A stretch of DNA of 64,000 bases from contig JAPPOH010000013.1 in assembly GCA_028818155.1 (NCBI GenBank), forward strand, positions 1 to 64,000, written 5' to 3'. This stretch comes from Candidatus Woesearchaeota archaeon. GTDB lineage: Archaea > Nanobdellota > Nanobdellia > Woesearchaeales > UBA525. A program made the translations under genes and the position numbers. Numbering within the stretch: position 1 is the first letter of the stretch; every line of letters starts with the position of its first letter. Positions 1 through 64,000 of the stretch are shown here, one piece after another. Below the pieces are notes generated by a model, which was not told the DNA's origin, searched no databases, and saw only the letters and a program-made list of their open reading frames with translations.

Positions 1-2
1 TC

Positions 3-51
3 ACTAAAACCACCTTCACTGGTTTTAGTACCTACACCTTCGGGTGTAGGT
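3..51. other. Two adjacent perfect hairpins (10-bp stem at 3-29; 9-bp stem with TTCG loop at 30-51), possible terminator
   Basis: ACTAAAACCA-CCTTCAC-TGGTTTTAGT followed directly by ACCTACACC-TTCG-GGTGTAGGT. Confidence 0.7.
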
Positions 52-66
52 TTATCTTACTTTCTA

Positions 67-876
67 CTAACCTGCTCGAGAGGTCCTTGTAAATTCCAGA
101 ATTGGTACCGAACCAACAACCGGCTTGCACTCTAGAAGCGTGTCAAGGTTTCTTGTTTGCTCTGCAGTCAAGTCATAGCGAGCTTTCCAAAAATCCTGTG
201 CGCTATACGGCACGAGGTCATCAGGAACTCTCGTAGCAAGAGACAACCCTGCAGCAGACATCATTGTAATGATCTCTTCTTCGAGTGACCAAAATTTTTC
301 GTTACTCCCTTTCATCCTGGTCATTGCCTCACACACCTCATTCCATCTCTTTCGTTCATTCTCATCAGGAGGTATAGTGTCGATAAGGAATGCGTGTCCG
401 TGGGATGTGAGTGCAGCTGCTATGTTGTTGCAAATTGTCTGCTGTTCTCTATAGCTGTTGTAGTGCAAGAGGTATCGTGCACACACAACATCGTATGAAT
501 CAGGAAATGGTTGTCGTGCATCATGTTGGGTGAAAGAAATCACAGGATGTTCTTTGAGTTTTCTCCTATCAATATCGAGAACTGTTGCCGAGATATCATA
601 CTCGTTTCCTACCGCTCGAAGCACCTGTTCTGCAATTCTTCCGGTCGCACCACCAAGATCTACAAATTTAAGATGTGTCCCCTTCTTGTATGTTCGAATA
701 GCTGCAACAAGAGCACTTACATGCGACTCTTCGCTATCAAGAAACGTTCGGTCGGTCTCCTCTGATTCGAACTGTCCCCATGCTCCACCTTTGTCAACTC
801 TTCCGATGCTGTCTGCAAGTGACATAGCAAAAGAACTATTGCAGCATATAAAAGCGTAGCATATGCTCCGAGCCAC
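67..876 (-). CDS. SAM-dependent class I methyltransferase (start may be internal, MSLADSIGRV...)
   Basis: FVDLGGATGRIAEQVL motif I and YDVVCARYLLHY motif IV-like. Confidence 0.75.
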   Translation of the reverse strand: MARSICYAFICCNSSFAMSLADSIGRVDKGGAWGQFESEETDRTFLDSEESHVSALVAAIRTYKKGTHLKFVDLGGATGRIAEQVLRAVGNEYDISATVLDIDRRKLKEHPVISFTQHDARQPFPDSYDVVCARYLLHYNSYREQQTICNNIAAALTSHGHAFLIDTIPPDENERKRWNEVCEAMTRMKGSNEKFWSLEEEIITMMSAAGLSLATRVPDDLVPYSAQDFWKARYDLTAEQTRNLDTLLECKPVVGSVPILEFTRTSRAG

Positions 877-924
877 TGGTCACGGACGCGTAAAGTATAT
901 AAATAAGTACTGTTTCATTGCAGT

Positions 925-1743
925 ATGAATGACAAAATAGCGCTTTTTCAAGGAAACGAGATCAGAAAAACCTGGCATAAGGACGAGTGGTGGTTCTCTG
1001 TCGTTGATGTTGTTGGAGCCCTTACAGAAAGTACAGATCAAGCTGCGTACTGGAGAAAGCTGAAACAGCGCCTCAAAGAAGAAGGAAATGAAACCGTGAC
1101 ACTTTGTCACGGTTTGAAAATGCTCGCTCCAGATGGTAAAATGAGACTTACGGATTGTACCAACACAGAAGGCGCATTCAGAATCATCCAATCAATCCCA
1201 TCGAAGAAAGCAGAGCCATTCAAGCTATGGCTTGCAAAAGTCGGCTACGAGCGCATCCAAGAAATAGAAAACCCCGAACTTGCACAGGATAGAGCAAAAC
1301 AATACTATGAACTGAAAGGGTACCCGAAAGCGTGGATCGAGAAACGGCTCAGAAGTATTGCCATTCGCCAAGAGCTCACCGATGAATGGAAAGCACGAGA
1401 AGTAACATCTGAAAAGGAATTCGCAATTCTCACAAACGAAATCAGCAAAGCAACTTTTGACAAAACCGTAGGGGAATACAAAGAATTCAAAGGATTGCAG
1501 AAGAAAAACAAAAACTTACGAGATCACATGACAGACTGGGAGCTGCTACTTACAATGATTGGAGAAAAAGCAACAACAGATATCACACAAGTGAAAGATG
1601 CGCAGGGATTTGATGAGTGCAAAGAATCAGCACAAGAAGGAGGGAGCGTTGCTCGAGAAACACGAGCAAGTATTGAGAAACGACTCGGAAAGTCAGTTAT
1701 GACGAAAGAGAAATTCACACCAGAAACAAAGAAACTATCTTAG
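925..1743 (+). CDS. BRO-N domain (phage antirepressor-like) protein
   Basis: IRKTWHKDEWWFSVVDVVGALTESTDQAAYWRKLKQRL, typical Bro-N N-terminus. Confidence 0.8.
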   Translation: MNDKIALFQGNEIRKTWHKDEWWFSVVDVVGALTESTDQAAYWRKLKQRLKEEGNETVTLCHGLKMLAPDGKMRLTDCTNTEGAFRIIQSIPSKKAEPFKLWLAKVGYERIQEIENPELAQDRAKQYYELKGYPKAWIEKRLRSIAIRQELTDEWKAREVTSEKEFAILTNEISKATFDKTVGEYKEFKGLQKKNKNLRDHMTDWELLLTMIGEKATTDITQVKDAQGFDECKESAQEGGSVARETRASIEKRLGKSVMTKEKFTPETKKLS

Positions 1744-1744
1744 T

Positions 1745-2227
1745 TCACTCCAAAATATGCGCGTCGTGCACCGTCTTGTATGAATGCAATTCTTTCTCTG
1801 TAAACCACAACGACACTTCTTTCTTCGCATTCTCAGGAATATCTGACGCGTGAATCAAATTCTTCACGCCAATTTTATTCTCATCAGCATGCCCATAACT
1901 AATGTGCGCGTAATCGCCACGGATCGTGCCGGGTGCGCTTGCTTTCGGTTCTGTTGCACCGACCATCTTGCGTACGTTCTCAATCGCATCCACACCTTCA
2001 AGGACCATTGCTAAAACCGGACCATCCGTGATCATATTCTCTAAGCCAGGGTAAAAATCCTTCTCAACATGCTCTTCGTAGTGTTGCTTGCTGAAGTCTT
2101 TATCAATCCACACCATCTTGCAACCAACAATCTTGAATCCTGCCTTCTCAAACCGTGAGATGATCTCTCCCATGAAACAGCGTTGTACTGTGTCCGGTTT
2201 TAGCAAGACTAACGTGCGTTCAATCAT
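1745..2227 (-). CDS. ndk: Nucleoside diphosphate kinase
   Basis: IERTLVLLKPDTVQR; AMVLEG; GTIRGDYA; IHASD motifs. Confidence 0.95.
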   Translation of the reverse strand: MIERTLVLLKPDTVQRCFMGEIISRFEKAGFKIVGCKMVWIDKDFSKQHYEEHVEKDFYPGLENMITDGPVLAMVLEGVDAIENVRKMVGATEPKASAPGTIRGDYAHISYGHADENKIGVKNLIHASDIPENAKKEVSLWFTEKELHSYKTVHDAHILE

Positions 2228-2538
2228 TTCTTGGCCTCTTTTGTTGGCGCTTTCTTCTTCGCTGGTGCTTTTTTTGCTGGAGTTTTCTTTGCAGGCTTCT
2301 TCACCGGTTTCTTTTCTTCTTTCTGTTCTTCTTTTTCGTGTTGCATCTCCGCCATGTGTTGCTCCTTTGCAACTCTGGCTGCTGCAGTGTGCTTCACATT
2401 TCGCGGATTCCGCTTTAGCTTGAGTACGTTCTTCTCTGCGGTGCGTGAGCTAAAGAATAACACTTTGCCATCTTTCTTGATGTACATTTTGCCCGTGCCG
2501 AACGGCAGTTCTTCTCCCGTGAATGCGCACTTTGGCAT
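2224..2538 (-). CDS. rpl24e: Ribosomal protein eL24 with basic KKPA-rich tail
   Basis: CAFTGEELPFGTGKMYIKKDGKVLFFSSRTAEKN; operon position. Confidence 0.92.
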   Translation of the reverse strand: MPKCAFTGEELPFGTGKMYIKKDGKVLFFSSRTAEKNVLKLKRNPRNVKHTAAARVAKEQHMAEMQHEKEEQKEEKKPVKKPAKKTPAKKAPAKKKAPTKEAKK

Positions 2539-2539
2539 G

Positions 2540-2806
2540 TTACATACTCCCCCGACCAGCCTTGTTGAGTGGTCGTGCTTCGATTTCTGTTTCTCTGAGC
2601 ATTAAAATATCACCCATTTGCACAGGACCACGAACATTACGTCGAATTACCTTGTTCTTATCCCTGCCGTCAAGGACGCGGACGCGCACTTGTGTTGCCT
2701 CTCCTCTCGTGCCCGTACGACCCACTATTTCCTCTACTTTCGAGCTCACTGCTGGCGAGAATTGAATGCCTTGTGAACTTTTTTGTGCTGGTTGTTTGTC
2801 TGCCAT
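2540..2806 (-). CDS. rps28e: Ribosomal protein eS28
   Basis: [39 protein letters not shown]...[11 protein letters not shown]. Confidence 0.95.
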
Positions 2807-2807
2807 T

Positions 2808-3107
2808 TTATGCGTTCTTAATGAGATCCTTTGCGTTGCCTGCTTCTACGACAGCGACCGCTGCTGTGCCCACGACGATGCCTGCTGCGACGCCGAGTTC
2901 TTCTTTCTTCTCGACTTCAGCGCATTTGATGTCCTTCTCTTTTGCTAAGAGTGGCAAGTGCATGACGATTTCTTTTGGTGCAACGTCTGCTGCGTACGCA
3001 ACGAATTTTGCCTCGCCCTTTTCGATGAGCTTTGTGACTTCGTTGCAGCCTTTCTTGATCTTTCCTGTTTTTCTCGCTAATTCAATGATTTCGAGTGCGT
3101 CTGACAT
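2808..3107 (-). CDS. rpl7ae: Ribosomal protein L7Ae
   Basis: [50 protein letters not shown]. Confidence 0.95.
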
Positions 3108-3135
3108 ATGTTCCTCCAGAGTACGAGAAGACCTC

Positions 3136-3159
3136 GTTCAGCCCAGTGGGCGTCATTAC
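3136..3159 (-). promoter_or_regulatory. Kink-turn-like element in the L7Ae 5' leader
   Basis: Minus-strand RNA GU-AAU-GA-C-GCCC-acu-GGGC-U-GA-AC: 3-nt bulge, tandem G.A pairs, CUGA box. Confidence 0.55.
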
Positions 3160-3188
3160 TCATTGGTTGGTCGTGAGAATTAGAAGGG

Positions 3189-3198
3189 GTTTATAAAG
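3189..3198 (-). promoter_or_regulatory. TATA box for the L7Ae-S28e-L24e-Ndk operon
   Basis: TTTATAAA about 85 nt upstream of the L7Ae ATG. Confidence 0.55.
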
Positions 3199-3283
3199 GT
3201 TGCTTTGTTGACATAGTTCTAAAATCATCACTTTATAGTAGTTATAATAGAAATCTTTATAAGTCATTTCCCCCCCCAAGAAT

Positions 3284-3772
3284 ATGAAGCAGTTTTATCA
3301 GAATGTCCGTGCCTGTCATAAGAAATGGGCTAGGGCAAGAGTTATTGCACGAGATGCCGTGGAACGTGACCTCTCTCCTGCTGATCTCTTCGATAATCAA
3401 TCATATCAAGCTGCGAGGACAGCAGTAAAAAAGCATGATTTCTCCACACGATTCGTGGCAAGACTTGGCGGACTTGTACGTGCGTATCTTGATGAGGGTT
3501 CTGCTCTGTACAGAGATGTCATTTACTTTGAAGCAGATGCTGCGAAAACGCCACGAAATCGAGAGTGGTACCGGGGTGAGATCGAGCACAAAGTCCAGCT
3601 CAAAGTGAGAAGCAGGAAATTTGCTGAAGAGCATGGAAGACCTACTTCCGAGCATGACGACTATATACGAGAAGGCCTCGAAGCATATTTGTCCATCACA
3701 CCATATGAAAACTGCACGCCAAGAATACAAGAATACATAGGAACGTTTCTACCTGAACGAGTTGAAACATAA
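3284..3772 (+). CDS. Hypothetical protein
   Basis: ORF of 162 aa; no family recognised. Confidence 0.6.
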   Translation: MKQFYQNVRACHKKWARARVIARDAVERDLSPADLFDNQSYQAARTAVKKHDFSTRFVARLGGLVRAYLDEGSALYRDVIYFEADAAKTPRNREWYRGEIEHKVQLKVRSRKFAEEHGRPTSEHDDYIREGLEAYLSITPYENCTPRIQEYIGTFLPERVET

Positions 3773-3773
3773 T

Positions 3774-4856
3774 CTACTTTAACTCCTGCAGAATCCGCTC
3801 ACAAAAATCAACTGCACTCACGTAATAATTCTCCACTGGATCATTATCATTCTTCTTCAAGATAGCTAACACCGTATCGTTCTCTTCCATCATAATGTTC
3901 TTCAGACTTTTCCGCTCAGCAGCAGACAACACCGTCGCCACCGGCTTCGCCAACACTGCCAAGCGACCGTGAATCTTCTTCACGAGCGTTCGCGCGTGCT
4001 TTTTCTTACTCAAGATATCCTTTTCCACATTAAACTCATCATACCACTCCCTTGGAATACGAAGTTTCTCTCGTAATTCCTTGTCCCCACCGTTGCTCGC
4101 CTTAAACACACGCCCTATCGCAAAGTTAATCCCCTTCGCTTTATCCTCGATACTCTGGACGTACTCAGGAAGCTTCTCCTCCTGAAATGCAACCACATGC
4201 TTCCGTGGCTTCGGATCGTGCTTGCCGTTGTCCGATTCAGCGAGCTGACAGAAGAACAAAGTAACGCAGCTCACAACGAATGACAAAATCACCGCTGTGG
4301 AAACGTTTAATGAGACTGCCAACACAGGGTTCAGCACTGTTAAAAGGGCGGCACACACGACGTGCACAAGGAGCAATGCTAACCACAACACACCCATCTT
4401 GAAGTGGTTGTTCGTGAGTATGATACAGATGATGAGTGTCACAAACAGCGGAAGGAGCCCGAGAAACACATTCGCGAGTGGCGATAACGAGAGGAACGCA
4501 ATGATGGGAAGAAGGACAAGTGCAACGATGAGCGCAACGCCCAGGATCGTATTGATTTTCCGCTCCACAGGGCGAGCAGTGCGTTTCGCAGGTTCCCGCT
4601 GCTGCTTCTGTTCCACTGGTTGCTTCGCCTGCTGTGTTTTCTTTGCAGGCCTATTTCCATAGTGTGCGTCCATTTTTGCTTGTGCTGCTGCCATGTATTT
4701 CTTCAACCCTTTTGGTTGTTCTTCTTGCACTTCCTTCCCATGGAGCTTGTCCCATTTTTCCTGCTGTGCAGTGTGTTCTGCTCTCCTGGTTCGCGCACCC
4801 GGCCTGTTCGTCTGATGCGCGTGTTTCTTCTGCACTGGCGGCAGGATTTCATGCAT
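3774..4856 (-). CDS. Hypothetical membrane protein with long basic/Gln-rich N-terminus
   Basis: ORF of 360 aa with four hydrophobic segments. Confidence 0.7.
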   Translation of the reverse strand: MHEILPPVQKKHAHQTNRPGARTRRAEHTAQQEKWDKLHGKEVQEEQPKGLKKYMAAAQAKMDAHYGNRPAKKTQQAKQPVEQKQQREPAKRTARPVERKINTILGVALIVALVLLPIIAFLSLSPLANVFLGLLPLFVTLIICIILTNNHFKMGVLWLALLLVHVVCAALLTVLNPVLAVSLNVSTAVILSFVVSCVTLFFCQLAESDNGKHDPKPRKHVVAFQEEKLPEYVQSIEDKAKGINFAIGRVFKASNGGDKELREKLRIPREWYDEFNVEKDILSKKKHARTLVKKIHGRLAVLAKPVATVLSAAERKSLKNIMMEENDTVLAILKKNDNDPVENYYVSAVDFCERILQELK

Positions 4857-4893
4857 AGTCTCCTCGAAGAATGAGCGTATTTAAAGTTTCGTG

Positions 4894-7800
4894 TCAGAAC
4901 TCATCCCAACTCTTAATCGGGAGTTGCTTCTCTTTGTACTCTTCCAACGCTTCAACAAAGAGCATCGCACAGTGCACGTTCGTCACGAGAGGAATCCCAA
5001 GGTCCACGGCCAGGCGACGAATCTTGTAATCATTCTCTAGCTCCTCAGCTTCCGCGTTCTTCGGGATATTAATCACGAGGTCAATCTTCTTCTCATAGAG
5101 GTACGTTGCAATGTTCGGCTCCTTCTTGGAAAGGGGCCACTCTAACACAGTACAGGGCACATCATTTTCCTGCAAAAACGCGCCAGTCCCAGGCGATGCG
5201 TACACATCATAGCCCATGGCGACAAGCGTCTTCGCACTTTCTAAGAACAACACTTTCTTCTCAAGCGGGCCAGTAGATAATAACACCGTTTTCTTTGGGA
5301 TCGTGTACCCAGTGGAAAGGAGCGCATTCAAGAACGCATCATGCACCTCATCACCCAAGCAGGCAACCTCTCCCGTTGAGGCCATTTCCACACCAGAGAT
5401 AGGGTCAGCGTCCGTCAGGCGCGTGAAGGAGAACTGTGGTGCCTTCACACCCACGTAGTCCAGCTCAAAGATCGAACGATCGAACTGTGGCACATCCTCA
5501 CCCAGCAAGATTTTCGTGGCAACCTCAACGAAATTAATACGGAAGACCTTCGAAACGAAGGGAAATGTTCGTGAGCAACGCAGGTTGCACTCAATGACCT
5601 TGATCTTATTGTCCTTCGCGATAAACTGAATGTTCAACGGACCGGAAATACGAAGGCCTTTCGCAATCGCGCGCGTTGCTTTCTTGATACGCCGGACCGT
5701 TTCCATCCACAACCGTTGCGCTGGCAAGACTAATGTCGCATCCCCTGAGTGGACGCCAGCATTCTCCACGTGCTCAGAAATCGCGTACACTTTCACCTCG
5801 CCGTTCTGTGCGACCGCATCCATCTCGATCTCTTTCGCACCAGTGATGAACTTGCTCACCACAACAGGATGTTCAGTGGAGACATTTGTTGCGTTCCGTA
5901 AGCATGCCTCTAGCTCTTCTTCCTTCTCAACAACGCGCATTGCCGCGCCAGATAACACGTACGATGGCCTGATGAGGACAGGGTATGAAACGTCTTTTGC
6001 GAACTGTTTTGCCGCGTCAAGCGATGTTGCTGCAATCCATGCTGGCTGGTCAATCTCGAGTTCATCCAGCAATGAGGAGAATTTATTCCGATCTTCAGCC
6101 CGATCGATATGCTCAGGTGCTGTACCAAGGATCGGGACGTTCGCTTCGTGCAACCCCATAACGAGGTTGTTCGGCGTTTGACCGCCCATACTGACCACAA
6201 CACCATCCGGTTGTTCAAGATCGAGAATATCAAGTACGCGTTCATGGCTGAGTTCTTCGAAGTACAGCTTGTCTGACATGTCATAATCAGTACTCACCGT
6301 TTCCGGATTGCAGTTGATGACGATCGCGTAATGGCCGCGTTCTTTCAATGCATTAATGCAGGAAACACAGCACCAGTCAAACTCGACAGAGCTGCCGATC
6401 CTGTACGCGCCGCCGCCAAGCACCACGACGTTCTTCGGATCATTGAACGTAATATCATGTTCGCTGGCCGCGTAGGTCATGTACAAGTAATTTGTTTGCG
6501 CTGGCCACTCTGCAGCGAGCGTGTCAATCTGTTTCACGATGGGCAGAACGCCAAGTGCTTTTCTTTTTTCACGCACCACCATTTCTCGTTCGCGTTTCGT
6601 TGCTCCTTGCACATCTGCTAAGAGCGCGATCTGATAATCAGAAAACCCGAGTGTTTTCAACACCCTCATCTGCGCTGCATCAATCCCATCCAATGTTGTA
6701 ATGCTTTTTGCTGCGTCCACAACGTTCTTGAGTTTGTGCAAGAACCAATGATCAATGTGCGTCTGCTGAAAGATTTCTTCGAATGACTTTCCTTTCTTGA
6801 GCGCGTACGTCACAGCCAAGATGCGCTTCTCGTTCGGTTGGTTTAAGCACTCGATCAATTCCTCGGCTTCCAAGTCGTTTGCGAGCAGACCATTCAGTCC
6901 TGTTTCTGTCATGCGGAGTGATTTTTGCAGTGCTTCCTCAAAGTTTCTGCCGATCGCCATGACCTCGCCGACGCTCTTCATGCTGCTCCCAAGGACTTTG
7001 CTCACGCGCGAGAATTTTTTTAAGTCCCACCGCGGCATTTTAATCACGACGTAATCCAGTGCTGGTTCGAAGCATGCGGTCGTCTTCTTCGTGACAGGGT
7101 TCTTCACTTCCACCAGCGTCTTGTTTAACGCTAATTTTGCGGCGATGTACGCGAGTGGATAGCCTGTCGCCTTACTTGCGAGCGCACTACTCCGAGAAAG
7201 TCTCGCGTTCACCTCAATCACGAAAAACTCCTCGGATTTCGGGTCGAGGGCATACTGGATGTTACACTCACCCACAATACCGATCATACGAATGACTTTG
7301 ATCGCAACTCTTCGTAACAAGTGGTATTCATCGTTCGTTAATGTCTGTGAGGGCGCGACAACAATGCTATCACCCGTGTGCACGCCCAGCGGATCAATAT
7401 TCTCCATGTTACAGACAGCAATACAATTATTCTCACAATCGCGCACCATTTCGTACTCCACTTCCTTCCAGCCGCGAAGAGATTTTTCAACTAATACCTG
7501 CGGGCTGAGCGCGAGCGCCTTCTGGACAATCTCCACGAGCTCTGCTTCGTTATCAGCAAAGCCACTCCCCAACCCGCCGAGTGCATACGCTGCGCGGACG
7601 ATGAGTGGGTAGCCGATCTTGTTCGCTGCCGCTTTCGCTTCTTCCAATGTATTACACGCGACGCTCGGTGCGACAGGGACGTCGATTTCCTTCAGCGCGT
7701 TTGCAAATGCATCCCTGTCTTCTGTCATCTCAATCGCTTTGACAGGTGTGCCAAGCACTTGCACACCGTATTTCTTGAAGACGCCTGCATTTTCTAATTC

Positions 7801-8113
7801 GACACCGCAGTTCAGTGCAGTCTGGCCGCCGAATGAAAGGAAGACTGCATCCGGCCTGTCTTTCTCAATGATACGTTCGACAACGTCCGGCTCAACAGGT
7901 AAGAAATAGATCTTATCCGCCATGCCTTCAGATGTCTGATAGGTTGCGATGTTTGGATTTATCAATACTGACTTGATGCCTGCTTCCCGTAAAGCCAGAA
8001 TCGCTTGAGAACCCGAGTAGTCAAATTTGCGTCTTGTTTTGCAAGATCTCGCCTGACTGCCCGATCTTCAAGGATCCGGAACCGAGGAGCAATACCTTTT
8101 TTGGGTTTTCCAT
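4894..8113 (-). CDS. carB: Carbamoyl-phosphate synthase large subunit; exon 1 8113-8048, exon 2 8025-4894 (interrupted frame)
   Basis: Two ATP-grasp halves and MGS-like C-terminus; joined N-terminus reads [54 protein letters not shown], 1065 aa in total. Confidence 0.9.
8026..8047 (-). other. Putative 22-nt BHB-like intron interrupting carB
   Basis: Excising AUCUUGCAAAACAAGACGCAAA restores the frame; flanks and insert fold as AGUCAG-GCG-AGA-UCUUG-caaaa-CAAGA-CGC-AAAU-UUGACU. Confidence 0.65.
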
Positions 8114-9183
8114 TACACGATATGTACCTCTTGTTGTTTTGTCGGAATGACTGTGAACTTTCTTCTACTTTTTGTCGTTCTCGCAACTATTCGTTGCAAT
8201 TTTGTTGCTTTCTCACCTTTTGTTAGTGTAATGCTTTTATGAAAATTCTGTAGGCTTCGCTGATCTGTAATATTCAAGTACATGATGATTCGTTTTCCAT
8301 CTTCTTTCTCGTAGTATCGTGAAATATTTGGTCCTGTTGCATGAATGTCAAGCAAGCAGAGCAGTTTTTGTATTTGTGCAAGGAGCTTCGTCAATTGTTG
8401 TTGCTTCTCAGCTCGCCTTATGACGTACAAATTCAATCCTCTTGCGCTGTATTTTTTCGAGATCATGACTGAACCATCGTCATCAAAGAATGCTCGGATG
8501 AATTCAGCGGAATATTCTTCTGATCTTCGTATCCATACTGGAATAAGATCTTCGCTGTCGATCTTTGGTGCAATTGGAGCTCCGAACACGTATAACATTT
8601 CTCCAAGTATTGCAGGAAATGTGATTCGTATTTCTCCTTTTCCTCTGTAGTGTGTACTTATTGGTCGTATTCTGAAGCAATTGTACACTGCATCTTTGAA
8701 TTGTTGAATGAGATGTGGATTGTTATTTGCGTATTCTACTTGTCTTTTTTTGTCTCCAACGTAGCCATCACCGAAAATATGGCCAATCAACGATGCTAAA
8801 TGCTTGCTTCCCTGTATTGGAAACTTGACGTTTGCTCCATGACCTGCCCGTGTTTTTACTGTAACAATCTCCCGCTCTATCTCTCTTAACGAAATTCTTG
8901 ATAATTTCGAAAGTTTTTCTACCATTCTTATAGGTAGGGAGTACCACCCAAGCCGCAAGTGGTTCGTGTATGGGTGAGAAATGCCGAGTGTTGTTGCAAG
9001 GTGTTTCGGAGGTATCTTTGTCGCATCGAACAATCGTTTTGTGAACTTCTTTGAGAACGTTACTCGTACTGTGTCTCGTAGTTCCCAGAAGTGAATTTCT
9101 TTCATTTTCTCGTCGACATACAGAGAAGATATAGTGTTTAAATAGGCTACGGGTACGTGACCAGTGGCTTTTTGAACTAGCAT
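8113..9183 (-). CDS. Free-standing LAGLIDADG homing endonuclease with N-terminal HTH-like region (likely start ATG at 9105)
   Basis: Two LAGLIDADG-type motifs: HLASLIGHIFGDGYVG and AEFIRAFFDDDGSV; TATA-like TTTAAATA at 9137-9144. Confidence 0.88.
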   Translation of the reverse strand: MLVQKATGHVPVAYLNTISSLYVDEKMKEIHFWELRDTVRVTFSKKFTKRLFDATKIPPKHLATTLGISHPYTNHLRLGWYSLPIRMVEKLSKLSRISLREIEREIVTVKTRAGHGANVKFPIQGSKHLASLIGHIFGDGYVGDKKRQVEYANNNPHLIQQFKDAVYNCFRIRPISTHYRGKGEIRITFPAILGEMLYVFGAPIAPKIDSEDLIPVWIRRSEEYSAEFIRAFFDDDGSVMISKKYSARGLNLYVIRRAEKQQQLTKLLAQIQKLLCLLDIHATGPNISRYYEKEDGKRIIMYLNITDQRSLQNFHKSITLTKGEKATKLQRIVARTTKSRRKFTVIPTKQQEVHIV

Positions 9184-10241
9184 TTATGCTCCCTCACAAT
9201 CGTTAAGAATTCGTCAAACAAGTAGCCCGTGTCTTCCGGGCCGCCTTTGCTTTCTGGATGGAATTGTACTGAGAAGATCGGTTTTGTCCTATGTTTAATC
9301 CCTTCGTTCGTGTCATCATTCGCGTTCACGAACCATGGTACGAACTCATCAGGCAACGTCTCTGTCTTCACAGCGAACCCGTGGTTCTGTGAGGTGATGT
9401 AACATCTTCCTGTCTCTTTGTCAACGCACGGTTGGTTGTGGCTCCTGTGACCGTACTGGAGTTTGTAGGTTTGTGCGCCTGCAGCTAACGCGAGTAATTG
9501 ATTACCAAGACAAATACCAAATGTTGGCTTCTCGTGCATGACCTTCTTGATATTTTCAATCGTCACATCCGCCATTTGCGGATCGCCTGGGCCATTCGAA
9601 ATGAAGAGGCCGTCAAATTCTTCCTGTGTGAAGTCATAATCCCACGGCACGTACAATACTTTGACGCCTCGCTGCAAGAAATTCCGTACGATACTATACT
9701 TGCACCCGCAATCAACGACGCAAATGGTGATGTCGCCTTTACCAAATTCTTGTTTTTCTTTGATGGAAACTTCAGCGACAAGATTCCTCGTGTTCGGATC
9801 ATCAAACTCGATATCTTCTTCAATAATAATCTTGCCGAGCATGACGCCGTGTTCTCTGAGTTTTTTTGTTAACGCTCGTGTGTCAACGCCCGCAATCCCA
9901 GGTATATTATGCTCTTTGAGCCATTCCCCGAATGATTTTCGGGCGTTCCAGTGGTTGTAGTTCGTGTGTTCTTGCAGGACGACACCCGCAACGTGGATTC
10001 TGTCAGATTCGAACTTTTCGGGGAAGCCAAACGCATCTTCTTTCTCCGCCTGCACGCCGTAATTGCCGATCAATGGGTACGTGAACGTGAGGATTTGTCC
10101 TCGGTAGGAAGGGTCCGTTAAACTCTCTGGATAGCCGACCATGGCCGTGTTAAAGACGACTTCGCCAGCGGAAGAGCGCTCTGCGCCAATAGAAACACCA
10201 GCAAACTCTGTGCCGTCTTCTAACACCAACCGAGCGTTCAT
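9177..10241 (-). CDS. carA: Carbamoyl-phosphate synthase small subunit
   Basis: GLFISNGPGDPQ; TFGICLGNQLLALAAG; SVQFHPE glutaminase motifs. Confidence 0.97.
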   Translation of the reverse strand: MNARLVLEDGTEFAGVSIGAERSSAGEVVFNTAMVGYPESLTDPSYRGQILTFTYPLIGNYGVQAEKEDAFGFPEKFESDRIHVAGVVLQEHTNYNHWNARKSFGEWLKEHNIPGIAGVDTRALTKKLREHGVMLGKIIIEEDIEFDDPNTRNLVAEVSIKEKQEFGKGDITICVVDCGCKYSIVRNFLQRGVKVLYVPWDYDFTQEEFDGLFISNGPGDPQMADVTIENIKKVMHEKPTFGICLGNQLLALAAGAQTYKLQYGHRSHNQPCVDKETGRCYITSQNHGFAVKTETLPDEFVPWFVNANDDTNEGIKHRTKPIFSVQFHPESKGGPEDTGYLFDEFLTIVREHKC

Positions 10242-10330
10242 TAAAATTGGATGGCCACAATGGTCTCTTATATAGATTATGGTTATGGAGAGGATAGAAC
10301 ACTTGCAAAAACAAACGAAACGTAATCAGT

Positions 10331-10843
10331 TCACGCAGCTTCAGGGTGCTTGTAGAGATTCCTTCGTTCAGAAGATAATTTTCCAGGGGAGTACGTTGTC
10401 ACTGAACCTTCTAGGCTACCAGGAGGCTTTCCTGTTGTACCGTACCATCTTTCAACTTCCTGCAATGCACCAGTCCTCGAATACGTCTCTTTCACAGTCC
10501 ACCGAGTAGTGAGCATACCGTCAAACATCCATGATGCAAGCGATGTGAACTGAACGAGGTGCTCATCTGTAGCGTACCCCCGAGTCTTGTGCACGTTGTA
10601 TCCGAATGAAGGGTCTTCTTGAGTAAATCCCGCTTCTAATGCGGCAATCTTCTTCGCTGACAGCTGTCTGCCTGCGCAAATTTTTACTTGCTCCAGTGCT
10701 CGTGCTCCTGCCCTTCTCAAGGCTTGAGGCATAATCAAGACCTGCGGTACGATCATTCTAGAAGAAAGGAACCCGCACATATAAACGCATCGGAACCCTT
10801 TTATAAAGAACAAAAAAAGTCCATCCATGGATCTCTTTCTCAT
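10331..10843 (-). CDS. Hypothetical protein (likely shorter, starting near 10756)
   Basis: ORF only. Confidence 0.45.
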   Translation of the reverse strand: MRKRSMDGLFLFFIKGFRCVYMCGFLSSRMIVPQVLIMPQALRRAGARALEQVKICAGRQLSAKKIAALEAGFTQEDPSFGYNVHKTRGYATDEHLVQFTSLASWMFDGMLTTRWTVKETYSRTGALQEVERWYGTTGKPPGSLEGSVTTYSPGKLSSERRNLYKHPEAA

Positions 10844-11684
10844 CGTCCTGTTCTTAGCAATCGTGATCGCTTCCTACAGAGACATCCAGATCAGGGAAGT
10901 ACCGGACACATTATCCTATGGCCTCATCATGTTCGGCCTTATAGGAAGTGGCATCCTTGCACTGCAAGGGAACACGAGCGTCTTCATCGAGAGCATCCTC
11001 GGCTGTCTCGCCGGCACGATCATTGGCATGGGCATGTTTTACGCCAGACAATGGGGTGGTGGGGACGCAAAATTGCTCATGGGTGTCGGCGCAATCCTCG
11101 GCCTTTCATGGAACAACTTAGACCTCCCGCTGTTCTTCATCCTCTTAATTTTCCTAGGTGCAATCTACGGCTTGCTCTGGACAGTCGGCCTCGCATTCAT
11201 ACACAAAAAGCAATTCCTCCCAGAATGCAAGAAACGACTGCGAACAAAAAAGTACCTCCATATCAGAAAAACACTCCTTGCAACACTCTTCCTCCTCTTC
11301 ATCGCCATCTTCTTCGTGCCATACGAACTCAAACTGTTACTCGGAGCAACCATGGCACTCCTCTACCTCCTCACGTACAGCTGGATCATCATCAAGACAG
11401 TGGAAGACACCATCATGGTGAAACGCTACCCGATCAGCAAGCTCGTTGAAGGCGATTGGATCGTGCAAGAAGTGAAAGTAAAAAACAAACTCATCATCAA
11501 AGCAAAAAACACTGGCGTGACAACAAAACAGATCGCACAGCTCAAGAAAGCGAAGATACAATCCGTCAAGGTCAAGGAAGGCGTGCCCTTCGTTCCTGGG
11601 TTCTTCTTCGCATTCCTTGCACTCCTACTCCTCAAGCACCTCTACGGCGAGCATGTCTTCTTACTCCTGCTCGGTCTTACATAA
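10827..11684 (+). CDS. A24-family prepilin peptidase (PilD/FlaK/PibD-like)
   Basis: SYRDIQIREVPD and GGGDAKLLMGVGA catalytic Asp motifs in a polytopic protein; TTTATAAAG TATA about 25 nt upstream. Confidence 0.9.
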   Translation: MDLFLIVLFLAIVIASYRDIQIREVPDTLSYGLIMFGLIGSGILALQGNTSVFIESILGCLAGTIIGMGMFYARQWGGGDAKLLMGVGAILGLSWNNLDLPLFFILLIFLGAIYGLLWTVGLAFIHKKQFLPECKKRLRTKKYLHIRKTLLATLFLLFIAIFFVPYELKLLLGATMALLYLLTYSWIIIKTVEDTIMVKRYPISKLVEGDWIVQEVKVKNKLIIKAKNTGVTTKQIAQLKKAKIQSVKVKEGVPFVPGFFFAFLALLLLKHLYGEHVFLLLLGLT

Positions 11685-11716
11685 CCTTTAAAAACATCCT
11701 CCTCGAGAGTATCGTC

Positions 11717-12127
11717 GTGGATGAGGCAGTGTGGGCGGTCATCGGTATTCTGAGCGCGATCATCACGATCGCAGCAGTCGCAGGTATTCTCATGAGCAAC
11801 AAAACAGACCTGCACAGCGCGCAGCTCGAGAGTGCTGTGCAATTGCTCGCTGCTCAGTGTGACCAAGTCTGCAGCTCACCAGAAAACACCGCACTGTCCG
11901 TCAAGGTGCCGCTGCCAAAGAACACCATCCTCAGTACAGACGCAGAGAAAATCTGCGCGACAGTAGCTGATCCCATCTGCACACGCTGCGCCTGTAGACA
12001 TGATCCAAGCGGCATTATCTTAGATTTAACAGAGGCATTCTTTGACACGCACGAGTTCACGTGCAGGTATACGCGCGTTGACACAGGAAATACCGCGCAG
12101 CGCGTGAGTGTGAGTTGTGAAGGATGA
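11717..12127 (+). CDS. N-terminally anchored pilin-like/surface protein (GTG start; ORF track start is upstream)
   Basis: VDEAVWAVIGILSAIITIAAVAGIL then Cys-containing ectodomain; ATGA overlap with the next gene. Confidence 0.6.
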   Translation: MDEAVWAVIGILSAIITIAAVAGILMSNKTDLHSAQLESAVQLLAAQCDQVCSSPENTALSVKVPLPKNTILSTDAEKICATVADPICTRCACRHDPSGIILDLTEAFFDTHEFTCRYTRVDTGNTAQRVSVSCEG

Positions 12128-14535
12128 GACGCGCGAACGCAGTTGCAACCGTACTCATCATCGCCGCGCTCCTCGTCACAGCAACAGTTGTCACACAACG
12201 GACCGTCTTCACGAGTGAAAGCTCGAGCATGCAACAGACACTGAATGCGTTCGGGAGAAACGTGTACGAAAGTCCTGACGAGATGATCGAACGGTACGCA
12301 AAGAACGGCTACCAAGCTGGCGTTGAAAGCCTCTGGTACTGTGGCCAGCACGCGAGCCCGCCGACGTTACAACAGACGAAAGACCAGTTCGCCGCGTTCG
12401 CGCAAGCAGACCTTGAAGGCAGGATCGCTGATCTCACGGCAGCGTACCCAGAATATAATATCCAGATTAGCAGTCCTCTCTTCACGTTAACAGCACCAGA
12501 CCAACCAGACCAACTCGTAGAGGAAGTCGTCAGTGTTGACGTGCGTGACTTAACCATTACCGTACAAGACGGCGATCGTTTTATCGAGACGGGGTTTGAT
12601 CAGCAGCAGGACTACCCCTACAGGTTCTGGTACCTCTATAACAAGTTCACCGACTGGATCACCTGCAACAACGGCGGCATCTATGGTGTTATCGAGCAAA
12701 CACTCGAAAGCAAGTCGTGCGCGTTCTTCAAAGACCAGTGCTTCTGCGCAAAACACGAGTGGTCGTTCTGCGATGGAAGTACGTCAGATTGCAACGGCTG
12801 TCCATGCGGCAGACAAGGGGCTGGCCTCCCTCTCTACACAGAAGAAGATTGCAGCGCTGACGATCCCAAAAAGTGCCAAGATTTCACGCAATCAGAACGC
12901 CAGCAACTCAAAGATACGTACGGCGTCTCAAAGAACGACCTACAACAGATAGGGAATGGCATTGCGCAAGAACTCACGAACATGTTTGCGGGCAACCCCG
13001 TCTGCGGGAATACAGAACCGAGCGCGCCAACAGGCATCACCTGCACAGCACGCATTGAAGAACCGAAGATCGAGAACTTTTTTGGGTCGAGCTACTCCTA
13101 CCACCCAACCGGGTGCATTGAACAAGTAGACGGATCGTGTGGCATCGTCCCCATCAACGCATTTGATCTCCTCCTGTGCTCTGGCGCCCCACTCTGCCCA
13201 CCAAATTCTGTACTAGATACACCAAACGGCGTTGCTGACGCGATCGCAGCAGTCACAACAGGCACAGCGACACGATGCAGAGAAGTAACAAAAACCAACG
13301 AAGATGACAGCACCTACCAAGTTGTTGAATGCGATAAGCACGTTATTGGTCCGGCAGGGACGCCGCCACTCGCAGATTGCTCATGGAATGAGCTCCAATT
13401 CAACTCACGCGCGGGCGCAGCAGGGAGTGATCCTGACGCGCCACCACTCGGCATCACGTGCAATGCCCTCCCACTCAACGCAGATCCCGGACCAGGAGAC
13501 AGGGCAAGCCAGGTGACGAAAGCAGGTGACCCACTCGTGAAGGAGATCCGCACGGATAGTGAGTTCGCAAAGAGAGGGAATGACCCCTTCTACTACTGGT
13601 TCGGCATGAACGGGTGGCTGGATAGGCGTGGCAGTTTCGACCTCACCATTACATGTTCAGATCCTGGAGCGCCAGGTATACGTCCCTTACAAGCAGGGAT
13701 GCAGCTCCATGTCGCATTCAAACACGGTTGTGACACCGACCAGGCAAGAGGTCTCGGCTGGGCGCCTTCCGCTTGTGCAGCGCCAGGCACGGTGAGTTCG
13801 CCGCGAACCTGCGACCTTGACTGTCATCACCCCTGTCTGAACCAGCGCTGCGAGTTCGTCGATGGTGACCCCGCAAAGGGCATGGAATGCGTGGAACAAC
13901 CAGGAGAGCGACCCACGACGTGTGATGATCCGAATAACGTTTGCATCCAAGGAACGTGCGTCACGCCGCCAGGAGGCGGCGACCCGTACTGTGATGGGAC
14001 GATTAATCCAACGCCAACGAACGATGGAGCCGCGTGCGGCCCGGAAGGAACAAGGGATTTCATCTGCTACGGGTGCCAGAATGGGGCATGCCTCCCCAGA
14101 GAAATTGAATGCTCGATATTCTCTCCGCTCTGTCACACGAACATGTGTGTTGTGTCAGGGAGCACGAGCACATGCACCCTCGTACAAGGAGATCCTGGAG
14201 CGCCTTGCGGCGGCTCAGGCTGTGGCGTCTGCACCTGTAGCGATACCTGCGGTACTGGTGGCACGTGCCTTCCTGAATGGGAACCTGATCAGAACGCGTG
14301 TGGAGGAGAGACGTACTACACGACATGCAGAGACCAAGTCACAATCGATCATATCTGTGTCAACAAAGGCATGGCCGGCTACGAGTGTGAAGTACCATCT
14401 GACGCACCGACAAGAAAAGAAGCATCAGATTGCTGTCCAGGCTTCGGCCCAACGAGCCAAGACTGTAGCCTCTCTGGAGAAGTCTGTTGTCCTGCAGGCT
14501 TTTGTGATGCACAAGACAAGTGTGGTACAGTATGA
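12124..14535 (+). CDS. Large Cys-rich N-anchored secreted surface protein
   Basis: MRRANAVATVLIIAALLVTATVV anchor, many paired cysteines. Confidence 0.8.
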   Translation: MRRANAVATVLIIAALLVTATVVTQRTVFTSESSSMQQTLNAFGRNVYESPDEMIERYAKNGYQAGVESLWYCGQHASPPTLQQTKDQFAAFAQADLEGRIADLTAAYPEYNIQISSPLFTLTAPDQPDQLVEEVVSVDVRDLTITVQDGDRFIETGFDQQQDYPYRFWYLYNKFTDWITCNNGGIYGVIEQTLESKSCAFFKDQCFCAKHEWSFCDGSTSDCNGCPCGRQGAGLPLYTEEDCSADDPKKCQDFTQSERQQLKDTYGVSKNDLQQIGNGIAQELTNMFAGNPVCGNTEPSAPTGITCTARIEEPKIENFFGSSYSYHPTGCIEQVDGSCGIVPINAFDLLLCSGAPLCPPNSVLDTPNGVADAIAAVTTGTATRCREVTKTNEDDSTYQVVECDKHVIGPAGTPPLADCSWNELQFNSRAGAAGSDPDAPPLGITCNALPLNADPGPGDRASQVTKAGDPLVKEIRTDSEFAKRGNDPFYYWFGMNGWLDRRGSFDLTITCSDPGAPGIRPLQAGMQLHVAFKHGCDTDQARGLGWAPSACAAPGTVSSPRTCDLDCHHPCLNQRCEFVDGDPAKGMECVEQPGERPTTCDDPNNVCIQGTCVTPPGGGDPYCDGTINPTPTNDGAACGPEGTRDFICYGCQNGACLPREIECSIFSPLCHTNMCVVSGSTSTCTLVQGDPGAPCGGSGCGVCTCSDTCGTGGTCLPEWEPDQNACGGETYYTTCRDQVTIDHICVNKGMAGYECEVPSDAPTRKEASDCCPGFGPTSQDCSLSGEVCCPAGFCDAQDKCGTV

Positions 14536-14921
14536 GAAAAGGAGACCTCACAACACCGACCCTCATGTGGCTTGTCAGCGTGCTCATCGCCATTATCCTT
14601 GTGCTCTGGTACGTCCGCACCGGCTTCCATGACACCGGCCTCGATCGCGTGGATGAAGACCTCAAGAATATCCATTATGACTTGTCGTTAGCATGTACGA
14701 ACAAAGGGTTCCAGAGTGACGTGCACCTCTACACGAAGAAAGGAACGATAGTGGTGACGGACACCACACTCTGTATCACGAAGCCACTCACACAAGGAGT
14801 GATTGAACGCTGCCTCCCCACACCCTGTCCGCTTGCCATTGATGCAACGATCGACATTGCAACAAGTACATCACTCCGCATCACACAGCAAAATAACGTC
14901 TTCACGGTGGCTGGACAATGA
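14532..14921 (+). CDS. Small N-anchored pilin-like protein (likely start MRKGDLTTP...)
   Basis: Single N-terminal TM; gene-overlap chain. Confidence 0.65.
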   Translation: MRKGDLTTPTLMWLVSVLIAIILVLWYVRTGFHDTGLDRVDEDLKNIHYDLSLACTNKGFQSDVHLYTKKGTIVVTDTTLCITKPLTQGVIERCLPTPCPLAIDATIDIATSTSLRITQQNNVFTVAGQ

Positions 14922-15331
14922 GAAAAGGACTCTATGAAATCTTCACAACCTTCTTCTTTGTGATCATTCTTGTTGTTGTGCTGCTCTTCGGCCTCGTTCT
15001 TTCCGGGCAGATGACCATTTTGAAAAGTCAGACGAGTGAATCACGCCTCAAGACATCACTCGCGAAGGAAACGTTCAACGCGATCACACGATGCAATGAA
15101 CAACAAATTCTTGATGAAGCAAAAATTGAACACTGCAGGAAAGCAAGCACCATCACCAAGGCTGTCAAAGTTGTTCAGCCCGCGTTCACTGGTTGCTCTG
15201 TAAAGACGTGGGGTGCTTCCGAGTATGAGCTCGCAACGAAAGATACAAACGCCCAGACATTCTCGTACTGGGTGAACATGAAACAAACAACCGGACAGAT
15301 CTGTCTCGCAGAACTCCTCATCGTGATCTAA
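14918..15331 (+). CDS. Small N-anchored pilin-like protein
   Basis: MRKGLYEIFTTFFFVIILVVVLLFG; ATGA overlap with the previous gene. Confidence 0.7.
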   Translation: MRKGLYEIFTTFFFVIILVVVLLFGLVLSGQMTILKSQTSESRLKTSLAKETFNAITRCNEQQILDEAKIEHCRKASTITKAVKVVQPAFTGCSVKTWGASEYELATKDTNAQTFSYWVNMKQTTGQICLAELLIVI

Positions 15332-17709
15332 TGGCATCCGTGACTGACTCTATCATTAATATCATCCTCGTTGTGAGTGTTGTTGTTGTTCTTGGTATTA
15401 TTGTTGCGACGACTGTCACGAGAAGTACAGTCAATGACTTGCAACAAGATAAGAATGTGTTCTTGCAGGAGCGCACGGACATCGCTGTGGATGCAGTCCT
15501 TGGGAGCACCGTCCCCGCGGCAGGCTATGACCTTGCGGAGCTCATCGGGATTTCGATGTTCACGCTCAAGACAGATGTTGCTCTTGGCAGTACGACTGTT
15601 GACGTCGTTGCTGAGACACGGCTGCGCATGGACAGAGTATTCGGTAACGGCAACTATTACATGACACTCAAGCCCATCGTGAAAGGCGTCAACTTAATGT
15701 TTGTACTTGATAGCTCGCCCTCCGTTGCTGCCGAGCGCGCAACCATTGCAACGAATCTCGAGACGTTGCAAGACACAATTACCGGACTCATTCAGCGAAC
15801 CGGAGAAGAGAAAGTGACCACGCAAATTTTCATGCTTCCCACACAAGAAAGCAGCGAGTGCATCCTGTTTGATGGCCTGGCGCTTCCTGACACAACGTGT
15901 GAGCAGCTGACAGAAGAGACACTTTACTCCATGTTGTTACCTCTTGGCTGGGAACTCCCCGGGTTCGCGCCCGGGCAAACATACGCAACCTGGCTCTCCC
16001 ATAATTTCTACGCTGATAGCTCGCACTTTGCAGTCTCAGACTGGGCTGCGGGCACCGCGACTGCCGCGCTCAGGTATCAGCGAGATGCATACCTGCAGAA
16101 TACCGTGAACGTGAATCTGATCTTTCCGTTAAGTGATGAGCTCGCAACCACATCAATAGCTGATGCATGTTTTAACCGTGGTGATGGCCAAGAGTTCTTT
16201 ATCTGTCATATATGCCATGGCGATTGTCCTGTTGATCGTTCAGCAGCTGCAGTGCAGCAAGCGCTCGCGCACTTACAAGGAAGCAGTGTCTTTCCTATCT
16301 ACTCGTTCAACTGTGACTTTGACTATCGAGATGGATATAATCAGCTCTCGGGTGTGACGAGTAGTTACATCCAAGATTTTAGTGACACAGGAGCACCATT
16401 CGCTCCAGGCGAAACATGGTGTCATCAGAACGCGTGTCCTGGCTGTTCTGTGCAGGGCGGTGATTTTTGTTTCCACGACAATTGTCAAGCGAAATTACAG
16501 GAGCATATGCAGCTGCTCGCAGATGGTTCTGGAGATGTCATTAACGTGAATGATGCAACGGAGATCCCGCAACGGATTGAAACTGCCTTCGAGCGTGCAA
16601 CAGCAAGTTATGACTTCCACCTCGGGTTCAAGGATGACAAGAGAGATAGGTTTGTCTTTGAAAAGATTATTCCGCTGCCAAATGGCGCGCTCGGCGAAGT
16701 TGTCTTGTGGGTGTACAATGAGCAGCGTTCTTGTGTTGCGGATGAAGCATGCATGACAGAAGATGAGTGTCCGGGGATACGAGCATGTACTGCAGGAGAA
16801 TTATCTGAAACATGCGTGAAAACAGATCCATCATGTGTTGGCAAACCATGTACTGGAGAGCAGCTCTGCGTCACCGCAGATGACTGCCTTGGCACGCGCG
16901 CATGTCTCTCCGGTGTTCTTTCCCCCGTCTGTGTGAAGACAGATCCGTTCTGCGAAGCGCCGTGTATCGATAGTTGTCCGATGGATGGGATTGGACGGTG
17001 TGCTGAGGTGACGCCAGGGATCTTTGCGAAGCAATTGTGTTTGCCGAATGATCGTGACTGCCTCCGGTGGGAACTCCACCAACAGTGTCAGCAGCCGTGC
17101 CAGAACGAGTTGCTCTGTGGTGAAGATCCAAGTTGTCCGCACACGTGTATTCTTGATAATATCTGTACGCCAGAATGCTCGCAGGACGCACTGTGTTTCT
17201 TCGATCCTGACTGTCCGGCACAGTGCAGAGCTGATTGCCGTGCCGATGGGCAGTGTAACGTCTGGTGTTCGAACAATGCAGGCTGTCCCGCGGATCCTGA
17301 CTGCCCATCTTGCATGCACGGGCCAGGTGATCAATGCGCGCTGAGCAGCGGTATTCTCGATGACCCAGGGTGTTGTGGTGCTGAGCAGTTTGTCTGGGCG
17401 CAACGGCGGTTAACCACGTGCCCGCTCACAGGTGATGAGGGCGAGGTGTGCTTCGGCAGGTATAGTGGTGACCCCCCTCCATTCGGCATGTGCTGTTCTG
17501 GGGCAAATGATTGTGTCGTTATGCAAGGTGGGAATGTCCAGTGTGTGGCTGAGGGGACGGTCCTGACTGATTATCTCTGGGAGGGGAGCGCGCTCTGCGC
17601 GCAGAACGTTATGGAACGATGCTCTCCAGGGTGCTCGTGCTGTCCGGAACCTATTAGTATGAGTACAGGAACAGTTACCTGTAACACCGAGACCGGTGTG
17701 TGGTCATAA
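15331..17709 (+). CDS. N-anchored VWA-like, Cys-rich repeat surface protein
   Basis: N-terminal TM; NLMFVLDSSPSV (DxSxS MIDAS-like); C-terminal DPDCP/Cys-rich repeats. Confidence 0.8.
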   Translation: MASVTDSIINIILVVSVVVVLGIIVATTVTRSTVNDLQQDKNVFLQERTDIAVDAVLGSTVPAAGYDLAELIGISMFTLKTDVALGSTTVDVVAETRLRMDRVFGNGNYYMTLKPIVKGVNLMFVLDSSPSVAAERATIATNLETLQDTITGLIQRTGEEKVTTQIFMLPTQESSECILFDGLALPDTTCEQLTEETLYSMLLPLGWELPGFAPGQTYATWLSHNFYADSSHFAVSDWAAGTATAALRYQRDAYLQNTVNVNLIFPLSDELATTSIADACFNRGDGQEFFICHICHGDCPVDRSAAAVQQALAHLQGSSVFPIYSFNCDFDYRDGYNQLSGVTSSYIQDFSDTGAPFAPGETWCHQNACPGCSVQGGDFCFHDNCQAKLQEHMQLLADGSGDVINVNDATEIPQRIETAFERATASYDFHLGFKDDKRDRFVFEKIIPLPNGALGEVVLWVYNEQRSCVADEACMTEDECPGIRACTAGELSETCVKTDPSCVGKPCTGEQLCVTADDCLGTRACLSGVLSPVCVKTDPFCEAPCIDSCPMDGIGRCAEVTPGIFAKQLCLPNDRDCLRWELHQQCQQPCQNELLCGEDPSCPHTCILDNICTPECSQDALCFFDPDCPAQCRADCRADGQCNVWCSNNAGCPADPDCPSCMHGPGDQCALSSGILDDPGCCGAEQFVWAQRRLTTCPLTGDEGEVCFGRYSGDPPPFGMCCSGANDCVVMQGGNVQCVAEGTVLTDYLWEGSALCAQNVMERCSPGCSCCPEPISMSTGTVTCNTETGVWS

Positions 17710-17885
17710 TGGAATGGACAATCTCTCAAGTGGTGAGTACCGTGATCGGCGTGCTCATCGTGGGCATTCTCGTGTACTTTGTTGCTACCACTGTGTTCTC
17801 GAGCACACCTGCCGCGGAGATTCCTGCAAGCCCGTTATCGTTGTTCGTGATCGATATGTTTAAGAGGAAGAGACTGGGAGGATAG
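17709..17885 (+). CDS. Small single-TM pilin-like protein
   Basis: MEWTISQVVSTVIGVLIVGILVYFVATTVFSS; TAATG overlap with the previous stop. Confidence 0.65.
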   Translation: MEWTISQVVSTVIGVLIVGILVYFVATTVFSSTPAAEIPASPLSLFVIDMFKRKRLGG

Positions 17886-17888
17886 CGT

Positions 17889-18314
17889 ATGGATACCGTA
17901 GAGATTATCGTCTATTTGGCCGTTGCGATTCTTGTTGGCGGGCTTCTCCTGCTTGCAGTGGGGAGAATGACGAACAGTGGCCTGTACGAGTCGGTGAAAG
18001 ACATGTTCCTCGGGGACGATACGGAAGAATTTACGAAAGTGACTGACGAGACGCTCCCCGAACTCTTGTTCACGACCTGGGAGTCGTGCGGCCTCGGGAC
18101 GACAGAGCGAGCAGTCACATTCCAGTATACAGGGGCAGGGATTGGAAAAACAGACGTGTTTGCGAAGATTAAGGCGCTCCGCTTGTGCAGGACGCTTTCT
18201 TCCGTGCAGGAGGATTGCGGCACGCGTGAGGATCTGGTCATGCCGCAGCTTGTTGAGGGCACTGTGTATGAGGCGCGGTGTGATACGGGGCTGCAGCAGC
18301 TTGTCGTGAGCTAA
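17889..18314 (+). CDS. Small N-anchored pilin-like protein
   Basis: MDTVEIIVYLAVAILVGGLLLLAVG. Confidence 0.68.
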   Translation: MDTVEIIVYLAVAILVGGLLLLAVGRMTNSGLYESVKDMFLGDDTEEFTKVTDETLPELLFTTWESCGLGTTERAVTFQYTGAGIGKTDVFAKIKALRLCRTLSSVQEDCGTREDLVMPQLVEGTVYEARCDTGLQQLVVS

Positions 18315-18347
18315 ACGTTTATAAGGACTGAAGGGTGAGATGGAAGA

Positions 18348-18737
18348 ATGGATGATGCTGTTCGTATTGTGGTAGTCTTGTTTGTTGCTGTCGTCGTAGG
18401 AGGAACGATTATCCTGTTCTCGCAGCGGACACTCACAGAAGCTGAGCAGCAGCTCTATGATTTTGACCCTGTGAGTAACCCAGGGCTTGAAGTGGTGACG
18501 TTCCCTGCGACAGCTACTGTTGCTGATGTCCAGAAGCTCGCTGATGCGTGCACGAGAAAATTCCAGGGCGAGGTGACTGCTGAGGAGTGCTTTGTCGTAA
18601 AAGGGGCAATTCCTGATCCGAGCACGCTGGATGGCCTGCCTGCAGGGAGTTTGACGATTGCAGTGGATTTCGCTGCTGGCGCAACCGCGTTGTTCATCGC
18701 GTATGATCCTAGTGGCGTGATTCGCATCACGTCGTAA
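18348..18737 (+). CDS. Small N-anchored pilin-like protein
   Basis: MDDAVRIVVVLFVAVVVGGTIILFSQ. Confidence 0.68.
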   Translation: MDDAVRIVVVLFVAVVVGGTIILFSQRTLTEAEQQLYDFDPVSNPGLEVVTFPATATVADVQKLADACTRKFQGEVTAEECFVVKGAIPDPSTLDGLPAGSLTIAVDFAAGATALFIAYDPSGVIRITS

Positions 18738-18770
18738 GACTTATAAAGGGCTCGGTGCTTTCGAGCAGCT

Positions 18771-19292
18771 ATGGCAAAGCTACGGAAAGCTGTCGCGTAT
18801 CGCAAGTTAGAGCGACCGTACACGAGAAAAAGCAAGTACCGGAAGAAGAACTACGTGCGAGCACAACCGAATAATCTCATCGTGAAGTACGTGATGGGCG
18901 ATCCTCGGAAGAAATATGAGTACACGTTGGAATTAGTAGCTCATGATAACGTGCAATTACGCCATAACGCGCTCGAGGCTGCGCGCAAGACAGCGAATCG
19001 TGCGTTAGAAGAGAATGCAGGGAAAGATAATTTCTTGTTGAAGTTCCGTGTGTTTCCACACCATGTTCTTAGAGAGAATCCCTTGGCATCAGGCGCTGGC
19101 GCAGACAGAATGAGCACAGGGATGAAAATGTCCTTCGGCAAGCCGATCGGGATCGCCGCGCAGGTGAAGAAAGGCAAGACGATCATTGAAGTGGGATGCA
19201 ATGAGCGAGATCTTGAGTTTGGTTTACTTGCGTTAAAGAGGGCACAGTATAAGTTTCCGATTCGGTGCTTGATTAAGACGACGAAGAATTAA
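18771..19292 (+). CDS. rpl10e: Ribosomal protein L10e (uL16 family)
   Basis: NNLIVKYVMGDPRKKYEYTLELVAHDNVQLRHNALEAAR...SFGKPIGIAAQV. Confidence 0.95.
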   Translation: MAKLRKAVAYRKLERPYTRKSKYRKKNYVRAQPNNLIVKYVMGDPRKKYEYTLELVAHDNVQLRHNALEAARKTANRALEENAGKDNFLLKFRVFPHHVLRENPLASGAGADRMSTGMKMSFGKPIGIAAQVKKGKTIIEVGCNERDLEFGLLALKRAQYKFPIRCLIKTTKN

Positions 19293-19295
19293 CGT

Positions 19296-20390
19296 TTATT
19301 CTGTACTTACGCCACGCTTCACGAATGTGCTGTTCTCAATAGTGAAAAAATCGTATGGCTTTTCACTGATCTCGCCGTACGCATCAAATGTCGTTACACC
19401 ACTTGCTCCGATGAATGGCTTCATCGCAGAGAGCGCATTCTTAATACCCGTTGCAGAGCCATCACTCGTCAACATTGCGTGTTGTAGAATCAAAACGCCA
19501 TCATACGCTTCTGCTGCGTAAATACCTGGCTCTCTGCCATAGTGCTGAGTGAATTTGCTGAGAAATGTTGCGTAGTTCGGACCTTCTCCGTTTGGGACTG
19601 TAATAAGTATGTCGCCCTTGTAGTTGGTCGCGTCATGTATGATCGTAGGGTCTTTCAGAGCTTCTGCTGCGTAGATGGGGATAGCAAGCCCAAGCTCAGT
19701 TGCCTGCTTGAGAATGCGCGCGCCCTCCAACGGGAATGCAATGAGGTACAGCGCATCAGGGTCTGCCTCCTTTATTTTGGTGAGTTGTGTCCTCATATTC
19801 GCACTTTCTGCTTCGTGCACCTCAACAGCAACCACCGAAACACTATCACTGAGTTCTGCAATAAGAGCATCTTTTAGTCCGACACCATAGTCATGTTGCA
19901 AGTGGAAAATAGCGACACGATCGTGTCCTGCTTCTGCAATCAACTCTGCCGCAATGCGTGCCTGGAGTTCATCGTTCGGCACGTTTCGAAAAATGTACTC
20001 TCCTGCGTGTTTAATTTTTGGGTTTGTTGCAAATGATGAGAAGCCTACTATTTTTTTCTCCTCCAGTATTGGGGCAACGCCGAGTACTTCTGGCGAGCAG
20101 CTAACAATGACTGCAACGGGGTTTTCTTTGAAGAGTAGGCGCTGTAGTGCATTCACTGCGCCTTTCGCAGTACATTGTCCATCTGCAAAGGTGACGTGCA
20201 GCGGTTTGCCTGCGATACCTCCTTGCTTGTTAATTTCGTCGACTGCAAGCATCACACCCATTTCGAGGTTTTGGCCCAGTATGCTTGAGCTCCCTGTGAG
20301 CGGTCCAATAAATCCTATTGTAACCTCATTCGTTGTTGGTTGCGTGCATGCAACTATCAGCAGCAGGACAACACACCAGTAGCGTCGCAT
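19296..20390 (-). CDS. Lipoprotein LivK-like branched-chain amino acid/amide-binding protein
   Basis: VVLLLIVACTQP lipobox; VTIGFIGPLTGSSSILGQNLEMGVMLAVDEINKQGGIAGKPL; start refined to the internal ATG. Confidence 0.9.
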   Translation of the reverse strand: MRRYWCVVLLLIVACTQPTTNEVTIGFIGPLTGSSSILGQNLEMGVMLAVDEINKQGGIAGKPLHVTFADGQCTAKGAVNALQRLLFKENPVAVIVSCSPEVLGVAPILEEKKIVGFSSFATNPKIKHAGEYIFRNVPNDELQARIAAELIAEAGHDRVAIFHLQHDYGVGLKDALIAELSDSVSVVAVEVHEAESANMRTQLTKIKEADPDALYLIAFPLEGARILKQATELGLAIPIYAAEALKDPTIIHDATNYKGDILITVPNGEGPNYATFLSKFTQHYGREPGIYAAEAYDGVLILQHAMLTSDGSATGIKNALSAMKPFIGASGVTTFDAYGEISEKPYDFFTIENSTFVKRGVSTE

Positions 20391-20483
20391 GTAGTGGTGA
20401 GCTGTACCAAATATATTAAATATACCTCCTATTTTTATGATAAAATTGGATAAATATATAAGTAAAGCCAATAAAGTCCTTAT

Positions 20484-21449
20484 ATGTTCATAAAAATTGA
20501 TAGTATAGACAAGCGAATTCTATACGAACTTGAACAAAATGCTCGCATGCCCGACACACAGTTAGCGAAGCTTGTCGGCAGGTCAAAAGAATCAGTACGC
20601 TACAGAATCAAACGATTACAAGAAAAGAACATCATCACGCGATTCTCTACATTCATCGATCCCACAAAATTCGGTTATCGCACCTACAAAATGTACTTAA
20701 AACTAGCGAACGTCCCAGAGAAGCGAGCGAAAATTATTTCCGAGCTCAAAAAAAATCCACACATGTTCTGGGTGGGGGCCGCTGATGGGGCATGGGATCT
20801 TGGTTTGACGTTTTTTGCGAAGAACAACACCGAATTCTACCGGATGCAACACGATATCGTGATGAAGTTTGGTTCACTTGTCAGAAAAAAATATACAGGC
20901 GTACTTGTCGATGTAACGCTTGGCTCCAAGGATTTTCTTGTGGATAAGCAAGGAGGGCACGTGACGCTTTTCGGAGAAGCAGAGCAATACACGCTTAGCG
21001 AGATGGATAAGAAACTCTTGCAGTTCTTATTCGTTGATGCTCGAGCAAGTGTTGTATCTCTTGCGCGACAAGTAGGCAGTACAGTTGATATTGTGCGAAG
21101 AAGGATAAAACTATTTGAAGAAAAAAATATCATTGTTCAGTATAAAGCATGGATCGATTGGAAGCTGCTCGGCTACGAGTTTTATAAGGCGTTTCTGTTC
21201 TTTAAAAAACTAAGTGTGCGTGATGAGCGACGTATCATGACATACGCACTCCAACATCGGCACATCATTCACGTGCCGAAGCAAATCTCTCCCTGGGATC
21301 TGGAGTTCGAAATCATGGTAACAAATTACCACGACTATAATAGCATCATTAATGACATTAAGGAACAATTTGTAGATATTATTCTTGATGTCGAATCCGC
21401 TGTGATGAGTGAAGATCACCTGTTCCCTGCAAAAAAGGTGTTGTGTTAG
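20484..21449 (+). CDS. Lrp/AsnC-family regulator with two HTH modules
   Basis: IDKRILYELEQNARMPDTQLAKLVGRSKESVRYRIKRLQEKNII and MDKKLLQFLFVDARASVVSLARQVGSTVDIVRRRIKLFEEKNII. Confidence 0.88.
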   Translation: MFIKIDSIDKRILYELEQNARMPDTQLAKLVGRSKESVRYRIKRLQEKNIITRFSTFIDPTKFGYRTYKMYLKLANVPEKRAKIISELKKNPHMFWVGAADGAWDLGLTFFAKNNTEFYRMQHDIVMKFGSLVRKKYTGVLVDVTLGSKDFLVDKQGGHVTLFGEAEQYTLSEMDKKLLQFLFVDARASVVSLARQVGSTVDIVRRRIKLFEEKNIIVQYKAWIDWKLLGYEFYKAFLFFKKLSVRDERRIMTYALQHRHIIHVPKQISPWDLEFEIMVTNYHDYNSIINDIKEQFVDIILDVESAVMSEDHLFPAKKVLC

Positions 21450-22144
21450 CGTTTCTTTGCAATTGTCACGAAACTTCTCGGCTCGAAATTATCGATGTGT
21501 TCCACAAGCTCGAATCCTGTTTCATTGAGGAGTTTCGTTACTTCCTCTCGCGTGCATGCGCGTAAGATGTGGCCGTTATCATGGTACTCTTTTCCATTTT
21601 CAACGTACGTGCAGTCCCACTCGTACAGCGCGGGTGCTTCTTGTACGTGTTTCATCGTTGAGATTCGTGTGACACTGCCTGCTTCCACGCTGCCGTTGAA
21701 GTAATTATCTTTATCGAGCTTCCCCGTTTCGTAATGATCAACGATGAGAATACCATCAGGTTTGAGAGCGTTGTAAAATGCGCGCAGCGCCTTCTTCGCA
21801 TCTGCATCCGTGTACATGTACGTGAAGATTCTCCCCATGAGAATGATCGCGTCGTGTTGCTCCACTTGTAGCTCTCGCATGTCCGTCTGGATGAACTTGT
21901 TTGCATGCACTTTTTCTTGTGCTCTCGCGAAGAGTTCGTCAGTATACTCAGCGAATGTCATATCGTAGCCTGCTTGCACAAGCTGTTCTGCTACTTCAAC
22001 GAGTGCACCGAAAAACACGATCTTTTTTGCGTTGTTCGCTTCCAGGTAGTGCTCGATTTTCTTTGTTATTATTTCATGTGGGAAGAACTGTTCGTAGAAT
22101 GAGCAGCAGACGTCCGCGAGGTTTGTGTAGAGGTTCATAGCCAT
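21446..22144 (-). CDS. SAM-dependent methyltransferase
   Basis: Rossmann-like core; ALKPDGILIVDHYETGK. Confidence 0.75.
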   Translation of the reverse strand: MAMNLYTNLADVCCSFYEQFFPHEIITKKIEHYLEANNAKKIVFFGALVEVAEQLVQAGYDMTFAEYTDELFARAQEKVHANKFIQTDMRELQVEQHDAIILMGRIFTYMYTDADAKKALRAFYNALKPDGILIVDHYETGKLDKDNYFNGSVEAGSVTRISTMKHVQEAPALYEWDCTYVENGKEYHDNGHILRACTREEVTKLLNETGFELVEHIDNFEPRSFVTIAKKR

Positions 22145-23046
22145 TCCTTGAATAATCGTGTGAGTTCTTTGGTTACTGCTGCAGGTTGTGTGAGTCCCTC
22201 TAGTTTCGTATCAGGCACCAAGTCTGTTTTGCTCACGTAGATAACGATCGGTTTATCTAATTCTTTTGTGTACTCAAAGAGTTGTTGTTGCATCTCGATT
22301 GAGTACGTTTCCGTTGGATCATACACGTACACGATGGCATCTGCTAAGTATCTGAGTGTGATGTCCGCTCGCTTCTCAATGGTATTCATTTTCTTCCTGT
22401 TTAATGTGCCTGGCGTGTCAATGCACTGGATCTGGTTGTACTTGTATTCGAAGTGGCCGACGTTCAGTCCTTTTGTGGTGAAGGCGTACGCTTTGATTTC
22501 CGGCTTTGCTGTTGTGATTTTTTTTAATAATGTAGACTTACCTACGTTGGGAAAGCCTGCGATCGCAACCGTGAAGAGTTCATCGTCCACTGTCGGCATA
22601 TCTTTCAAGATGGAACGTGCTGCGTTCAACGTGTCAAAGTGCGGCTGCAACCGCTTAAAGATAGAAGAGATCCTGCCGATGTAGGCATTTCGTATAGGTG
22701 CAACATCCTCTGCATTCTTGACGCGTGCGATATGCTCTGTTGTGATCTTTTTGATTGTAGTAATACAGCCGTTGATACCTGCAAGTGCTTTTTTTATTGT
22801 GCCGAGCTGCATCTCGAGCTGAAAGATTCTCTTGTTGAACTCGCTGAAATTATCGAAACTCGGATACCTATCATGCAAGTTCGTGAGTGCTTTCACAAGA
22901 CTCGTGCTGATTGTCAAGAATCGCTCACGCTCTTTGTGCTGCCGCGTGCCTTTCACGACACTCTGACGCTTTCTCCCACGAGCGAGCGCTGTCTCAAGGT
23001 AATGTTGCGGTTTCTCCGCTGGTGGGACGTTTGTGTTGAGGCGCAT
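22135..23046 (-). CDS. NOG1-family GTPase (start refined from 23238)
   Basis: GFPNVGKSTLLKKIT G1, IDTPGTLNR G3, SKTDL G4; Nog1 N-terminal region. Confidence 0.88.
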   Translation of the reverse strand: MRLNTNVPPAEKPQHYLETALARGRKRQSVVKGTRQHKERERFLTISTSLVKALTNLHDRYPSFDNFSEFNKRIFQLEMQLGTIKKALAGINGCITTIKKITTEHIARVKNAEDVAPIRNAYIGRISSIFKRLQPHFDTLNAARSILKDMPTVDDELFTVAIAGFPNVGKSTLLKKITTAKPEIKAYAFTTKGLNVGHFEYKYNQIQCIDTPGTLNRKKMNTIEKRADITLRYLADAIVYVYDPTETYSIEMQQQLFEYTKELDKPIVIYVSKTDLVPDTKLEGLTQPAAVTKELTRLFKEWL

Positions 23047-23065
23047 GCTCTTGAGAGCCAGGAAA

Positions 23066-23077
23066 CCTTTATAAAGG
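23066..23077. promoter_or_regulatory. Palindromic CCTTTATAAAGG TATA between divergent NOG1 and S6e
   Basis: Perfect 12-bp palindrome in the divergent intergenic region. Confidence 0.6.
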
Positions 23078-23151
23078 ATTGGCCGATCGTCTCGAGTGCT
23101 GAGACCTACGTGAGGGGAACCGAAATCCCCGAAGTCTCGGGAGGGAAACAA

Positions 23152-23847
23152 ATGGAAATCAAAGTCAACGTCGGTGATCCGGCAAGTAAGAAAACATACA
23201 CGTTCACTATTTCTGCAGAAGATGCTTCGAGTGTTCATGACAAGCGCATTGGTGACACATTCCGTGGCGAATTAATTGGAAAAGCAGGCTACGAACTGGA
23301 GATTACTGGAGGAAGTGATAACGCAGGCTTCCCCATGCGAAAAGATGTTCCTGGCCATAGACGACAGAAAATTCTCATCACGAAAAGTACAGGGAACCAG
23401 AAAACCGAGAAGGGGATTCGTATCAGAAAGACAGTTGCCGGTGGCAAAGTCGGCGAGTTCACTGCGCAGATCAACTGCAAAGTTGTGAAGGCAGGCAAGG
23501 ATTCCCTTGAGACAAAAGAAGAAGCACCTGCTGAGGATGCTCCAACAGAGGAAAAGAAAGAAAAACCTGCTGAAGAGAAAAAGGAAGACGCTCCGAAGGA
23601 AGAGAAGAAAGAAGAAAAACCAGCAGAAGAAGAGAAAAAAGAGGACACTCCAAAGGATGACAAAAAGGAAACGCCCGAGGAGAAGAAGGAAGCTCCGAAA
23701 GAAGACAAGCAGGAAGAGAAAAAAGACGACAAACCAGTAGAAGAAAAGCCTGCAGAAAAACCGAAGGAAGAGGCTCCTGAAGAGAAGAAAGAAGAAGCTC
23801 CGAAAGAAAAACCTGCTGAGCCGAAAAAGGAAGAGAAAAGGAGTTAA
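23152..23847 (+). CDS. rps6e: Ribosomal protein eS6 with long Lys/Glu/Pro-rich C-terminal tail (start refined from 22639)
   Basis: MEIKVNVGDPASKKTYTFTI...GDTFRGELIGKAGYELEITGGSDNAGFPMRKDVPG. Confidence 0.93.
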   Translation: MEIKVNVGDPASKKTYTFTISAEDASSVHDKRIGDTFRGELIGKAGYELEITGGSDNAGFPMRKDVPGHRRQKILITKSTGNQKTEKGIRIRKTVAGGKVGEFTAQINCKVVKAGKDSLETKEEAPAEDAPTEEKKEKPAEEKKEDAPKEEKKEEKPAEEEKKEDTPKDDKKETPEEKKEAPKEDKQEEKKDDKPVEEKPAEKPKEEAPEEKKEEAPKEKPAEPKKEEKRS

Positions 23848-23869
23848 ACCACGTTATTTTTCTAGCACC

Positions 23870-24463
23870 ATGCTATACGAAGCAGCAGGAATTGTAGGAA
23901 TCACAGGGCTCGCCGCTTTTGGAGCAGTGTATACTCGTATTGTGCTGCAACCACTTGCAAAAGAAGTGATGGATATACGACATGGCCGCGATTCCGTTTC
24001 CTTACAGCGAAAAAAATTTGAATTAGAGCAACAAGAAGCTGAACGGCGTGCTATATTTCTTCTTAAGACTTTGCAGGACGGCAATAATATACTTCCCGGT
24101 GATCCCGATTATACTATTGCACATGTTAATGTTGCTGCAGGTCGTTACGGCATGGGAACACAGGCATGGCGTGATGCAGAAGCTTCATTCAGAAGAAATC
24201 CACCGCCATACATTTCCAGCCATACACCATTTCCTCCTCGAGAATCTCTTGAAGCTCCTCCTGAAGGAGCACTATCTGAACTGGCAATTGTTCGCGCAGC
24301 ACGTCATTATGAAAAAGCATCACGCGATCTGCAAGCAACATTAGCAAACCTCGGTCTCGTTCTCTCGTTCGAGTCGTTCTTAGAACATCAGCTTGAGCGA
24401 TATCCGCAAGAAAACAACCCTACGCTAAATTCTTCAACAACGCTCCCACCACGTATGCGATGA
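23870..24463 (+). CDS. Hypothetical N-anchored protein
   Basis: ORF with N-terminal hydrophobic segment. Confidence 0.6.
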   Translation: MLYEAAGIVGITGLAAFGAVYTRIVLQPLAKEVMDIRHGRDSVSLQRKKFELEQQEAERRAIFLLKTLQDGNNILPGDPDYTIAHVNVAAGRYGMGTQAWRDAEASFRRNPPPYISSHTPFPPRESLEAPPEGALSELAIVRAARHYEKASRDLQATLANLGLVLSFESFLEHQLERYPQENNPTLNSSTTLPPRMR

Positions 24464-25121
24464 ACGCAGCGCCGCCGCCAACGAGCAGCATTTCTGTACC
24501 TGCTTTCCACCACGTGCGAGCAATGAGCACAGCACGGGCACTTCCCACAGCGAAAATCGTGACAAGTGTTAAGACTGTTGCAACAGCGAATGCGTGTGGC
24601 TGAAAGCTTGGAATGAATAACACAGCGACGTACGCTACTAGCGGCACTGAACCAGCAATCAAGAACGCAATAAATGTCGTGAGTCCCGCTTTCCAGGGCG
24701 AGGTCACCATGTCCGCCATACCATGGCCACCCATCATTTCCCGTACCCAGAGCTGCTCGTCACCAGTAATCTTCTTCACAATGCTATTGAGTAATGGCCC
24801 ACGAAACCCTTTCTGCTTGTAGATCGCGACAACTTCAGCCTTCGCTTCTGCAGGCCGCTCCTGCATCTGTCTGCGCTCGAGCTCTTGTTCCTTCTTCTTG
24901 AATGCGATCTCAGATTTCTTTGAAAGGTAATTCCCCGCAGCCATGCTCACGCCATCAGCAAGTAAGTTTGCGAGGCCGAGCACAAGAATAATAGAACTGG
25001 ATAATGAGGCGCCCGCAACGCCCGCGACAATCGCGAAGGTTGTGATAATGCCGTCCAGAGCACCGTAGACTGCATCGCCAAGGTATTTTCCCGTGTCTCG
25101 CCGTTGTTCGTCGTGGCCCAT
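24420..25121 (-). CDS. VIT1/CCC1-family transporter
   Basis: DAVYGALDGIITTFAIVAGVAGASLSSSIILVLGLANLLADGVSMAAGNYLSKKSE. Confidence 0.92.
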   Translation of the reverse strand: MGHDEQRRDTGKYLGDAVYGALDGIITTFAIVAGVAGASLSSSIILVLGLANLLADGVSMAAGNYLSKKSEIAFKKKEQELERRQMQERPAEAKAEVVAIYKQKGFRGPLLNSIVKKITGDEQLWVREMMGGHGMADMVTSPWKAGLTTFIAFLIAGSVPLVAYVAVLFIPSFQPHAFAVATVLTLVTIFAVGSARAVLIARTWWKAGTEMLLVGGGAAFIAYVVGALLKNLA

Positions 25122-25155
25122 AGTTGCTCGCTAGAAAGTATGTTTAAGAATGTTT

Positions 25156-25452
25156 CTAAGAACGTTCGTGTCTTGCACTACCGTGGACGTGTGTAGAGTC
25201 TGAAAAGTGAAAGTTTAGCTCAACCACTCCTTTGCCGCCATGTCCATCAGAAGATCGCGTCAGGTATCTAGATTTACAAGGCGTATATCCCCTTTTTCCA
25301 GCATACTCATCGGCGATTTCTCTAATTTTTTCGACAGTCACTTCTCGAGGTATAGTTCGAGAGAACTGACAGTCTGGCATCATGCCACGTTCAACGTCAG
25401 GAGTTTCTCCTTTCATGCGAGCATCAAGGTAGTCACTGAAGTTCATACTCAC
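25156..25452 (-). CDS. Hypothetical protein
   Basis: ORF only. Confidence 0.5.
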   Translation of the reverse strand: MSMNFSDYLDARMKGETPDVERGMMPDCQFSRTIPREVTVEKIREIADEYAGKRGYTPCKSRYLTRSSDGHGGKGVVELNFHFSDSTHVHGSARHERS

Positions 25453-25519
25453 TCCGAAATAGCATCACCATTAAAAGTCTGTCGGAAACCTTTAAAGGAG
25501 AGAAAGAACTCGTTGTCCC

Positions 25520-27178
25520 ATGTCCTTCCAAGACAAACTCCAAGCACTCATCGAAGCAGAAGGTATTCCCGTCCAGCTCGAAGTGCCACCTGACACCTCA
25601 TTAGGAGACTACGCCCTCCCCTGCTTTCCGTTAGCGAAAGCCATGAAAAAAGCGCCAAATCAGATCGCAGAAGACTTGGCAAAAAAATTCACCGCTGATT
25701 TTCTTGAAGACGTACAAGCAACGGGACCGTACGTGAACTTTTTCATCAAGAAAGACGCGTTCGCGAAAGCAACACTCAAGGAAATCCAAGACAAAGGCAG
25801 CGAGTATGGCAGTCAAGCGAAAAAGAACGACAACGTGATGATCGAGTACTCACAACCAAACACACACAAAGCATTCCACGTCGGCCATCTGCGAGGAACG
25901 AGCCTCGGCGAATCGTTAGCGAGAATCTTACGCTTTGCAGGCTACACCGTCGTGCAAGCAAACTACTCAGGTGATACAGGCGCGCACATCGCGAAGTGGC
26001 TCTGGTACTACACGAACAACAAGGAAACACCCCCGAAAGAGAACATCGAGCAGTGGATCGCGAACATTTACGTCAAAGCAGTACAAGCACTAGCTGACGA
26101 TCCAGACAAACAAGCGGAAGTCGATGTGATGTTAGCGAAACTCGATGCGAAAGAACCCGGAGCGTTATTCGACACGTACACAACAACAAGACAGCTCAGT
26201 ATCGATGCGTTCAAACGCATTTACAAGGAACTTGACGCGCACTTTGACGAGTGGTTCTTTGAAAGTGCAATGGATGAACACGCGAAAACAATCAGCAACG
26301 AATTAGCAACGAGAAAAATCGCAAAAGAAGACGACGGCGCAATCATCATGGACTTAGAAGACGTGAACCTCGGCATCTGGGTCCTCCTACGAAAAGATGG
26401 CACGCCCCTCTACTCAGCAAAAGATCTTGCGCTCGCAGAAGACAAATTCAAGAAGTACAACGTTGATAGAAGCATCTACGTTGTCGGTGCAGCGCAGAGC
26501 ATGCACTTCAAACAACTCTTTGAAACACTCGAAAGAATGGAGTTCGAGCAAACAGACAAGTGTTTCCATCTTTCATTCACAGAAGTACGATTACCGGAAG
26601 GTAAAATGAGTTCACGCACCGGACAAAACATTCTCTATAGTGATATGCACGCGCAAGTAGCAGACTATGCAACAGAAGAAATACAAAAGCGTCATGAAGA
26701 TTGGACTCCTGAACAAATAGCAACCGTCGTACACCACGTCACGATCGCAGCGCTCAAGTATGACATGCTCGCAATCAACCCAAACAAAACGATTACCTTT
26801 GATCCAAAGAACGCGACAGCGTTCGAAGGGGAGACCGGACCGTATTTACTCTACACGTACGCCCGCGCCTCGAGTATCTTACGAAAGGCGACCCCAGAGA
26901 TTGTTGATGGCTCTACATTAACACATGAGAAGGAGCTCGCGCTCTTACGCGCGTTAGCGGCATTCCCTGCAGCAGTAGATCGTGCAACGAGAGAGTACAT
27001 GCCCAGCTACGTCGCGCACTGCGCAATGAGCATCGCGAAAACATTCAACTCATTCTACCACGAGTGCCCCGTCTTGCAAGAGGAACGGAAAGATCGCGTC
27101 GCGTTAGTGCAGGCTGCAGTGATTGTGCTCGGAAAGGCACTTACTTTGCTCGGTATTAAGGCGCCGGAGGAGATGTGA
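25520..27178 (+). CDS. argS: Arginyl-tRNA synthetase
   Basis: EYSQPNTHKAFHVGHLRGTSLGESLARILRFAGYTV; GKMSSRTGQNI. Confidence 0.97.
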   Translation: MSFQDKLQALIEAEGIPVQLEVPPDTSLGDYALPCFPLAKAMKKAPNQIAEDLAKKFTADFLEDVQATGPYVNFFIKKDAFAKATLKEIQDKGSEYGSQAKKNDNVMIEYSQPNTHKAFHVGHLRGTSLGESLARILRFAGYTVVQANYSGDTGAHIAKWLWYYTNNKETPPKENIEQWIANIYVKAVQALADDPDKQAEVDVMLAKLDAKEPGALFDTYTTTRQLSIDAFKRIYKELDAHFDEWFFESAMDEHAKTISNELATRKIAKEDDGAIIMDLEDVNLGIWVLLRKDGTPLYSAKDLALAEDKFKKYNVDRSIYVVGAAQSMHFKQLFETLERMEFEQTDKCFHLSFTEVRLPEGKMSSRTGQNILYSDMHAQVADYATEEIQKRHEDWTPEQIATVVHHVTIAALKYDMLAINPNKTITFDPKNATAFEGETGPYLLYTYARASSILRKATPEIVDGSTLTHEKELALLRALAAFPAAVDRATREYMPSYVAHCAMSIAKTFNSFYHECPVLQEERKDRVALVQAAVIVLGKALTLLGIKAPEEM

Positions 27179-27819
27179 ACCCGAAAATACCAAGAAAGAT
27201 CGCTTCCCTTTTAGAAAAAAGAGGGTTTTCTTCTTTACGTCCATGTCAAGAGAAATCCATCGACGCTGGACTCTTTGATGAAAAGAACTTGTTGGTCTGC
27301 ACACCCACCGCTTCTGGAAAAACATTAGTGGGCGAGCTTGCCGCGCTGAATGGTATCTTGCATGATCATGGGAAAGCTGTGTATATTGTCCCGTTGCGCG
27401 CGTTAGCAACGGAAAAGTACCGGCAGTTCAAGAAAGATTATCCCAATTTGAAAATCGCTGTGAGCACGGGGGACCTGGATGAGAAGCAATCCTACCTGGG
27501 AAACAATGACGTGATCATCGTGACGTCAGAAAAATTCGATTCATTACTCAGACATAAAGTGGACTGGCTCCCCGCCGTCAAGACCGTCATCATTGATGAG
27601 ATTCATTTGTTGAATGACCCCCATAGGGGGCCGACTCTAGAAGTTGTGTTAACAATCATTCGTACAACCATGAACGTGCAACTGATTGGCCTTTCAGCGA
27701 CGATCGGCAATAAAGAGGAATTAGCTGCGTGGTTAAATGCGGAGCTCGTTGAAGACGACTGGCGCCCTGTCAAGCTTGAGAAAGGCGTCTACCTCGATGG
27801 TGAGATCGAGTTCAGTTGA
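27175..27819 (+). pseudogene. Hel308/Ski2-like helicase, N-terminal fragment only (RecA1 lobe)
   Basis: TPTASGKTLVGELAAL, DEIHLL, LSATIGN present; stops at VYLDGEIEFS with no second RecA lobe. Confidence 0.8.
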
Positions 27820-28123
27820 ACTGCTTCACGTTCTTCTGCAGGAATTCAGTCACAAGCGGAATAACTGGCTTTCGCCCTTTGTACGCATCCACAGCAAAGA
27901 TGATTGCCACGACAACGACTGCGATCCAGTATATTGGTGAGAGGATCCAGCCGATGAACGGAACGAACATCAACACCCAGCAGAGGATAAACGCAGTTCC
28001 TGCAAATGCCAAGCCGTTAATCGCGTGGTACATGTGTTTCTTCTGCTGCAAGAGCAGGAGAATTAACGCGACTGGCCAGAAAATGTAACAGAGTGCGTTC
28101 AAGAGCTTATCTGTATCTGACAT
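27812..28123 (-). CDS. Small polytopic membrane protein (DUF4870/Tic20-like)
   Basis: Three hydrophobic segments; YHAINGLAFAGTAFILCWVLMFVPFIGWILSPIYWI. Confidence 0.65.
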   Translation of the reverse strand: MSDTDKLLNALCYIFWPVALILLLLQQKKHMYHAINGLAFAGTAFILCWVLMFVPFIGWILSPIYWIAVVVVAIIFAVDAYKGRKPVIPLVTEFLQKNVKQFN

Positions 28124-28154
28124 GCCCTAAGAATGGATTCTTCCTATATAAGCA

Positions 28155-28427
28155 TTATGCTCCACAGAGCGGGTTGCAGACGTCTAAGCAGCCATCTTCC
28201 GTTCCAGGTTCTGTCACACAGTTGCGCATGCAGTCGTTCATGCAGAGATTCAGCTCTTGTTGTGATGGGCCTTGTTCAGCTGCCTTGACCAGTTGACTCC
28301 CTGTTGCAACCACATTCCCTGTTGCTAGCCCGACTGTGTTCTCCTGGTCAACGACCGCTTGGATAACGCCCATGAAGAGGAGTGCTCCTACGAAGACTGC
28401 TCCTAATACCATTTGTAATTGTTTCAT
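28155..28427 (-). CDS. Small N-anchored Cys-rich secreted protein
   Basis: MKQLQMVLGAVFVGALLFMGVIQ; CMNDCMRNC...CLDVCNPLC. Confidence 0.65.
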   Translation of the reverse strand: MKQLQMVLGAVFVGALLFMGVIQAVVDQENTVGLATGNVVATGSQLVKAAEQGPSQQELNLCMNDCMRNCVTEPGTEDGCLDVCNPLCGA

Positions 28428-28478
28428 TCTTACACCTTTGTCGCACTGAAAAAGAGGATGTCAAAAAAAGAGGAAAAG

Positions 28479-28760
28479 CTATCTTGGCATGCAGCTTTCA
28501 AAGCAATCGTAGAAACAATCATCATTACTTCCGCAATTGCTCCATCGAGCACAGTTATGTACGCATTGACTATGTCCCCATCGAGCGTCTGATGCTTGTC
28601 CAGCAACATTACTATCTTCTACGCCAGCCCCTGCGTGTTGCACACCTGTCGGTGCGTTGCTAAACACAACAATCGAGACTAAGCCCACGATTGCAACAAG
28701 TGACACGAGTGCCACGATTGTTAAGTTCAATTGATTCATTTCTTTTTTCTTCTTTGCCAT
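28479..28760 (-). CDS. Small N-anchored Cys-rich protein (start refined to MAKKKKE)
   Basis: VALVSLVAIVGLVSIVVFSNAPTGVQH; C-terminal cysteines. Confidence 0.65.
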   Translation of the reverse strand: MAKKKKEMNQLNLTIVALVSLVAIVGLVSIVVFSNAPTGVQHAGAGVEDSNVAGQASDARWGHSQCVHNCARWSNCGSNDDCFYDCFESCMPR

Positions 28761-28813
28761 TGGTATCCACCTAAGTTTGTCTATCAGTAAGTATTGTTTT
28801 CGTGCTGCCTTCC

Positions 28814-29074
28814 CTATATTTTGTTCTTGCAAGTTTCATGTGCATCTTTCTTGTCTTGGAATGAAGAGTAGTAGTTTGAATTCTCCTCCATACACTTAAC
28901 GTACTTTCCTGTTCTTTTGTCACTCGTCACTCTGGCATCTCCTGCGCGGTTTTCCTCAACAACTGCGCTTGCCTGTACATGTTGCACTCCTGTTGGCGCA
29001 CCGCTAAAGACAACCATCGCAACTAAGCTCATAATTGCGACTAATGCAACGAGTGCAACAACTATTACATTCAC
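28814..29074 (-). CDS. Small N-anchored protein, paralog of the preceding (GTG start)
   Basis: VALVALVAIMSLVAMVVFSGAPTGVQH. Confidence 0.65.
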   Translation of the reverse strand: MNVIVVALVALVAIMSLVAMVVFSGAPTGVQHVQASAVVEENRAGDARVTSDKRTGKYVKCMEENSNYYSSFQDKKDAHETCKNKI

Positions 29075-29103
29075 TTGATGATGTTGTTTCTTCTTTGCTA
29101 TTG

Positions 29104-29229
29104 TTATCCACCTGTGAGTTTGTATATCATCAAAATTGCGATGCCAACAATCGCGACGAGCGCAACCACTGCCACTGTCGTGATGTTAAGCTCGTTTGAT
29201 TGTTGTTCCACTGCTGCTGTGAGTGTCAT
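29104..29229 (-). CDS. 41-aa single-TM microprotein, not in the ORF track
   Basis: MTLTAAVEQQSNELNITTVAVVALVAIVGIAILMIYKLTGG*; ATGA overlap with the upstream gene stop. Confidence 0.55.
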   Translation of the reverse strand: MTLTAAVEQQSNELNITTVAVVALVAIVGIAILMIYKLTGG

Positions 29230-29567
29230 GCGATCACCACGTAGCCTCGTTCACAATTGCCACGTACTTCTTCCACGAGGCCGTGGGCTGTAAAGCTATC
29301 TTTGAAGTATCGCTTGCCATCCAGTTCAATGTATGCTGGCCTGACAGCTCCTTGGATGTCAGTGACCGTCTGTCTTTCGAGTGTGTCGCCGCACGTGAGG
29401 AGTGTTCCTGGCAGTTCCGTTGCGGCACCCGCAACCGTTGTGTCTGCGAGCACGAGGCCCATGCCTGGTCCGAGCGCGACGACCATGCCGAGGAGTGCGA
29501 AGACTCCTATGAGGAATACTGTTAATCGTCCGAATCGTAAAAAGTGCTGTGCGTCGTCTCTGTGCAT
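29226..29567 (-). CDS. Small N-anchored secreted protein
   Basis: Hydrophobic N-terminus; ectodomain with two cysteines. Confidence 0.6.
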   Translation of the reverse strand: MHRDDAQHFLRFGRLTVFLIGVFALLGMVVALGPGMGLVLADTTVAGAATELPGTLLTCGDTLERQTVTDIQGAVRPAYIELDGKRYFKDSFTAHGLVEEVRGNCERGYVVIA

Positions 29568-29680
29568 ACGTCGTTCCTGTATAGCTTTTAGTATACTAGA
29601 GCGTATTTAGGTATATTAGTTTATAAAAGTTTCGATGTTGCTGTCGTTACACACATATACAACCGAGTCCACTACATTCC

Positions 29681-30178
29681 TCAAACCCTTCCACCTTCAC
29701 CATCAAACACACCAACACCACCAGGAGGCATCGTGGGCTTGTAATCATCAGGAATAACCGCATATCCATTGCCAAGCACCCCATCTCTGAGCACTGCTTC
29801 AAGAAACTTCGCTCCCTCTTCACTAGCCGTTCGAGTGAGTTGCAGAACTTTTCCTTGAAGAAATGGTTGCGTATCCAAGTTTTGCAAGATTTTCGTGCCT
29901 ATCCCACTCCATCTTTTATCCTTTCGCACATCAACATATTGCAGTGAATAGTACTGCCACCCTGCAGGGGCTTGTTCTTGCCAACAATTAGCAGCCCCCA
30001 CAACAGATCGCCCATCTACTGCAACGACAAACCTTTGTTCATGCATACACCCAAAAGTGTTAGGCCCAAAGTACTTGAAGCCTGCATACACGTCTAAATT
30101 TCCCCTGGGAGTAACCCCACATACGCGTTGCAAAGCATCAACAGTACCACCGTTCCACAGGAAAAAGCGCAGTTCCAT
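29681..30178 (-). CDS. GNAT-like acetyltransferase
   Basis: YYSLQYVDVRKDKRWSGIGTKILQNL resembles the acetyl-CoA-binding motif. Confidence 0.6.
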   Translation of the reverse strand: MELRFFLWNGGTVDALQRVCGVTPRGNLDVYAGFKYFGPNTFGCMHEQRFVVAVDGRSVVGAANCWQEQAPAGWQYYSLQYVDVRKDKRWSGIGTKILQNLDTQPFLQGKVLQLTRTASEEGAKFLEAVLRDGVLGNGYAVIPDDYKPTMPPGGVGVFDGEGGRV

Positions 30179-30268
30179 AGTGTGGCTCGCAAACCTCCCC
30201 TTGCTTAAATACCTTCCTTCTAACCACTCGAAAATAAGTACATTGTTCTTACTCGATCCTGTGAGCAG

Positions 30269-31285
30269 CTACCCACCAATCATCGCGGCAAGGTACACAC
30301 TACGCAACGCACCCACATTATGCAAGACGAACGTCTCGACAAGCGCACCAACGACAAACACACCGATCGCGAACGCGAACAAGTAGAAATTATACCGAAA
30401 AATCAGCGCATGATTCGTGTTATCAAACAAGTAATGCATGCAGTAGAGTATGCCCAGCGCCAACACAATGGCCAACACGCCAGCAACCACCCGCGGAAAC
30501 AACGATTTCACCAAGATAAACAGCAAGACATAAATGAACGCCCCACACAAAAAGAAGAGCACAAAACTCCGAATCTCCTCACTCTTCTGCACAATCTCAT
30601 CTGAAATGACGCCGCCAGAGATCGCAGCCAAGATGTACGCCGACCCCTCCAGCAACAAGTGCGGCAACGTCACAAGAAAAATAATCAACAACGCAATAAG
30701 TGCACTCCTCCCATCAAATGAAGAAGCAGCAATCGCACGATACCCGAAGATCGTGCCCCACGTGGACGCATTCCACGCAATGAAGAAAATCGCGCCATCA
30801 CCAGCAACGAGGGACACAATGAAACAAGCTAAGAGCACCCACCAATTATTCAACAGAATATCAAAGAACGTGCTAAACGAAAAGGTCACCCCGCCGCGCA
30901 CACTCTCAAGACTCAATTGCTCGCGAAAAATCCTGCTGACATCATAGCCAAGGTACGGCGCTAAAAAACTGTAGAGCATGTACGCAAGATAAATGCCAAG
31001 GAAAATGAAAATATAGATCTGGATCGCATCCCAATTATCCTTGAGTAATGTGAGAAAGTTCTTGTTCTTCTCCTGCTCTTCTTGTCGCTCTTCCCGCTTC
31101 AATATAGTCGAGAAATACGGCAGTAAAAAAATACTCACGAAGATGACGGAGACGATGCCTGAGTTTGCCGCAAAGAGCAAGCGAGCGATCACAATCGAAA
31201 TCGTTGCGTAAATGAATGCAAGGAAGAAGCCAGTCCATTCTTTTCTCTCAAGTAATGAGCTCGGGAAGAGGTGTTCGAAGACCAC
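30269..31285 (-). CDS. SpoIIM/DUF95-family membrane protein
   Basis: Polytopic; GDGAIFFIAWNASTWGTIFGYRA...LPHLLLEGSAYILAAISGGVIS. Confidence 0.8.
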   Translation of the reverse strand: MVFEHLFPSSLLERKEWTGFFLAFIYATISIVIARLLFAANSGIVSVIFVSIFLLPYFSTILKREERQEEQEKNKNFLTLLKDNWDAIQIYIFIFLGIYLAYMLYSFLAPYLGYDVSRIFREQLSLESVRGGVTFSFSTFFDILLNNWWVLLACFIVSLVAGDGAIFFIAWNASTWGTIFGYRAIAASSFDGRSALIALLIIFLVTLPHLLLEGSAYILAAISGGVISDEIVQKSEEIRSFVLFFLCGAFIYVLLFILVKSLFPRVVAGVLAIVLALGILYCMHYLFDNTNHALIFRYNFYLFAFAIGVFVVGALVETFVLHNVGALRSVYLAAMIGG

Positions 31286-31330
31286 ACTCCATTAGAACGA
31301 AGACTCTTTATAAAGCTTGTTCTCGAGAAG

Positions 31331-31531
31331 TTATCCGCCTTCTTTCATGCTACCACGACCGGCATTCCCCGTTCCTGCAACATCTTCGTTATCTGCAGGC
31401 GGCTCAGCAACCTGCTCAACAGGCTCTGCGACAGGGTCATCCACATCCACAACAGGCGGCTGCTCAGCAGCACAGCCTGTAATGAGGAGGCCCAGTGAAA
31501 GAAGCATCACTGCAACATATACCTGTTTCAT
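31331..31531 (-). CDS. Small acidic lipoprotein
   Basis: MLLSLGLLITGCAAEQPP lipobox. Confidence 0.65.
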   Translation of the reverse strand: MKQVYVAVMLLSLGLLITGCAAEQPPVVDVDDPVAEPVEQVAEPPADNEDVAGTGNAGRGSMKEGG

Positions 31532-31563
31532 ACCACAGCTCCAGATTTATCACTTTATAAAAG

Positions 31564-34500
31564 TTATGCTGCTATATACGTGTGTTCTTTGCCACCTATA
31601 CGCGCTACAACGTCTTGTTGCCGAAGCTCTTCTAACATCTTCTTGAATCTTCCAAATTGGTTTGCTCTGTATCCTGGCACGAATCCATCACCCCTCGATG
31701 ATTCATCAAGAAATCGAATCCCAGGCACAACACTCTCCCCACGCTGCAGCCCTTCGACTTCTTCAAGCAGCGTTGATGCGCTCGGGCACGCAGCACATAC
31801 CTCTGGGTTTGCGAGGAGAACTCCTGCAGCTTCGAGACGAACATTCAGAATGGAATACAAGTCTTTCGACTCATCTGCATACTGTTTCGCTAGTTTAAGT
31901 GAAGCAGCTGCGTTGCTTGGGTCTACTACTGCTTCGAGCTTCATAATTTCTGTGTAAACAAGCGCATGTAAATCTCCGAACTGTTGTATATTTCCTTCTA
32001 TGTCCTTGAGCGAGTCAAGGAGGTCGCTCATTTCCTTCCTATTTTTTCTAGTTGCTGAAGGGTCATTCTGTTTGTTTCCGTCATCTCGCTCATTATATGC
32101 AACTGCAGCTTGTGTCGCAAGAAGATACGCCATGTTGTACTCATCATCCACATATTTCTCTTCAGCAACTCCACGGAGTACTTCTTTGAGAATTGTTCTC
32201 GCTCGTGCTCCTTCTCCTGCATTAGCGAGTGTTCGTGCCCACACAAGTTCAGCATACGGTGTCTCAAATCCTCTATAGTCTCCGAAGTTTTCCATTGCAT
32301 CTTCGTACAACTGCTCATTCAGTTCTGTGCCTCGGTACCACTGCTCTATCAGCTGCACCGTCGAGTAGAGGCCAGCAGTGTATGACAAGTTCATGCCTTT
32401 TGCTTCATCGATGTAGAGTTCAATATTCTCCAGTGCTTCATCTAATCTGCCCAATGACAACAGCGGTAGTGCAAAATTGTATGCAGCATCACTTATCAAC
32501 GCTCGTCGGTTACCGAGCTCGTCATACGTGCGCACAGCCTCCGCAAGATCTGCTGCTGATCCAATGAAATTACGTCTGTTGTTCTTCGTTACACCACGAC
32601 GCTCAAGTGCAAGGCCACGGAGGCCACGGAACAGAAGCGGATGATCACTCTCTGCTGCAAGTGCATCGTAAATGGCAATTGCATCGTTAAAGTTACGCTC
32701 CGCTTCTGCAAAGTTTTCTGCACTGTGCTCAAGCACACCAGATCGTCTCAGAATGAACGCCCGTCCTGCGTTATCGTTGTTTTGTCTCGCACTCTCGAAT
32801 GCCTGTTTGATCTTCGCACGTGCATCATCATACCGTGCTTCTTGTTCTTCACCTCGTAGGAGCCCTGCATGTCTTCGTATCCACGCAAGTTCGTTAATGA
32901 GTCCCCTCCTGAATCGCTCGTTCGTACCTTCTGGGATAACGATTGGTGTTCCGTCTGCGAGTACAGGAACATTTTCCGGTTGTACAGGACATTCACCCTC
33001 AAAGATCCCCGTTTCCAATGATCGGTAGTACTGCACAACACATGCAGCATGTTCGAGTGCAGTTTCTCGTATGCGTGTCCGTTCAGCACGTCCATCTGCA
33101 GTGAGATATGCCTGAATATACGCTTCTGTGAGAAAATTCCCAGCCCAGTGGTTGCCCGCTTGCCATTCAGGCTCTAGAATATCGATTGCTCTCTCGAATT
33201 CCCGTTCAGCACGGTGCCTGAGCACATTATCTTGTGGTGTGTACGTTCGTGGCGTGTGTGCAAGCACCTCTTTCGCATCACCATACAGATTAAGACCAAC
33301 TAATCCTTCTGCAAGGCATGTCCGCACACGTGCCTCAAGTACTGAGAAGTTCTCTCCTGAAGCAAAAGAGAGTGTTGGAACAACAACAGCATCCATCCTA
33401 CGGAGCCCTTCCCTGCACGCGACAACTGCACCTTGCGTGTCATGCACTTCAAGATAGCTTTGCCCTTCTGCAAGGAGCTCTCGCGCATCCGCTCTGAGGT
33501 TCGTATTTCTCAAATATAGTCCAATCACCCCCACGAGTACTGCCAAGGTTCCCACACCAGCTGCCCCGTATCGTAAGCCAACGCCAACGTTGTGAATGTT
33601 CTTTGCTCGTTTTGTAATGGATTCACTGAGCCTGTCAGCTGCCTGTGGTCGTATACCTCTATCATACGTGAGTGCCTGCTGCACTTTTTCAATGAGCATA
33701 TCGCGCATCCGTCGCTCCCTCCACTGAAACATCGACAGTGGTCGGAGCTTGTCTGCTTTTTCTCGCATGTTTTGAATCGCGCGCCCATATGCGACAGTGT
33801 ATGTGTCTTCATTGTGTATCGATTGAACGATATCGGTTAAGCTCATGCCATCGCGAAGGTCTTCTCCGGTAAGAATTTTGTACCACACCATTCCCCATTG
33901 GTAAATATCGCTTGCTGGTGTCAGTGGCTTGTTCATGAGTTGTTCTGGGCTCATGTATGCAAGTGTGCCTTTCAGAAATTGCGGGTCTGGAGCTGCTTCT
34001 ATGCTACTTGCAAGACCCAAATCGAGAATTTTCACATCTCCTCCATGAACGAAAATGTTATCTGGTTTCAAGTCTACATGGAGGAGGCCTGCTCTGTTTA
34101 TAGCGCCCGTGCCATCAAGTGTTTTGTTCGCAATGCGCGAGAGTCTTTTGTACGAGAGCCCTGCGCACGCCTCATCGATAGGTTTTCCTTTGGCCACTTC
34201 CATATCAATATAGAATCGTAGTTTCTTTCCATCGCTAATAATGCCGAAGTCATGTACATCTACCACATGCGGGCTATTCACTCGTACAAGTGCTTCGAGT
34301 TCACGAACTGATGCAAGCACCGCTTCTTGCGTTACTTCCGTAGCAAGCTTCAGTACAGCAGGCATTGTTGGTTCACCATTCTCCCCTTCTATTCCCGCAT
34401 CATCTGATTTCTCTGCGAGGTAGGTTTCTCCCATGCCCCCCTCCCCTAGTTTTTCCAGAATCTTGTAGCGCTTCGGACGTAAACTCCACTCTTCTCCTGC

Positions 34501-34671
34501 GCGCAATTCAGAAGGTCTTCTCTGCGGTGTATGAGCGTTCTTACGTGCTTCTTCAAGCACTCGCTGATCGAGTTTTTCTGTGTTGGGTACTCTGCTTGTC
34601 CTTCTTCTATCTAGAACTCGTGTATCCAGAATAGTTCCTATTGGCAACGTATCATCAGAACCCATACACAC
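31564..34671 (-). CDS. Hanks-type Ser/Thr protein kinase with TM and TPR-like C-terminal region
   Basis: YKILEKLGEGGMGETYLAEK; LLHVDLKPDNIFVHGGDVKILDLGLA; GTLAYMSPEQ; central TM. Confidence 0.92.
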   Translation of the reverse strand: MCMGSDDTLPIGTILDTRVLDRRRTSRVPNTEKLDQRVLEEARKNAHTPQRRPSELRAGEEWSLRPKRYKILEKLGEGGMGETYLAEKSDDAGIEGENGEPTMPAVLKLATEVTQEAVLASVRELEALVRVNSPHVVDVHDFGIISDGKKLRFYIDMEVAKGKPIDEACAGLSYKRLSRIANKTLDGTGAINRAGLLHVDLKPDNIFVHGGDVKILDLGLASSIEAAPDPQFLKGTLAYMSPEQLMNKPLTPASDIYQWGMVWYKILTGEDLRDGMSLTDIVQSIHNEDTYTVAYGRAIQNMREKADKLRPLSMFQWRERRMRDMLIEKVQQALTYDRGIRPQAADRLSESITKRAKNIHNVGVGLRYGAAGVGTLAVLVGVIGLYLRNTNLRADARELLAEGQSYLEVHDTQGAVVACREGLRRMDAVVVPTLSFASGENFSVLEARVRTCLAEGLVGLNLYGDAKEVLAHTPRTYTPQDNVLRHRAEREFERAIDILEPEWQAGNHWAGNFLTEAYIQAYLTADGRAERTRIRETALEHAACVVQYYRSLETGIFEGECPVQPENVPVLADGTPIVIPEGTNERFRRGLINELAWIRRHAGLLRGEEQEARYDDARAKIKQAFESARQNNDNAGRAFILRRSGVLEHSAENFAEAERNFNDAIAIYDALAAESDHPLLFRGLRGLALERRGVTKNNRRNFIGSAADLAEAVRTYDELGNRRALISDAAYNFALPLLSLGRLDEALENIELYIDEAKGMNLSYTAGLYSTVQLIEQWYRGTELNEQLYEDAMENFGDYRGFETPYAELVWARTLANAGEGARARTILKEVLRGVAEEKYVDDEYNMAYLLATQAAVAYNERDDGNKQNDPSATRKNRKEMSDLLDSLKDIEGNIQQFGDLHALVYTEIMKLEAVVDPSNAAASLKLAKQYADESKDLYSILNVRLEAAGVLLANPEVCAACPSASTLLEEVEGLQRGESVVPGIRFLDESSRGDGFVPGYRANQFGRFKKMLEELRQQDVVARIGGKEHTYIAA

Positions 34672-34708
34672 TCCAGCGTAGATACAGTATAAAAAAGTTC
34701 ACAAAAAG

Positions 34709-34782
34709 CGAGCCTGCCCGGATTCGAACCGGAGTTTCGGGGTCCGAAGCCCCGCGTGATATCCAAGCTACACTACAGGCCC
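34709..34782 (-). tRNA. tRNA-Arg (anticodon TCG)
   Basis: GGGCCTG...CGGGG-CTTCGGA-CCCCG...CCGGTTCGAATCCGGGCAGGCTC cloverleaf. Confidence 0.9.
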
Positions 34783-34944
34783 GTGCAACTCAAATCGACC
34801 TTAATTTATAAATCTACGCCAGAAGTAGAGCAGCCATGCCCCGAAGAAGAGGAGCCGAATTCCCGCTGAAACAAGTAAGAAGTCTATCGAGCAAACGCAC
34901 GTGTCTTCGAAAAATTCTTATATCCCTTCCCAACCCTCGCCTGT

Positions 34945-35241
34945 ATGAGTTACCAGAGCGCACGAGTGTACGAGTCACGGAGCGGTACAGTAGTTGAGGT
35001 CTCAGGGAGCATGACACGCGGCTCCCCCACTCTGAACAGTTTTAGAGACACACTTGACGCACTGCCAGAAGGTGTTCAGGCTATGCTTGACCTGAGCAGT
35101 GTCTCGAGCATCGATGCAGCAGGGCTTGGCTGCCTGGCTGCTGAACGGCTAAGAACCCCTTCTCGCGTTGGGGACATTACGAGGTCTCCTGCCGTTGACG
35201 CAGCCGCATGGAGCGTGCCTGTGATAGGACGGCACATCTAG
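34945..35241 (+). CDS. STAS-domain protein (anti-sigma antagonist-like fold)
   Basis: GTVVEVSGSM...AMLDLSSVSSIDAAGLGCLAAE. Confidence 0.75.
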   Translation: MSYQSARVYESRSGTVVEVSGSMTRGSPTLNSFRDTLDALPEGVQAMLDLSSVSSIDAAGLGCLAAERLRTPSRVGDITRSPAVDAAAWSVPVIGRHI

Positions 35242-35258
35242 CACTACACAGCACGTCC

Positions 35259-36413
35259 TCACTCTCTTGCGAGCGGAAGGCCCGTCTCCCTCGCATACAT
35301 GTTAGCAACTGGGGCGAAGAGTGAATCAACAAGAATAGCCGTACCTGTTCGCTCAAATTGTGTTCCATAGAAACTTCTTGATACAAGTGCCGCTGAAGTT
35401 GTTTGCCGCGTTGCGCCACTAACATCCCCGAACTCTTCCCTTTTTTCTTCCTGGTATACTCTTCTGAGTGTATGATTCGGATCACGCTCACACTCCAACA
35501 ACAGAGAGAATAGTGGGTCAACTAAGGCGCTGAAAAAATAAAATGTAGTATCGTATCCTTCTTGTTTCCTCCAAGGCATTTCAAATTTGTTCACCATGTC
35601 CAACATGAGATCTTTCACCCGTATTTGACGATCTTTAATTGCTCCTTTACCACCAATCATTGTTCTTTTCTTAACGGCATATCCAATAGCTTCCTCGACA
35701 GTAGTAATGATCGCCCTCTCGTATGCCTCGCGAGAGTATTGAGTCATCTTTCGCCCGAATTGATGATATATATACTCATTCCGTTCTAGGGGCACACCCC
35801 TTGTGCGCTTGATCGGAATTTTCAAGAGACCATGTACTTTCACTGCCCGAAAGGCGTATGAAACGTGCTTGTCAATGCCTGCAACATCTCCTTCCTGTGC
35901 TGCCTGCTGCACCCTCTCGATGAAGTATGCAGGGGATGTGTTCTTCATAGCAGTATCTAAGATTCGTTCTGCATCATCAGCTCGTATTTGCCGTGGTAAA
36001 CTGAGGTCTCCACCCACTTCAATATGTGCGTTAGCTAGATGCAGTTCTGCATTTTCAAAGTCGCCTGCTTCAGCGAATGCTTCGGCGAGATTCTGCTGTG
36101 TTTGCGCATACAACTCATGTGCTTGACGCAGCACTTGCTGTGCCCTTGTACTTTGTCCCCATTCAGCAGCTCTCTGAGCAATTTTCCGCCACGAGTTTAG
36201 AATTCCTTGGAACGTATCGTGTTCCTCTGCCAGACGTAGAATTCTTCTGTAATCACCTTCAAAGGATGGGTTTTTTGGGGTTGGAATAGAGTTGTATTCT
36301 TGACCTTGGGAGCCTCCATATCCTGAGATCTTTTCTTCGAGAGTGTTCTGCCCAGTGTTATACATCGACTCGCCAAGGTTTTTCTTCAAATCATCATATA
36401 TCCCCATGCGCAT
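35259..36413 (-). CDS. Hypothetical protein with TPR-like helical region
   Basis: ORF of 384 aa. Confidence 0.65.
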   Translation of the reverse strand: MRMGIYDDLKKNLGESMYNTGQNTLEEKISGYGGSQGQEYNSIPTPKNPSFEGDYRRILRLAEEHDTFQGILNSWRKIAQRAAEWGQSTRAQQVLRQAHELYAQTQQNLAEAFAEAGDFENAELHLANAHIEVGGDLSLPRQIRADDAERILDTAMKNTSPAYFIERVQQAAQEGDVAGIDKHVSYAFRAVKVHGLLKIPIKRTRGVPLERNEYIYHQFGRKMTQYSREAYERAIITTVEEAIGYAVKKRTMIGGKGAIKDRQIRVKDLMLDMVNKFEMPWRKQEGYDTTFYFFSALVDPLFSLLLECERDPNHTLRRVYQEEKREEFGDVSGATRQTTSAALVSRSFYGTQFERTGTAILVDSLFAPVANMYARETGLPLARE

Positions 36414-36550
36414 TCCTCGAATATAACTAATGGACTTCTGCTTCGTTTATATAAATATCGTTTTTTAGTTATTCTTAAGTAGTGAATTCAAATATGGCGT
36501 CCTATACAAAAATTCCACATCTAGCACTCTCGAAATAATTCAACATAACA

Positions 36551-36886
36551 TCACAGCAACTTCAGCTCAGCAAACAACGCATCAAGCGCCTCTTCAGGCG
36601 CAGGACCCACACCAACACACGTTTTCGTGCCCGGCGCAATCACTGTACGACCAGCATCGGTAATCAAACAACAAGGCAAGCCAGCATCCTTCGCGTCTTG
36701 AAAATACCTGAGCAACTCCCGCTCGTCAGCAACCTTCAGCACAATCTTCGCCATCCCTTCTTGCCGCCAAGCGGCAGTATCAGAAGACTTCAGCGCAGCT
36801 TCCACCGCAGCATGCGCGCACTGCGCAGCAGCCTTGCCTTTCGGGAGTTTCAAATCCGCTCTGATAAGAAGCACTTGCTTATACAT
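36551..36886 (-). CDS. pth2: Peptidyl-tRNA hydrolase, Pth2 family
   Basis: KQVLLIRADLKLPKGKAAAQCAHAAVEA...ITDAGRTVIAPGTKTCVGVGP. Confidence 0.96.
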   Translation of the reverse strand: MYKQVLLIRADLKLPKGKAAAQCAHAAVEAALKSSDTAAWRQEGMAKIVLKVADERELLRYFQDAKDAGLPCCLITDAGRTVIAPGTKTCVGVGPAPEEALDALFAELKLL

Positions 36887-36937
36887 ACGAGAAGAAAGGA
36901 AGCAAGCATATAAAAAACCCCCTCATAAAAAGAGAAC

Positions 36938-37267
36938 ATGGACGAGTCTGAGTTAGAGGAGTGGTTCAACGAAGAAAAAGAGAAGCTCGAACAGAAATTC
37001 TACAAAACCCAAGAGAAAGACACGAACAAAGGACAGAAAGAGTTTGACAAAGCATACAAAGCACTCATCAAAAAATACCAGAAGAAGCAGAACCAACTCT
37101 ACGAGCGGCAGCAACGGAAAGAAAAGTTCATGCAGCCAGTAAACGAACTCAAGAGAAAAGAGCAGAAGCTCATCAAACGCATCAAAGCGTGGTTCCCAGC
37201 GAAGAAAGCAGCAGTCAAAAAGTGGTTCTTCGAGCGCAAGATCAAGAGGATCCTCAATGAACGCTAA
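36938..37267 (+). CDS. Coiled-coil Lys/Glu-rich hypothetical protein
   Basis: ORF only. Confidence 0.55.
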   Translation: MDESELEEWFNEEKEKLEQKFYKTQEKDTNKGQKEFDKAYKALIKKYQKKQNQLYERQQRKEKFMQPVNELKRKEQKLIKRIKAWFPAKKAAVKKWFFERKIKRILNER

Positions 37268-37361
37268 GAAAGTTGTGCTCACAACAGTGATTGCGCTCCT
37301 TATTGCATTCGCGCTACTCGTGGTTACGCTACTTTGGCTGTTTGACTATTTGCTGCCGTGA
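37257..37361 (+). CDS. 34-aa single-TM microprotein
   Basis: MNAKKVVLTTVIALLIAFALLVVTLLWLFDYLLP*; overlaps the previous stop by 11 nt. Confidence 0.4.
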   Translation: MNAKKVVLTTVIALLIAFALLVVTLLWLFDYLLP

Positions 37362-37367
37362 GGCTCG

Positions 37368-37538
37368 CCACAACTCAAGAAAATCCTCCCAAAACAAGTC
37401 AACCACAACAAACTCAAAGCAATTCTTGAATACCTAGAAGAGAGCAACAAAATATACGTGTCCATGAAAGGCATCACGTGGATTCACAACACGAATCCAA
37501 CGCTACAAAAGGCACTCACAGAGAGTTATGAACGATAA
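37368..37538 (+). pseudogene. C-terminal wHTH-like gene remnant without a start codon
   Basis: PQLKKILPKQVNHNKLKAILEYLEESNKIYVSMKGITWIHNTNPTLQKALTESYER*. Confidence 0.45.
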
Positions 37539-37580
37539 CCGGAAGATATAAAAGTAAGACATGCTTTACATGTCTTACAG

Positions 37581-37859
37581 GTGATGTCTATGCAAGTCGA
37601 ATTAACAAGAATATCTGAAAAGGGGCAAGTTGTTATTCCTTCCTCCCTCAGAAGAGAAATGGGAATACAAAAAGCAGATCAATTTATGATATTTGGCGAA
37701 GGTGGAACAGTCATACTCAAGAAAATAGAAACATCAGTAATCAAAAAAACATTTGACGAAGTAGCCAAACCCTTGCAAGAAGCAGCAAAGCAAGCAGGGT
37801 TAACAAAAACGGATATACAAAAGGCAATCAAGGATGTCAGAGCCGAAAATAGTTCTTGA
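37581..37859 (+). CDS. AbrB/SpoVT-type antitoxin
   Basis: ELTRISEKGQVVIPSSLRREMGIQKADQFMI. Confidence 0.88.
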   Translation: MMSMQVELTRISEKGQVVIPSSLRREMGIQKADQFMIFGEGGTVILKKIETSVIKKTFDEVAKPLQEAAKQAGLTKTDIQKAIKDVRAENSS

Positions 37860-38265
37860 TACAAACACGTTTGTTTCTGCTTTCTTTTGGGACGGAAATG
37901 AAGCTGCACTTCTGAGAAAGATTGAACAAGGAGCTGCAACGCTCCACATCACCCAAGACATTCTCTATGAAATCGAAGATGTGGTGAAGCGACCAAAGTT
38001 TCAAGAAGTTATGACAAATGCCGGACTGACACCTGCAGAAATCATGCAACGTATCATTTCTCTTTCACATCTTGTTATTGGTTCACCATTGCATATCACC
38101 GCATGTAGAGATGCGGATGACAATAAGTTCCTTGAATGTGCAGTACATGCAAAAGCTGATTACATTGTGAGTGGTGATCAAGACTTACTTTCATTGAAGC
38201 GTTACGAGAACATCCCAATTGTAAGAACGAAAAAAATGCTAGAGCTAGTTACAGCTCCTTCATAA
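37834..38265 (+). CDS. PIN-domain toxin
   Basis: IVLDTNTFVSAFF...DADDNKFLECAVHAKADYIVSGDQDLL; overlaps the antitoxin. Confidence 0.9.
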   Translation: MSEPKIVLDTNTFVSAFFWDGNEAALLRKIEQGAATLHITQDILYEIEDVVKRPKFQEVMTNAGLTPAEIMQRIISLSHLVIGSPLHITACRDADDNKFLECAVHAKADYIVSGDQDLLSLKRYENIPIVRTKKMLELVTAPS

Positions 38266-40009
38266 ACGGGGCATCATGATGCATCTCTTTGAAGTACAAG
38301 GCACCAAGGTGCTGCAACTTCTTCACGTCATGGACACGCAATAACTCTTTCAAGATACGCTTCCCCATGATCGCAGGAGTAAGAACGACCGTCGCTCCTG
38401 CTTTGTAGAACTTCTTCCCGCGATCTTCTGTCTTCGAGGTAACAATAATCGCAGCATGCTTGTTCACATTCCGAATCTTCCGAATCAAGAAGGCATTACT
38501 GCTCGGGCCATACACCGTATCCGACGTATCATGAATCACACTCACGACAAACTTCGCCTTGGAAAAGTCAATCGATTCATACAAGTCAATGTCAATCGCG
38601 TCAGAACAAATCGTAGGGATCCCCTGCTCCTTATAGGAAATGGCACGCGCAGGATTATAGTCAATCACCAAAATACGATGCTTGTTTCGCAACATCGTGA
38701 TGATATCCGCTGTCACGAGTGTAATCCCAAAGATAATAATCTCCGGCGCGTACCTGTCCGGCACGTTCCGCACCTCTTCCGGGTGCGTCCCAAAGATACG
38801 ATCCCATGGCTCCACGAATGGCCGGAAGAAATGGTACACTTCCTGATCATACTCAATGAAATACGTGCTCAACACCATTGATATAATTGTGACTAAGACC
38901 ACCACTGTGAGCGTCTGCGCAGTCAACACACCAGCAAGCACACCGCTCGCAACCAAGATCAAGCCGAACTCACCCATCTGCGCGAGATTCAAGCTCGTCA
39001 AGAAGGCCGTGTGGTTGTTGTAATCGAATAACTTCAAGAGAATAAACGTCACGAGCGGCTTCAACACCATGCCGCCAACAAACAAAATACCAATGAGCAC
39101 GTACGGACTCCCGAAGTCAGCGAACGTGATCTGGAGGCCAAGGCTCACGAAGAACAGGATAAGGAAAAAGTCCTTCAGCGGTTTCACACGACCAACCACT
39201 TCATGACTGTACGTGGCAGTCGACAATGCGATACCTGCAACAAAGCTGCCGATTGCGAGGGAAAACTGGAAGAAGCCCGCGAGGGCAGCAAGGAAGAACA
39301 CAACTGCGATCGAGGAAATAAACAAGAGTTCGTGACTCTCCAGCGTGTTCTTGAAGAGCCACGGCATGATATACTTGAAGAAGAGGAATGCGAGTGCAAC
39401 GAATAAGAGACCGTTCACAAGAATCGTTACGCTCGTCGTGAGCAATGGGCTTCCTAAATCGAGGCCGAAGAGCGTGACTGATGGAACGTCCACAACACTG
39501 CTCTTGAACGTTCCGACAAGGGCCAAGGCCAAGACAGCAAGAATATCCTGCGTGATGAGCACACCCAGCGCCAATTCCCCAACAGTGGATGATGTTTCTT
39601 TCCGTTCATCTAACAACTTTACAACGAGGATCGTGGAAGAAAATGCAATGACCAAGCCAATATACAAACTCGGAATCGTGCCGAAGCCAAAGAGCATGCC
39701 CGCACCCCAACCAAGTGCTGTCATGATCGTCACTTGGAATAACCCCACAAGGACACTGACTTTTCCCACGTCACGAATCTTATTCAAATCCAGCTCTAAG
39801 CCAATAATGAACATCAAGAAGATGAGCGCAAGCTCAGAAACCCACAAAATGGGTTCCCAATCATGTACAATCCCCGTGACTGCAGGGCCGAGAATAATCC
39901 CCGCGAGCACATAACCGATGATCAGCGGCTGCTTGCACCACTTCGCCAAGAGCGCGAGGGCGGACGCACCGATTACCATCAAGCCTAACGTGACAAGAAA
40001 CTCACCCAT
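38249..40009 (-). CDS. Kef-type cation:proton antiporter with TrkA-N domain
   Basis: Na/H exchanger core plus EIIIFGITLVTADIITMLRNKHRILVIDYNP Rossmann region. Confidence 0.92.
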   Translation of the reverse strand: MGEFLVTLGLMVIGASALALLAKWCKQPLIIGYVLAGIILGPAVTGIVHDWEPILWVSELALIFLMFIIGLELDLNKIRDVGKVSVLVGLFQVTIMTALGWGAGMLFGFGTIPSLYIGLVIAFSSTILVVKLLDERKETSSTVGELALGVLITQDILAVLALALVGTFKSSVVDVPSVTLFGLDLGSPLLTTSVTILVNGLLFVALAFLFFKYIMPWLFKNTLESHELLFISSIAVVFFLAALAGFFQFSLAIGSFVAGIALSTATYSHEVVGRVKPLKDFFLILFFVSLGLQITFADFGSPYVLIGILFVGGMVLKPLVTFILLKLFDYNNHTAFLTSLNLAQMGEFGLILVASGVLAGVLTAQTLTVVVLVTIISMVLSTYFIEYDQEVYHFFRPFVEPWDRIFGTHPEEVRNVPDRYAPEIIIFGITLVTADIITMLRNKHRILVIDYNPARAISYKEQGIPTICSDAIDIDLYESIDFSKAKFVVSVIHDTSDTVYGPSSNAFLIRKIRNVNKHAAIIVTSKTEDRGKKFYKAGATVVLTPAIMGKRILKELLRVHDVKKLQHLGALYFKEMHHDAPFMKEL

Positions 40010-40096
40010 ACTCTCACATCGTGGAGAGGCTTTAAAAAGGTTTCTTGAGGGAACCTTTAAGAATCACGGCAGAACCCCTTCTTTGGGTGGATATAC

Positions 40097-40651
40097 ATGA
40101 AACTACTAGCAATATTCCTTCTTGCATGCATGCTTGTCATGCCTGCGTACGGCGCCGCGTACTTGAAAATCGGCGACATCAAAGGCGAAGCAGCAGCATC
40201 AGGACACGAAAACTGGATCACACTCGATTCCTTCTCATTTGGTGTCGAGCGCGAGATGAAAGAGTCCGGTGAGAAAGGCGGTACCGCAGATATCAACATC
40301 GGCATTGGCGAACTCCAAGAGATCACCGTCTCGAAACCACTTGATGCATCTTCACCGTTGCTCGCGCAAGCAGCAGCGAGTGGGAACTCCCTCGGCACCG
40401 CAGAGATTGAGTTTGTCGAGACAGGCGGCGCGGATGGCAAGCCCGCAGTCTACTTGAAGTACAAGCTTGACCGTGTGTTCGTGAAGAGCTGGAGCATCTC
40501 CGGCGACGCAGACGACCGGCCAACAGAGGAAGTCTCGTTCTACTACAACAAGATCGCGTTCGAGTACCAAGGAGCGGGTGACAAAAAGAGCACAAGCACA
40601 GCACATTTCGGCTGGGATAACGTCAAGAACAAGAAATGGGAGAGTAGATGA
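40097..40651 (+). CDS. Secreted Hcp-like (type VI tube family) protein
   Basis: Signal peptide then AAYLKIGDIKGEAAASGHENWITLDSFSFGVERE...SWSISGDADDRPTEEVSFYYNKIAFEY. Confidence 0.85.
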   Translation: MKLLAIFLLACMLVMPAYGAAYLKIGDIKGEAAASGHENWITLDSFSFGVEREMKESGEKGGTADINIGIGELQEITVSKPLDASSPLLAQAAASGNSLGTAEIEFVETGGADGKPAVYLKYKLDRVFVKSWSISGDADDRPTEEVSFYYNKIAFEYQGAGDKKSTSTAHFGWDNVKNKKWESR

Positions 40652-41418
40652 AGCTCTTTGCCTTGCTGCTCGGGATACTCGTCATTACGCCAGTCCTGGC
40701 ACTGGATGTCGAGCTTGATGATCTCACGATCCATGCAGACACCTATCAGCAGACGCTGAGTCGAGAACTAGCTGGAGCACGAGACACAGGGCACGTGACA
40801 CATGAAGGCGTGAAGCTCACCAGAGCGATGGATGAACAAAGTGCAGGCTTAGCACAGGCAGCAGTCGAGGGGACGACATACAAGACCGTCACCGTCCACC
40901 TCCCCCTCGCACCACCACTGCAACTGCAGCAGGCCGCGATCGCCTCATACAATGTCTACGTAGCAGGGGATGACAGGCCACGAGAAGAACTCCTCCTCGT
41001 CTACCAAGAACTTGCATGGGATGTTACGGGATGCCACGACGCGCCCTTCGACATCACTGTCACGCCCAAGAAAGCAACGGTGGTTCGCGGCGAGGAAGTG
41101 GGCTATGCAGTGCAGATTACAGCAGACGAAGGATTCACACAGTCAATCGATGTGGTTGCTGACGTGGACATGCCGTTCCACAAGAAACAGTACGCGCTCG
41201 GCACGTATGAAGAGTTCCCATATGAGAAAAAAGGCACGATTCCCATCCCCGATAGTGCGCTCGCAGACATCACAACAGATGTAGTCATCAGAGCACAATC
41301 GGGAGAGGAGTGTGATGAGGAGATCATCACCGTGACGGTCGATGGGCCTATCCCCTTCGTCGGGAGCATGCTCGCTGGGTTGAGCAGTGCCTGGGACACA
41401 GTCACTGGCTGGTTCTGA
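40648..41418 (+). CDS. Second secreted Hcp-like protein with C-terminal Ig-like region
   Basis: Signal peptide; aligns with the upstream protein (DEQSAGLAQAAVEG; SYNVYVAGDDRPREELLLVYQELAWDV); VTPKKATVVRGEEVGYAVQITADEGF. Confidence 0.7.
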   Translation: MKLFALLLGILVITPVLALDVELDDLTIHADTYQQTLSRELAGARDTGHVTHEGVKLTRAMDEQSAGLAQAAVEGTTYKTVTVHLPLAPPLQLQQAAIASYNVYVAGDDRPREELLLVYQELAWDVTGCHDAPFDITVTPKKATVVRGEEVGYAVQITADEGFTQSIDVVADVDMPFHKKQYALGTYEEFPYEKKGTIPIPDSALADITTDVVIRAQSGEECDEEIITVTVDGPIPFVGSMLAGLSSAWDTVTGWF

Positions 41419-42099
41419 ATGACGGTCGAGCAGGAGCTCAAGCAGCTTGCGGATCCGGAAAAGGCAGCGTTCTCCCAACGGTTCTTCCGCACAGGAAAAG
41501 GAGAGTACGCAGAAGGGGATGTGTTCCTTGGCATCACAGTTCCCAAGCAACGAGCAGTTGCGAAACAGTATGCAGATCTTTCCCGGAGAGCAGTAAAGAA
41601 ACTTCTCACAAGCAAAATTCATGAGCACCGACTGACCGCACTCTACATTCTCGTTGGCCAGTATGCGAACGACAAGAAACGTACGTATGACTTCTATATG
41701 CAGCACCTCCACTGCATCAATAACTGGGATTTAGTTGATAGTTCCGCATACAAGATTGTCGGCGAGCACTTACTCGACAAAGAACGAACAGTGCTGTACA
41801 CACTCGCACGATCAAGGAACCTCTGGGAGCGCAGAATCGCGATGATCAGTACGTACGCGTTCATTCGAAAGAACGATTTCGCGGATGCGCTCGCGATCGC
41901 CGAACTGCTCGTGGATGACGAGCACGATCTGATCCACAAAGCTGTTGGGTGGATGCTCCGAGAGATAGGCAAGCGAGATCTCACAGCGGAAGAACGCTTC
42001 CTGAAGAAGCACTACACGACAATGCCACGCACGATGCTACGGTATGCGATCGAGAAATTCACTCCAGCACAAAGAACATTCTACATGCGAAAGCCTTAA
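41419..42099 (+). CDS. AlkD-like DNA alkylation repair protein
   Basis: FFRTGKGEYAEGDVFLGITVPKQR...NNWDLVDSSAYKIVGEHL...LWERRIAMIST. Confidence 0.93.
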   Translation: MTVEQELKQLADPEKAAFSQRFFRTGKGEYAEGDVFLGITVPKQRAVAKQYADLSRRAVKKLLTSKIHEHRLTALYILVGQYANDKKRTYDFYMQHLHCINNWDLVDSSAYKIVGEHLLDKERTVLYTLARSRNLWERRIAMISTYAFIRKNDFADALAIAELLVDDEHDLIHKAVGWMLREIGKRDLTAEERFLKKHYTTMPRTMLRYAIEKFTPAQRTFYMRKP

Positions 42100-42128
42100 G
42101 ACTGAGCTGTGCTTTCTCACATTATAGG

Positions 42129-43043
42129 ATGCAAACAACAATCGCTTCTGTAACATTTGAGCACCCGATTTTCAATGCCGCAGGTCCTCTTTGTGTGACA
42201 ACAGAAGAGCTTAATGCGATCGGGAACTCTTCCTCCAGTGCAATTGTCACAAAATCATGTACGAGAACCTCACGCGATGGCAATCCAGAGCCACGATACA
42301 GAGGCGTGCCGCTCGGAAGCATCAACTCGATGGGCCTGCCGAACAGAGGCTACAAGGCATACATTAACGATACTCGAGTACTCAAAGAACACAAAAAACC
42401 GATCATTTTGAGTGTCTCCGGCCTTTCCTTAGAGGATAACTGCACGATCATTACCGCAGCGAACGCATCTGACGCTGACCTTCTTGAGTTGAACTTGTCT
42501 TGTCCGAATGTCCCTGGGAAGCCGCAAGTCGGCTATGATTTCGAGCAGACAGATACCGTGTTGGCTGCTGTGATGAAGATCGCGAAGAAACCGCTCGGGG
42601 TAAAATTACCTCCGTACTTTGACTTCGTGCACTTCGAGCAGGTTGCGAAAATCTTGAACAAGCACAACGTTGCCTTCGTGACGTGCATCAACTCGATCGG
42701 GAATGCGTTGTACATCGATCCTGTGTTGGAGGAGCCAGTGATCAAACCAAAAGGTGGCTTTGGAGGTTTAGGTGGCCAGTACATCAAGCCGACCGCACTG
42801 GCAAATGTCCGGAAGTTCTCTGAGCTGCTTGATTGTCCAGTGATCGGTGTTGGTGGGATTGAAAAGGGCGTGGATGTTTTCGAGTTCATTCTTGCAGGCG
42901 CACACGCTGTGCAGCTCGGCACCGTGTTCATGGAAGAAGGTGTTGGGTGTTTCGAACGAATCAGGAAGGAATTCGAGGACTATTGTGCGAAGAAAGGATA
43001 TACGTCCGTTGAAGACTTTAGAGGTAAGCTCAAGACGCTATAG
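42129..43043 (+). CDS. pyrD: Dihydroorotate dehydrogenase (start refined)
   Basis: FEHPIFNAAGPLC; ELNLSCPNVPGKPQ; LGVKLPPYFD; VIGVGGIEKGVDVFEFILAGAHAVQLGT. Confidence 0.92.
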   Translation: MQTTIASVTFEHPIFNAAGPLCVTTEELNAIGNSSSSAIVTKSCTRTSRDGNPEPRYRGVPLGSINSMGLPNRGYKAYINDTRVLKEHKKPIILSVSGLSLEDNCTIITAANASDADLLELNLSCPNVPGKPQVGYDFEQTDTVLAAVMKIAKKPLGVKLPPYFDFVHFEQVAKILNKHNVAFVTCINSIGNALYIDPVLEEPVIKPKGGFGGLGGQYIKPTALANVRKFSELLDCPVIGVGGIEKGVDVFEFILAGAHAVQLGTVFMEEGVGCFERIRKEFEDYCAKKGYTSVEDFRGKLKTL

Positions 43044-43487
43044 CGGTCTGTGTACTCGCCCACCTAGTTTGATACTATTGCTAAAATATCTTATATGTTG
43101 GTTGAATGTCTCTTCCGGGAACCCGATACGTGCTTCTCGCACATCGGATGCTTCATACATCCAGAGCAATGTCATCTGCACCACATCCTCAGGAACATCA
43201 CGGAGTGTGTAAAACACATCTGTTTTTGGTGCTGCTTCCATAGGAAGGTCTCCAATACCCGCTTGCAGAATTCTACGTACTTTTTGAAGCTCCCCCATCC
43301 CCACTGTACCTTCATACACTTGACATGATCGCCCAATAACACGATCACCACTTTCGAGCCGCGCGAGACCTGCGGCAGGCACTAAGAAAATCTGATTATC
43401 TGACATAGAACCGTTATTAGATTGCTCCATTTTTGCAATGTATTCAACGCAGGCTGCCTTGTCCATAACAAAAGAACTCTTCTTCAC
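43038..43487 (-). CDS. Hypothetical protein
   Basis: ORF only. Confidence 0.55.
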   Translation of the reverse strand: MKKSSFVMDKAACVEYIAKMEQSNNGSMSDNQIFLVPAAGLARLESGDRVIGRSCQVYEGTVGMGELQKVRRILQAGIGDLPMEAAPKTDVFYTLRDVPEDVVQMTLLWMYEASDVREARIGFPEETFNQHIRYFSNSIKLGGRVHRPL

Positions 43488-43495
43488 TTTATAAA

Positions 43496-44836
43496 CTATG
43501 CAGTGATAATCGCAGTGAGTTCCTTTACTTTCTCGTCAAGCAGTTCTTTTGTGTTTGCTTCCATGTTCAAACGAAGCAACGGTTCTGTGTTGCTCATGCG
43601 CACGTTGAACCACCAATCAGCAAAGTCAAGTCTGATACCATCTACCTCACTCACAGCAGTTGCGTCTTGCCCGTACGTTTCTTTTAACTGAGCGATCATT
43701 CCTGCTTTATCCTCTACCTGAAAGTTCGTCTCTTCTATTTTCGCGTACCTGTTCACTAAAGGTCCTGCGATTTCAGAGAGTGGTTTTCCTTCCTGCGCAA
43801 TAAGATTTAACATTCTGAAAAACACTAATTGTGTGTTTTCCGTGTCTTGCTGCTCGATATTGTAGAAGTGTCCTGAGAGCTCGCCTGCGAAGGCCGCTTC
43901 TTGTTCTTTCATCTGGAGCTTAATGAACGCGTGCCCCACGCGAGACATGACTGCCTTGCCCCCTGCCTTCGTGATCTCTTCTGGCGCAACTCGCGATTGT
44001 CTGATATCGTAGAGGATTGTCGCGCCTGGCTTTTCCGAGAGCACCTGCTCTGCGATCAATGCTGTTGTAATATCTGATGGGATATCTTCTCCCTTTTCAT
44101 CAACAAAGACTAACCTGTCCCCATCTCCATCTAACGAAACACCGAGGTCTGCCTTCTCCTGCAGTACGCGTTCTTTGAGCTGCGTGAGCGTCTCTCGCTT
44201 GAGTGGGTTCGCTTCGTGGTTGGGGAAATTCCCGTCCAGTTCGAAGAACATTGGGATGATTGTGATACTCTTTGGGAGTTTTTTGATGAGCGCCTCGTAT
44301 GTGTAGCCCCCCATACCATTCGCTGCGTCGATGACGACGGTGAATTGCTTGTCCGTGTGTAAGAACTGTAAGTTAAAGTCGATGAATGCGTCCAGAACTT
44401 CCTTGTTTGTCACCTCTCCAGTTCTTTCTGAAGCAGGGAACTCGTTCTTCTGCACGAGCGCTTCAATCTCTTTGAGGCCGCTGATCTCTCCAACAGGCAC
44501 GGCGCCGTTTTTGCAGATCTTTGCGCCATTGTACTTTGCAGGATTGTGGCTTGCCGTGACCATGACGCTTGCTCTATGCTTTTGTGCTGCCCAGTAGAAC
44601 ATGGGCGTGCTGCAGAGGCCCATCTTGATGACGTCAGCTCCTTGTTCTGTGATCCCTTTGATGAGTGCTGCTTCGAGTGGTGTGCTTGACGTGCGCATGT
44701 CATGCCCAACTAAGACGACGGATGCCTTCAAATGTACAACGACTGCACGGCCGATCTTCTCCATGAGTGCTTCATCGAGGTTCTCTCCGTACACGCCTCT
44801 GATATCGTACGCGTGGAATGGGCTAGGTCCTGCCAT
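43496..44836 (-). CDS. Phosphomannomutase/phosphoglucomutase
   Basis: VMVTASHNPAKYNGAK; SLDGDGDRLVFVD; MSNTEPLLRLN. Confidence 0.96.
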   Translation of the reverse strand: MAGPSPFHAYDIRGVYGENLDEALMEKIGRAVVVHLKASVVLVGHDMRTSSTPLEAALIKGITEQGADVIKMGLCSTPMFYWAAQKHRASVMVTASHNPAKYNGAKICKNGAVPVGEISGLKEIEALVQKNEFPASERTGEVTNKEVLDAFIDFNLQFLHTDKQFTVVIDAANGMGGYTYEALIKKLPKSITIIPMFFELDGNFPNHEANPLKRETLTQLKERVLQEKADLGVSLDGDGDRLVFVDEKGEDIPSDITTALIAEQVLSEKPGATILYDIRQSRVAPEEITKAGGKAVMSRVGHAFIKLQMKEQEAAFAGELSGHFYNIEQQDTENTQLVFFRMLNLIAQEGKPLSEIAGPLVNRYAKIEETNFQVEDKAGMIAQLKETYGQDATAVSEVDGIRLDFADWWFNVRMSNTEPLLRLNMEANTKELLDEKVKELTAIITA

Positions 44837-45230
44837 ACTTGTCCTCTAACCGCACCACATCCCAGAGTTCTGGTGTGCTGACTTCTAACAGTCTGAGGTT
44901 TTCGACTGCGGTGATTCTGTGTGTTGATGGCGGCATGATGTGGACGATTTTTCCTTCTGTGAGATCATGTTCCTCATCATCTAACAGGATTTTGCCGCAG
45001 CCGCTGACGACGAGCATGGTCTCCATCTTTTCTTTGTGGTACTGTAAGCTGAAGTGCTCGCCCGCATCGATGTTCAAGAATTTCATCGCATATTTGTCTG
45101 TCACGACAACGACTTCTTCTGAGCCCCAGGGTTTTTTGACGACTTTCCGCTCGAGGAAGCCTGTTTTCTTCACGTGTAAGTTTTCTACCTTGTCGTAAAT
45201 CTCATCAGTGTGTAAATCCTTGCCATCCAT
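44823..45230 (-). CDS. Cupin, mannose-6-phosphate isomerase type II-like (start refined)
   Basis: KPWGSEEVVVV...GEHFSLQYHKEKMETMLVVSG. Confidence 0.82.
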   Translation of the reverse strand: MDGKDLHTDEIYDKVENLHVKKTGFLERKVVKKPWGSEEVVVVTDKYAMKFLNIDAGEHFSLQYHKEKMETMLVVSGCGKILLDDEEHDLTEGKIVHIMPPSTHRITAVENLRLLEVSTPELWDVVRLEDKYGRT

Positions 45231-46032
45231 TCTTTGCTGCCTCCAATCGTTCTTTTGTGTCTGTGCCGAACCACTGGCCTGGGAAGGGGTACCCGAACAA
45301 GACCCCTTGCTGCGCGAGCTTTGGAAATAAATCTCGCTCCACCATGGAAAAGCCCTCTGGGAGCAAGTCAATCACATCTGGTTCGATGATGTACAGGCCT
45401 GCGCTGATTAAGTTGCTGGGTGCATCTTCTTTCTTGGGTTTCTCGATGAACCCTTCGATTTTGTGGCCGTCCATGATCACCACGCCGTACGAGCTTGGGT
45501 CCTCCACTGTGGTGAGTGCTAATGTTGCCTTCGCGCCATGTTCTAAGTGGAACTGATACATCGCTTTGAGGTTGATATCCTTTAATTCGTCTGAGTTCAT
45601 CAAGAGGAAGGTGTTTGTTAATTGTTCTTTCAGCAGTTTGAGTGGGCCTCCTGTGCCGAGTGGATGCTCTTCCTCAATGTAGCTCGTGTCTTTCTCCTTC
45701 TTGTAGTGTTCGATGATTTGCTCTCGCATGTGCCCCACACTCAGAATGATGTGCTGCACGCCGTGTCTTCTGCAGAGGTCCACGTTGTACTGCATGATGG
45801 GTTGGCCATTCAGATCGATAAGGGATTTTGGTGTTGTGTCTGTTAAGGGGCTTAATCGTGTTCCTTTGCCGCCTGCGAGAATTACTGCTTTGTCCGGCAC
45901 GCCACCGATGAGGGCCTTTCTGAGGAGGAGTTCCATTGCGTGGCTTCTGTTTTTTATTTTGTTGCCGTCCACTTGTGCATCAACGTTGTGCAGGAGTTCT
46001 TTGTCGATGGTTAACGTGACACGCTCTTTCAT
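45205..46032 (-). CDS. Sugar nucleotidyltransferase with N-terminal ribbon-helix-helix region
   Basis: KERVTLTIDKELLHNVDAQVDGNKIKNRSHAMELLLRKAL then KAVILAGGKGTRLSPLTDTTPKSLI. Confidence 0.9.
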   Translation of the reverse strand: MKERVTLTIDKELLHNVDAQVDGNKIKNRSHAMELLLRKALIGGVPDKAVILAGGKGTRLSPLTDTTPKSLIDLNGQPIMQYNVDLCRRHGVQHIILSVGHMREQIIEHYKKEKDTSYIEEEHPLGTGGPLKLLKEQLTNTFLLMNSDELKDINLKAMYQFHLEHGAKATLALTTVEDPSSYGVVIMDGHKIEGFIEKPKKEDAPSNLISAGLYIIEPDVIDLLPEGFSMVERDLFPKLAQQGVLFGYPFPGQWFGTDTKERLEAAKNGWQGFTH

Positions 46033-46320
46033 GAGCTGCTTGCTGCAGCGCTCCTATTTAAAATAGTATGATGAAGTATGATGATTTACTGGTTTGGTCT
46101 GCGATGCATCATCGAGCATCAAAGTCTTTGCGAAGCTTCTTCATCTCTTCTTCAGCTTTCGTCCAGTCTTTTTCCTTCAGAACTCCAAAAAATCGCATCA
46201 GATCACCCATAGCGTACCCTACTGCGTACTCTATTCAAATCTTTCGAAATCGTCCTCATTCCGAAAGGGTAACCTTTAAATACCCTCCCGACCGGTATTC
46301 TTTACCTAGAGGAGGCTACA

Positions 46321-46719
46321 GTGAAGTTTTTCGAATTTAAACGATTCCGCCGAACAGGCTACGATGACGACGAGAACATTGAATCTGAAGATGAGTACGT
46401 AGAGCTCAATTCTGATGCATTGCAAGCAATGGACAGCAACAAGGTTACAGTGAGACCATTCCACTTGGAAGATTTTTCACAAGTGAAGCCAATTTTGGAT
46501 GCGCTCAGAGAAGGGTACACTGTCTGCCTCGTGAACATTCGACCCTTGAAAGACAAGGATCTTGTCGAGTTGAAGCGCGCGATCAGCAAACTCAAGAAAA
46601 CATGCAACGCGATCGAAGGTGATATCGCCGGGTTCGGCGAAGACTACATCATCGCGACGCCAACCTTCGCACAGATCTACCGGAGCCCGGATGCACCGGG
46701 CGACGAGTTTGATGAATAA
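46321..46719 (+). CDS. sepF: SepF-like cell division protein (GTG start)
   Basis: VTVRPFHLEDFSQVKPILDALREGYTVCLVNIRPL...GDIAGFGEDYIIATP; upstream GAGGAGG. Confidence 0.9.
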   Translation: MKFFEFKRFRRTGYDDDENIESEDEYVELNSDALQAMDSNKVTVRPFHLEDFSQVKPILDALREGYTVCLVNIRPLKDKDLVELKRAISKLKKTCNAIEGDIAGFGEDYIIATPTFAQIYRSPDAPGDEFDE

Positions 46720-47009
46720 GGCTCTTTCTTTGTTCGTTCTAGAGCATACTGTACATGTTGTAACGTCAGCAACCCAGCAGTCGCACGCATCACGTATGCT
46801 GTCGTCCTGTACAGCGAGGTGAATGCGTGGCGGAGGTGTCCATGTGGCAGCGACTGTGTCACGTGCTTTCCCGCAACAATATCTCTCATGACGCGCACAT
46901 CCTCAACGAGTGGTTCGTGCACTTCCAGTACCATATCAGCAAGGTTCCGCACAAAGTGCCCAAGCTGGGTTTGTGTAGCCTGCCCGCCAACTGTGATAGC
47001 TCGTTCCAT
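46677..47009 (-). CDS. Hypothetical helical protein (start refined to leaderless ATG)
   Basis: MERAITVGGQATQTQLGHFVRNLADMV...; TTTATAAAAG about 28 nt upstream. Confidence 0.55.
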   Translation of the reverse strand: MERAITVGGQATQTQLGHFVRNLADMVLEVHEPLVEDVRVMRDIVAGKHVTQSLPHGHLRHAFTSLYRTTAYVMRATAGLLTLQHVQYALERTKKEPYSSNSSPGASGLR

Positions 47010-47109
47010 CGCGTCCTCAGAAGCTGCACTCCTTTTATAAAAATTCGTACTTCTTTTCCACTGTTGCCGCACAACAATCTTTAAAAGCGGTTCCGCCCGC
47101 TCACACACC

Positions 47110-47634
47110 ATGGATGAAGAGCTGCAAGCAGATGTCCTTGAGGGTGAAACCTGCCCAATCTGCGGCGAGAAAGAGCTCACATTAATGGAAACATCCAGAG
47201 ATGTCGCGTTCTTCGGGATTTGCCATTTATTCAGTATGAACTGCAAAGCGTGCAAATATCACAAAGCAGATATTGAAGCGGAAACGCAGCAAAAGGAATC
47301 CAAGTTCACGCTTGAAATAGAAGGAGAAGAGGATCTGAAAGCAAGAGTCGTGAAATCTTCTACAGCAACGATCAAGATCCCGCACGTTGGCAGTATCGAG
47401 AGTGGGGAAACATCCAACGGGTACATTAGCAATGTGGAAGGTGTGATCACCAGGATCAAGCAACAAGTAGAACATTTGAAAGAGGCCGCTGATGACCCGA
47501 AGGAGCGGAAGAAAGCGAAGAACATGCTCAAGAAAATCCAGAAGATCCTCTGGGGACAAGAGAAAGCAAAGATAATTCTCGAGGATAAGGCAGGGAATTC
47601 TGCCATCATTTCACCGAAGGCGGTGAAGAAATAA
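47110..47634 (+). CDS. ZPR1 zinc-finger protein
   Basis: CPICGEKELTLMETSRDVAFFGICHLFSMNCKACKYHKADIE. Confidence 0.93.
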   Translation: MDEELQADVLEGETCPICGEKELTLMETSRDVAFFGICHLFSMNCKACKYHKADIEAETQQKESKFTLEIEGEEDLKARVVKSSTATIKIPHVGSIESGETSNGYISNVEGVITRIKQQVEHLKEAADDPKERKKAKNMLKKIQKILWGQEKAKIILEDKAGNSAIISPKAVKK

Positions 47635-47694
47635 GAACAAGGAATTCTGTAGAGCGTTACTGTGTTGTAAAAAAAAAGTAAGGCTACCGTAGCA

Positions 47695-47973
47695 CTAAAT
47701 TTCTTCTGGGCACCAATCTATAATACAGCCAATGAAGAACGCAAAGGCTTCCTGGTAGCACGAGTCAGGATCTTCTCCATTAAGAGCACAAGACCTGTAT
47801 ATGGACTGTGATCCATCCTCACAAAAGTCCCAATGTTCACATTCACTTTGCGACGGTATTGCAAATGCAGAGTTACTTACAGTCAGTGCTGCAACAAGTA
47901 CCACTGCTGCTAAAAACAATTTTTTCGTTCTCATAGAAATTACCTCCATGACGATAGGGAACCTATCCGACAT
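47695..47973 (-). CDS. Small secreted Cys-containing protein
   Basis: MRTKKLFLAAVVLVAALTVSNSAFA signal peptide. Confidence 0.6.
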   Translation of the reverse strand: MSDRFPIVMEVISMRTKKLFLAAVVLVAALTVSNSAFAIPSQSECEHWDFCEDGSQSIYRSCALNGEDPDSCYQEAFAFFIGCIIDWCPEEI

Positions 47974-48038
47974 ATCAAATTTGCAATATCACGTAATATC
48001 ACAAAAAAAAGTCACCATGTTGACACGCACATTTAAAG

Positions 48039-48785
48039 TTAGATCATGTCAAGTATTGTTGCGAGTTTCTTGACTTTCCCGAACGCTCGAATCTCATCTT
48101 CCTGCACGAAGACGTCGAAATTTCCGTACGTTGTAATCATCGGGCTAATCGTATCTGTACTCAGAATGTCAGAGCCATGCGTGATGGTGGAAAAGCTCGG
48201 GAGGACGAGGAGTTGGCTCTTCTTATACTTCCCATCAAGGAAACACTTGTACGTTTCCTTTCTGATACCATCGTGTAAGGTGATCGCGGGGTGGACGTGC
48301 CCGATGATGTAGCACGCAGCCTCTTCTTCTGGTAGCTCATGTCCATGCAGAATATGGACAGCTCCTACTGTGTGCGTGTCAACGAATGGAACGCCTGATT
48401 TCTCTGCAAGCACGTGCGTCATCGTGTCATGGTTCCCTTTCACGATCACAATCTCCACTTGTTTCTTGAGTTCTTCGAGGAGGTGCATGATGTCTCGCCA
48501 TTCTTGTCCAGAGATGCGGCCGAACTCGTGCTTCACATCGCCGTTAATGACGAGCTTTGTTGCGCCACTCTCCTTGATAATCTCTTTGAGGAGCTTGAGC
48601 ATCCGCACTTCCTGGCCATACTCGATGTTATGGCCCATGGCGCGGAGTTGTTGCTCATAGCCGAGGTGTGTGTCTGAGATCACGAGTGTTTGTTCTTGTG
48701 GCAAGAAAATACTGTTCTCGTAGAAATGGACGGTGTCTGAGACGATATATGGCTCCATACGAGGATGAAACAATGAAGGGTTCAA
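48039..48785 (-). CDS. Metallophosphoesterase
   Basis: LVISDTHLGYE; VINGDVKHEFG; VKGNHDT; HGHELP; GHVHP. Confidence 0.92.
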   Translation of the reverse strand: MNPSLFHPRMEPYIVSDTVHFYENSIFLPQEQTLVISDTHLGYEQQLRAMGHNIEYGQEVRMLKLLKEIIKESGATKLVINGDVKHEFGRISGQEWRDIMHLLEELKKQVEIVIVKGNHDTMTHVLAEKSGVPFVDTHTVGAVHILHGHELPEEEAACYIIGHVHPAITLHDGIRKETYKCFLDGKYKKSQLLVLPSFSTITHGSDILSTDTISPMITTYGNFDVFVQEDEIRAFGKVKKLATILDMI

Positions 48786-48815
48786 AAACCCTCGTATAAG
48801 AAATGCTAAAAAGAA

Positions 48816-49397
48816 TTAAGCAGAAGCCTTGACTTTTCGCTTTTTCGGCTTCGCTTTGTTGAGCTGCTTCTCGAGTTCAGCAATACGCTCGGACAAAAAC
48901 TCCTTCGTCCTCGTATTATCCTGCTCTTGCAAGATGATACCACATTCAGCGCACTTGAAGTTCATCTCCATCGCTTCGTCAAACGTGGCGCGCATGCACG
49001 CACGAGTACAGATGTAGTACTGTCCAGCACTCTCTGCCGTGAGACGATTGTGCAAGTTCTCAAGTTTGTTCTCAAGAATCTTGAACTTCAGGTGTGGCAC
49101 CATATGGTCGTTAAAGTCCCAGTAGCAAATGTACCATCCCTTGATGCGATCCTTCTTTCGTAAGAATCGCACGATATTGTGCTCTAAGAGTAAGTAGAGG
49201 ATATTCCTCACTTCATTGATTTCCATCTCGAGCTCTTCTGCGATGATGAACTCGCTGATCTTCTCTTTTCCTGTGAGGAAGTCGATAATAGGTATCGCGT
49301 GTTCCCCCACAAGTTCAGAGACGACAAGCTGGACATCGCTCAGCTCCTTTGACATTTGTGCTAGTTTTGGCATTCTCAATCCCCCCGAATTGGTCAT
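48816..49397 (-). CDS. tfe: Transcription factor TFE
   Basis: N-terminal wHTH and C-terminal CTRACMRATFDEAMEMNFKCAECG zinc ribbon. Confidence 0.93.
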   Translation of the reverse strand: MTNSGGLRMPKLAQMSKELSDVQLVVSELVGEHAIPIIDFLTGKEKISEFIIAEELEMEINEVRNILYLLLEHNIVRFLRKKDRIKGWYICYWDFNDHMVPHLKFKILENKLENLHNRLTAESAGQYYICTRACMRATFDEAMEMNFKCAECGIILQEQDNTRTKEFLSERIAELEKQLNKAKPKKRKVKASA

Positions 49398-49503
49398 CGT
49401 GATAGTTATTTGCGCAGGAATTGGTCACAACGTTACATACGCAACAAATGTGCAACCCCCGCAAGCTATACAACGGTATTTACCCTATTTAAAGTTAACG
49501 GAT

Positions 49504-49734
49504 TTACTGCTCTAAGCAATCACCATCAGACAACACGCGCGCACCAGCACAGTTCGCCGCACACGCGTTTTCATACGTCCGCGCAACATTATCCTTCACT
49601 GCGCACACCGCCTGTCCTTCACAGAAATCACACGGATCGTACACCACGTTTGCCGTCGGCATCCCTTGTGTGAAACCAAACAACGCGACCACAACAACAA
49701 AGCCTGCAATCGAGGCGATCATCCAGTTCTCCAT
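49504..49734 (-). CDS. Membrane-anchored Kazal-like domain protein
   Basis: N-terminal TM; CDFCEGQAVCAVKDNVARTYENACAANCAGARVLSDGDC. Confidence 0.65.
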   Translation of the reverse strand: MENWMIASIAGFVVVVALFGFTQGMPTANVVYDPCDFCEGQAVCAVKDNVARTYENACAANCAGARVLSDGDCLEQ

Positions 49735-49764
49735 GCTGCATCTTCTCCTATTGAGTATTTAACC

Positions 49765-50217
49765 TTATGGAATTCTCGTGAGGTGTTTTGACCAAAACTC
49801 CTGCTCCTCGTCATCTTCTTCCACAATATCCGCAGGCGGGCCATCAATCTGCTCTTCCTCCTGCACTTCCTCCGGCTCAGGCTCCTCCACACTGTCCATC
49901 ACGAGAATCTTATCTTTGATCTGCTTCTGGATATCACTCAGTTTGCCCGCTTCAATCTGCTGAGGCGCCCATTGTAGTTCTAAGCCATCATCCTCTCTCC
50001 GTGCAAGGATGTCAATCCTCGGGGCATCTCCCAGACGGAAGATGATATTCGTGCCCTGTGCTTGGAGTTTCTCGAATAATAATGAAGAGGTCACGTTCGC
50101 CAATGTTCCCACGAGTGCGACATCGGAGATCGTCTCCGAGTGCATGGTGAAGCGGACGTGGCCGTTCACCGCCCCTTTTGCAGGGATTTCCTCCGTGAAA
50201 ATAGGCGTTTCAAGCAT
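49765..50217 (-). CDS. Hypothetical protein (start refined to MLETPIFT)
   Basis: ORF with acidic tail. Confidence 0.55.
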   Translation of the reverse strand: MLETPIFTEEIPAKGAVNGHVRFTMHSETISDVALVGTLANVTSSLLFEKLQAQGTNIIFRLGDAPRIDILARREDDGLELQWAPQQIEAGKLSDIQKQIKDKILVMDSVEEPEPEEVQEEEQIDGPPADIVEEDDEEQEFWSKHLTRIP

Positions 50218-51262
50218 GTTTGTACTCCTTGTATTTTTTCGCGAGCTCCATGATATCCGTTCCTTCAAAGAAGGCATGTAATTTCGGGTTCTGCCCGATG
50301 TTCTTCGCGAGCTCCTCTGGCTGCTCCAAGAGCCAGGTCCTGAGTCCTTCATTCCCATCGATGAACTTAAAGAGTTCCTCTTGCGTCATGTCCTTCGCAG
50401 CACGCTCAAGGGGCGTATTCCGTTCTTCTTGTCTCCTGAGCGCGACGGAGAGCGCATTAATATCCACACCCTCGAACAGTTTCTTGAGTTTTTCTGATTG
50501 CTCAATGTATGCTGCCACTTGGCTCGGTTCAGCGATGATCAGCTTCTTGAGCTCAGGGTTGTCTGCCAAGAGCGATTCAACTGCGTCATTCTTGTTCTCG
50601 AACTCCAGGACGTTTCCCGTTGCCTCTTCCAGTGACTCCTGCTGCACAGGACGTGTACGCTCCGAGGCTTCCGGCTGTGCTTGTTCCTGAAGCACATCCT
50701 CTTGCATAGGTGCAGCTTCTGGTGGAGTTTCCTGTGGCTCCGGCGGTTGCGCGTCTCCGAGAAGATCTCCTCGTCCAAGTTGTGCGAGCGCCTGCTGCGT
50801 CGCCTGCTCGAAAAAACCTGTGAGAGCGACCGCATCCGGCTGCTCTTTATTCCTCTCAGGCTCGAGAATATTCAACCCATCCCCATCATCTCTCGGGATA
50901 AGATGGAGCATCAAATGCGGTGCTTGCTGTCCTGCAGCATAGCCAGAGGCTGCGAAGACCGTCACGTATTTCTTCACGAGCACATCTCTAAGGATAGCGC
51001 TCAACTTCGCAGTTAACTCGAACAATTCTTGTAAGTGGCTCGGCGGCAGCAATGGGAGGATGGGCACGTGTTCTTTGGGCATCAGCAGAATGTGCCCTGC
51101 GACCGCCGGTCGAATGTCCAAGATAGCGAGAAACCTGTCATTCTCAAAGACTTTCTTGCCCTCCATCTCGCCCTTCACGATCCGGCAGAAAATGCAGTTT
51201 TTCTTCTGTTCTTCGAGCATCTGCTCCTGCGTCATCTGCTCCTGTGTTACTTCCTCAGCCAT
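50210..51262 (-). CDS. HIT-domain protein with long C-terminal extension
   Basis: CIFCRIVKGEMEGKKVFENDRFLAILDIRPAVAGHILLMPKEHV; APHLMLHLIPR. Confidence 0.88.
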   Translation of the reverse strand: MAEEVTQEQMTQEQMLEEQKKNCIFCRIVKGEMEGKKVFENDRFLAILDIRPAVAGHILLMPKEHVPILPLLPPSHLQELFELTAKLSAILRDVLVKKYVTVFAASGYAAGQQAPHLMLHLIPRDDGDGLNILEPERNKEQPDAVALTGFFEQATQQALAQLGRGDLLGDAQPPEPQETPPEAAPMQEDVLQEQAQPEASERTRPVQQESLEEATGNVLEFENKNDAVESLLADNPELKKLIIAEPSQVAAYIEQSEKLKKLFEGVDINALSVALRRQEERNTPLERAAKDMTQEELFKFIDGNEGLRTWLLEQPEELAKNIGQNPKLHAFFEGTDIMELAKKYKEYKHA

Positions 51263-51288
51263 TGAGAGGTGCTCTGAGAAATCAGTAT

Positions 51289-51939
51289 TTAAATGCTCTT
51301 GATCTTGTACTTCTTAATATTCAAGCACGCACTCTTGCCACCTTTCAAGTGCGCAGCGTGCGCTTCATCGATCACTTCGATCGCCTCATCGCAATCTGAT
51401 ACAATGTGGATCATCCCAAGGTCCTTCTCATCCATGAGCTTACGCTTCAGGGGCCACTTCTTCACCCACTCAATGAGTTCCGCCCACTGATCACCAAGAA
51501 GGATGATCGGTGTCTTGCACGCGTGCTTCACTTGCACGAGCTGCCACGTATAGAATAATTCGAGTGCCGTGCCGATTCCACCTGGCGCAACCACCACTAC
51601 ATTCGCGAGCGAGATGAACGTGTCCAGCCTGTCAGAGAAGCGCTCGAACTCTTCCTTGACGTCAAGGTGCTTGCTATCCCGCTGCTCAAGCGGCAGTTTA
51701 ATCTGTAAGCCTATCTCGTGCGAGTCATTGTCACCTTTCCCCGCATGATGGCCTGCCATCGCAGCCTCCATGAGGCCAGGGCCTCCTCCTGTGACAACAT
51801 CAAAGCCGCGCTCGCCAATCATTTTTGCCAGGCGGAAGATCCGTTGATGTTCGGGCGTCTCTTCTTGTAACCTGGCTGAGCCGTAAATCACAACGCGAAA
51901 ATGATGTTCATGCGCTTCATCAACCAACTTTTCTGGCAT
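51289..51939 (-). CDS. LOG/TIGR00730-like Rossmann protein
   Basis: VVTGGGPGLMEAAMAG; VVVAPGGIGTALELFYTWQL. Confidence 0.9.
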   Translation of the reverse strand: MPEKLVDEAHEHHFRVVIYGSARLQEETPEHQRIFRLAKMIGERGFDVVTGGGPGLMEAAMAGHHAGKGDNDSHEIGLQIKLPLEQRDSKHLDVKEEFERFSDRLDTFISLANVVVVAPGGIGTALELFYTWQLVQVKHACKTPIILLGDQWAELIEWVKKWPLKRKLMDEKDLGMIHIVSDCDEAIEVIDEAHAAHLKGGKSACLNIKKYKIKSI

Positions 51940-52006
51940 AGTGTTCTCCCATATGCTGCGTTTATAAAGGTATTCCTATATAAATCACCGCCATCTCCTG
52001 CCCCGC

Positions 52007-52999
52007 ATGAAGATCACACCCGAGATGCTTTCCTCAGAGAATCCTATTCCGCAAGAAGTGGAGTTCAAGGACGCGTTCATCGAACGCTACAAGGAACTCT
52101 TAGGTGATGACTTTGATGAGTTTCTGAAGTATTCGCTCACATACGCGCGGAAAGCGATCCGCGTGAACACGCTGAAGATCAGTGTTGCTGACCTCAAAAA
52201 GAAGCTGGAAAACGATTTCGAGCTCACGCCAGTACCCTGGTGTAAAGAAGGGTTCTGGATCAAATACAAGCATGGCGATCGCTTTGACATTGGCAATCTG
52301 CCGGAGCACCAGCTCGGGTATTTCTACGTGCAGGATCCTGCTTCTATGATCCCTGCTGTCGTCCTGGATCCGCAGCCTGGTGATCTCGTCTTGGACATGT
52401 GTGCCGCTCCCGGGAGCAAGACGACGCAAATGGCTGCGATGATGCAGAATGAAGGAGTGATTATCGCGAATGACGTGGCTGCTGCTCGTCTCAAACCTTT
52501 AGGGTTGAATTTGCAGCGCTGCGGTATCGCGAATACGATTGTGACGCTCCGTTCCAATACACGCTTGCAGCCGGTGTTTGATCGTGTGTTAGTGGATGCG
52601 CCCTGTTCAGCAACAGGCACGATACGGAAGAGCCTGAAGTGCTTGCAGATGTGGTCGCCTGGGACGGTGAAGAAAATTTGTGGCGAACAACGAGGGATTC
52701 TCCGGCAGGCATGGCAGGCGCTGAAGCCTGGAGGGACGATGGTGTATAGCACGTGTACGCACGAGCCTGAAGAGAATGAAGGGATGGTCTCGTGGTTCTT
52801 AGAAAAGCATCCTGACGCGCGCGTTGAGAAAATTGACTTGGATATTCAGAGGAGTGCTGTGATTACCGATTTCCAGGGGCAGGATTACGATCAAGGAGTC
52901 CACGGAGCACTTCGGATATACCCCCAAAATAACGACTCAGAGGGCTTCTTTGTGGCGAAGCTGTCAAAGAGCGAGTGTCAGCTACAGAAAGTCCCATAG
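52007..52999 (+). CDS. NOL1/NOP2/Sun-family RNA m5C methyltransferase
   Basis: DMCAAPGSKTTQMAAMM; VDAPCSATGTIRKS; STCTHEPEENEGMV. Confidence 0.95.
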   Translation: MKITPEMLSSENPIPQEVEFKDAFIERYKELLGDDFDEFLKYSLTYARKAIRVNTLKISVADLKKKLENDFELTPVPWCKEGFWIKYKHGDRFDIGNLPEHQLGYFYVQDPASMIPAVVLDPQPGDLVLDMCAAPGSKTTQMAAMMQNEGVIIANDVAAARLKPLGLNLQRCGIANTIVTLRSNTRLQPVFDRVLVDAPCSATGTIRKSLKCLQMWSPGTVKKICGEQRGILRQAWQALKPGGTMVYSTCTHEPEENEGMVSWFLEKHPDARVEKIDLDIQRSAVITDFQGQDYDQGVHGALRIYPQNNDSEGFFVAKLSKSECQLQKVP

Positions 53000-53708
53000 G
53001 TGGTGTGCCAGTGTTCCAGATCGATACGTGCGTAGGAACTTCCCCGCTCTTGAACTGTTTCTTTGCTTTGTAAGCAGCCTCATCAGCTCTATGCCTTGCA
53101 GCTTCGAATTCCCTCATGTCTTGGACAGCCATGCCATTTTTCCAACGAGCAACACCCAAGCTCATTGTTCCCGGATATCCTGCAGTCCGTGTTTTTTGTT
53201 CATACCTTTCTGCTGCTTCATGAAGTCTGTGACTGAAATCAGAAGGCTGTGAACCGAGCAGGAGTGCTGTGAATTCATCTCCACCCGTTCTTGCGACAAT
53301 GTCGTATTCTCGAAATGCCTTAAGAAGTGCGTATGCTGCGTCTTTAAGTGCATCATCGCCAGCCTTGTGGCCATATCGGTCGTTATGGGATTTAAAATCA
53401 TCCAAGTCAGCACAAACAACAGCGATATCTCCACCTTGGCTTCTTCGTTTGTCTCTTTTTCTCTGGTGCTCTGCTCTTTGTCGAATCCCATCCTTTAACT
53501 GCCGCTCAAGACCACGTAAGTTCAAAAGGCCAGTAAGTGCATCTTCAAAGCTCTGGTCTCTGCGTTCCCTCTCTGCGTATCGCATCGCATCGAATTGTTC
53601 TGGATTCGGGCGGCTACCAGAAGGAAGCTCACATGCTGATTGATATGCTGCAAGCATTTGTTCATTTGGAAACTCTATTCCATCGAAATGTACCATTTCA
53701 CCACTCAA
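52863..53708 (-). CDS. GGDEF-domain protein (putative diguanylate cyclase)
   Basis: DLDDFKSHNDRYGHKAGDDAL; REYDIVARTGGDEF; MSLGVA. Confidence 0.93.
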   Translation of the reverse strand: MSGEMVHFDGIEFPNEQMLAAYQSACELPSGSRPNPEQFDAMRYAERERRDQSFEDALTGLLNLRGLERQLKDGIRQRAEHQRKRDKRRSQGGDIAVVCADLDDFKSHNDRYGHKAGDDALKDAAYALLKAFREYDIVARTGGDEFTALLLGSQPSDFSHRLHEAAERYEQKTRTAGYPGTMSLGVARWKNGMAVQDMREFEAARHRADEAAYKAKKQFKSGEVPTHVSIWNTGTPPMGLSVADTRSLTASPQRSPLSRYFGGISEVLRGLLDRNPAPGNR

Positions 53709-53797
53709 AAGTAACTACTTTTTAAACCTTTCTTTTTTAACTTATAAACTGTCATACATATAGCGAACGCACCCATCTATAAAAAAACTGCGGAAGA

Positions 53798-54247
53798 TTA
53801 CTTTCGCGCCTTCTCGAGCTTGCCACGCAACAACGCATCCAAGCTCTGATCATTCACCTTCACGACCTGCCACCGCACACCGGGCAAATCTCCCTTCGCA
53901 CGACCCATTGTGCCACCAATACACTCGACGACAACTTCATCGTGCTCGTCCACCATTTTGGTAGCGCCATCGTGGGGCAGGAACGCAGTGATCTGCTTCC
54001 CATTCTTAATGAGCTGAACACGTGCACACTTTCGCAACCCTGAGTTCGGCTGCTTCGCCTCCCGCTGCACCTTCTCGAGGACGATCCCCTTTGCCTGTGC
54101 AGAACCACCAAGCGGGTCAGACTTTTCCTTCAAGCCAAGAACCTTCTTACCGTACCATTTGTACTGCTTCTTGCTCTTTGCTCTGCGCGCCTTCAGCTTC
54201 TTCGCAGCATTCAAGCCACGTGCTTTTTTACTCATAGACGAGAGCAA
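53798..54247 (-). CDS. rps12: Ribosomal protein uS12
   Basis: [50 protein letters not shown]. Confidence 0.97.
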
Positions 54248-54274
54248 CTAGAAGTGCTTTAAAAAGGTTCCGGA

Positions 54275-54685
54275 TTAGAGAATGCCAGCAACGAGAAGAA
54301 CAACCACGATGGTGACGACGACAACAAGCACTCCAAGTCCGACTATCGGATCGAATTTTCCTTTTCTTCCCATTTCCAACACATGTACCTTGTCTTCAAG
54401 TTTATAAACTTTTGTCGCCAAATCGAATCGTTCTGTAAGATACTGCATCTCTTTCGTTACTTTTCGCTGTCGTTTCGTCAATACGGAAAATCGTTCCCCC
54501 ATCTGCTGGAATTGTAGAATAAGTAGCAGTACAGCAATGAAGAAAATCGAGAGGAGCAGTATCGGCGTTCTGAATTCATCTGACACAATGGCCGCAATAC
54601 CTACAACTAAACTACCAAGTGTGATGAGCAATGAAACCACACCATACCTTGTTTCCAGAAAAAGAGAGAATGCGTCATCCTTCAA
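54275..54685 (-). CDS. Hypothetical membrane protein
   Basis: Three hydrophobic segments. Confidence 0.6.
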   Translation of the reverse strand: MKDDAFSLFLETRYGVVSLLITLGSLVVGIAAIVSDEFRTPILLLSIFFIAVLLLILQFQQMGERFSVLTKRQRKVTKEMQYLTERFDLATKVYKLEDKVHVLEMGRKGKFDPIVGLGVLVVVVTIVVVLLVAGIL

Positions 54686-54763
54686 ATGACTGTCGACACG
54701 AAACCCGGAATCTTTCCGGATGACTCCGGAAAAACTATAAAGAAATCACAATCCTAAAAAGCA

Positions 54764-55693
54764 ATGCGCGTCCTCATCATCACACCAAAATATTATCCGA
54801 CCATTTCCGGAAATACCGAGAGCGTCGCGAGAATCTCGCAAGGACTACAGGCGCTTGGCGTGCAGACAACAGTGATTACACCAGCGCAATACACGAAAGA
54901 GCTCGAAGAGAACGCAGATCTCGTCCACATCTTCCACGCAACCAAAGGATACGTACCCACAAGAAAACCATACATCGTTTCACTCACAGGCACCGACATG
55001 AACGTGCACGCATTCCAAGAAGACAAACATGAACTCCTCAAGGAAAGTATCAACAACTCGCAGCACATCACGACATATGAGCCACGAGACTTCACGCAGC
55101 TCACAGATATCGGCTGTATTTTACCCCCACACACCACCATCCCAAAATCAGTCACACTCCCAGAGAGCACATTCGATGTCCGAACACACTTTAACATTCC
55201 AAAAGAGCATACACTCTTCCTCCTCATCGCAGCAATCAGAGAGGTGAAAGATCCATTGTACGCAGTCACAGAACTCGAACAGCTCGAGAACAAAACACTT
55301 CTCATTCTCGGTGAAGTACACGATGAAACGCTCCACCAACAGATCAAACGTCCCTGGGTAATCGTTGGGAAACTTCCCCACGAGCATATGTACGCAGCGT
55401 ACGAGGCAGCTGATATCGTCCTCAACACATCAGACAGCGAGAGTTGTGCGAATGCAGTGATTGAAGCAATGTTCATGGAAAAGCAGCTCTTCGTTGCAGA
55501 TGTACCAGGAAATCAGCACGTACCCAAGAACAGACGCTTTGAAAAAGTACAGGGAGCACTCGCAAAAATACTCGAAACGCTTCCTCCAATCAACTACGGC
55601 GGGAAGTTTCCGACACAGGAAGCGGAAGCACGAGCATACAAAAAAGTATACGAGCACGTTATGCGTTCCCTTTCTCACAGTGCTGCCACATGA
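54764..55693 (+). CDS. GT4-like glycosyltransferase
   Basis: TPKYYPTISGNTESVARISQGLQ; VIVGKLPHEHMYAAYEAADIVLNTSDSESCANAVIEAM. Confidence 0.88.
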   Translation: MRVLIITPKYYPTISGNTESVARISQGLQALGVQTTVITPAQYTKELEENADLVHIFHATKGYVPTRKPYIVSLTGTDMNVHAFQEDKHELLKESINNSQHITTYEPRDFTQLTDIGCILPPHTTIPKSVTLPESTFDVRTHFNIPKEHTLFLLIAAIREVKDPLYAVTELEQLENKTLLILGEVHDETLHQQIKRPWVIVGKLPHEHMYAAYEAADIVLNTSDSESCANAVIEAMFMEKQLFVADVPGNQHVPKNRRFEKVQGALAKILETLPPINYGGKFPTQEAEARAYKKVYEHVMRSLSHSAAT

Positions 55694-56423
55694 ACTCAAA
55701 GTACTTCCGGTAGCCCTCTGCGATTTGCTTGCTCATCACAACAACCACTAACGGCTCTTCCCCCCAGTACATCGAGGCAACTTTGTTCCCATAAATTTCA
55801 ATCGAGCACGTTGATGTGAACCCCTTCGGTAGGAATCGGTACTTGTTCCCCTTCAAAATCTTCGTGATACGATGATTCGGATGCTTTGGATCTTTCAAAT
55901 CATGGTAGAAAATGTGCTTGTACGAAATACCCTTCGCGATGCGCTCACGTTCCATTTTTGGGAGAAAGTATTGCAAGCGCGGATCAAGCCAATTCCCCCT
56001 GCCACCAAGCACTAAGAGGTCTTCGCCTTCTCGAATCATATCTAAGTAGAACGTCTTGATCGCCTCGATACCCTTCAAGACGAGCGTCTGCTCATCGGGT
56101 GCTTGTGCACCGAACTTCGCAGTCATAGATGGCATCGCTTGCTCCAGTAAGTCAGTTTTCTCACGGAGCATGTCCCCAAGTCGCTGCGGATGGATTGCTG
56201 TGAAGTGACTGATCCCTTTCTCTTTCGTTTCAGAACAGAGCCCCTTCTCCTTGAGCGTCTTGATCGTATCATACACATTCCTTCGTTGAATCTTTGCCTC
56301 GAGTGCTATGTTGTTTGCTTTCGTCGCTCCAAGTGTGAGGAGTGCTTCGTACACTTTCGCTTCATTGTGCGTGAGGCCGAGTTGCTCTAACATCTCTTGG
56401 TACATTGTGGTGATAAAAAACAC
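55659..56423 (-). CDS. TrmB-family transcriptional regulator
   Basis: LGLTHNEAKVYEALLTLGATKANNIALEAKIQRRNVYDTIKTLKEKGL. Confidence 0.92.
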   Translation of the reverse strand: MFFITTMYQEMLEQLGLTHNEAKVYEALLTLGATKANNIALEAKIQRRNVYDTIKTLKEKGLCSETKEKGISHFTAIHPQRLGDMLREKTDLLEQAMPSMTAKFGAQAPDEQTLVLKGIEAIKTFYLDMIREGEDLLVLGGRGNWLDPRLQYFLPKMERERIAKGISYKHIFYHDLKDPKHPNHRITKILKGNKYRFLPKGFTSTCSIEIYGNKVASMYWGEEPLVVVVMSKQIAEGYRKYFEFMWQHCEKGNA

Positions 56424-56489
56424 CGCACATATATAAATATTAGTCTTTATTTTTATTCACTGTTGAGTAATACTCATCGGAGGGGTAAC

Positions 56490-56888
56490 ATGGAACCACT
56501 ACAATACGCGACATGGGCAACAACACAAGGGGGCTTACTCGTTCCACGGTCAGAAAAATTTCCCATACAAATGAGTAAAAGTGACGCAACAGCCTATCCG
56601 CTCCTCTTGTATGAACAGAACAAGTTCGGTGCAGAGATCATTCGATTTGGTGCCGAAGAACGTGTTGCACGCCACACACATAAAGGGGATCACATCCTCC
56701 TCGTCACGAAAGGAGAAGGCGTGTTGGGATACGGTACATCCGAACACCCAATCAGCGCAGGTATGGCGTACCTTGTGCCAGGAAGCGTTCCACACTCAAT
56801 TGATGCGACAACTGAATTAGCACTCATTGCAATCGGCAACGACCATAGACCTGCAGACAGTTCCAGGCGCCTCGATCTTGTGGAGTGA
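56490..56888 (+). CDS. Cupin-domain protein (start refined)
   Basis: VARHTHKGDHILLVTKGEGVLGYG...ISAGMAYLVPGSVPHSIDA. Confidence 0.8.
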   Translation: MEPLQYATWATTQGGLLVPRSEKFPIQMSKSDATAYPLLLYEQNKFGAEIIRFGAEERVARHTHKGDHILLVTKGEGVLGYGTSEHPISAGMAYLVPGSVPHSIDATTELALIAIGNDHRPADSSRRLDLVE

Positions 56889-56892
56889 TCAT

Positions 56893-57585
56893 ATGCAACT
56901 CGAAGTAGAAGCATATAAGGACTTCAGAATTGTCAGGGGCGATCGTATCCCAGGAGGAGTGAAGCGGCTCGCATTTGAGAGCTACCTTACAGGTGTACAA
57001 GAAGAAGAGGTTGCGTGCGCTGTGCAAGTACAAGGGCACTCACAACTCGCACTCGGACTCGCAGCCCAAGCACACAGAAAGTCCTGCACACTATTCTATG
57101 CAGAACCCGAGACAAACACATACGTCTACGATCAGACAGCCCAATTGGCAAATGTTGAAACACACTTTTTTCCACGCGTACAGAGACAATTCGACCTCGA
57201 ACCACTTGTCAACACGTACAGCAACGCGACAGGAGCGCACGCGTTTTGTATAAGCAACCCACCACCCACCTTCGTCAACAATCTTATAGATGTGGTCCGC
57301 ACCATAGAGCACGAACAACCCAAAGAAGTCTGGCTCCTCTCCGGCTCTGGCACAACAGCACGCGCACTCTACGAGGTGTGGCCGGACGCACAGTACAACA
57401 TCGTCAACATGGGATTTACAGAACCAACAATTCCCGCAAGAGTCTTCAGCGTGCGAGAAGCAACACCAGAACCTGCGAGAAATCCACCACCATACCAATC
57501 AGCAACGTACTATGATGCAAAACTGTGGTATTTCGTAAAACAACATGCAAACCCCCGCGCGCTCATCTGGAACATGGCCGGCTAA
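56893..57585 (+). CDS. Short PLP-dependent enzyme-like protein, tryptophan synthase beta/ACC deaminase-like fold (start refined)
   Basis: IPGGVKRLAFESYL; VWLLSGSGTTARALYEVWPDAQYNIVNMG. Confidence 0.5.
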   Translation: MQLEVEAYKDFRIVRGDRIPGGVKRLAFESYLTGVQEEEVACAVQVQGHSQLALGLAAQAHRKSCTLFYAEPETNTYVYDQTAQLANVETHFFPRVQRQFDLEPLVNTYSNATGAHAFCISNPPPTFVNNLIDVVRTIEHEQPKEVWLLSGSGTTARALYEVWPDAQYNIVNMGFTEPTIPARVFSVREATPEPARNPPPYQSATYYDAKLWYFVKQHANPRALIWNMAG

Positions 57586-57599
57586 ATGTGCTTGAGTAG

Positions 57600-57776
57600 G
57601 TAGCAACAGAGTTGCACAGCAGTACCACTCAGTTCTCAGAAGAACAAAAAGCGAACGCATACAGAACTATCTACGAACACGTACTGCTTCAAGTGGCGCC
57701 GCCGCTGCAAGAGTCTGTCGCACTGGTTGCTGAGGTCGCTCCTCACGAACACCGTTCTGGTGGAACTCTAGTCTAA
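57600..57776 (+). pseudogene. Glycosyltransferase C-terminal remnant
   Basis: No start codon; QFSEEQKANAYRTIYEHVLLQ resembles KFPTQEAEARAYKKVYEHVMRSL of the upstream GT. Confidence 0.4.
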
Positions 57777-58074
57777 ACAGATCATCGAACTCTCTTGTAT
57801 TTTTCGGAAGATCGCCTCGATACGAGAAGCCACTAAAGACATAGGGATTCATACCGTGTAGAGAGTGTCCAAGAAGTGTTAAAGGCATACCACTTACACG
57901 AAGAACCATCTCAGTAACGAGGTCAAGATCCCTCAGCGTGCCTTCTAATGGATATATCTCACGTCCATCAAAGAACTCTCCAAGAACCAAAGTGCTATCT
58001 TGCGCACCTTTGAGTTCGAATTCTCCGCAAAACAATTTTCTGGAGAACATATACCCTCCGTCGAATGTGTACAT
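57667..58074 (-). CDS. Hypothetical protein
   Basis: ORF only. Confidence 0.5.
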   Translation of the reverse strand: MYTFDGGYMFSRKLFCGEFELKGAQDSTLVLGEFFDGREIYPLEGTLRDLDLVTEMVLRVSGMPLTLLGHSLHGMNPYVFSGFSYRGDLPKNTREFDDLFRLEFHQNGVREERPQQPVRQTLAAAAPLEAVRVRR

Positions 58075-58107
58075 TGTAGAACGAGAAGCAATGTGTGATA
58101 TTTAAAT

Positions 58108-58518
58108 CTATACAACTTTAATCTCTTGCACATCAGGAAAGTACATCTGCACAACTTTCTCAGTAAAACGCAAGTTCTTCGCCTTCGCGCCAATCATCAA
58201 GCCACGGGTCTTCTCATCACGACCGTGCACCGTAATAATCCCATTCTCCTCGTTGATCGTCTCAATACGAAGAGGCAACATCGCGTTCTGCACGAACGTG
58301 AACTTATCCGGGTTCTTCTCAATAATCTTGAGCTTCTTCCCAAGCTGCTCTTCTAATTTCTTGAGCGTCGCGCCACCAGGACCAACCATCTTGCGCGCAT
58401 CACCCTTCCCGACAATAAACACAAGCTTATCATCCTTCGGTAAGCATTGATCAACGCGTGCGCGCGTCTTTTGTTCAACGAGTGTAATTGTTTGTAACAA
58501 ATCTTTATCGAGAATCAT
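58108..58518 (-). CDS. nusA: NusA-like KH-domain protein (start refined to MILDKDLL)
   Basis: KLVFIVGKGDARKMVGPGGATLKKLEEQLGKKLKIIE; position after rpoA2/L30e. Confidence 0.92.
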   Translation of the reverse strand: MILDKDLLQTITLVEQKTRARVDQCLPKDDKLVFIVGKGDARKMVGPGGATLKKLEEQLGKKLKIIEKNPDKFTFVQNAMLPLRIETINEENGIITVHGRDEKTRGLMIGAKAKNLRFTEKVVQMYFPDVQEIKVV

Positions 58519-58766
58519 GCGCGAATACCCAGTGTTTGTACATGGAACGGTTTCTTGCAATACACGCCAAGCTCCTCATTCGGAACATCAAGCTGGACAA
58601 CCGCTGTGTCCCCAGCATAGTGGTTGATATCCTCGAGCACCCGCTCGTCGCAATTACTTGCCACAACAACTTGCTGTAGTGCGCCGGCACGCAACTCCTG
58701 CATGACCCGCTCCGTGCCAATAACAAGTTTCTCTGTTCCCAGTAATTTTCGAATCTCCGCTTTCAT
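58515..58766 (-). CDS. rpl30e: Ribosomal protein eL30
   Basis: [26 protein letters not shown]; operon position. Confidence 0.9.
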
Positions 58767-59863
58767 TTTTTCATCACCAGTTTCGGGATGCCTGTGCCCA
58801 GTGGCACCGGCTGGTTCATCATCACGTTCTCAATCACGCTGTTCAGTGGGTCAAGCTCCCCGTGCATTGCTGCGCTAAAGACGTGCTTCAACGGCGTTTC
58901 GAACGACGCACGAGCAAGAACGGATTGTTTCTCCTTCACAATACCGTATCTGCTGATACCGAGCACCTTGCCAGTCATCGTCATCGTATCCGCAACTAAG
59001 AGCACGTGTCGCACATCAATATCGATACCTTGATTATCGAGCACCTTCTCGATCTCGTTAATGATCGCTTGCCGCGCCGCCTCAATACCGAGCAGTGCCT
59101 CTATCTCGTATAAGTTGTTTGTGATTGTTCGTGCTGTGTCAACACCATCGATTTTCAAGATACTCTTGTAATTCGTGCCCGCTGTGACTAAGAGGAACTC
59201 TTCATCACGCTTCACCGGCAAGACCATCGAGATGCCCTTCACACCGTTAATGTAAATACTCTTGATTTTCTCCTTGAGCAAGTAGATTTCTTTGAGCGTG
59301 TCGCTCTTACTCGTTGATTTTGCAATGATTGTGTTCCCATCTGCTTTGAACGAGACGCCTTTTGCGCTCTTCGCAAGAATCTTCACCAACTTGTCCGGTG
59401 ATGCGTCAACGAGTGCCATCTTCTCGCTGTCAAGAGCGATCGTCATGACTGCTTCAAGCACATCGATGTTTACTTCTTTAATGTACTCGCGAAAGCTCGT
59501 CTCTTTGATCTTTTCCGCAATCTTCTTGATGTCTTGTCCTTCCTTGTATGGTGCGTGCAAGTAGACTTCCATCATTTCCGTGCTGATCGTTTTTCTCGCG
59601 TCCAAGACTTCGATTAATCGTGGCAAACCCATCGTGACGTTCATTTCCGAAACGCCAGCGAAGTGGAATGTGTCCAGTGTCATTTGCGTACCTGGCTCAC
59701 CAATGGATTCAGCAGCAATCGTACCAACAGCTTCGCCCGCATCGACCTTGCCGTACGTGTACTCTCGCTCAACCGTTTCCTGTGCTTTCTTTGCTTTTGC
59801 AGCGGTGAGCTTGTTCTCTTTGACGTACGTCTCAACTTCTTTCTTGATACTTGGCGGTAGCAT
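58763..59863 (-). CDS. rpoA2: DNA-directed RNA polymerase subunit A''
   Basis: [50 protein letters not shown]. Confidence 0.98.
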
Positions 59864-62454
59864 TAGTGGTCACCCATGGTTTCGATAATATTTTTGACGT
59901 TGAACTTTCCGCCTTCTGTTTTGCTGACATCCATGCTATCCTCGCCGTACTGGAACTGCACGATTTTCCCGCTTGCGTCCCTGACCGTTCCATCGTAGTC
60001 GACTTTGATATCCTGGAGCGCGTTTGCTAACCTTCTGTAGAGGTACCCCGATTTTGGCGTACGCAACGCGGTATCCATAAGACTGTCACGGCCTGTCATT
60101 GCCATGAAGAATGTTTCGTGCGGTTTGAGTCCTGAACGGAAGCTATTTCTGATGAAGCCTCGTGCTTCACTTCCCAGATCACCTTTCTTGAAACAACTGA
60201 GTGTCCTGCCCTTGTACCCTGTACTAATACGCCCTCCTCGGAACGCTTGTTGACCGACGCACGCTGCCATTTGTGCGACGTTAATCAAGTTGCCACGGCC
60301 ACCTGATTGTACCATGAGCATCGTGCCTGTCGTTTTCACAGCGTTTTCTGCCGCGATTGTTCCTGTATCGTTTCGTGCTTTGTTCAACCGTTCAAGAATC
60401 TTTAACTCAACCGTTTCATCGAGCGATCGTCCAGGGAGGAGTTCGAGTGTTCCTTGCTCATACTCCATGATCATTTTATGCACGTCTGCTTCTGCCTCAT
60501 TCAACAACTGACGGATACGTTCGTCTGACTCAACGGAGAGGTCCGTGTCAGAGATTGCTGCTGTGAAGCCGTACTTCAAGAGTGTGTTGACACCGAGTTT
60601 GAAGATGTGTCCGAGAATCGTCACCATGCGATCCGCGCCATACTTCTTGTGAAGTGTACGGAGGAGCAATCCTGCACCCGCGCCAAGCTGGCTCTTATCA
60701 AGGACGCCCTTCTCAAAGTTTCCATTCTTAATGACAACAGCATTCTCGATATCTTGTTCGCTCTTGCTCCGCGGTTCTGCAACGAAGTTGAAATCTTCCG
60801 GTAGGACAACAGAGAAGACTTCCCTGCCTGAGATAACTTTTTTGTTTGGTAACCGTGAGAAATCCTCAACGCCAATGATCATCAACAGATCGATGGCTTC
60901 CTGTCGTGTAAAGGTGAGGTACTTGCTCAGGACATAGTTCCCGGTGACCGCGTCTTGGTGGCAGCCAACAATACTGAGTCCGAATCGTGGGCTCACGATT
61001 TGTGTCTGCACTTGCATGAGGATCTCTGCTTCCGCTCGCGCTTCTTCCGTTTGTGGAATGTGCAAGTTCATCTCGTCCCCATCGAAGTCTGCGTTGTATG
61101 GAATCGTCACAGAGGGGTTCATCCTGAGTGTCTTCCCAGGGAGGACGCGCACTTTGTGACACATCATGCTCATGCGGTGCAGGCTCGGTTGTCTGTTGAA
61201 GAGTGCGACATCACCATCAAGTAAGTGCCGTTCAACGACGAAGCCTGGCTGGATCTCTTCGAGGAGTGCTTCTTTCGCTTCATCCGTGATTCTCTTCCGG
61301 CGACCGTCCGGCCTGATGATATAGTTCGCGCCCGGATAGGATTTTGCTCCTTTCTGCACGAATCTTTTCAAGTACTCCATGTTCCACTGCGTGACGCGCT
61401 CTGGTACGGTGAGCTTCATTGCCATGATTTTTGGCACGCCCACTTCGTTAATCTCGATCGCGGGGTCAGGGGAAATAACTGTTCGGGCAGAGAAGTTCGT
61501 TCGCTTTCCTGCGAGGTTATGTCGAATTCTCCCTTCCTTACTCTTGATACGAGCTGTGATGGTTTTCAATGGCTGACCGCTCCTGTGTCTTGCTGGTGGC
61601 AATTGTGGCACTTCGTTGTTGAAGAACGTAGTAATATGATATTGCAAGAGATCCCAGAGGTCTTCAATGATAATCTCTGGTGCGCCCGCGTTAATGTTCT
61701 CGAATAATCGTTGGTTAATACGAACGATGTCGCCGAGTTTGTGTGTCAAGTCATCTTCGCTTCGCTCGCCTGTCTCTAATGTGATGCTTGGTCGCATCGT
61801 CACTGGCGGGATTAACAGCATGGTGAGGACCGCCCATTCTGGTCGCATTGCTTCTGGGTTAATGCCAAAGAGTGGTAAGTCATCATCACTAATGCGTTCT
61901 AATCGCGCGCGGATCTCGATCGGGCTGATGCGTCGCTCGTCTTCGAGGAATGTGCTTGGTTTTTCTAACGTGATTTTCTTTTGTTTCACACCGCTCGGTG
62001 ATTTTGTTGTTGCACGCATCACGTGGATGAGCTCCACAACACGCTTGCGCCGTTCACTCACTCCTTGCGCTGCTTCGATCGCGTCAAGCTCATCAACGTA
62101 GCCCTTGATTTTATTCTTCGGGATGAGGAGCTCGCCTGTCTCTCTGCAGGTACACCTGAGCAAGTCGAGAATTAATGCAACGAAGCTGATATGAATAACT
62201 GGGCGAGCGAGTTCAACGTACCCGAAGTGGCCGAGGCTATCTTTGATGCGCTGCCCATCAGTCTTGCACCGTAGGCCAGGGTCAATGACACCAAGGCGTA
62301 CGTCCATTAAGCCACCATCGACAGGGTAGCCTTCTTTATCGTAGAGTTCTGGCGTCACGACTTTCGCCTTCGCCATCTCTTTGATCATTTTTGGGGAGAG
62401 GTATGCGAATTTGATGTCGTTAATGTAGCTTTCTGCTTGTTGTTCCATCTTCAA
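59863..62454 (-). CDS. rpoA1: DNA-directed RNA polymerase subunit A'
   Basis: [58 protein letters not shown]. Confidence 0.99.
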
Positions 62455-64000
62455 AACCTCCTCTTGACCCCAATTTTTGGATAGATGCCTAAACTGATCA
62501 ACTCATCGAGGAACAGTTTGAATGCGTAACTAATCTCGACGTTGTGCATTTCGCTCTCATCACCATGAATAGAGCTCATCGCTCTGTTGTTCTTCCTCCC
62601 ATCGTAGAAGCCAACGAGGCCTGAGCGCTCGCACACAGGGACGATTGCCTTGTCCGAATCGAACCGCTCCTTCAAGAGTAAACTTGCCCCGTGTGCCACG
62701 AACGTATCTTTCTCCATTTCACCGAGTCGGAGGCCGCCTTCTTTCGCCTTTCCTTCTGTTGGTTGCCGCGTTAAGAGTTGGATTGGACCGCGCGCTCTGC
62801 TCTGTAACTTATTTGCGACCATGTGCTTTAATCGCAAGTAGTACATGTTGCCGAGGTAAATCTTGACCTGGAGTTCTTCGCCTGTTTCGCCGTTGTACAT
62901 GACTTCTGTGCCATCTTCTTGAAAGCCGTAGGTTGCGAGTTCTTCTCTGATGTCACGTTCGTTTTCATTGTTGAACATTGTTCCATCGATCCGTCGCGCG
63001 GAGAGTGCTCCTACTTTTCCGCCGACAAGTTCAATTAAGTGGCCGACGGTCATTCTGCTCGGGATACCGTGTGGACTGAACAAAATATCAGGTGTGATGC
63101 CGTTTGCGGAGAAGGGCATATCTGCTGCAGGGACGATTGTTGCGATGACACCCTTCTGGCCGTGTCGTGAAATAAATTTATCGCCGATCTCTGGTGTTCT
63201 ATCATCACGCAAGCGCACTTGGACGAGTTTATTTCCTTCATCGTTCTCTGTGAGCATGATAAAGTCGACCGTTCCTTTCTCGCCGTGCTTCAAGCTGACA
63301 CTACTCTCCCTCCTGTAGTTTGTCACTAAGTTGTATTCATCAACACCTGAGAGGAATCGCGGCGGGCTGGTCTTGCCGATAACGACATCGCCTTCAGCAA
63401 CTTTTGACTCAACGCCAATGATGCCGTCTTCTTCCAAGAAGCGGTAATCCTCTTCGCTTCTGTACCCGCGTGTCTCTTTATCAGGGATGCTGATTTCATC
63501 CATCAAGCCACCAGAATATCTGAGTTCTTCTGCCTTTGTTGGCCGGAAGTATGTGCTCCTCGCGAAGCCACGCTGGATGCTGCCTTTGTTGACAACGATT
63601 GCGTCTTCCATGTTGTAGCCCTTATAGCTCATGACCGCAATCGTCACGTTCATGCCGCTCGGGTGCTTATCATATTCTAAGACGTCGTACAAGAGTGTTG
63701 TGACGATAGGACGCTGTGGATAGTGTAAGATGCTTGTGTCCATGTCCATGCGGACGAAGTAGTTTGCTGCGTAGAAGCCCATTGCTTGCTTCTGGTTCTT
63801 CGCTCCTTGCAAGAGACGTGCTCCTTGATTGTAGTCGCCGAACGGTACGAGCGCTGTGATAATACCGAGAATGTCAATGCTACTGATCTCAAGGTGCGTG
63901 TGCTCTGGCGTCAGATCCTGTTCTTCGATCGCAACGAGTGCCATCTCTTCTTCTGCAGCGTCAATGAACTCGATAACGCCTTGTTTGAGGAGCTCGAACC
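62451..64000 (-). CDS. rpoB: DNA-directed RNA polymerase subunit B, partial (runs off the window edge)
   Basis: GDKFISRHGQKGVIATIVPAADMPFSANGITPDILFSPHGIPSRMTVGHLIE; frame open to 64000. Confidence 0.98.
   Translation of the reverse strand, partial: FELLKQGVIEFIDAAEEEMALVAIEEQDLTPEHTHLEISSIDILGIITALVPFGDYNQGARLLQGAKNQKQAMGFYAANYFVRMDMDTSILHYPQRPIVTTLLYDVLEYDKHPSGMNVTIAVMSYKGYNMEDAIVVNKGSIQRGFARSTYFRPTKAEELRYSGGLMDEISIPDKETRGYRSEEDYRFLEEDGIIGVESKVAEGDVVIGKTSPPRFLSGVDEYNLVTNYRRESSVSLKHGEKGTVDFIMLTENDEGNKLVQVRLRDDRTPEIGDKFISRHGQKGVIATIVPAADMPFSANGITPDILFSPHGIPSRMTVGHLIELVGGKVGALSARRIDGTMFNNENERDIREELATYGFQEDGTEVMYNGETGEELQVKIYLGNMYYLRLKHMVANKLQSRARGPIQLLTRQPTEGKAKEGGLRLGEMEKDTFVAHGASLLLKERFDSDKAIVPVCERSGLVGFYDGRKNNRAMSSIHGDESEMHNVEISYAFKLFLDELISLGIYPKIGVKRRF

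What the first reader, a model, noticed from the sequence alone, without database searches (positions are those of the whole stretch)
40097..41418. Tandem secreted Hcp-like proteins in an archaeon without visible type VI genes
The first protein has a signal peptide followed by a clear Hcp-family sequence (AYLKIGDIKGEAAASGHENWITLDSFSFGVE...). The second shares the Hcp C-terminal pattern (DDRPREELLLVYQELAWDV) and adds an Ig-like segment. They overlap by 4 nt. Type VI Hcp is normally a leaderless cytoplasmic tube protein, so a Sec-type signal implies an extracellular ring or tube in another context.
Basis: partly seen in the sequence, partly recalled or inferred. Interest (0 to 1): 0.75.

Follow-up and report, generated by a model that had tools for sequence, protein, structure and literature searches.

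The report
Secreted Hcp tube-protein pair in archaea
Two neighbouring archaeal genes encode exported relatives of the ring protein that bacteria use as the inner tube of their type VI injection weapon, in a genome where the sheath and spike proteins of that weapon were not found; the same two-gene unit recurs in other archaea, which suggests that a weapon part was reused as a building block on the outside of the cell.

Summary
ORF 40097-40651 is a clear Hcp-family protein (Pfam E=5e-33; above the NCBIfam TssD cut-off; all 50 best fold matches are Hcp structures or Hcp fusions) with a Sec-type leader. ORF 40648-41418 overlaps it by 4 nt, has a leader, a divergent Hcp domain (E=4e-8) and a beta-rich, probably Ig-like C-terminus. 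The genome has no match to VipB, VgrG or phage sheath families. Five of 196 genomes in the order and 24 of 252 in the family of a Nitrosopumilaceae archaeon carry Hcp; all 54 archaeal Hcp proteins collected have a leader-like N-terminus; 16 loci carry two genes, a small Hcp plus a larger one, the latter often with Ig, HYR or beta-propeller domains. The closest bacterial relatives (57-65% identity) include leaderless Hcp genes beside planctomycete tssC. Within a clade where the two paralogues separated long ago, the ring-stacking loop is still more alike between partners than expected (11/720 permutations), which suggests that they contact each other. Best explanation: a repurposed Hcp ring or short tube outside the cell, with the second protein as decorated cap or tether. 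Assembly itself is untested.

The parts
40097..40651 (+). hcpA: secreted Hcp-family protein, 184 aa
   Evidence: PF05638 E 5.3e-33, TIGR03344 above cut-off; fold match to Hcp structures
40097..40156 (+). predicted signal peptide MKLLAIFLLACMLVMPAYGA; exact cleavage site uncertain
   Evidence: hydropathy and position before the domain; no SignalP
40226..40345 (+). extended (ring-stacking) loop and flanking strands, DSFSFGVEREMKESGEKGGTADINIGIGELQEITVSKPLD; nearly identical across distant phyla
   Evidence: loop role from PMC4650826
40648..41418 (+). hcpB: secreted protein with divergent Hcp domain, probable Ig-like domain and amphipathic C-terminal tail, 256 aa
   Evidence: PF05638 4.3e-8; homologue in G088 27% identity, E 5e-25, through the C-terminal part
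40648..40701 (+). predicted signal peptide MKLFALLLGILVITPVLA
   Evidence: hydropathy
40648..40651 (+). ATGA overlap of hcpA stop and hcpB start, suggests translational coupling
   Evidence: direct reading of the sequence
41047..41340 (+). probable Ig-like beta domain of hcpB (approximate bounds)
   Evidence: strands in model mb9931d5ea576, pLDDT about 40-53; homology to G088 partner

Best explanation
The two genes encode a Sec-exported Hcp-fold pair. HcpA most likely forms the usual hexameric ring, and possibly a short tube, outside the cytoplasmic membrane. HcpB carries a related ring domain that stacks on or enters the HcpA ring and adds an Ig-like stalk and an amphipathic tail, so it works as a decorated cap or surface tether. 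The structure would serve adhesion or cell-surface architecture, not contractile injection. Shown: fold, leaders (by hydropathy), gene pairing, recurrence, lack of sheath and spike genes, matching of stacking loops between partners across archaeal pairs. Inferred: ring or tube assembly, stacking of A on B, tethering and adhesion. Likely history: the hcpA of this genome entered archaea from a bacterial, planctomycete-like type VI lineage and gained a leader.
For: Hcp identity. No VipB, VgrG or phage sheath in the own genome; of 17 genomes checked, VipB occurs only in the two planctomycetes with leaderless Hcp. Five of 196 genomes in the order have Hcp, three as pairs; 24 of 252 genomes in the Nitrosopumilaceae family are above cut-off, many as pairs. 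All 54 archaeal Hcp proteins have an N-terminal hydrophobic leader; the planctomycete type VI ones start at the domain. Larger partners carry Big_3_5, Big_7, Big_13, HYR, TSP_3, FIMAH or NHL/beta-propeller domains. Two pairs are divergently transcribed yet adjacent (L103, L105). Stacking loops match within pairs: all 16 pairs P about 5e-5, 0.0005 after core correction; in the clade where A and B branches are separate, loop 11/720 against core 89/720. The extended loop is needed for ring stacking in Burkholderia Hcp1 (PMC4650826). The top Foldseek hits of HcpB are phage lambda tube protein gpV, itself a tube domain plus Ig domain.
Against: No assembly data; only monomer models were made. The HcpB model is poor (mean pLDDT 58.4) and its gpV match has TM 0.29 and rmsd 22 A. 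In the window pair itself the loops do not match (own partner ranks 9th of 16), and HcpB lacks the first strand, which could prevent ring formation. The loop test is based on few loci, and gene conversion between neighbours would give the same signal. Some archaeal Hcp proteins stand alone.
Confidence: 0.55

Rival explanations
1. Secreted Hcp is a free ring or monomer that works as a carrier, binding protein or effector, without tube or surface tethering.
For: Single-gene Hcp occurs in several archaea (G167, G021, G674, G695). Some archaeal Hcp domains are fused behind collagen-like stalks (L111, L114, L118), which suggests use as a terminal binding domain.
Against: Recurring two-gene units with matched stacking loops point to a direct contact between the two proteins.
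Confidence: 0.25
2. The genome encodes a contractile system too divergent to be recognised, or in the missing 12% of the assembly, and the leaders are misread.
For: Completeness is 87%; only three machinery families were searched in this genome.
Against: VipB is absent from all 15 genomes tested other than the two planctomycetes with a tssC-hcp cluster, several of them more complete. All 54 archaeal Hcp proteins have leader-like N-termini, which a cytoplasmic tube would not need.
Confidence: 0.08
3. Orphan horizontally acquired genes with no present function, or contamination of the assembly.
For: Patchy distribution: two other members of the genus have no Hcp; the neighbouring DNA alkylation gene lies on a different contig from the pair in G088.
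Against: Both frames are intact and overlap; flanking genes include an archaeal Pth2; pairs exist in two other genomes of the family; HcpB is homologous to the G088 partner along most of its length.
Confidence: 0.05

Closest known systems
Type VI secretion tube protein Hcp/TssD (PF05638, TIGR03344), especially the planctomycete copies beside tssC (L012, L013, L044, L045)
   Same: Fold, 57-65% identity of HcpA to L013 and L012, very similar extended loop, and an Hcp-related second gene directly downstream in L012, L013 and L044
   Different: Those are leaderless and lie next to the sheath gene; the archaeal proteins have leaders and no sheath gene in the genome
Phage lambda major tail protein gpV (tube domain plus C-terminal Ig-like domain)
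   Same: Hcp-like tube domain followed by a beta-sandwich decoration; top Foldseek hit for HcpB
   Different: Exported through Sec, no capsid or tail genes seen nearby, weak structural match (TM 0.29)
Secreted stand-alone Hcp of bacteria without VipB (Xanthomonadales L014, Solirubrobacter L054 and L061, Marinicaulis L057)
   Same: Leader plus Hcp domain, no VipB in the genome
   Different: No tandem partner seen in these loci

Membership tests
Hcp/TssD protein family | Profile match above curated cut-off | tested here: met
   HcpA PF05638 and TIGR03344; HcpB PF05638 only
Hcp/TssD protein family | Hcp beta-barrel fold with one helix | tested here: met
   HcpA model and Foldseek; HcpB weaker
Hcp/TssD protein family | Hexameric ring and tube assembly | not testable with these tools
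   Only monomer prediction available
Type VI secretion system component | Sheath protein VipB/TssC in the genome | tested here: not met
   No match in the own genome; E. coli control positive
Type VI secretion system component | VgrG-type spike (Phage_GPD) | tested here: not met
   No match; controls positive
Type VI secretion system component | Leaderless cytoplasmic Hcp | tested here: not met
   Hydrophobic leader on both proteins
Extracellular contractile injection system or phage tail | Phage_sheath_1 family | tested here: not met
   No match; three control genomes positive
Extracellular contractile injection system or phage tail | gp19-type tube and BaseplateJ families | not tested
gpV-like decorated tube protein | Tube domain followed by an Ig domain | tested here: inconclusive
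   Top Foldseek hits, but model confidence low and TM 0.29

The most novel reading that the evidence does not exclude
Archaea of at least two lineages have turned the inner tube protein of the type VI machine into a Sec-exported two-component extracellular filament or ring stack: a core Hcp plus a loop-matched partner that carries Ig, HYR, beta-propeller or other surface domains. This would be a kind of archaeal surface appendage that I did not find described.
Probability: 0.35. Interest if true: 0.88.

Novelty: new variant of a known kind. Interest (0 to 1): 0.72.

Why it matters
Hcp is known as the cytoplasmic inner tube of a contractile weapon. A recurrent archaeal gene pair that exports it without the sheath or spike would mean that the tube domain is a general self-assembly module that can be reused outside the cell, and would point to an undescribed archaeal surface structure. 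The matched loops make the idea directly testable with two small proteins. It also warns that counting hcp genes overestimates type VI systems in archaea and environmental genomes.

Tried and rejected
Cytoplasmic type VI tube: rejected because VipB and VgrG are absent and leaders are present. Tailocin or eCIS with a phage-type sheath: no Phage_sheath_1. Phage or plasmid origin of this subtype: no phage match, plasmid matches only 29-36% identical, no relative in viral contigs. A conserved third gene in the archaeal loci: none beyond general neighbours such as universal stress proteins. Paper searches for secreted or archaeal Hcp found nothing on the subject. Lipoprotein reading of the LLAC in the HcpA leader: judged unlikely because the hydrophobic stretch before the cysteine is too short (own reasoning).

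Full report
Observation. ORFs 40097-40651 and 40648-41418 are real, intact and overlap by 4 nt. The first is Hcp by Pfam, NCBIfam, sequence comparison with PDB chains (best EvpC, E 8e-16) and predicted fold. The second is a divergent Hcp domain above Pfam's cut-off followed by a beta-rich region. Flanking genes are ordinary: an archaeal Pth2, an AbrB/PIN toxin-antitoxin pair, a cation:proton antiporter, DNA alkylation repair, dihydroorotate dehydrogenase and sugar-nucleotide genes. Pth2 supports an archaeal host.

No machine. In the 1.64-Mb, 87% complete genome the only Hcp genes are these two. VipB, Phage_GPD/VgrG and Phage_sheath_1 have no match, with positive controls. gp19-type tube and BaseplateJ were not searched.

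Spread. In the order, 5 of 196 genomes carry Hcp: two other members of the family have pairs (G088, G180) and two more distant genomes have single genes; two other members of the genus have none. A genome scan with HcpA found relatives in Nitrosopumilaceae, Planctomycetes, Ilumatobacter and Xanthomonadales; aligned, these share 55-66% identity with it. In the family of the Nitrosopumilaceae archaeon, 24 of 252 genomes have Hcp over the cut-off, many as a small gene next to a larger one of 249-977 aa. Larger partners carry Ig-like, HYR, thrombospondin-3, FIMAH or beta-propeller domains. In L103 and L105 the two genes are divergent but adjacent.

Leaders. All 54 archaeal Hcp proteins collected have a hydrophobic N-terminal segment (12-residue mean hydropathy at least 2.1) before the domain, while the hcpA-type genes beside planctomycete tssC begin with the domain. 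VipB was found in 2 of 17 genomes checked, exactly the two planctomycetes with leaderless copies beside tssC. This is hydropathy, not SignalP.

History. In a core-only tree the window's HcpA falls in a fully supported clade with the planctomycete type VI proteins and two Nitrosopumilaceae loci, whereas HcpB groups, on long branches with moderate support (91/88), with the G088 partner. So A and B of this locus do not come from a recent duplication; replacement of A by transfer is one reading. In other loci (G711, G887) the pair looks like a local duplication. Pairs thus arose more than once.

Do the partners touch? In Burkholderia Hcp1, mutation of the extended loop blocks stacking of hexamers (PMC4650826). 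Over 16 archaeal pairs, loops are more alike within pairs than between (0.263 against 0.108, P about 5e-5; 0.0005 after correction for core identity). Some pairs are local duplications, so I repeated the test in the clade where A and B form separate branches: loop 11 of 720 permutations, core 89 of 720. This favours contact or gene conversion. The window pair does not itself show a match: HcpB's loop is shortened, as in L009, the other locus with this A type and an unmatched B.

The loop. The 32 residues of the HcpA loop region are 90% identical between distant phyla on average while the DNA is 74% identical, and 61% of identical residues use different codons, so the conservation is at protein level. 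The motif was rare in planctomycetes (3 of 395 genomes including the seed).

Mechanism. A ring-forming protein exported by Sec, with a loop-matched second ring protein that carries surface domains, is most simply an extracellular ring stack or short tube with a decorated or tethering layer. The analogy to gpV of phage lambda (tube domain plus Ig domain; Ig decorations reviewed in PMC8718954) is a lead and no proof. Assembly, location and function remain inferred.

Limits. AlphaFold alignments were shallow (7 and 6 sequences); the HcpB model is low confidence; genomes are mostly metagenome assemblies; the literature search covered open-access papers only.

Noticed in passing
L017:7872-8123 and L018:7986-8366 (Marinicaulis MAGs), L133:4009-4356 (same family): Small secreted proteins of 83-126 aa carry the Hcp stacking loop (EREMKESGEKGGTEDINIGVGELQE or close to it) without an Hcp barrel. 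Two of these genomes (G205, G633) also have a separate secreted Hcp whose own loop differs (L057, L132): an apparent split of loop and barrel.
   Followed up: partly
L019:982-2226 (Paceibacterota MAG), L057:1342-1974, L132:811-1473: Conserved Hcp segments appear out of order or duplicated inside secreted proteins, for example AGTAEIDFVEV placed after YYNKI.
   Followed up: partly
L015:7674-8420 and L016:1892-2515 (planctomycetes): The stacking-loop segment is duplicated in tandem within one protein.
   Followed up: no
L020:7770-9677 (Solirubrobacter taibaiensis): SFGVEREMKESGEK, 14 residues identical to the Hcp loop, lies inside an otherwise unrelated 635-aa protein.
   Followed up: no
L111:4560-5600, L114:4032-5069, L118:4616-5668: Archaeal secreted proteins with collagen-like GPQGPAG repeats followed by a C-terminal Hcp domain.
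   Followed up: no
L090:621-1601 and L123:3698-4678; L019:982-2226: Repeated DSFFDIF-type motif precedes the Hcp domain in archaeal proteins and also occurs in the Paceibacterota protein with shuffled Hcp segments.
   Followed up: no
window 37581-38265: AbrB-type antitoxin and PIN-domain toxin genes overlapping upstream of the antiporter.
   Followed up: no
window 35259-36413 (-): 384-aa protein with no Pfam or NCBIfam match at E 0.001.
   Followed up: no
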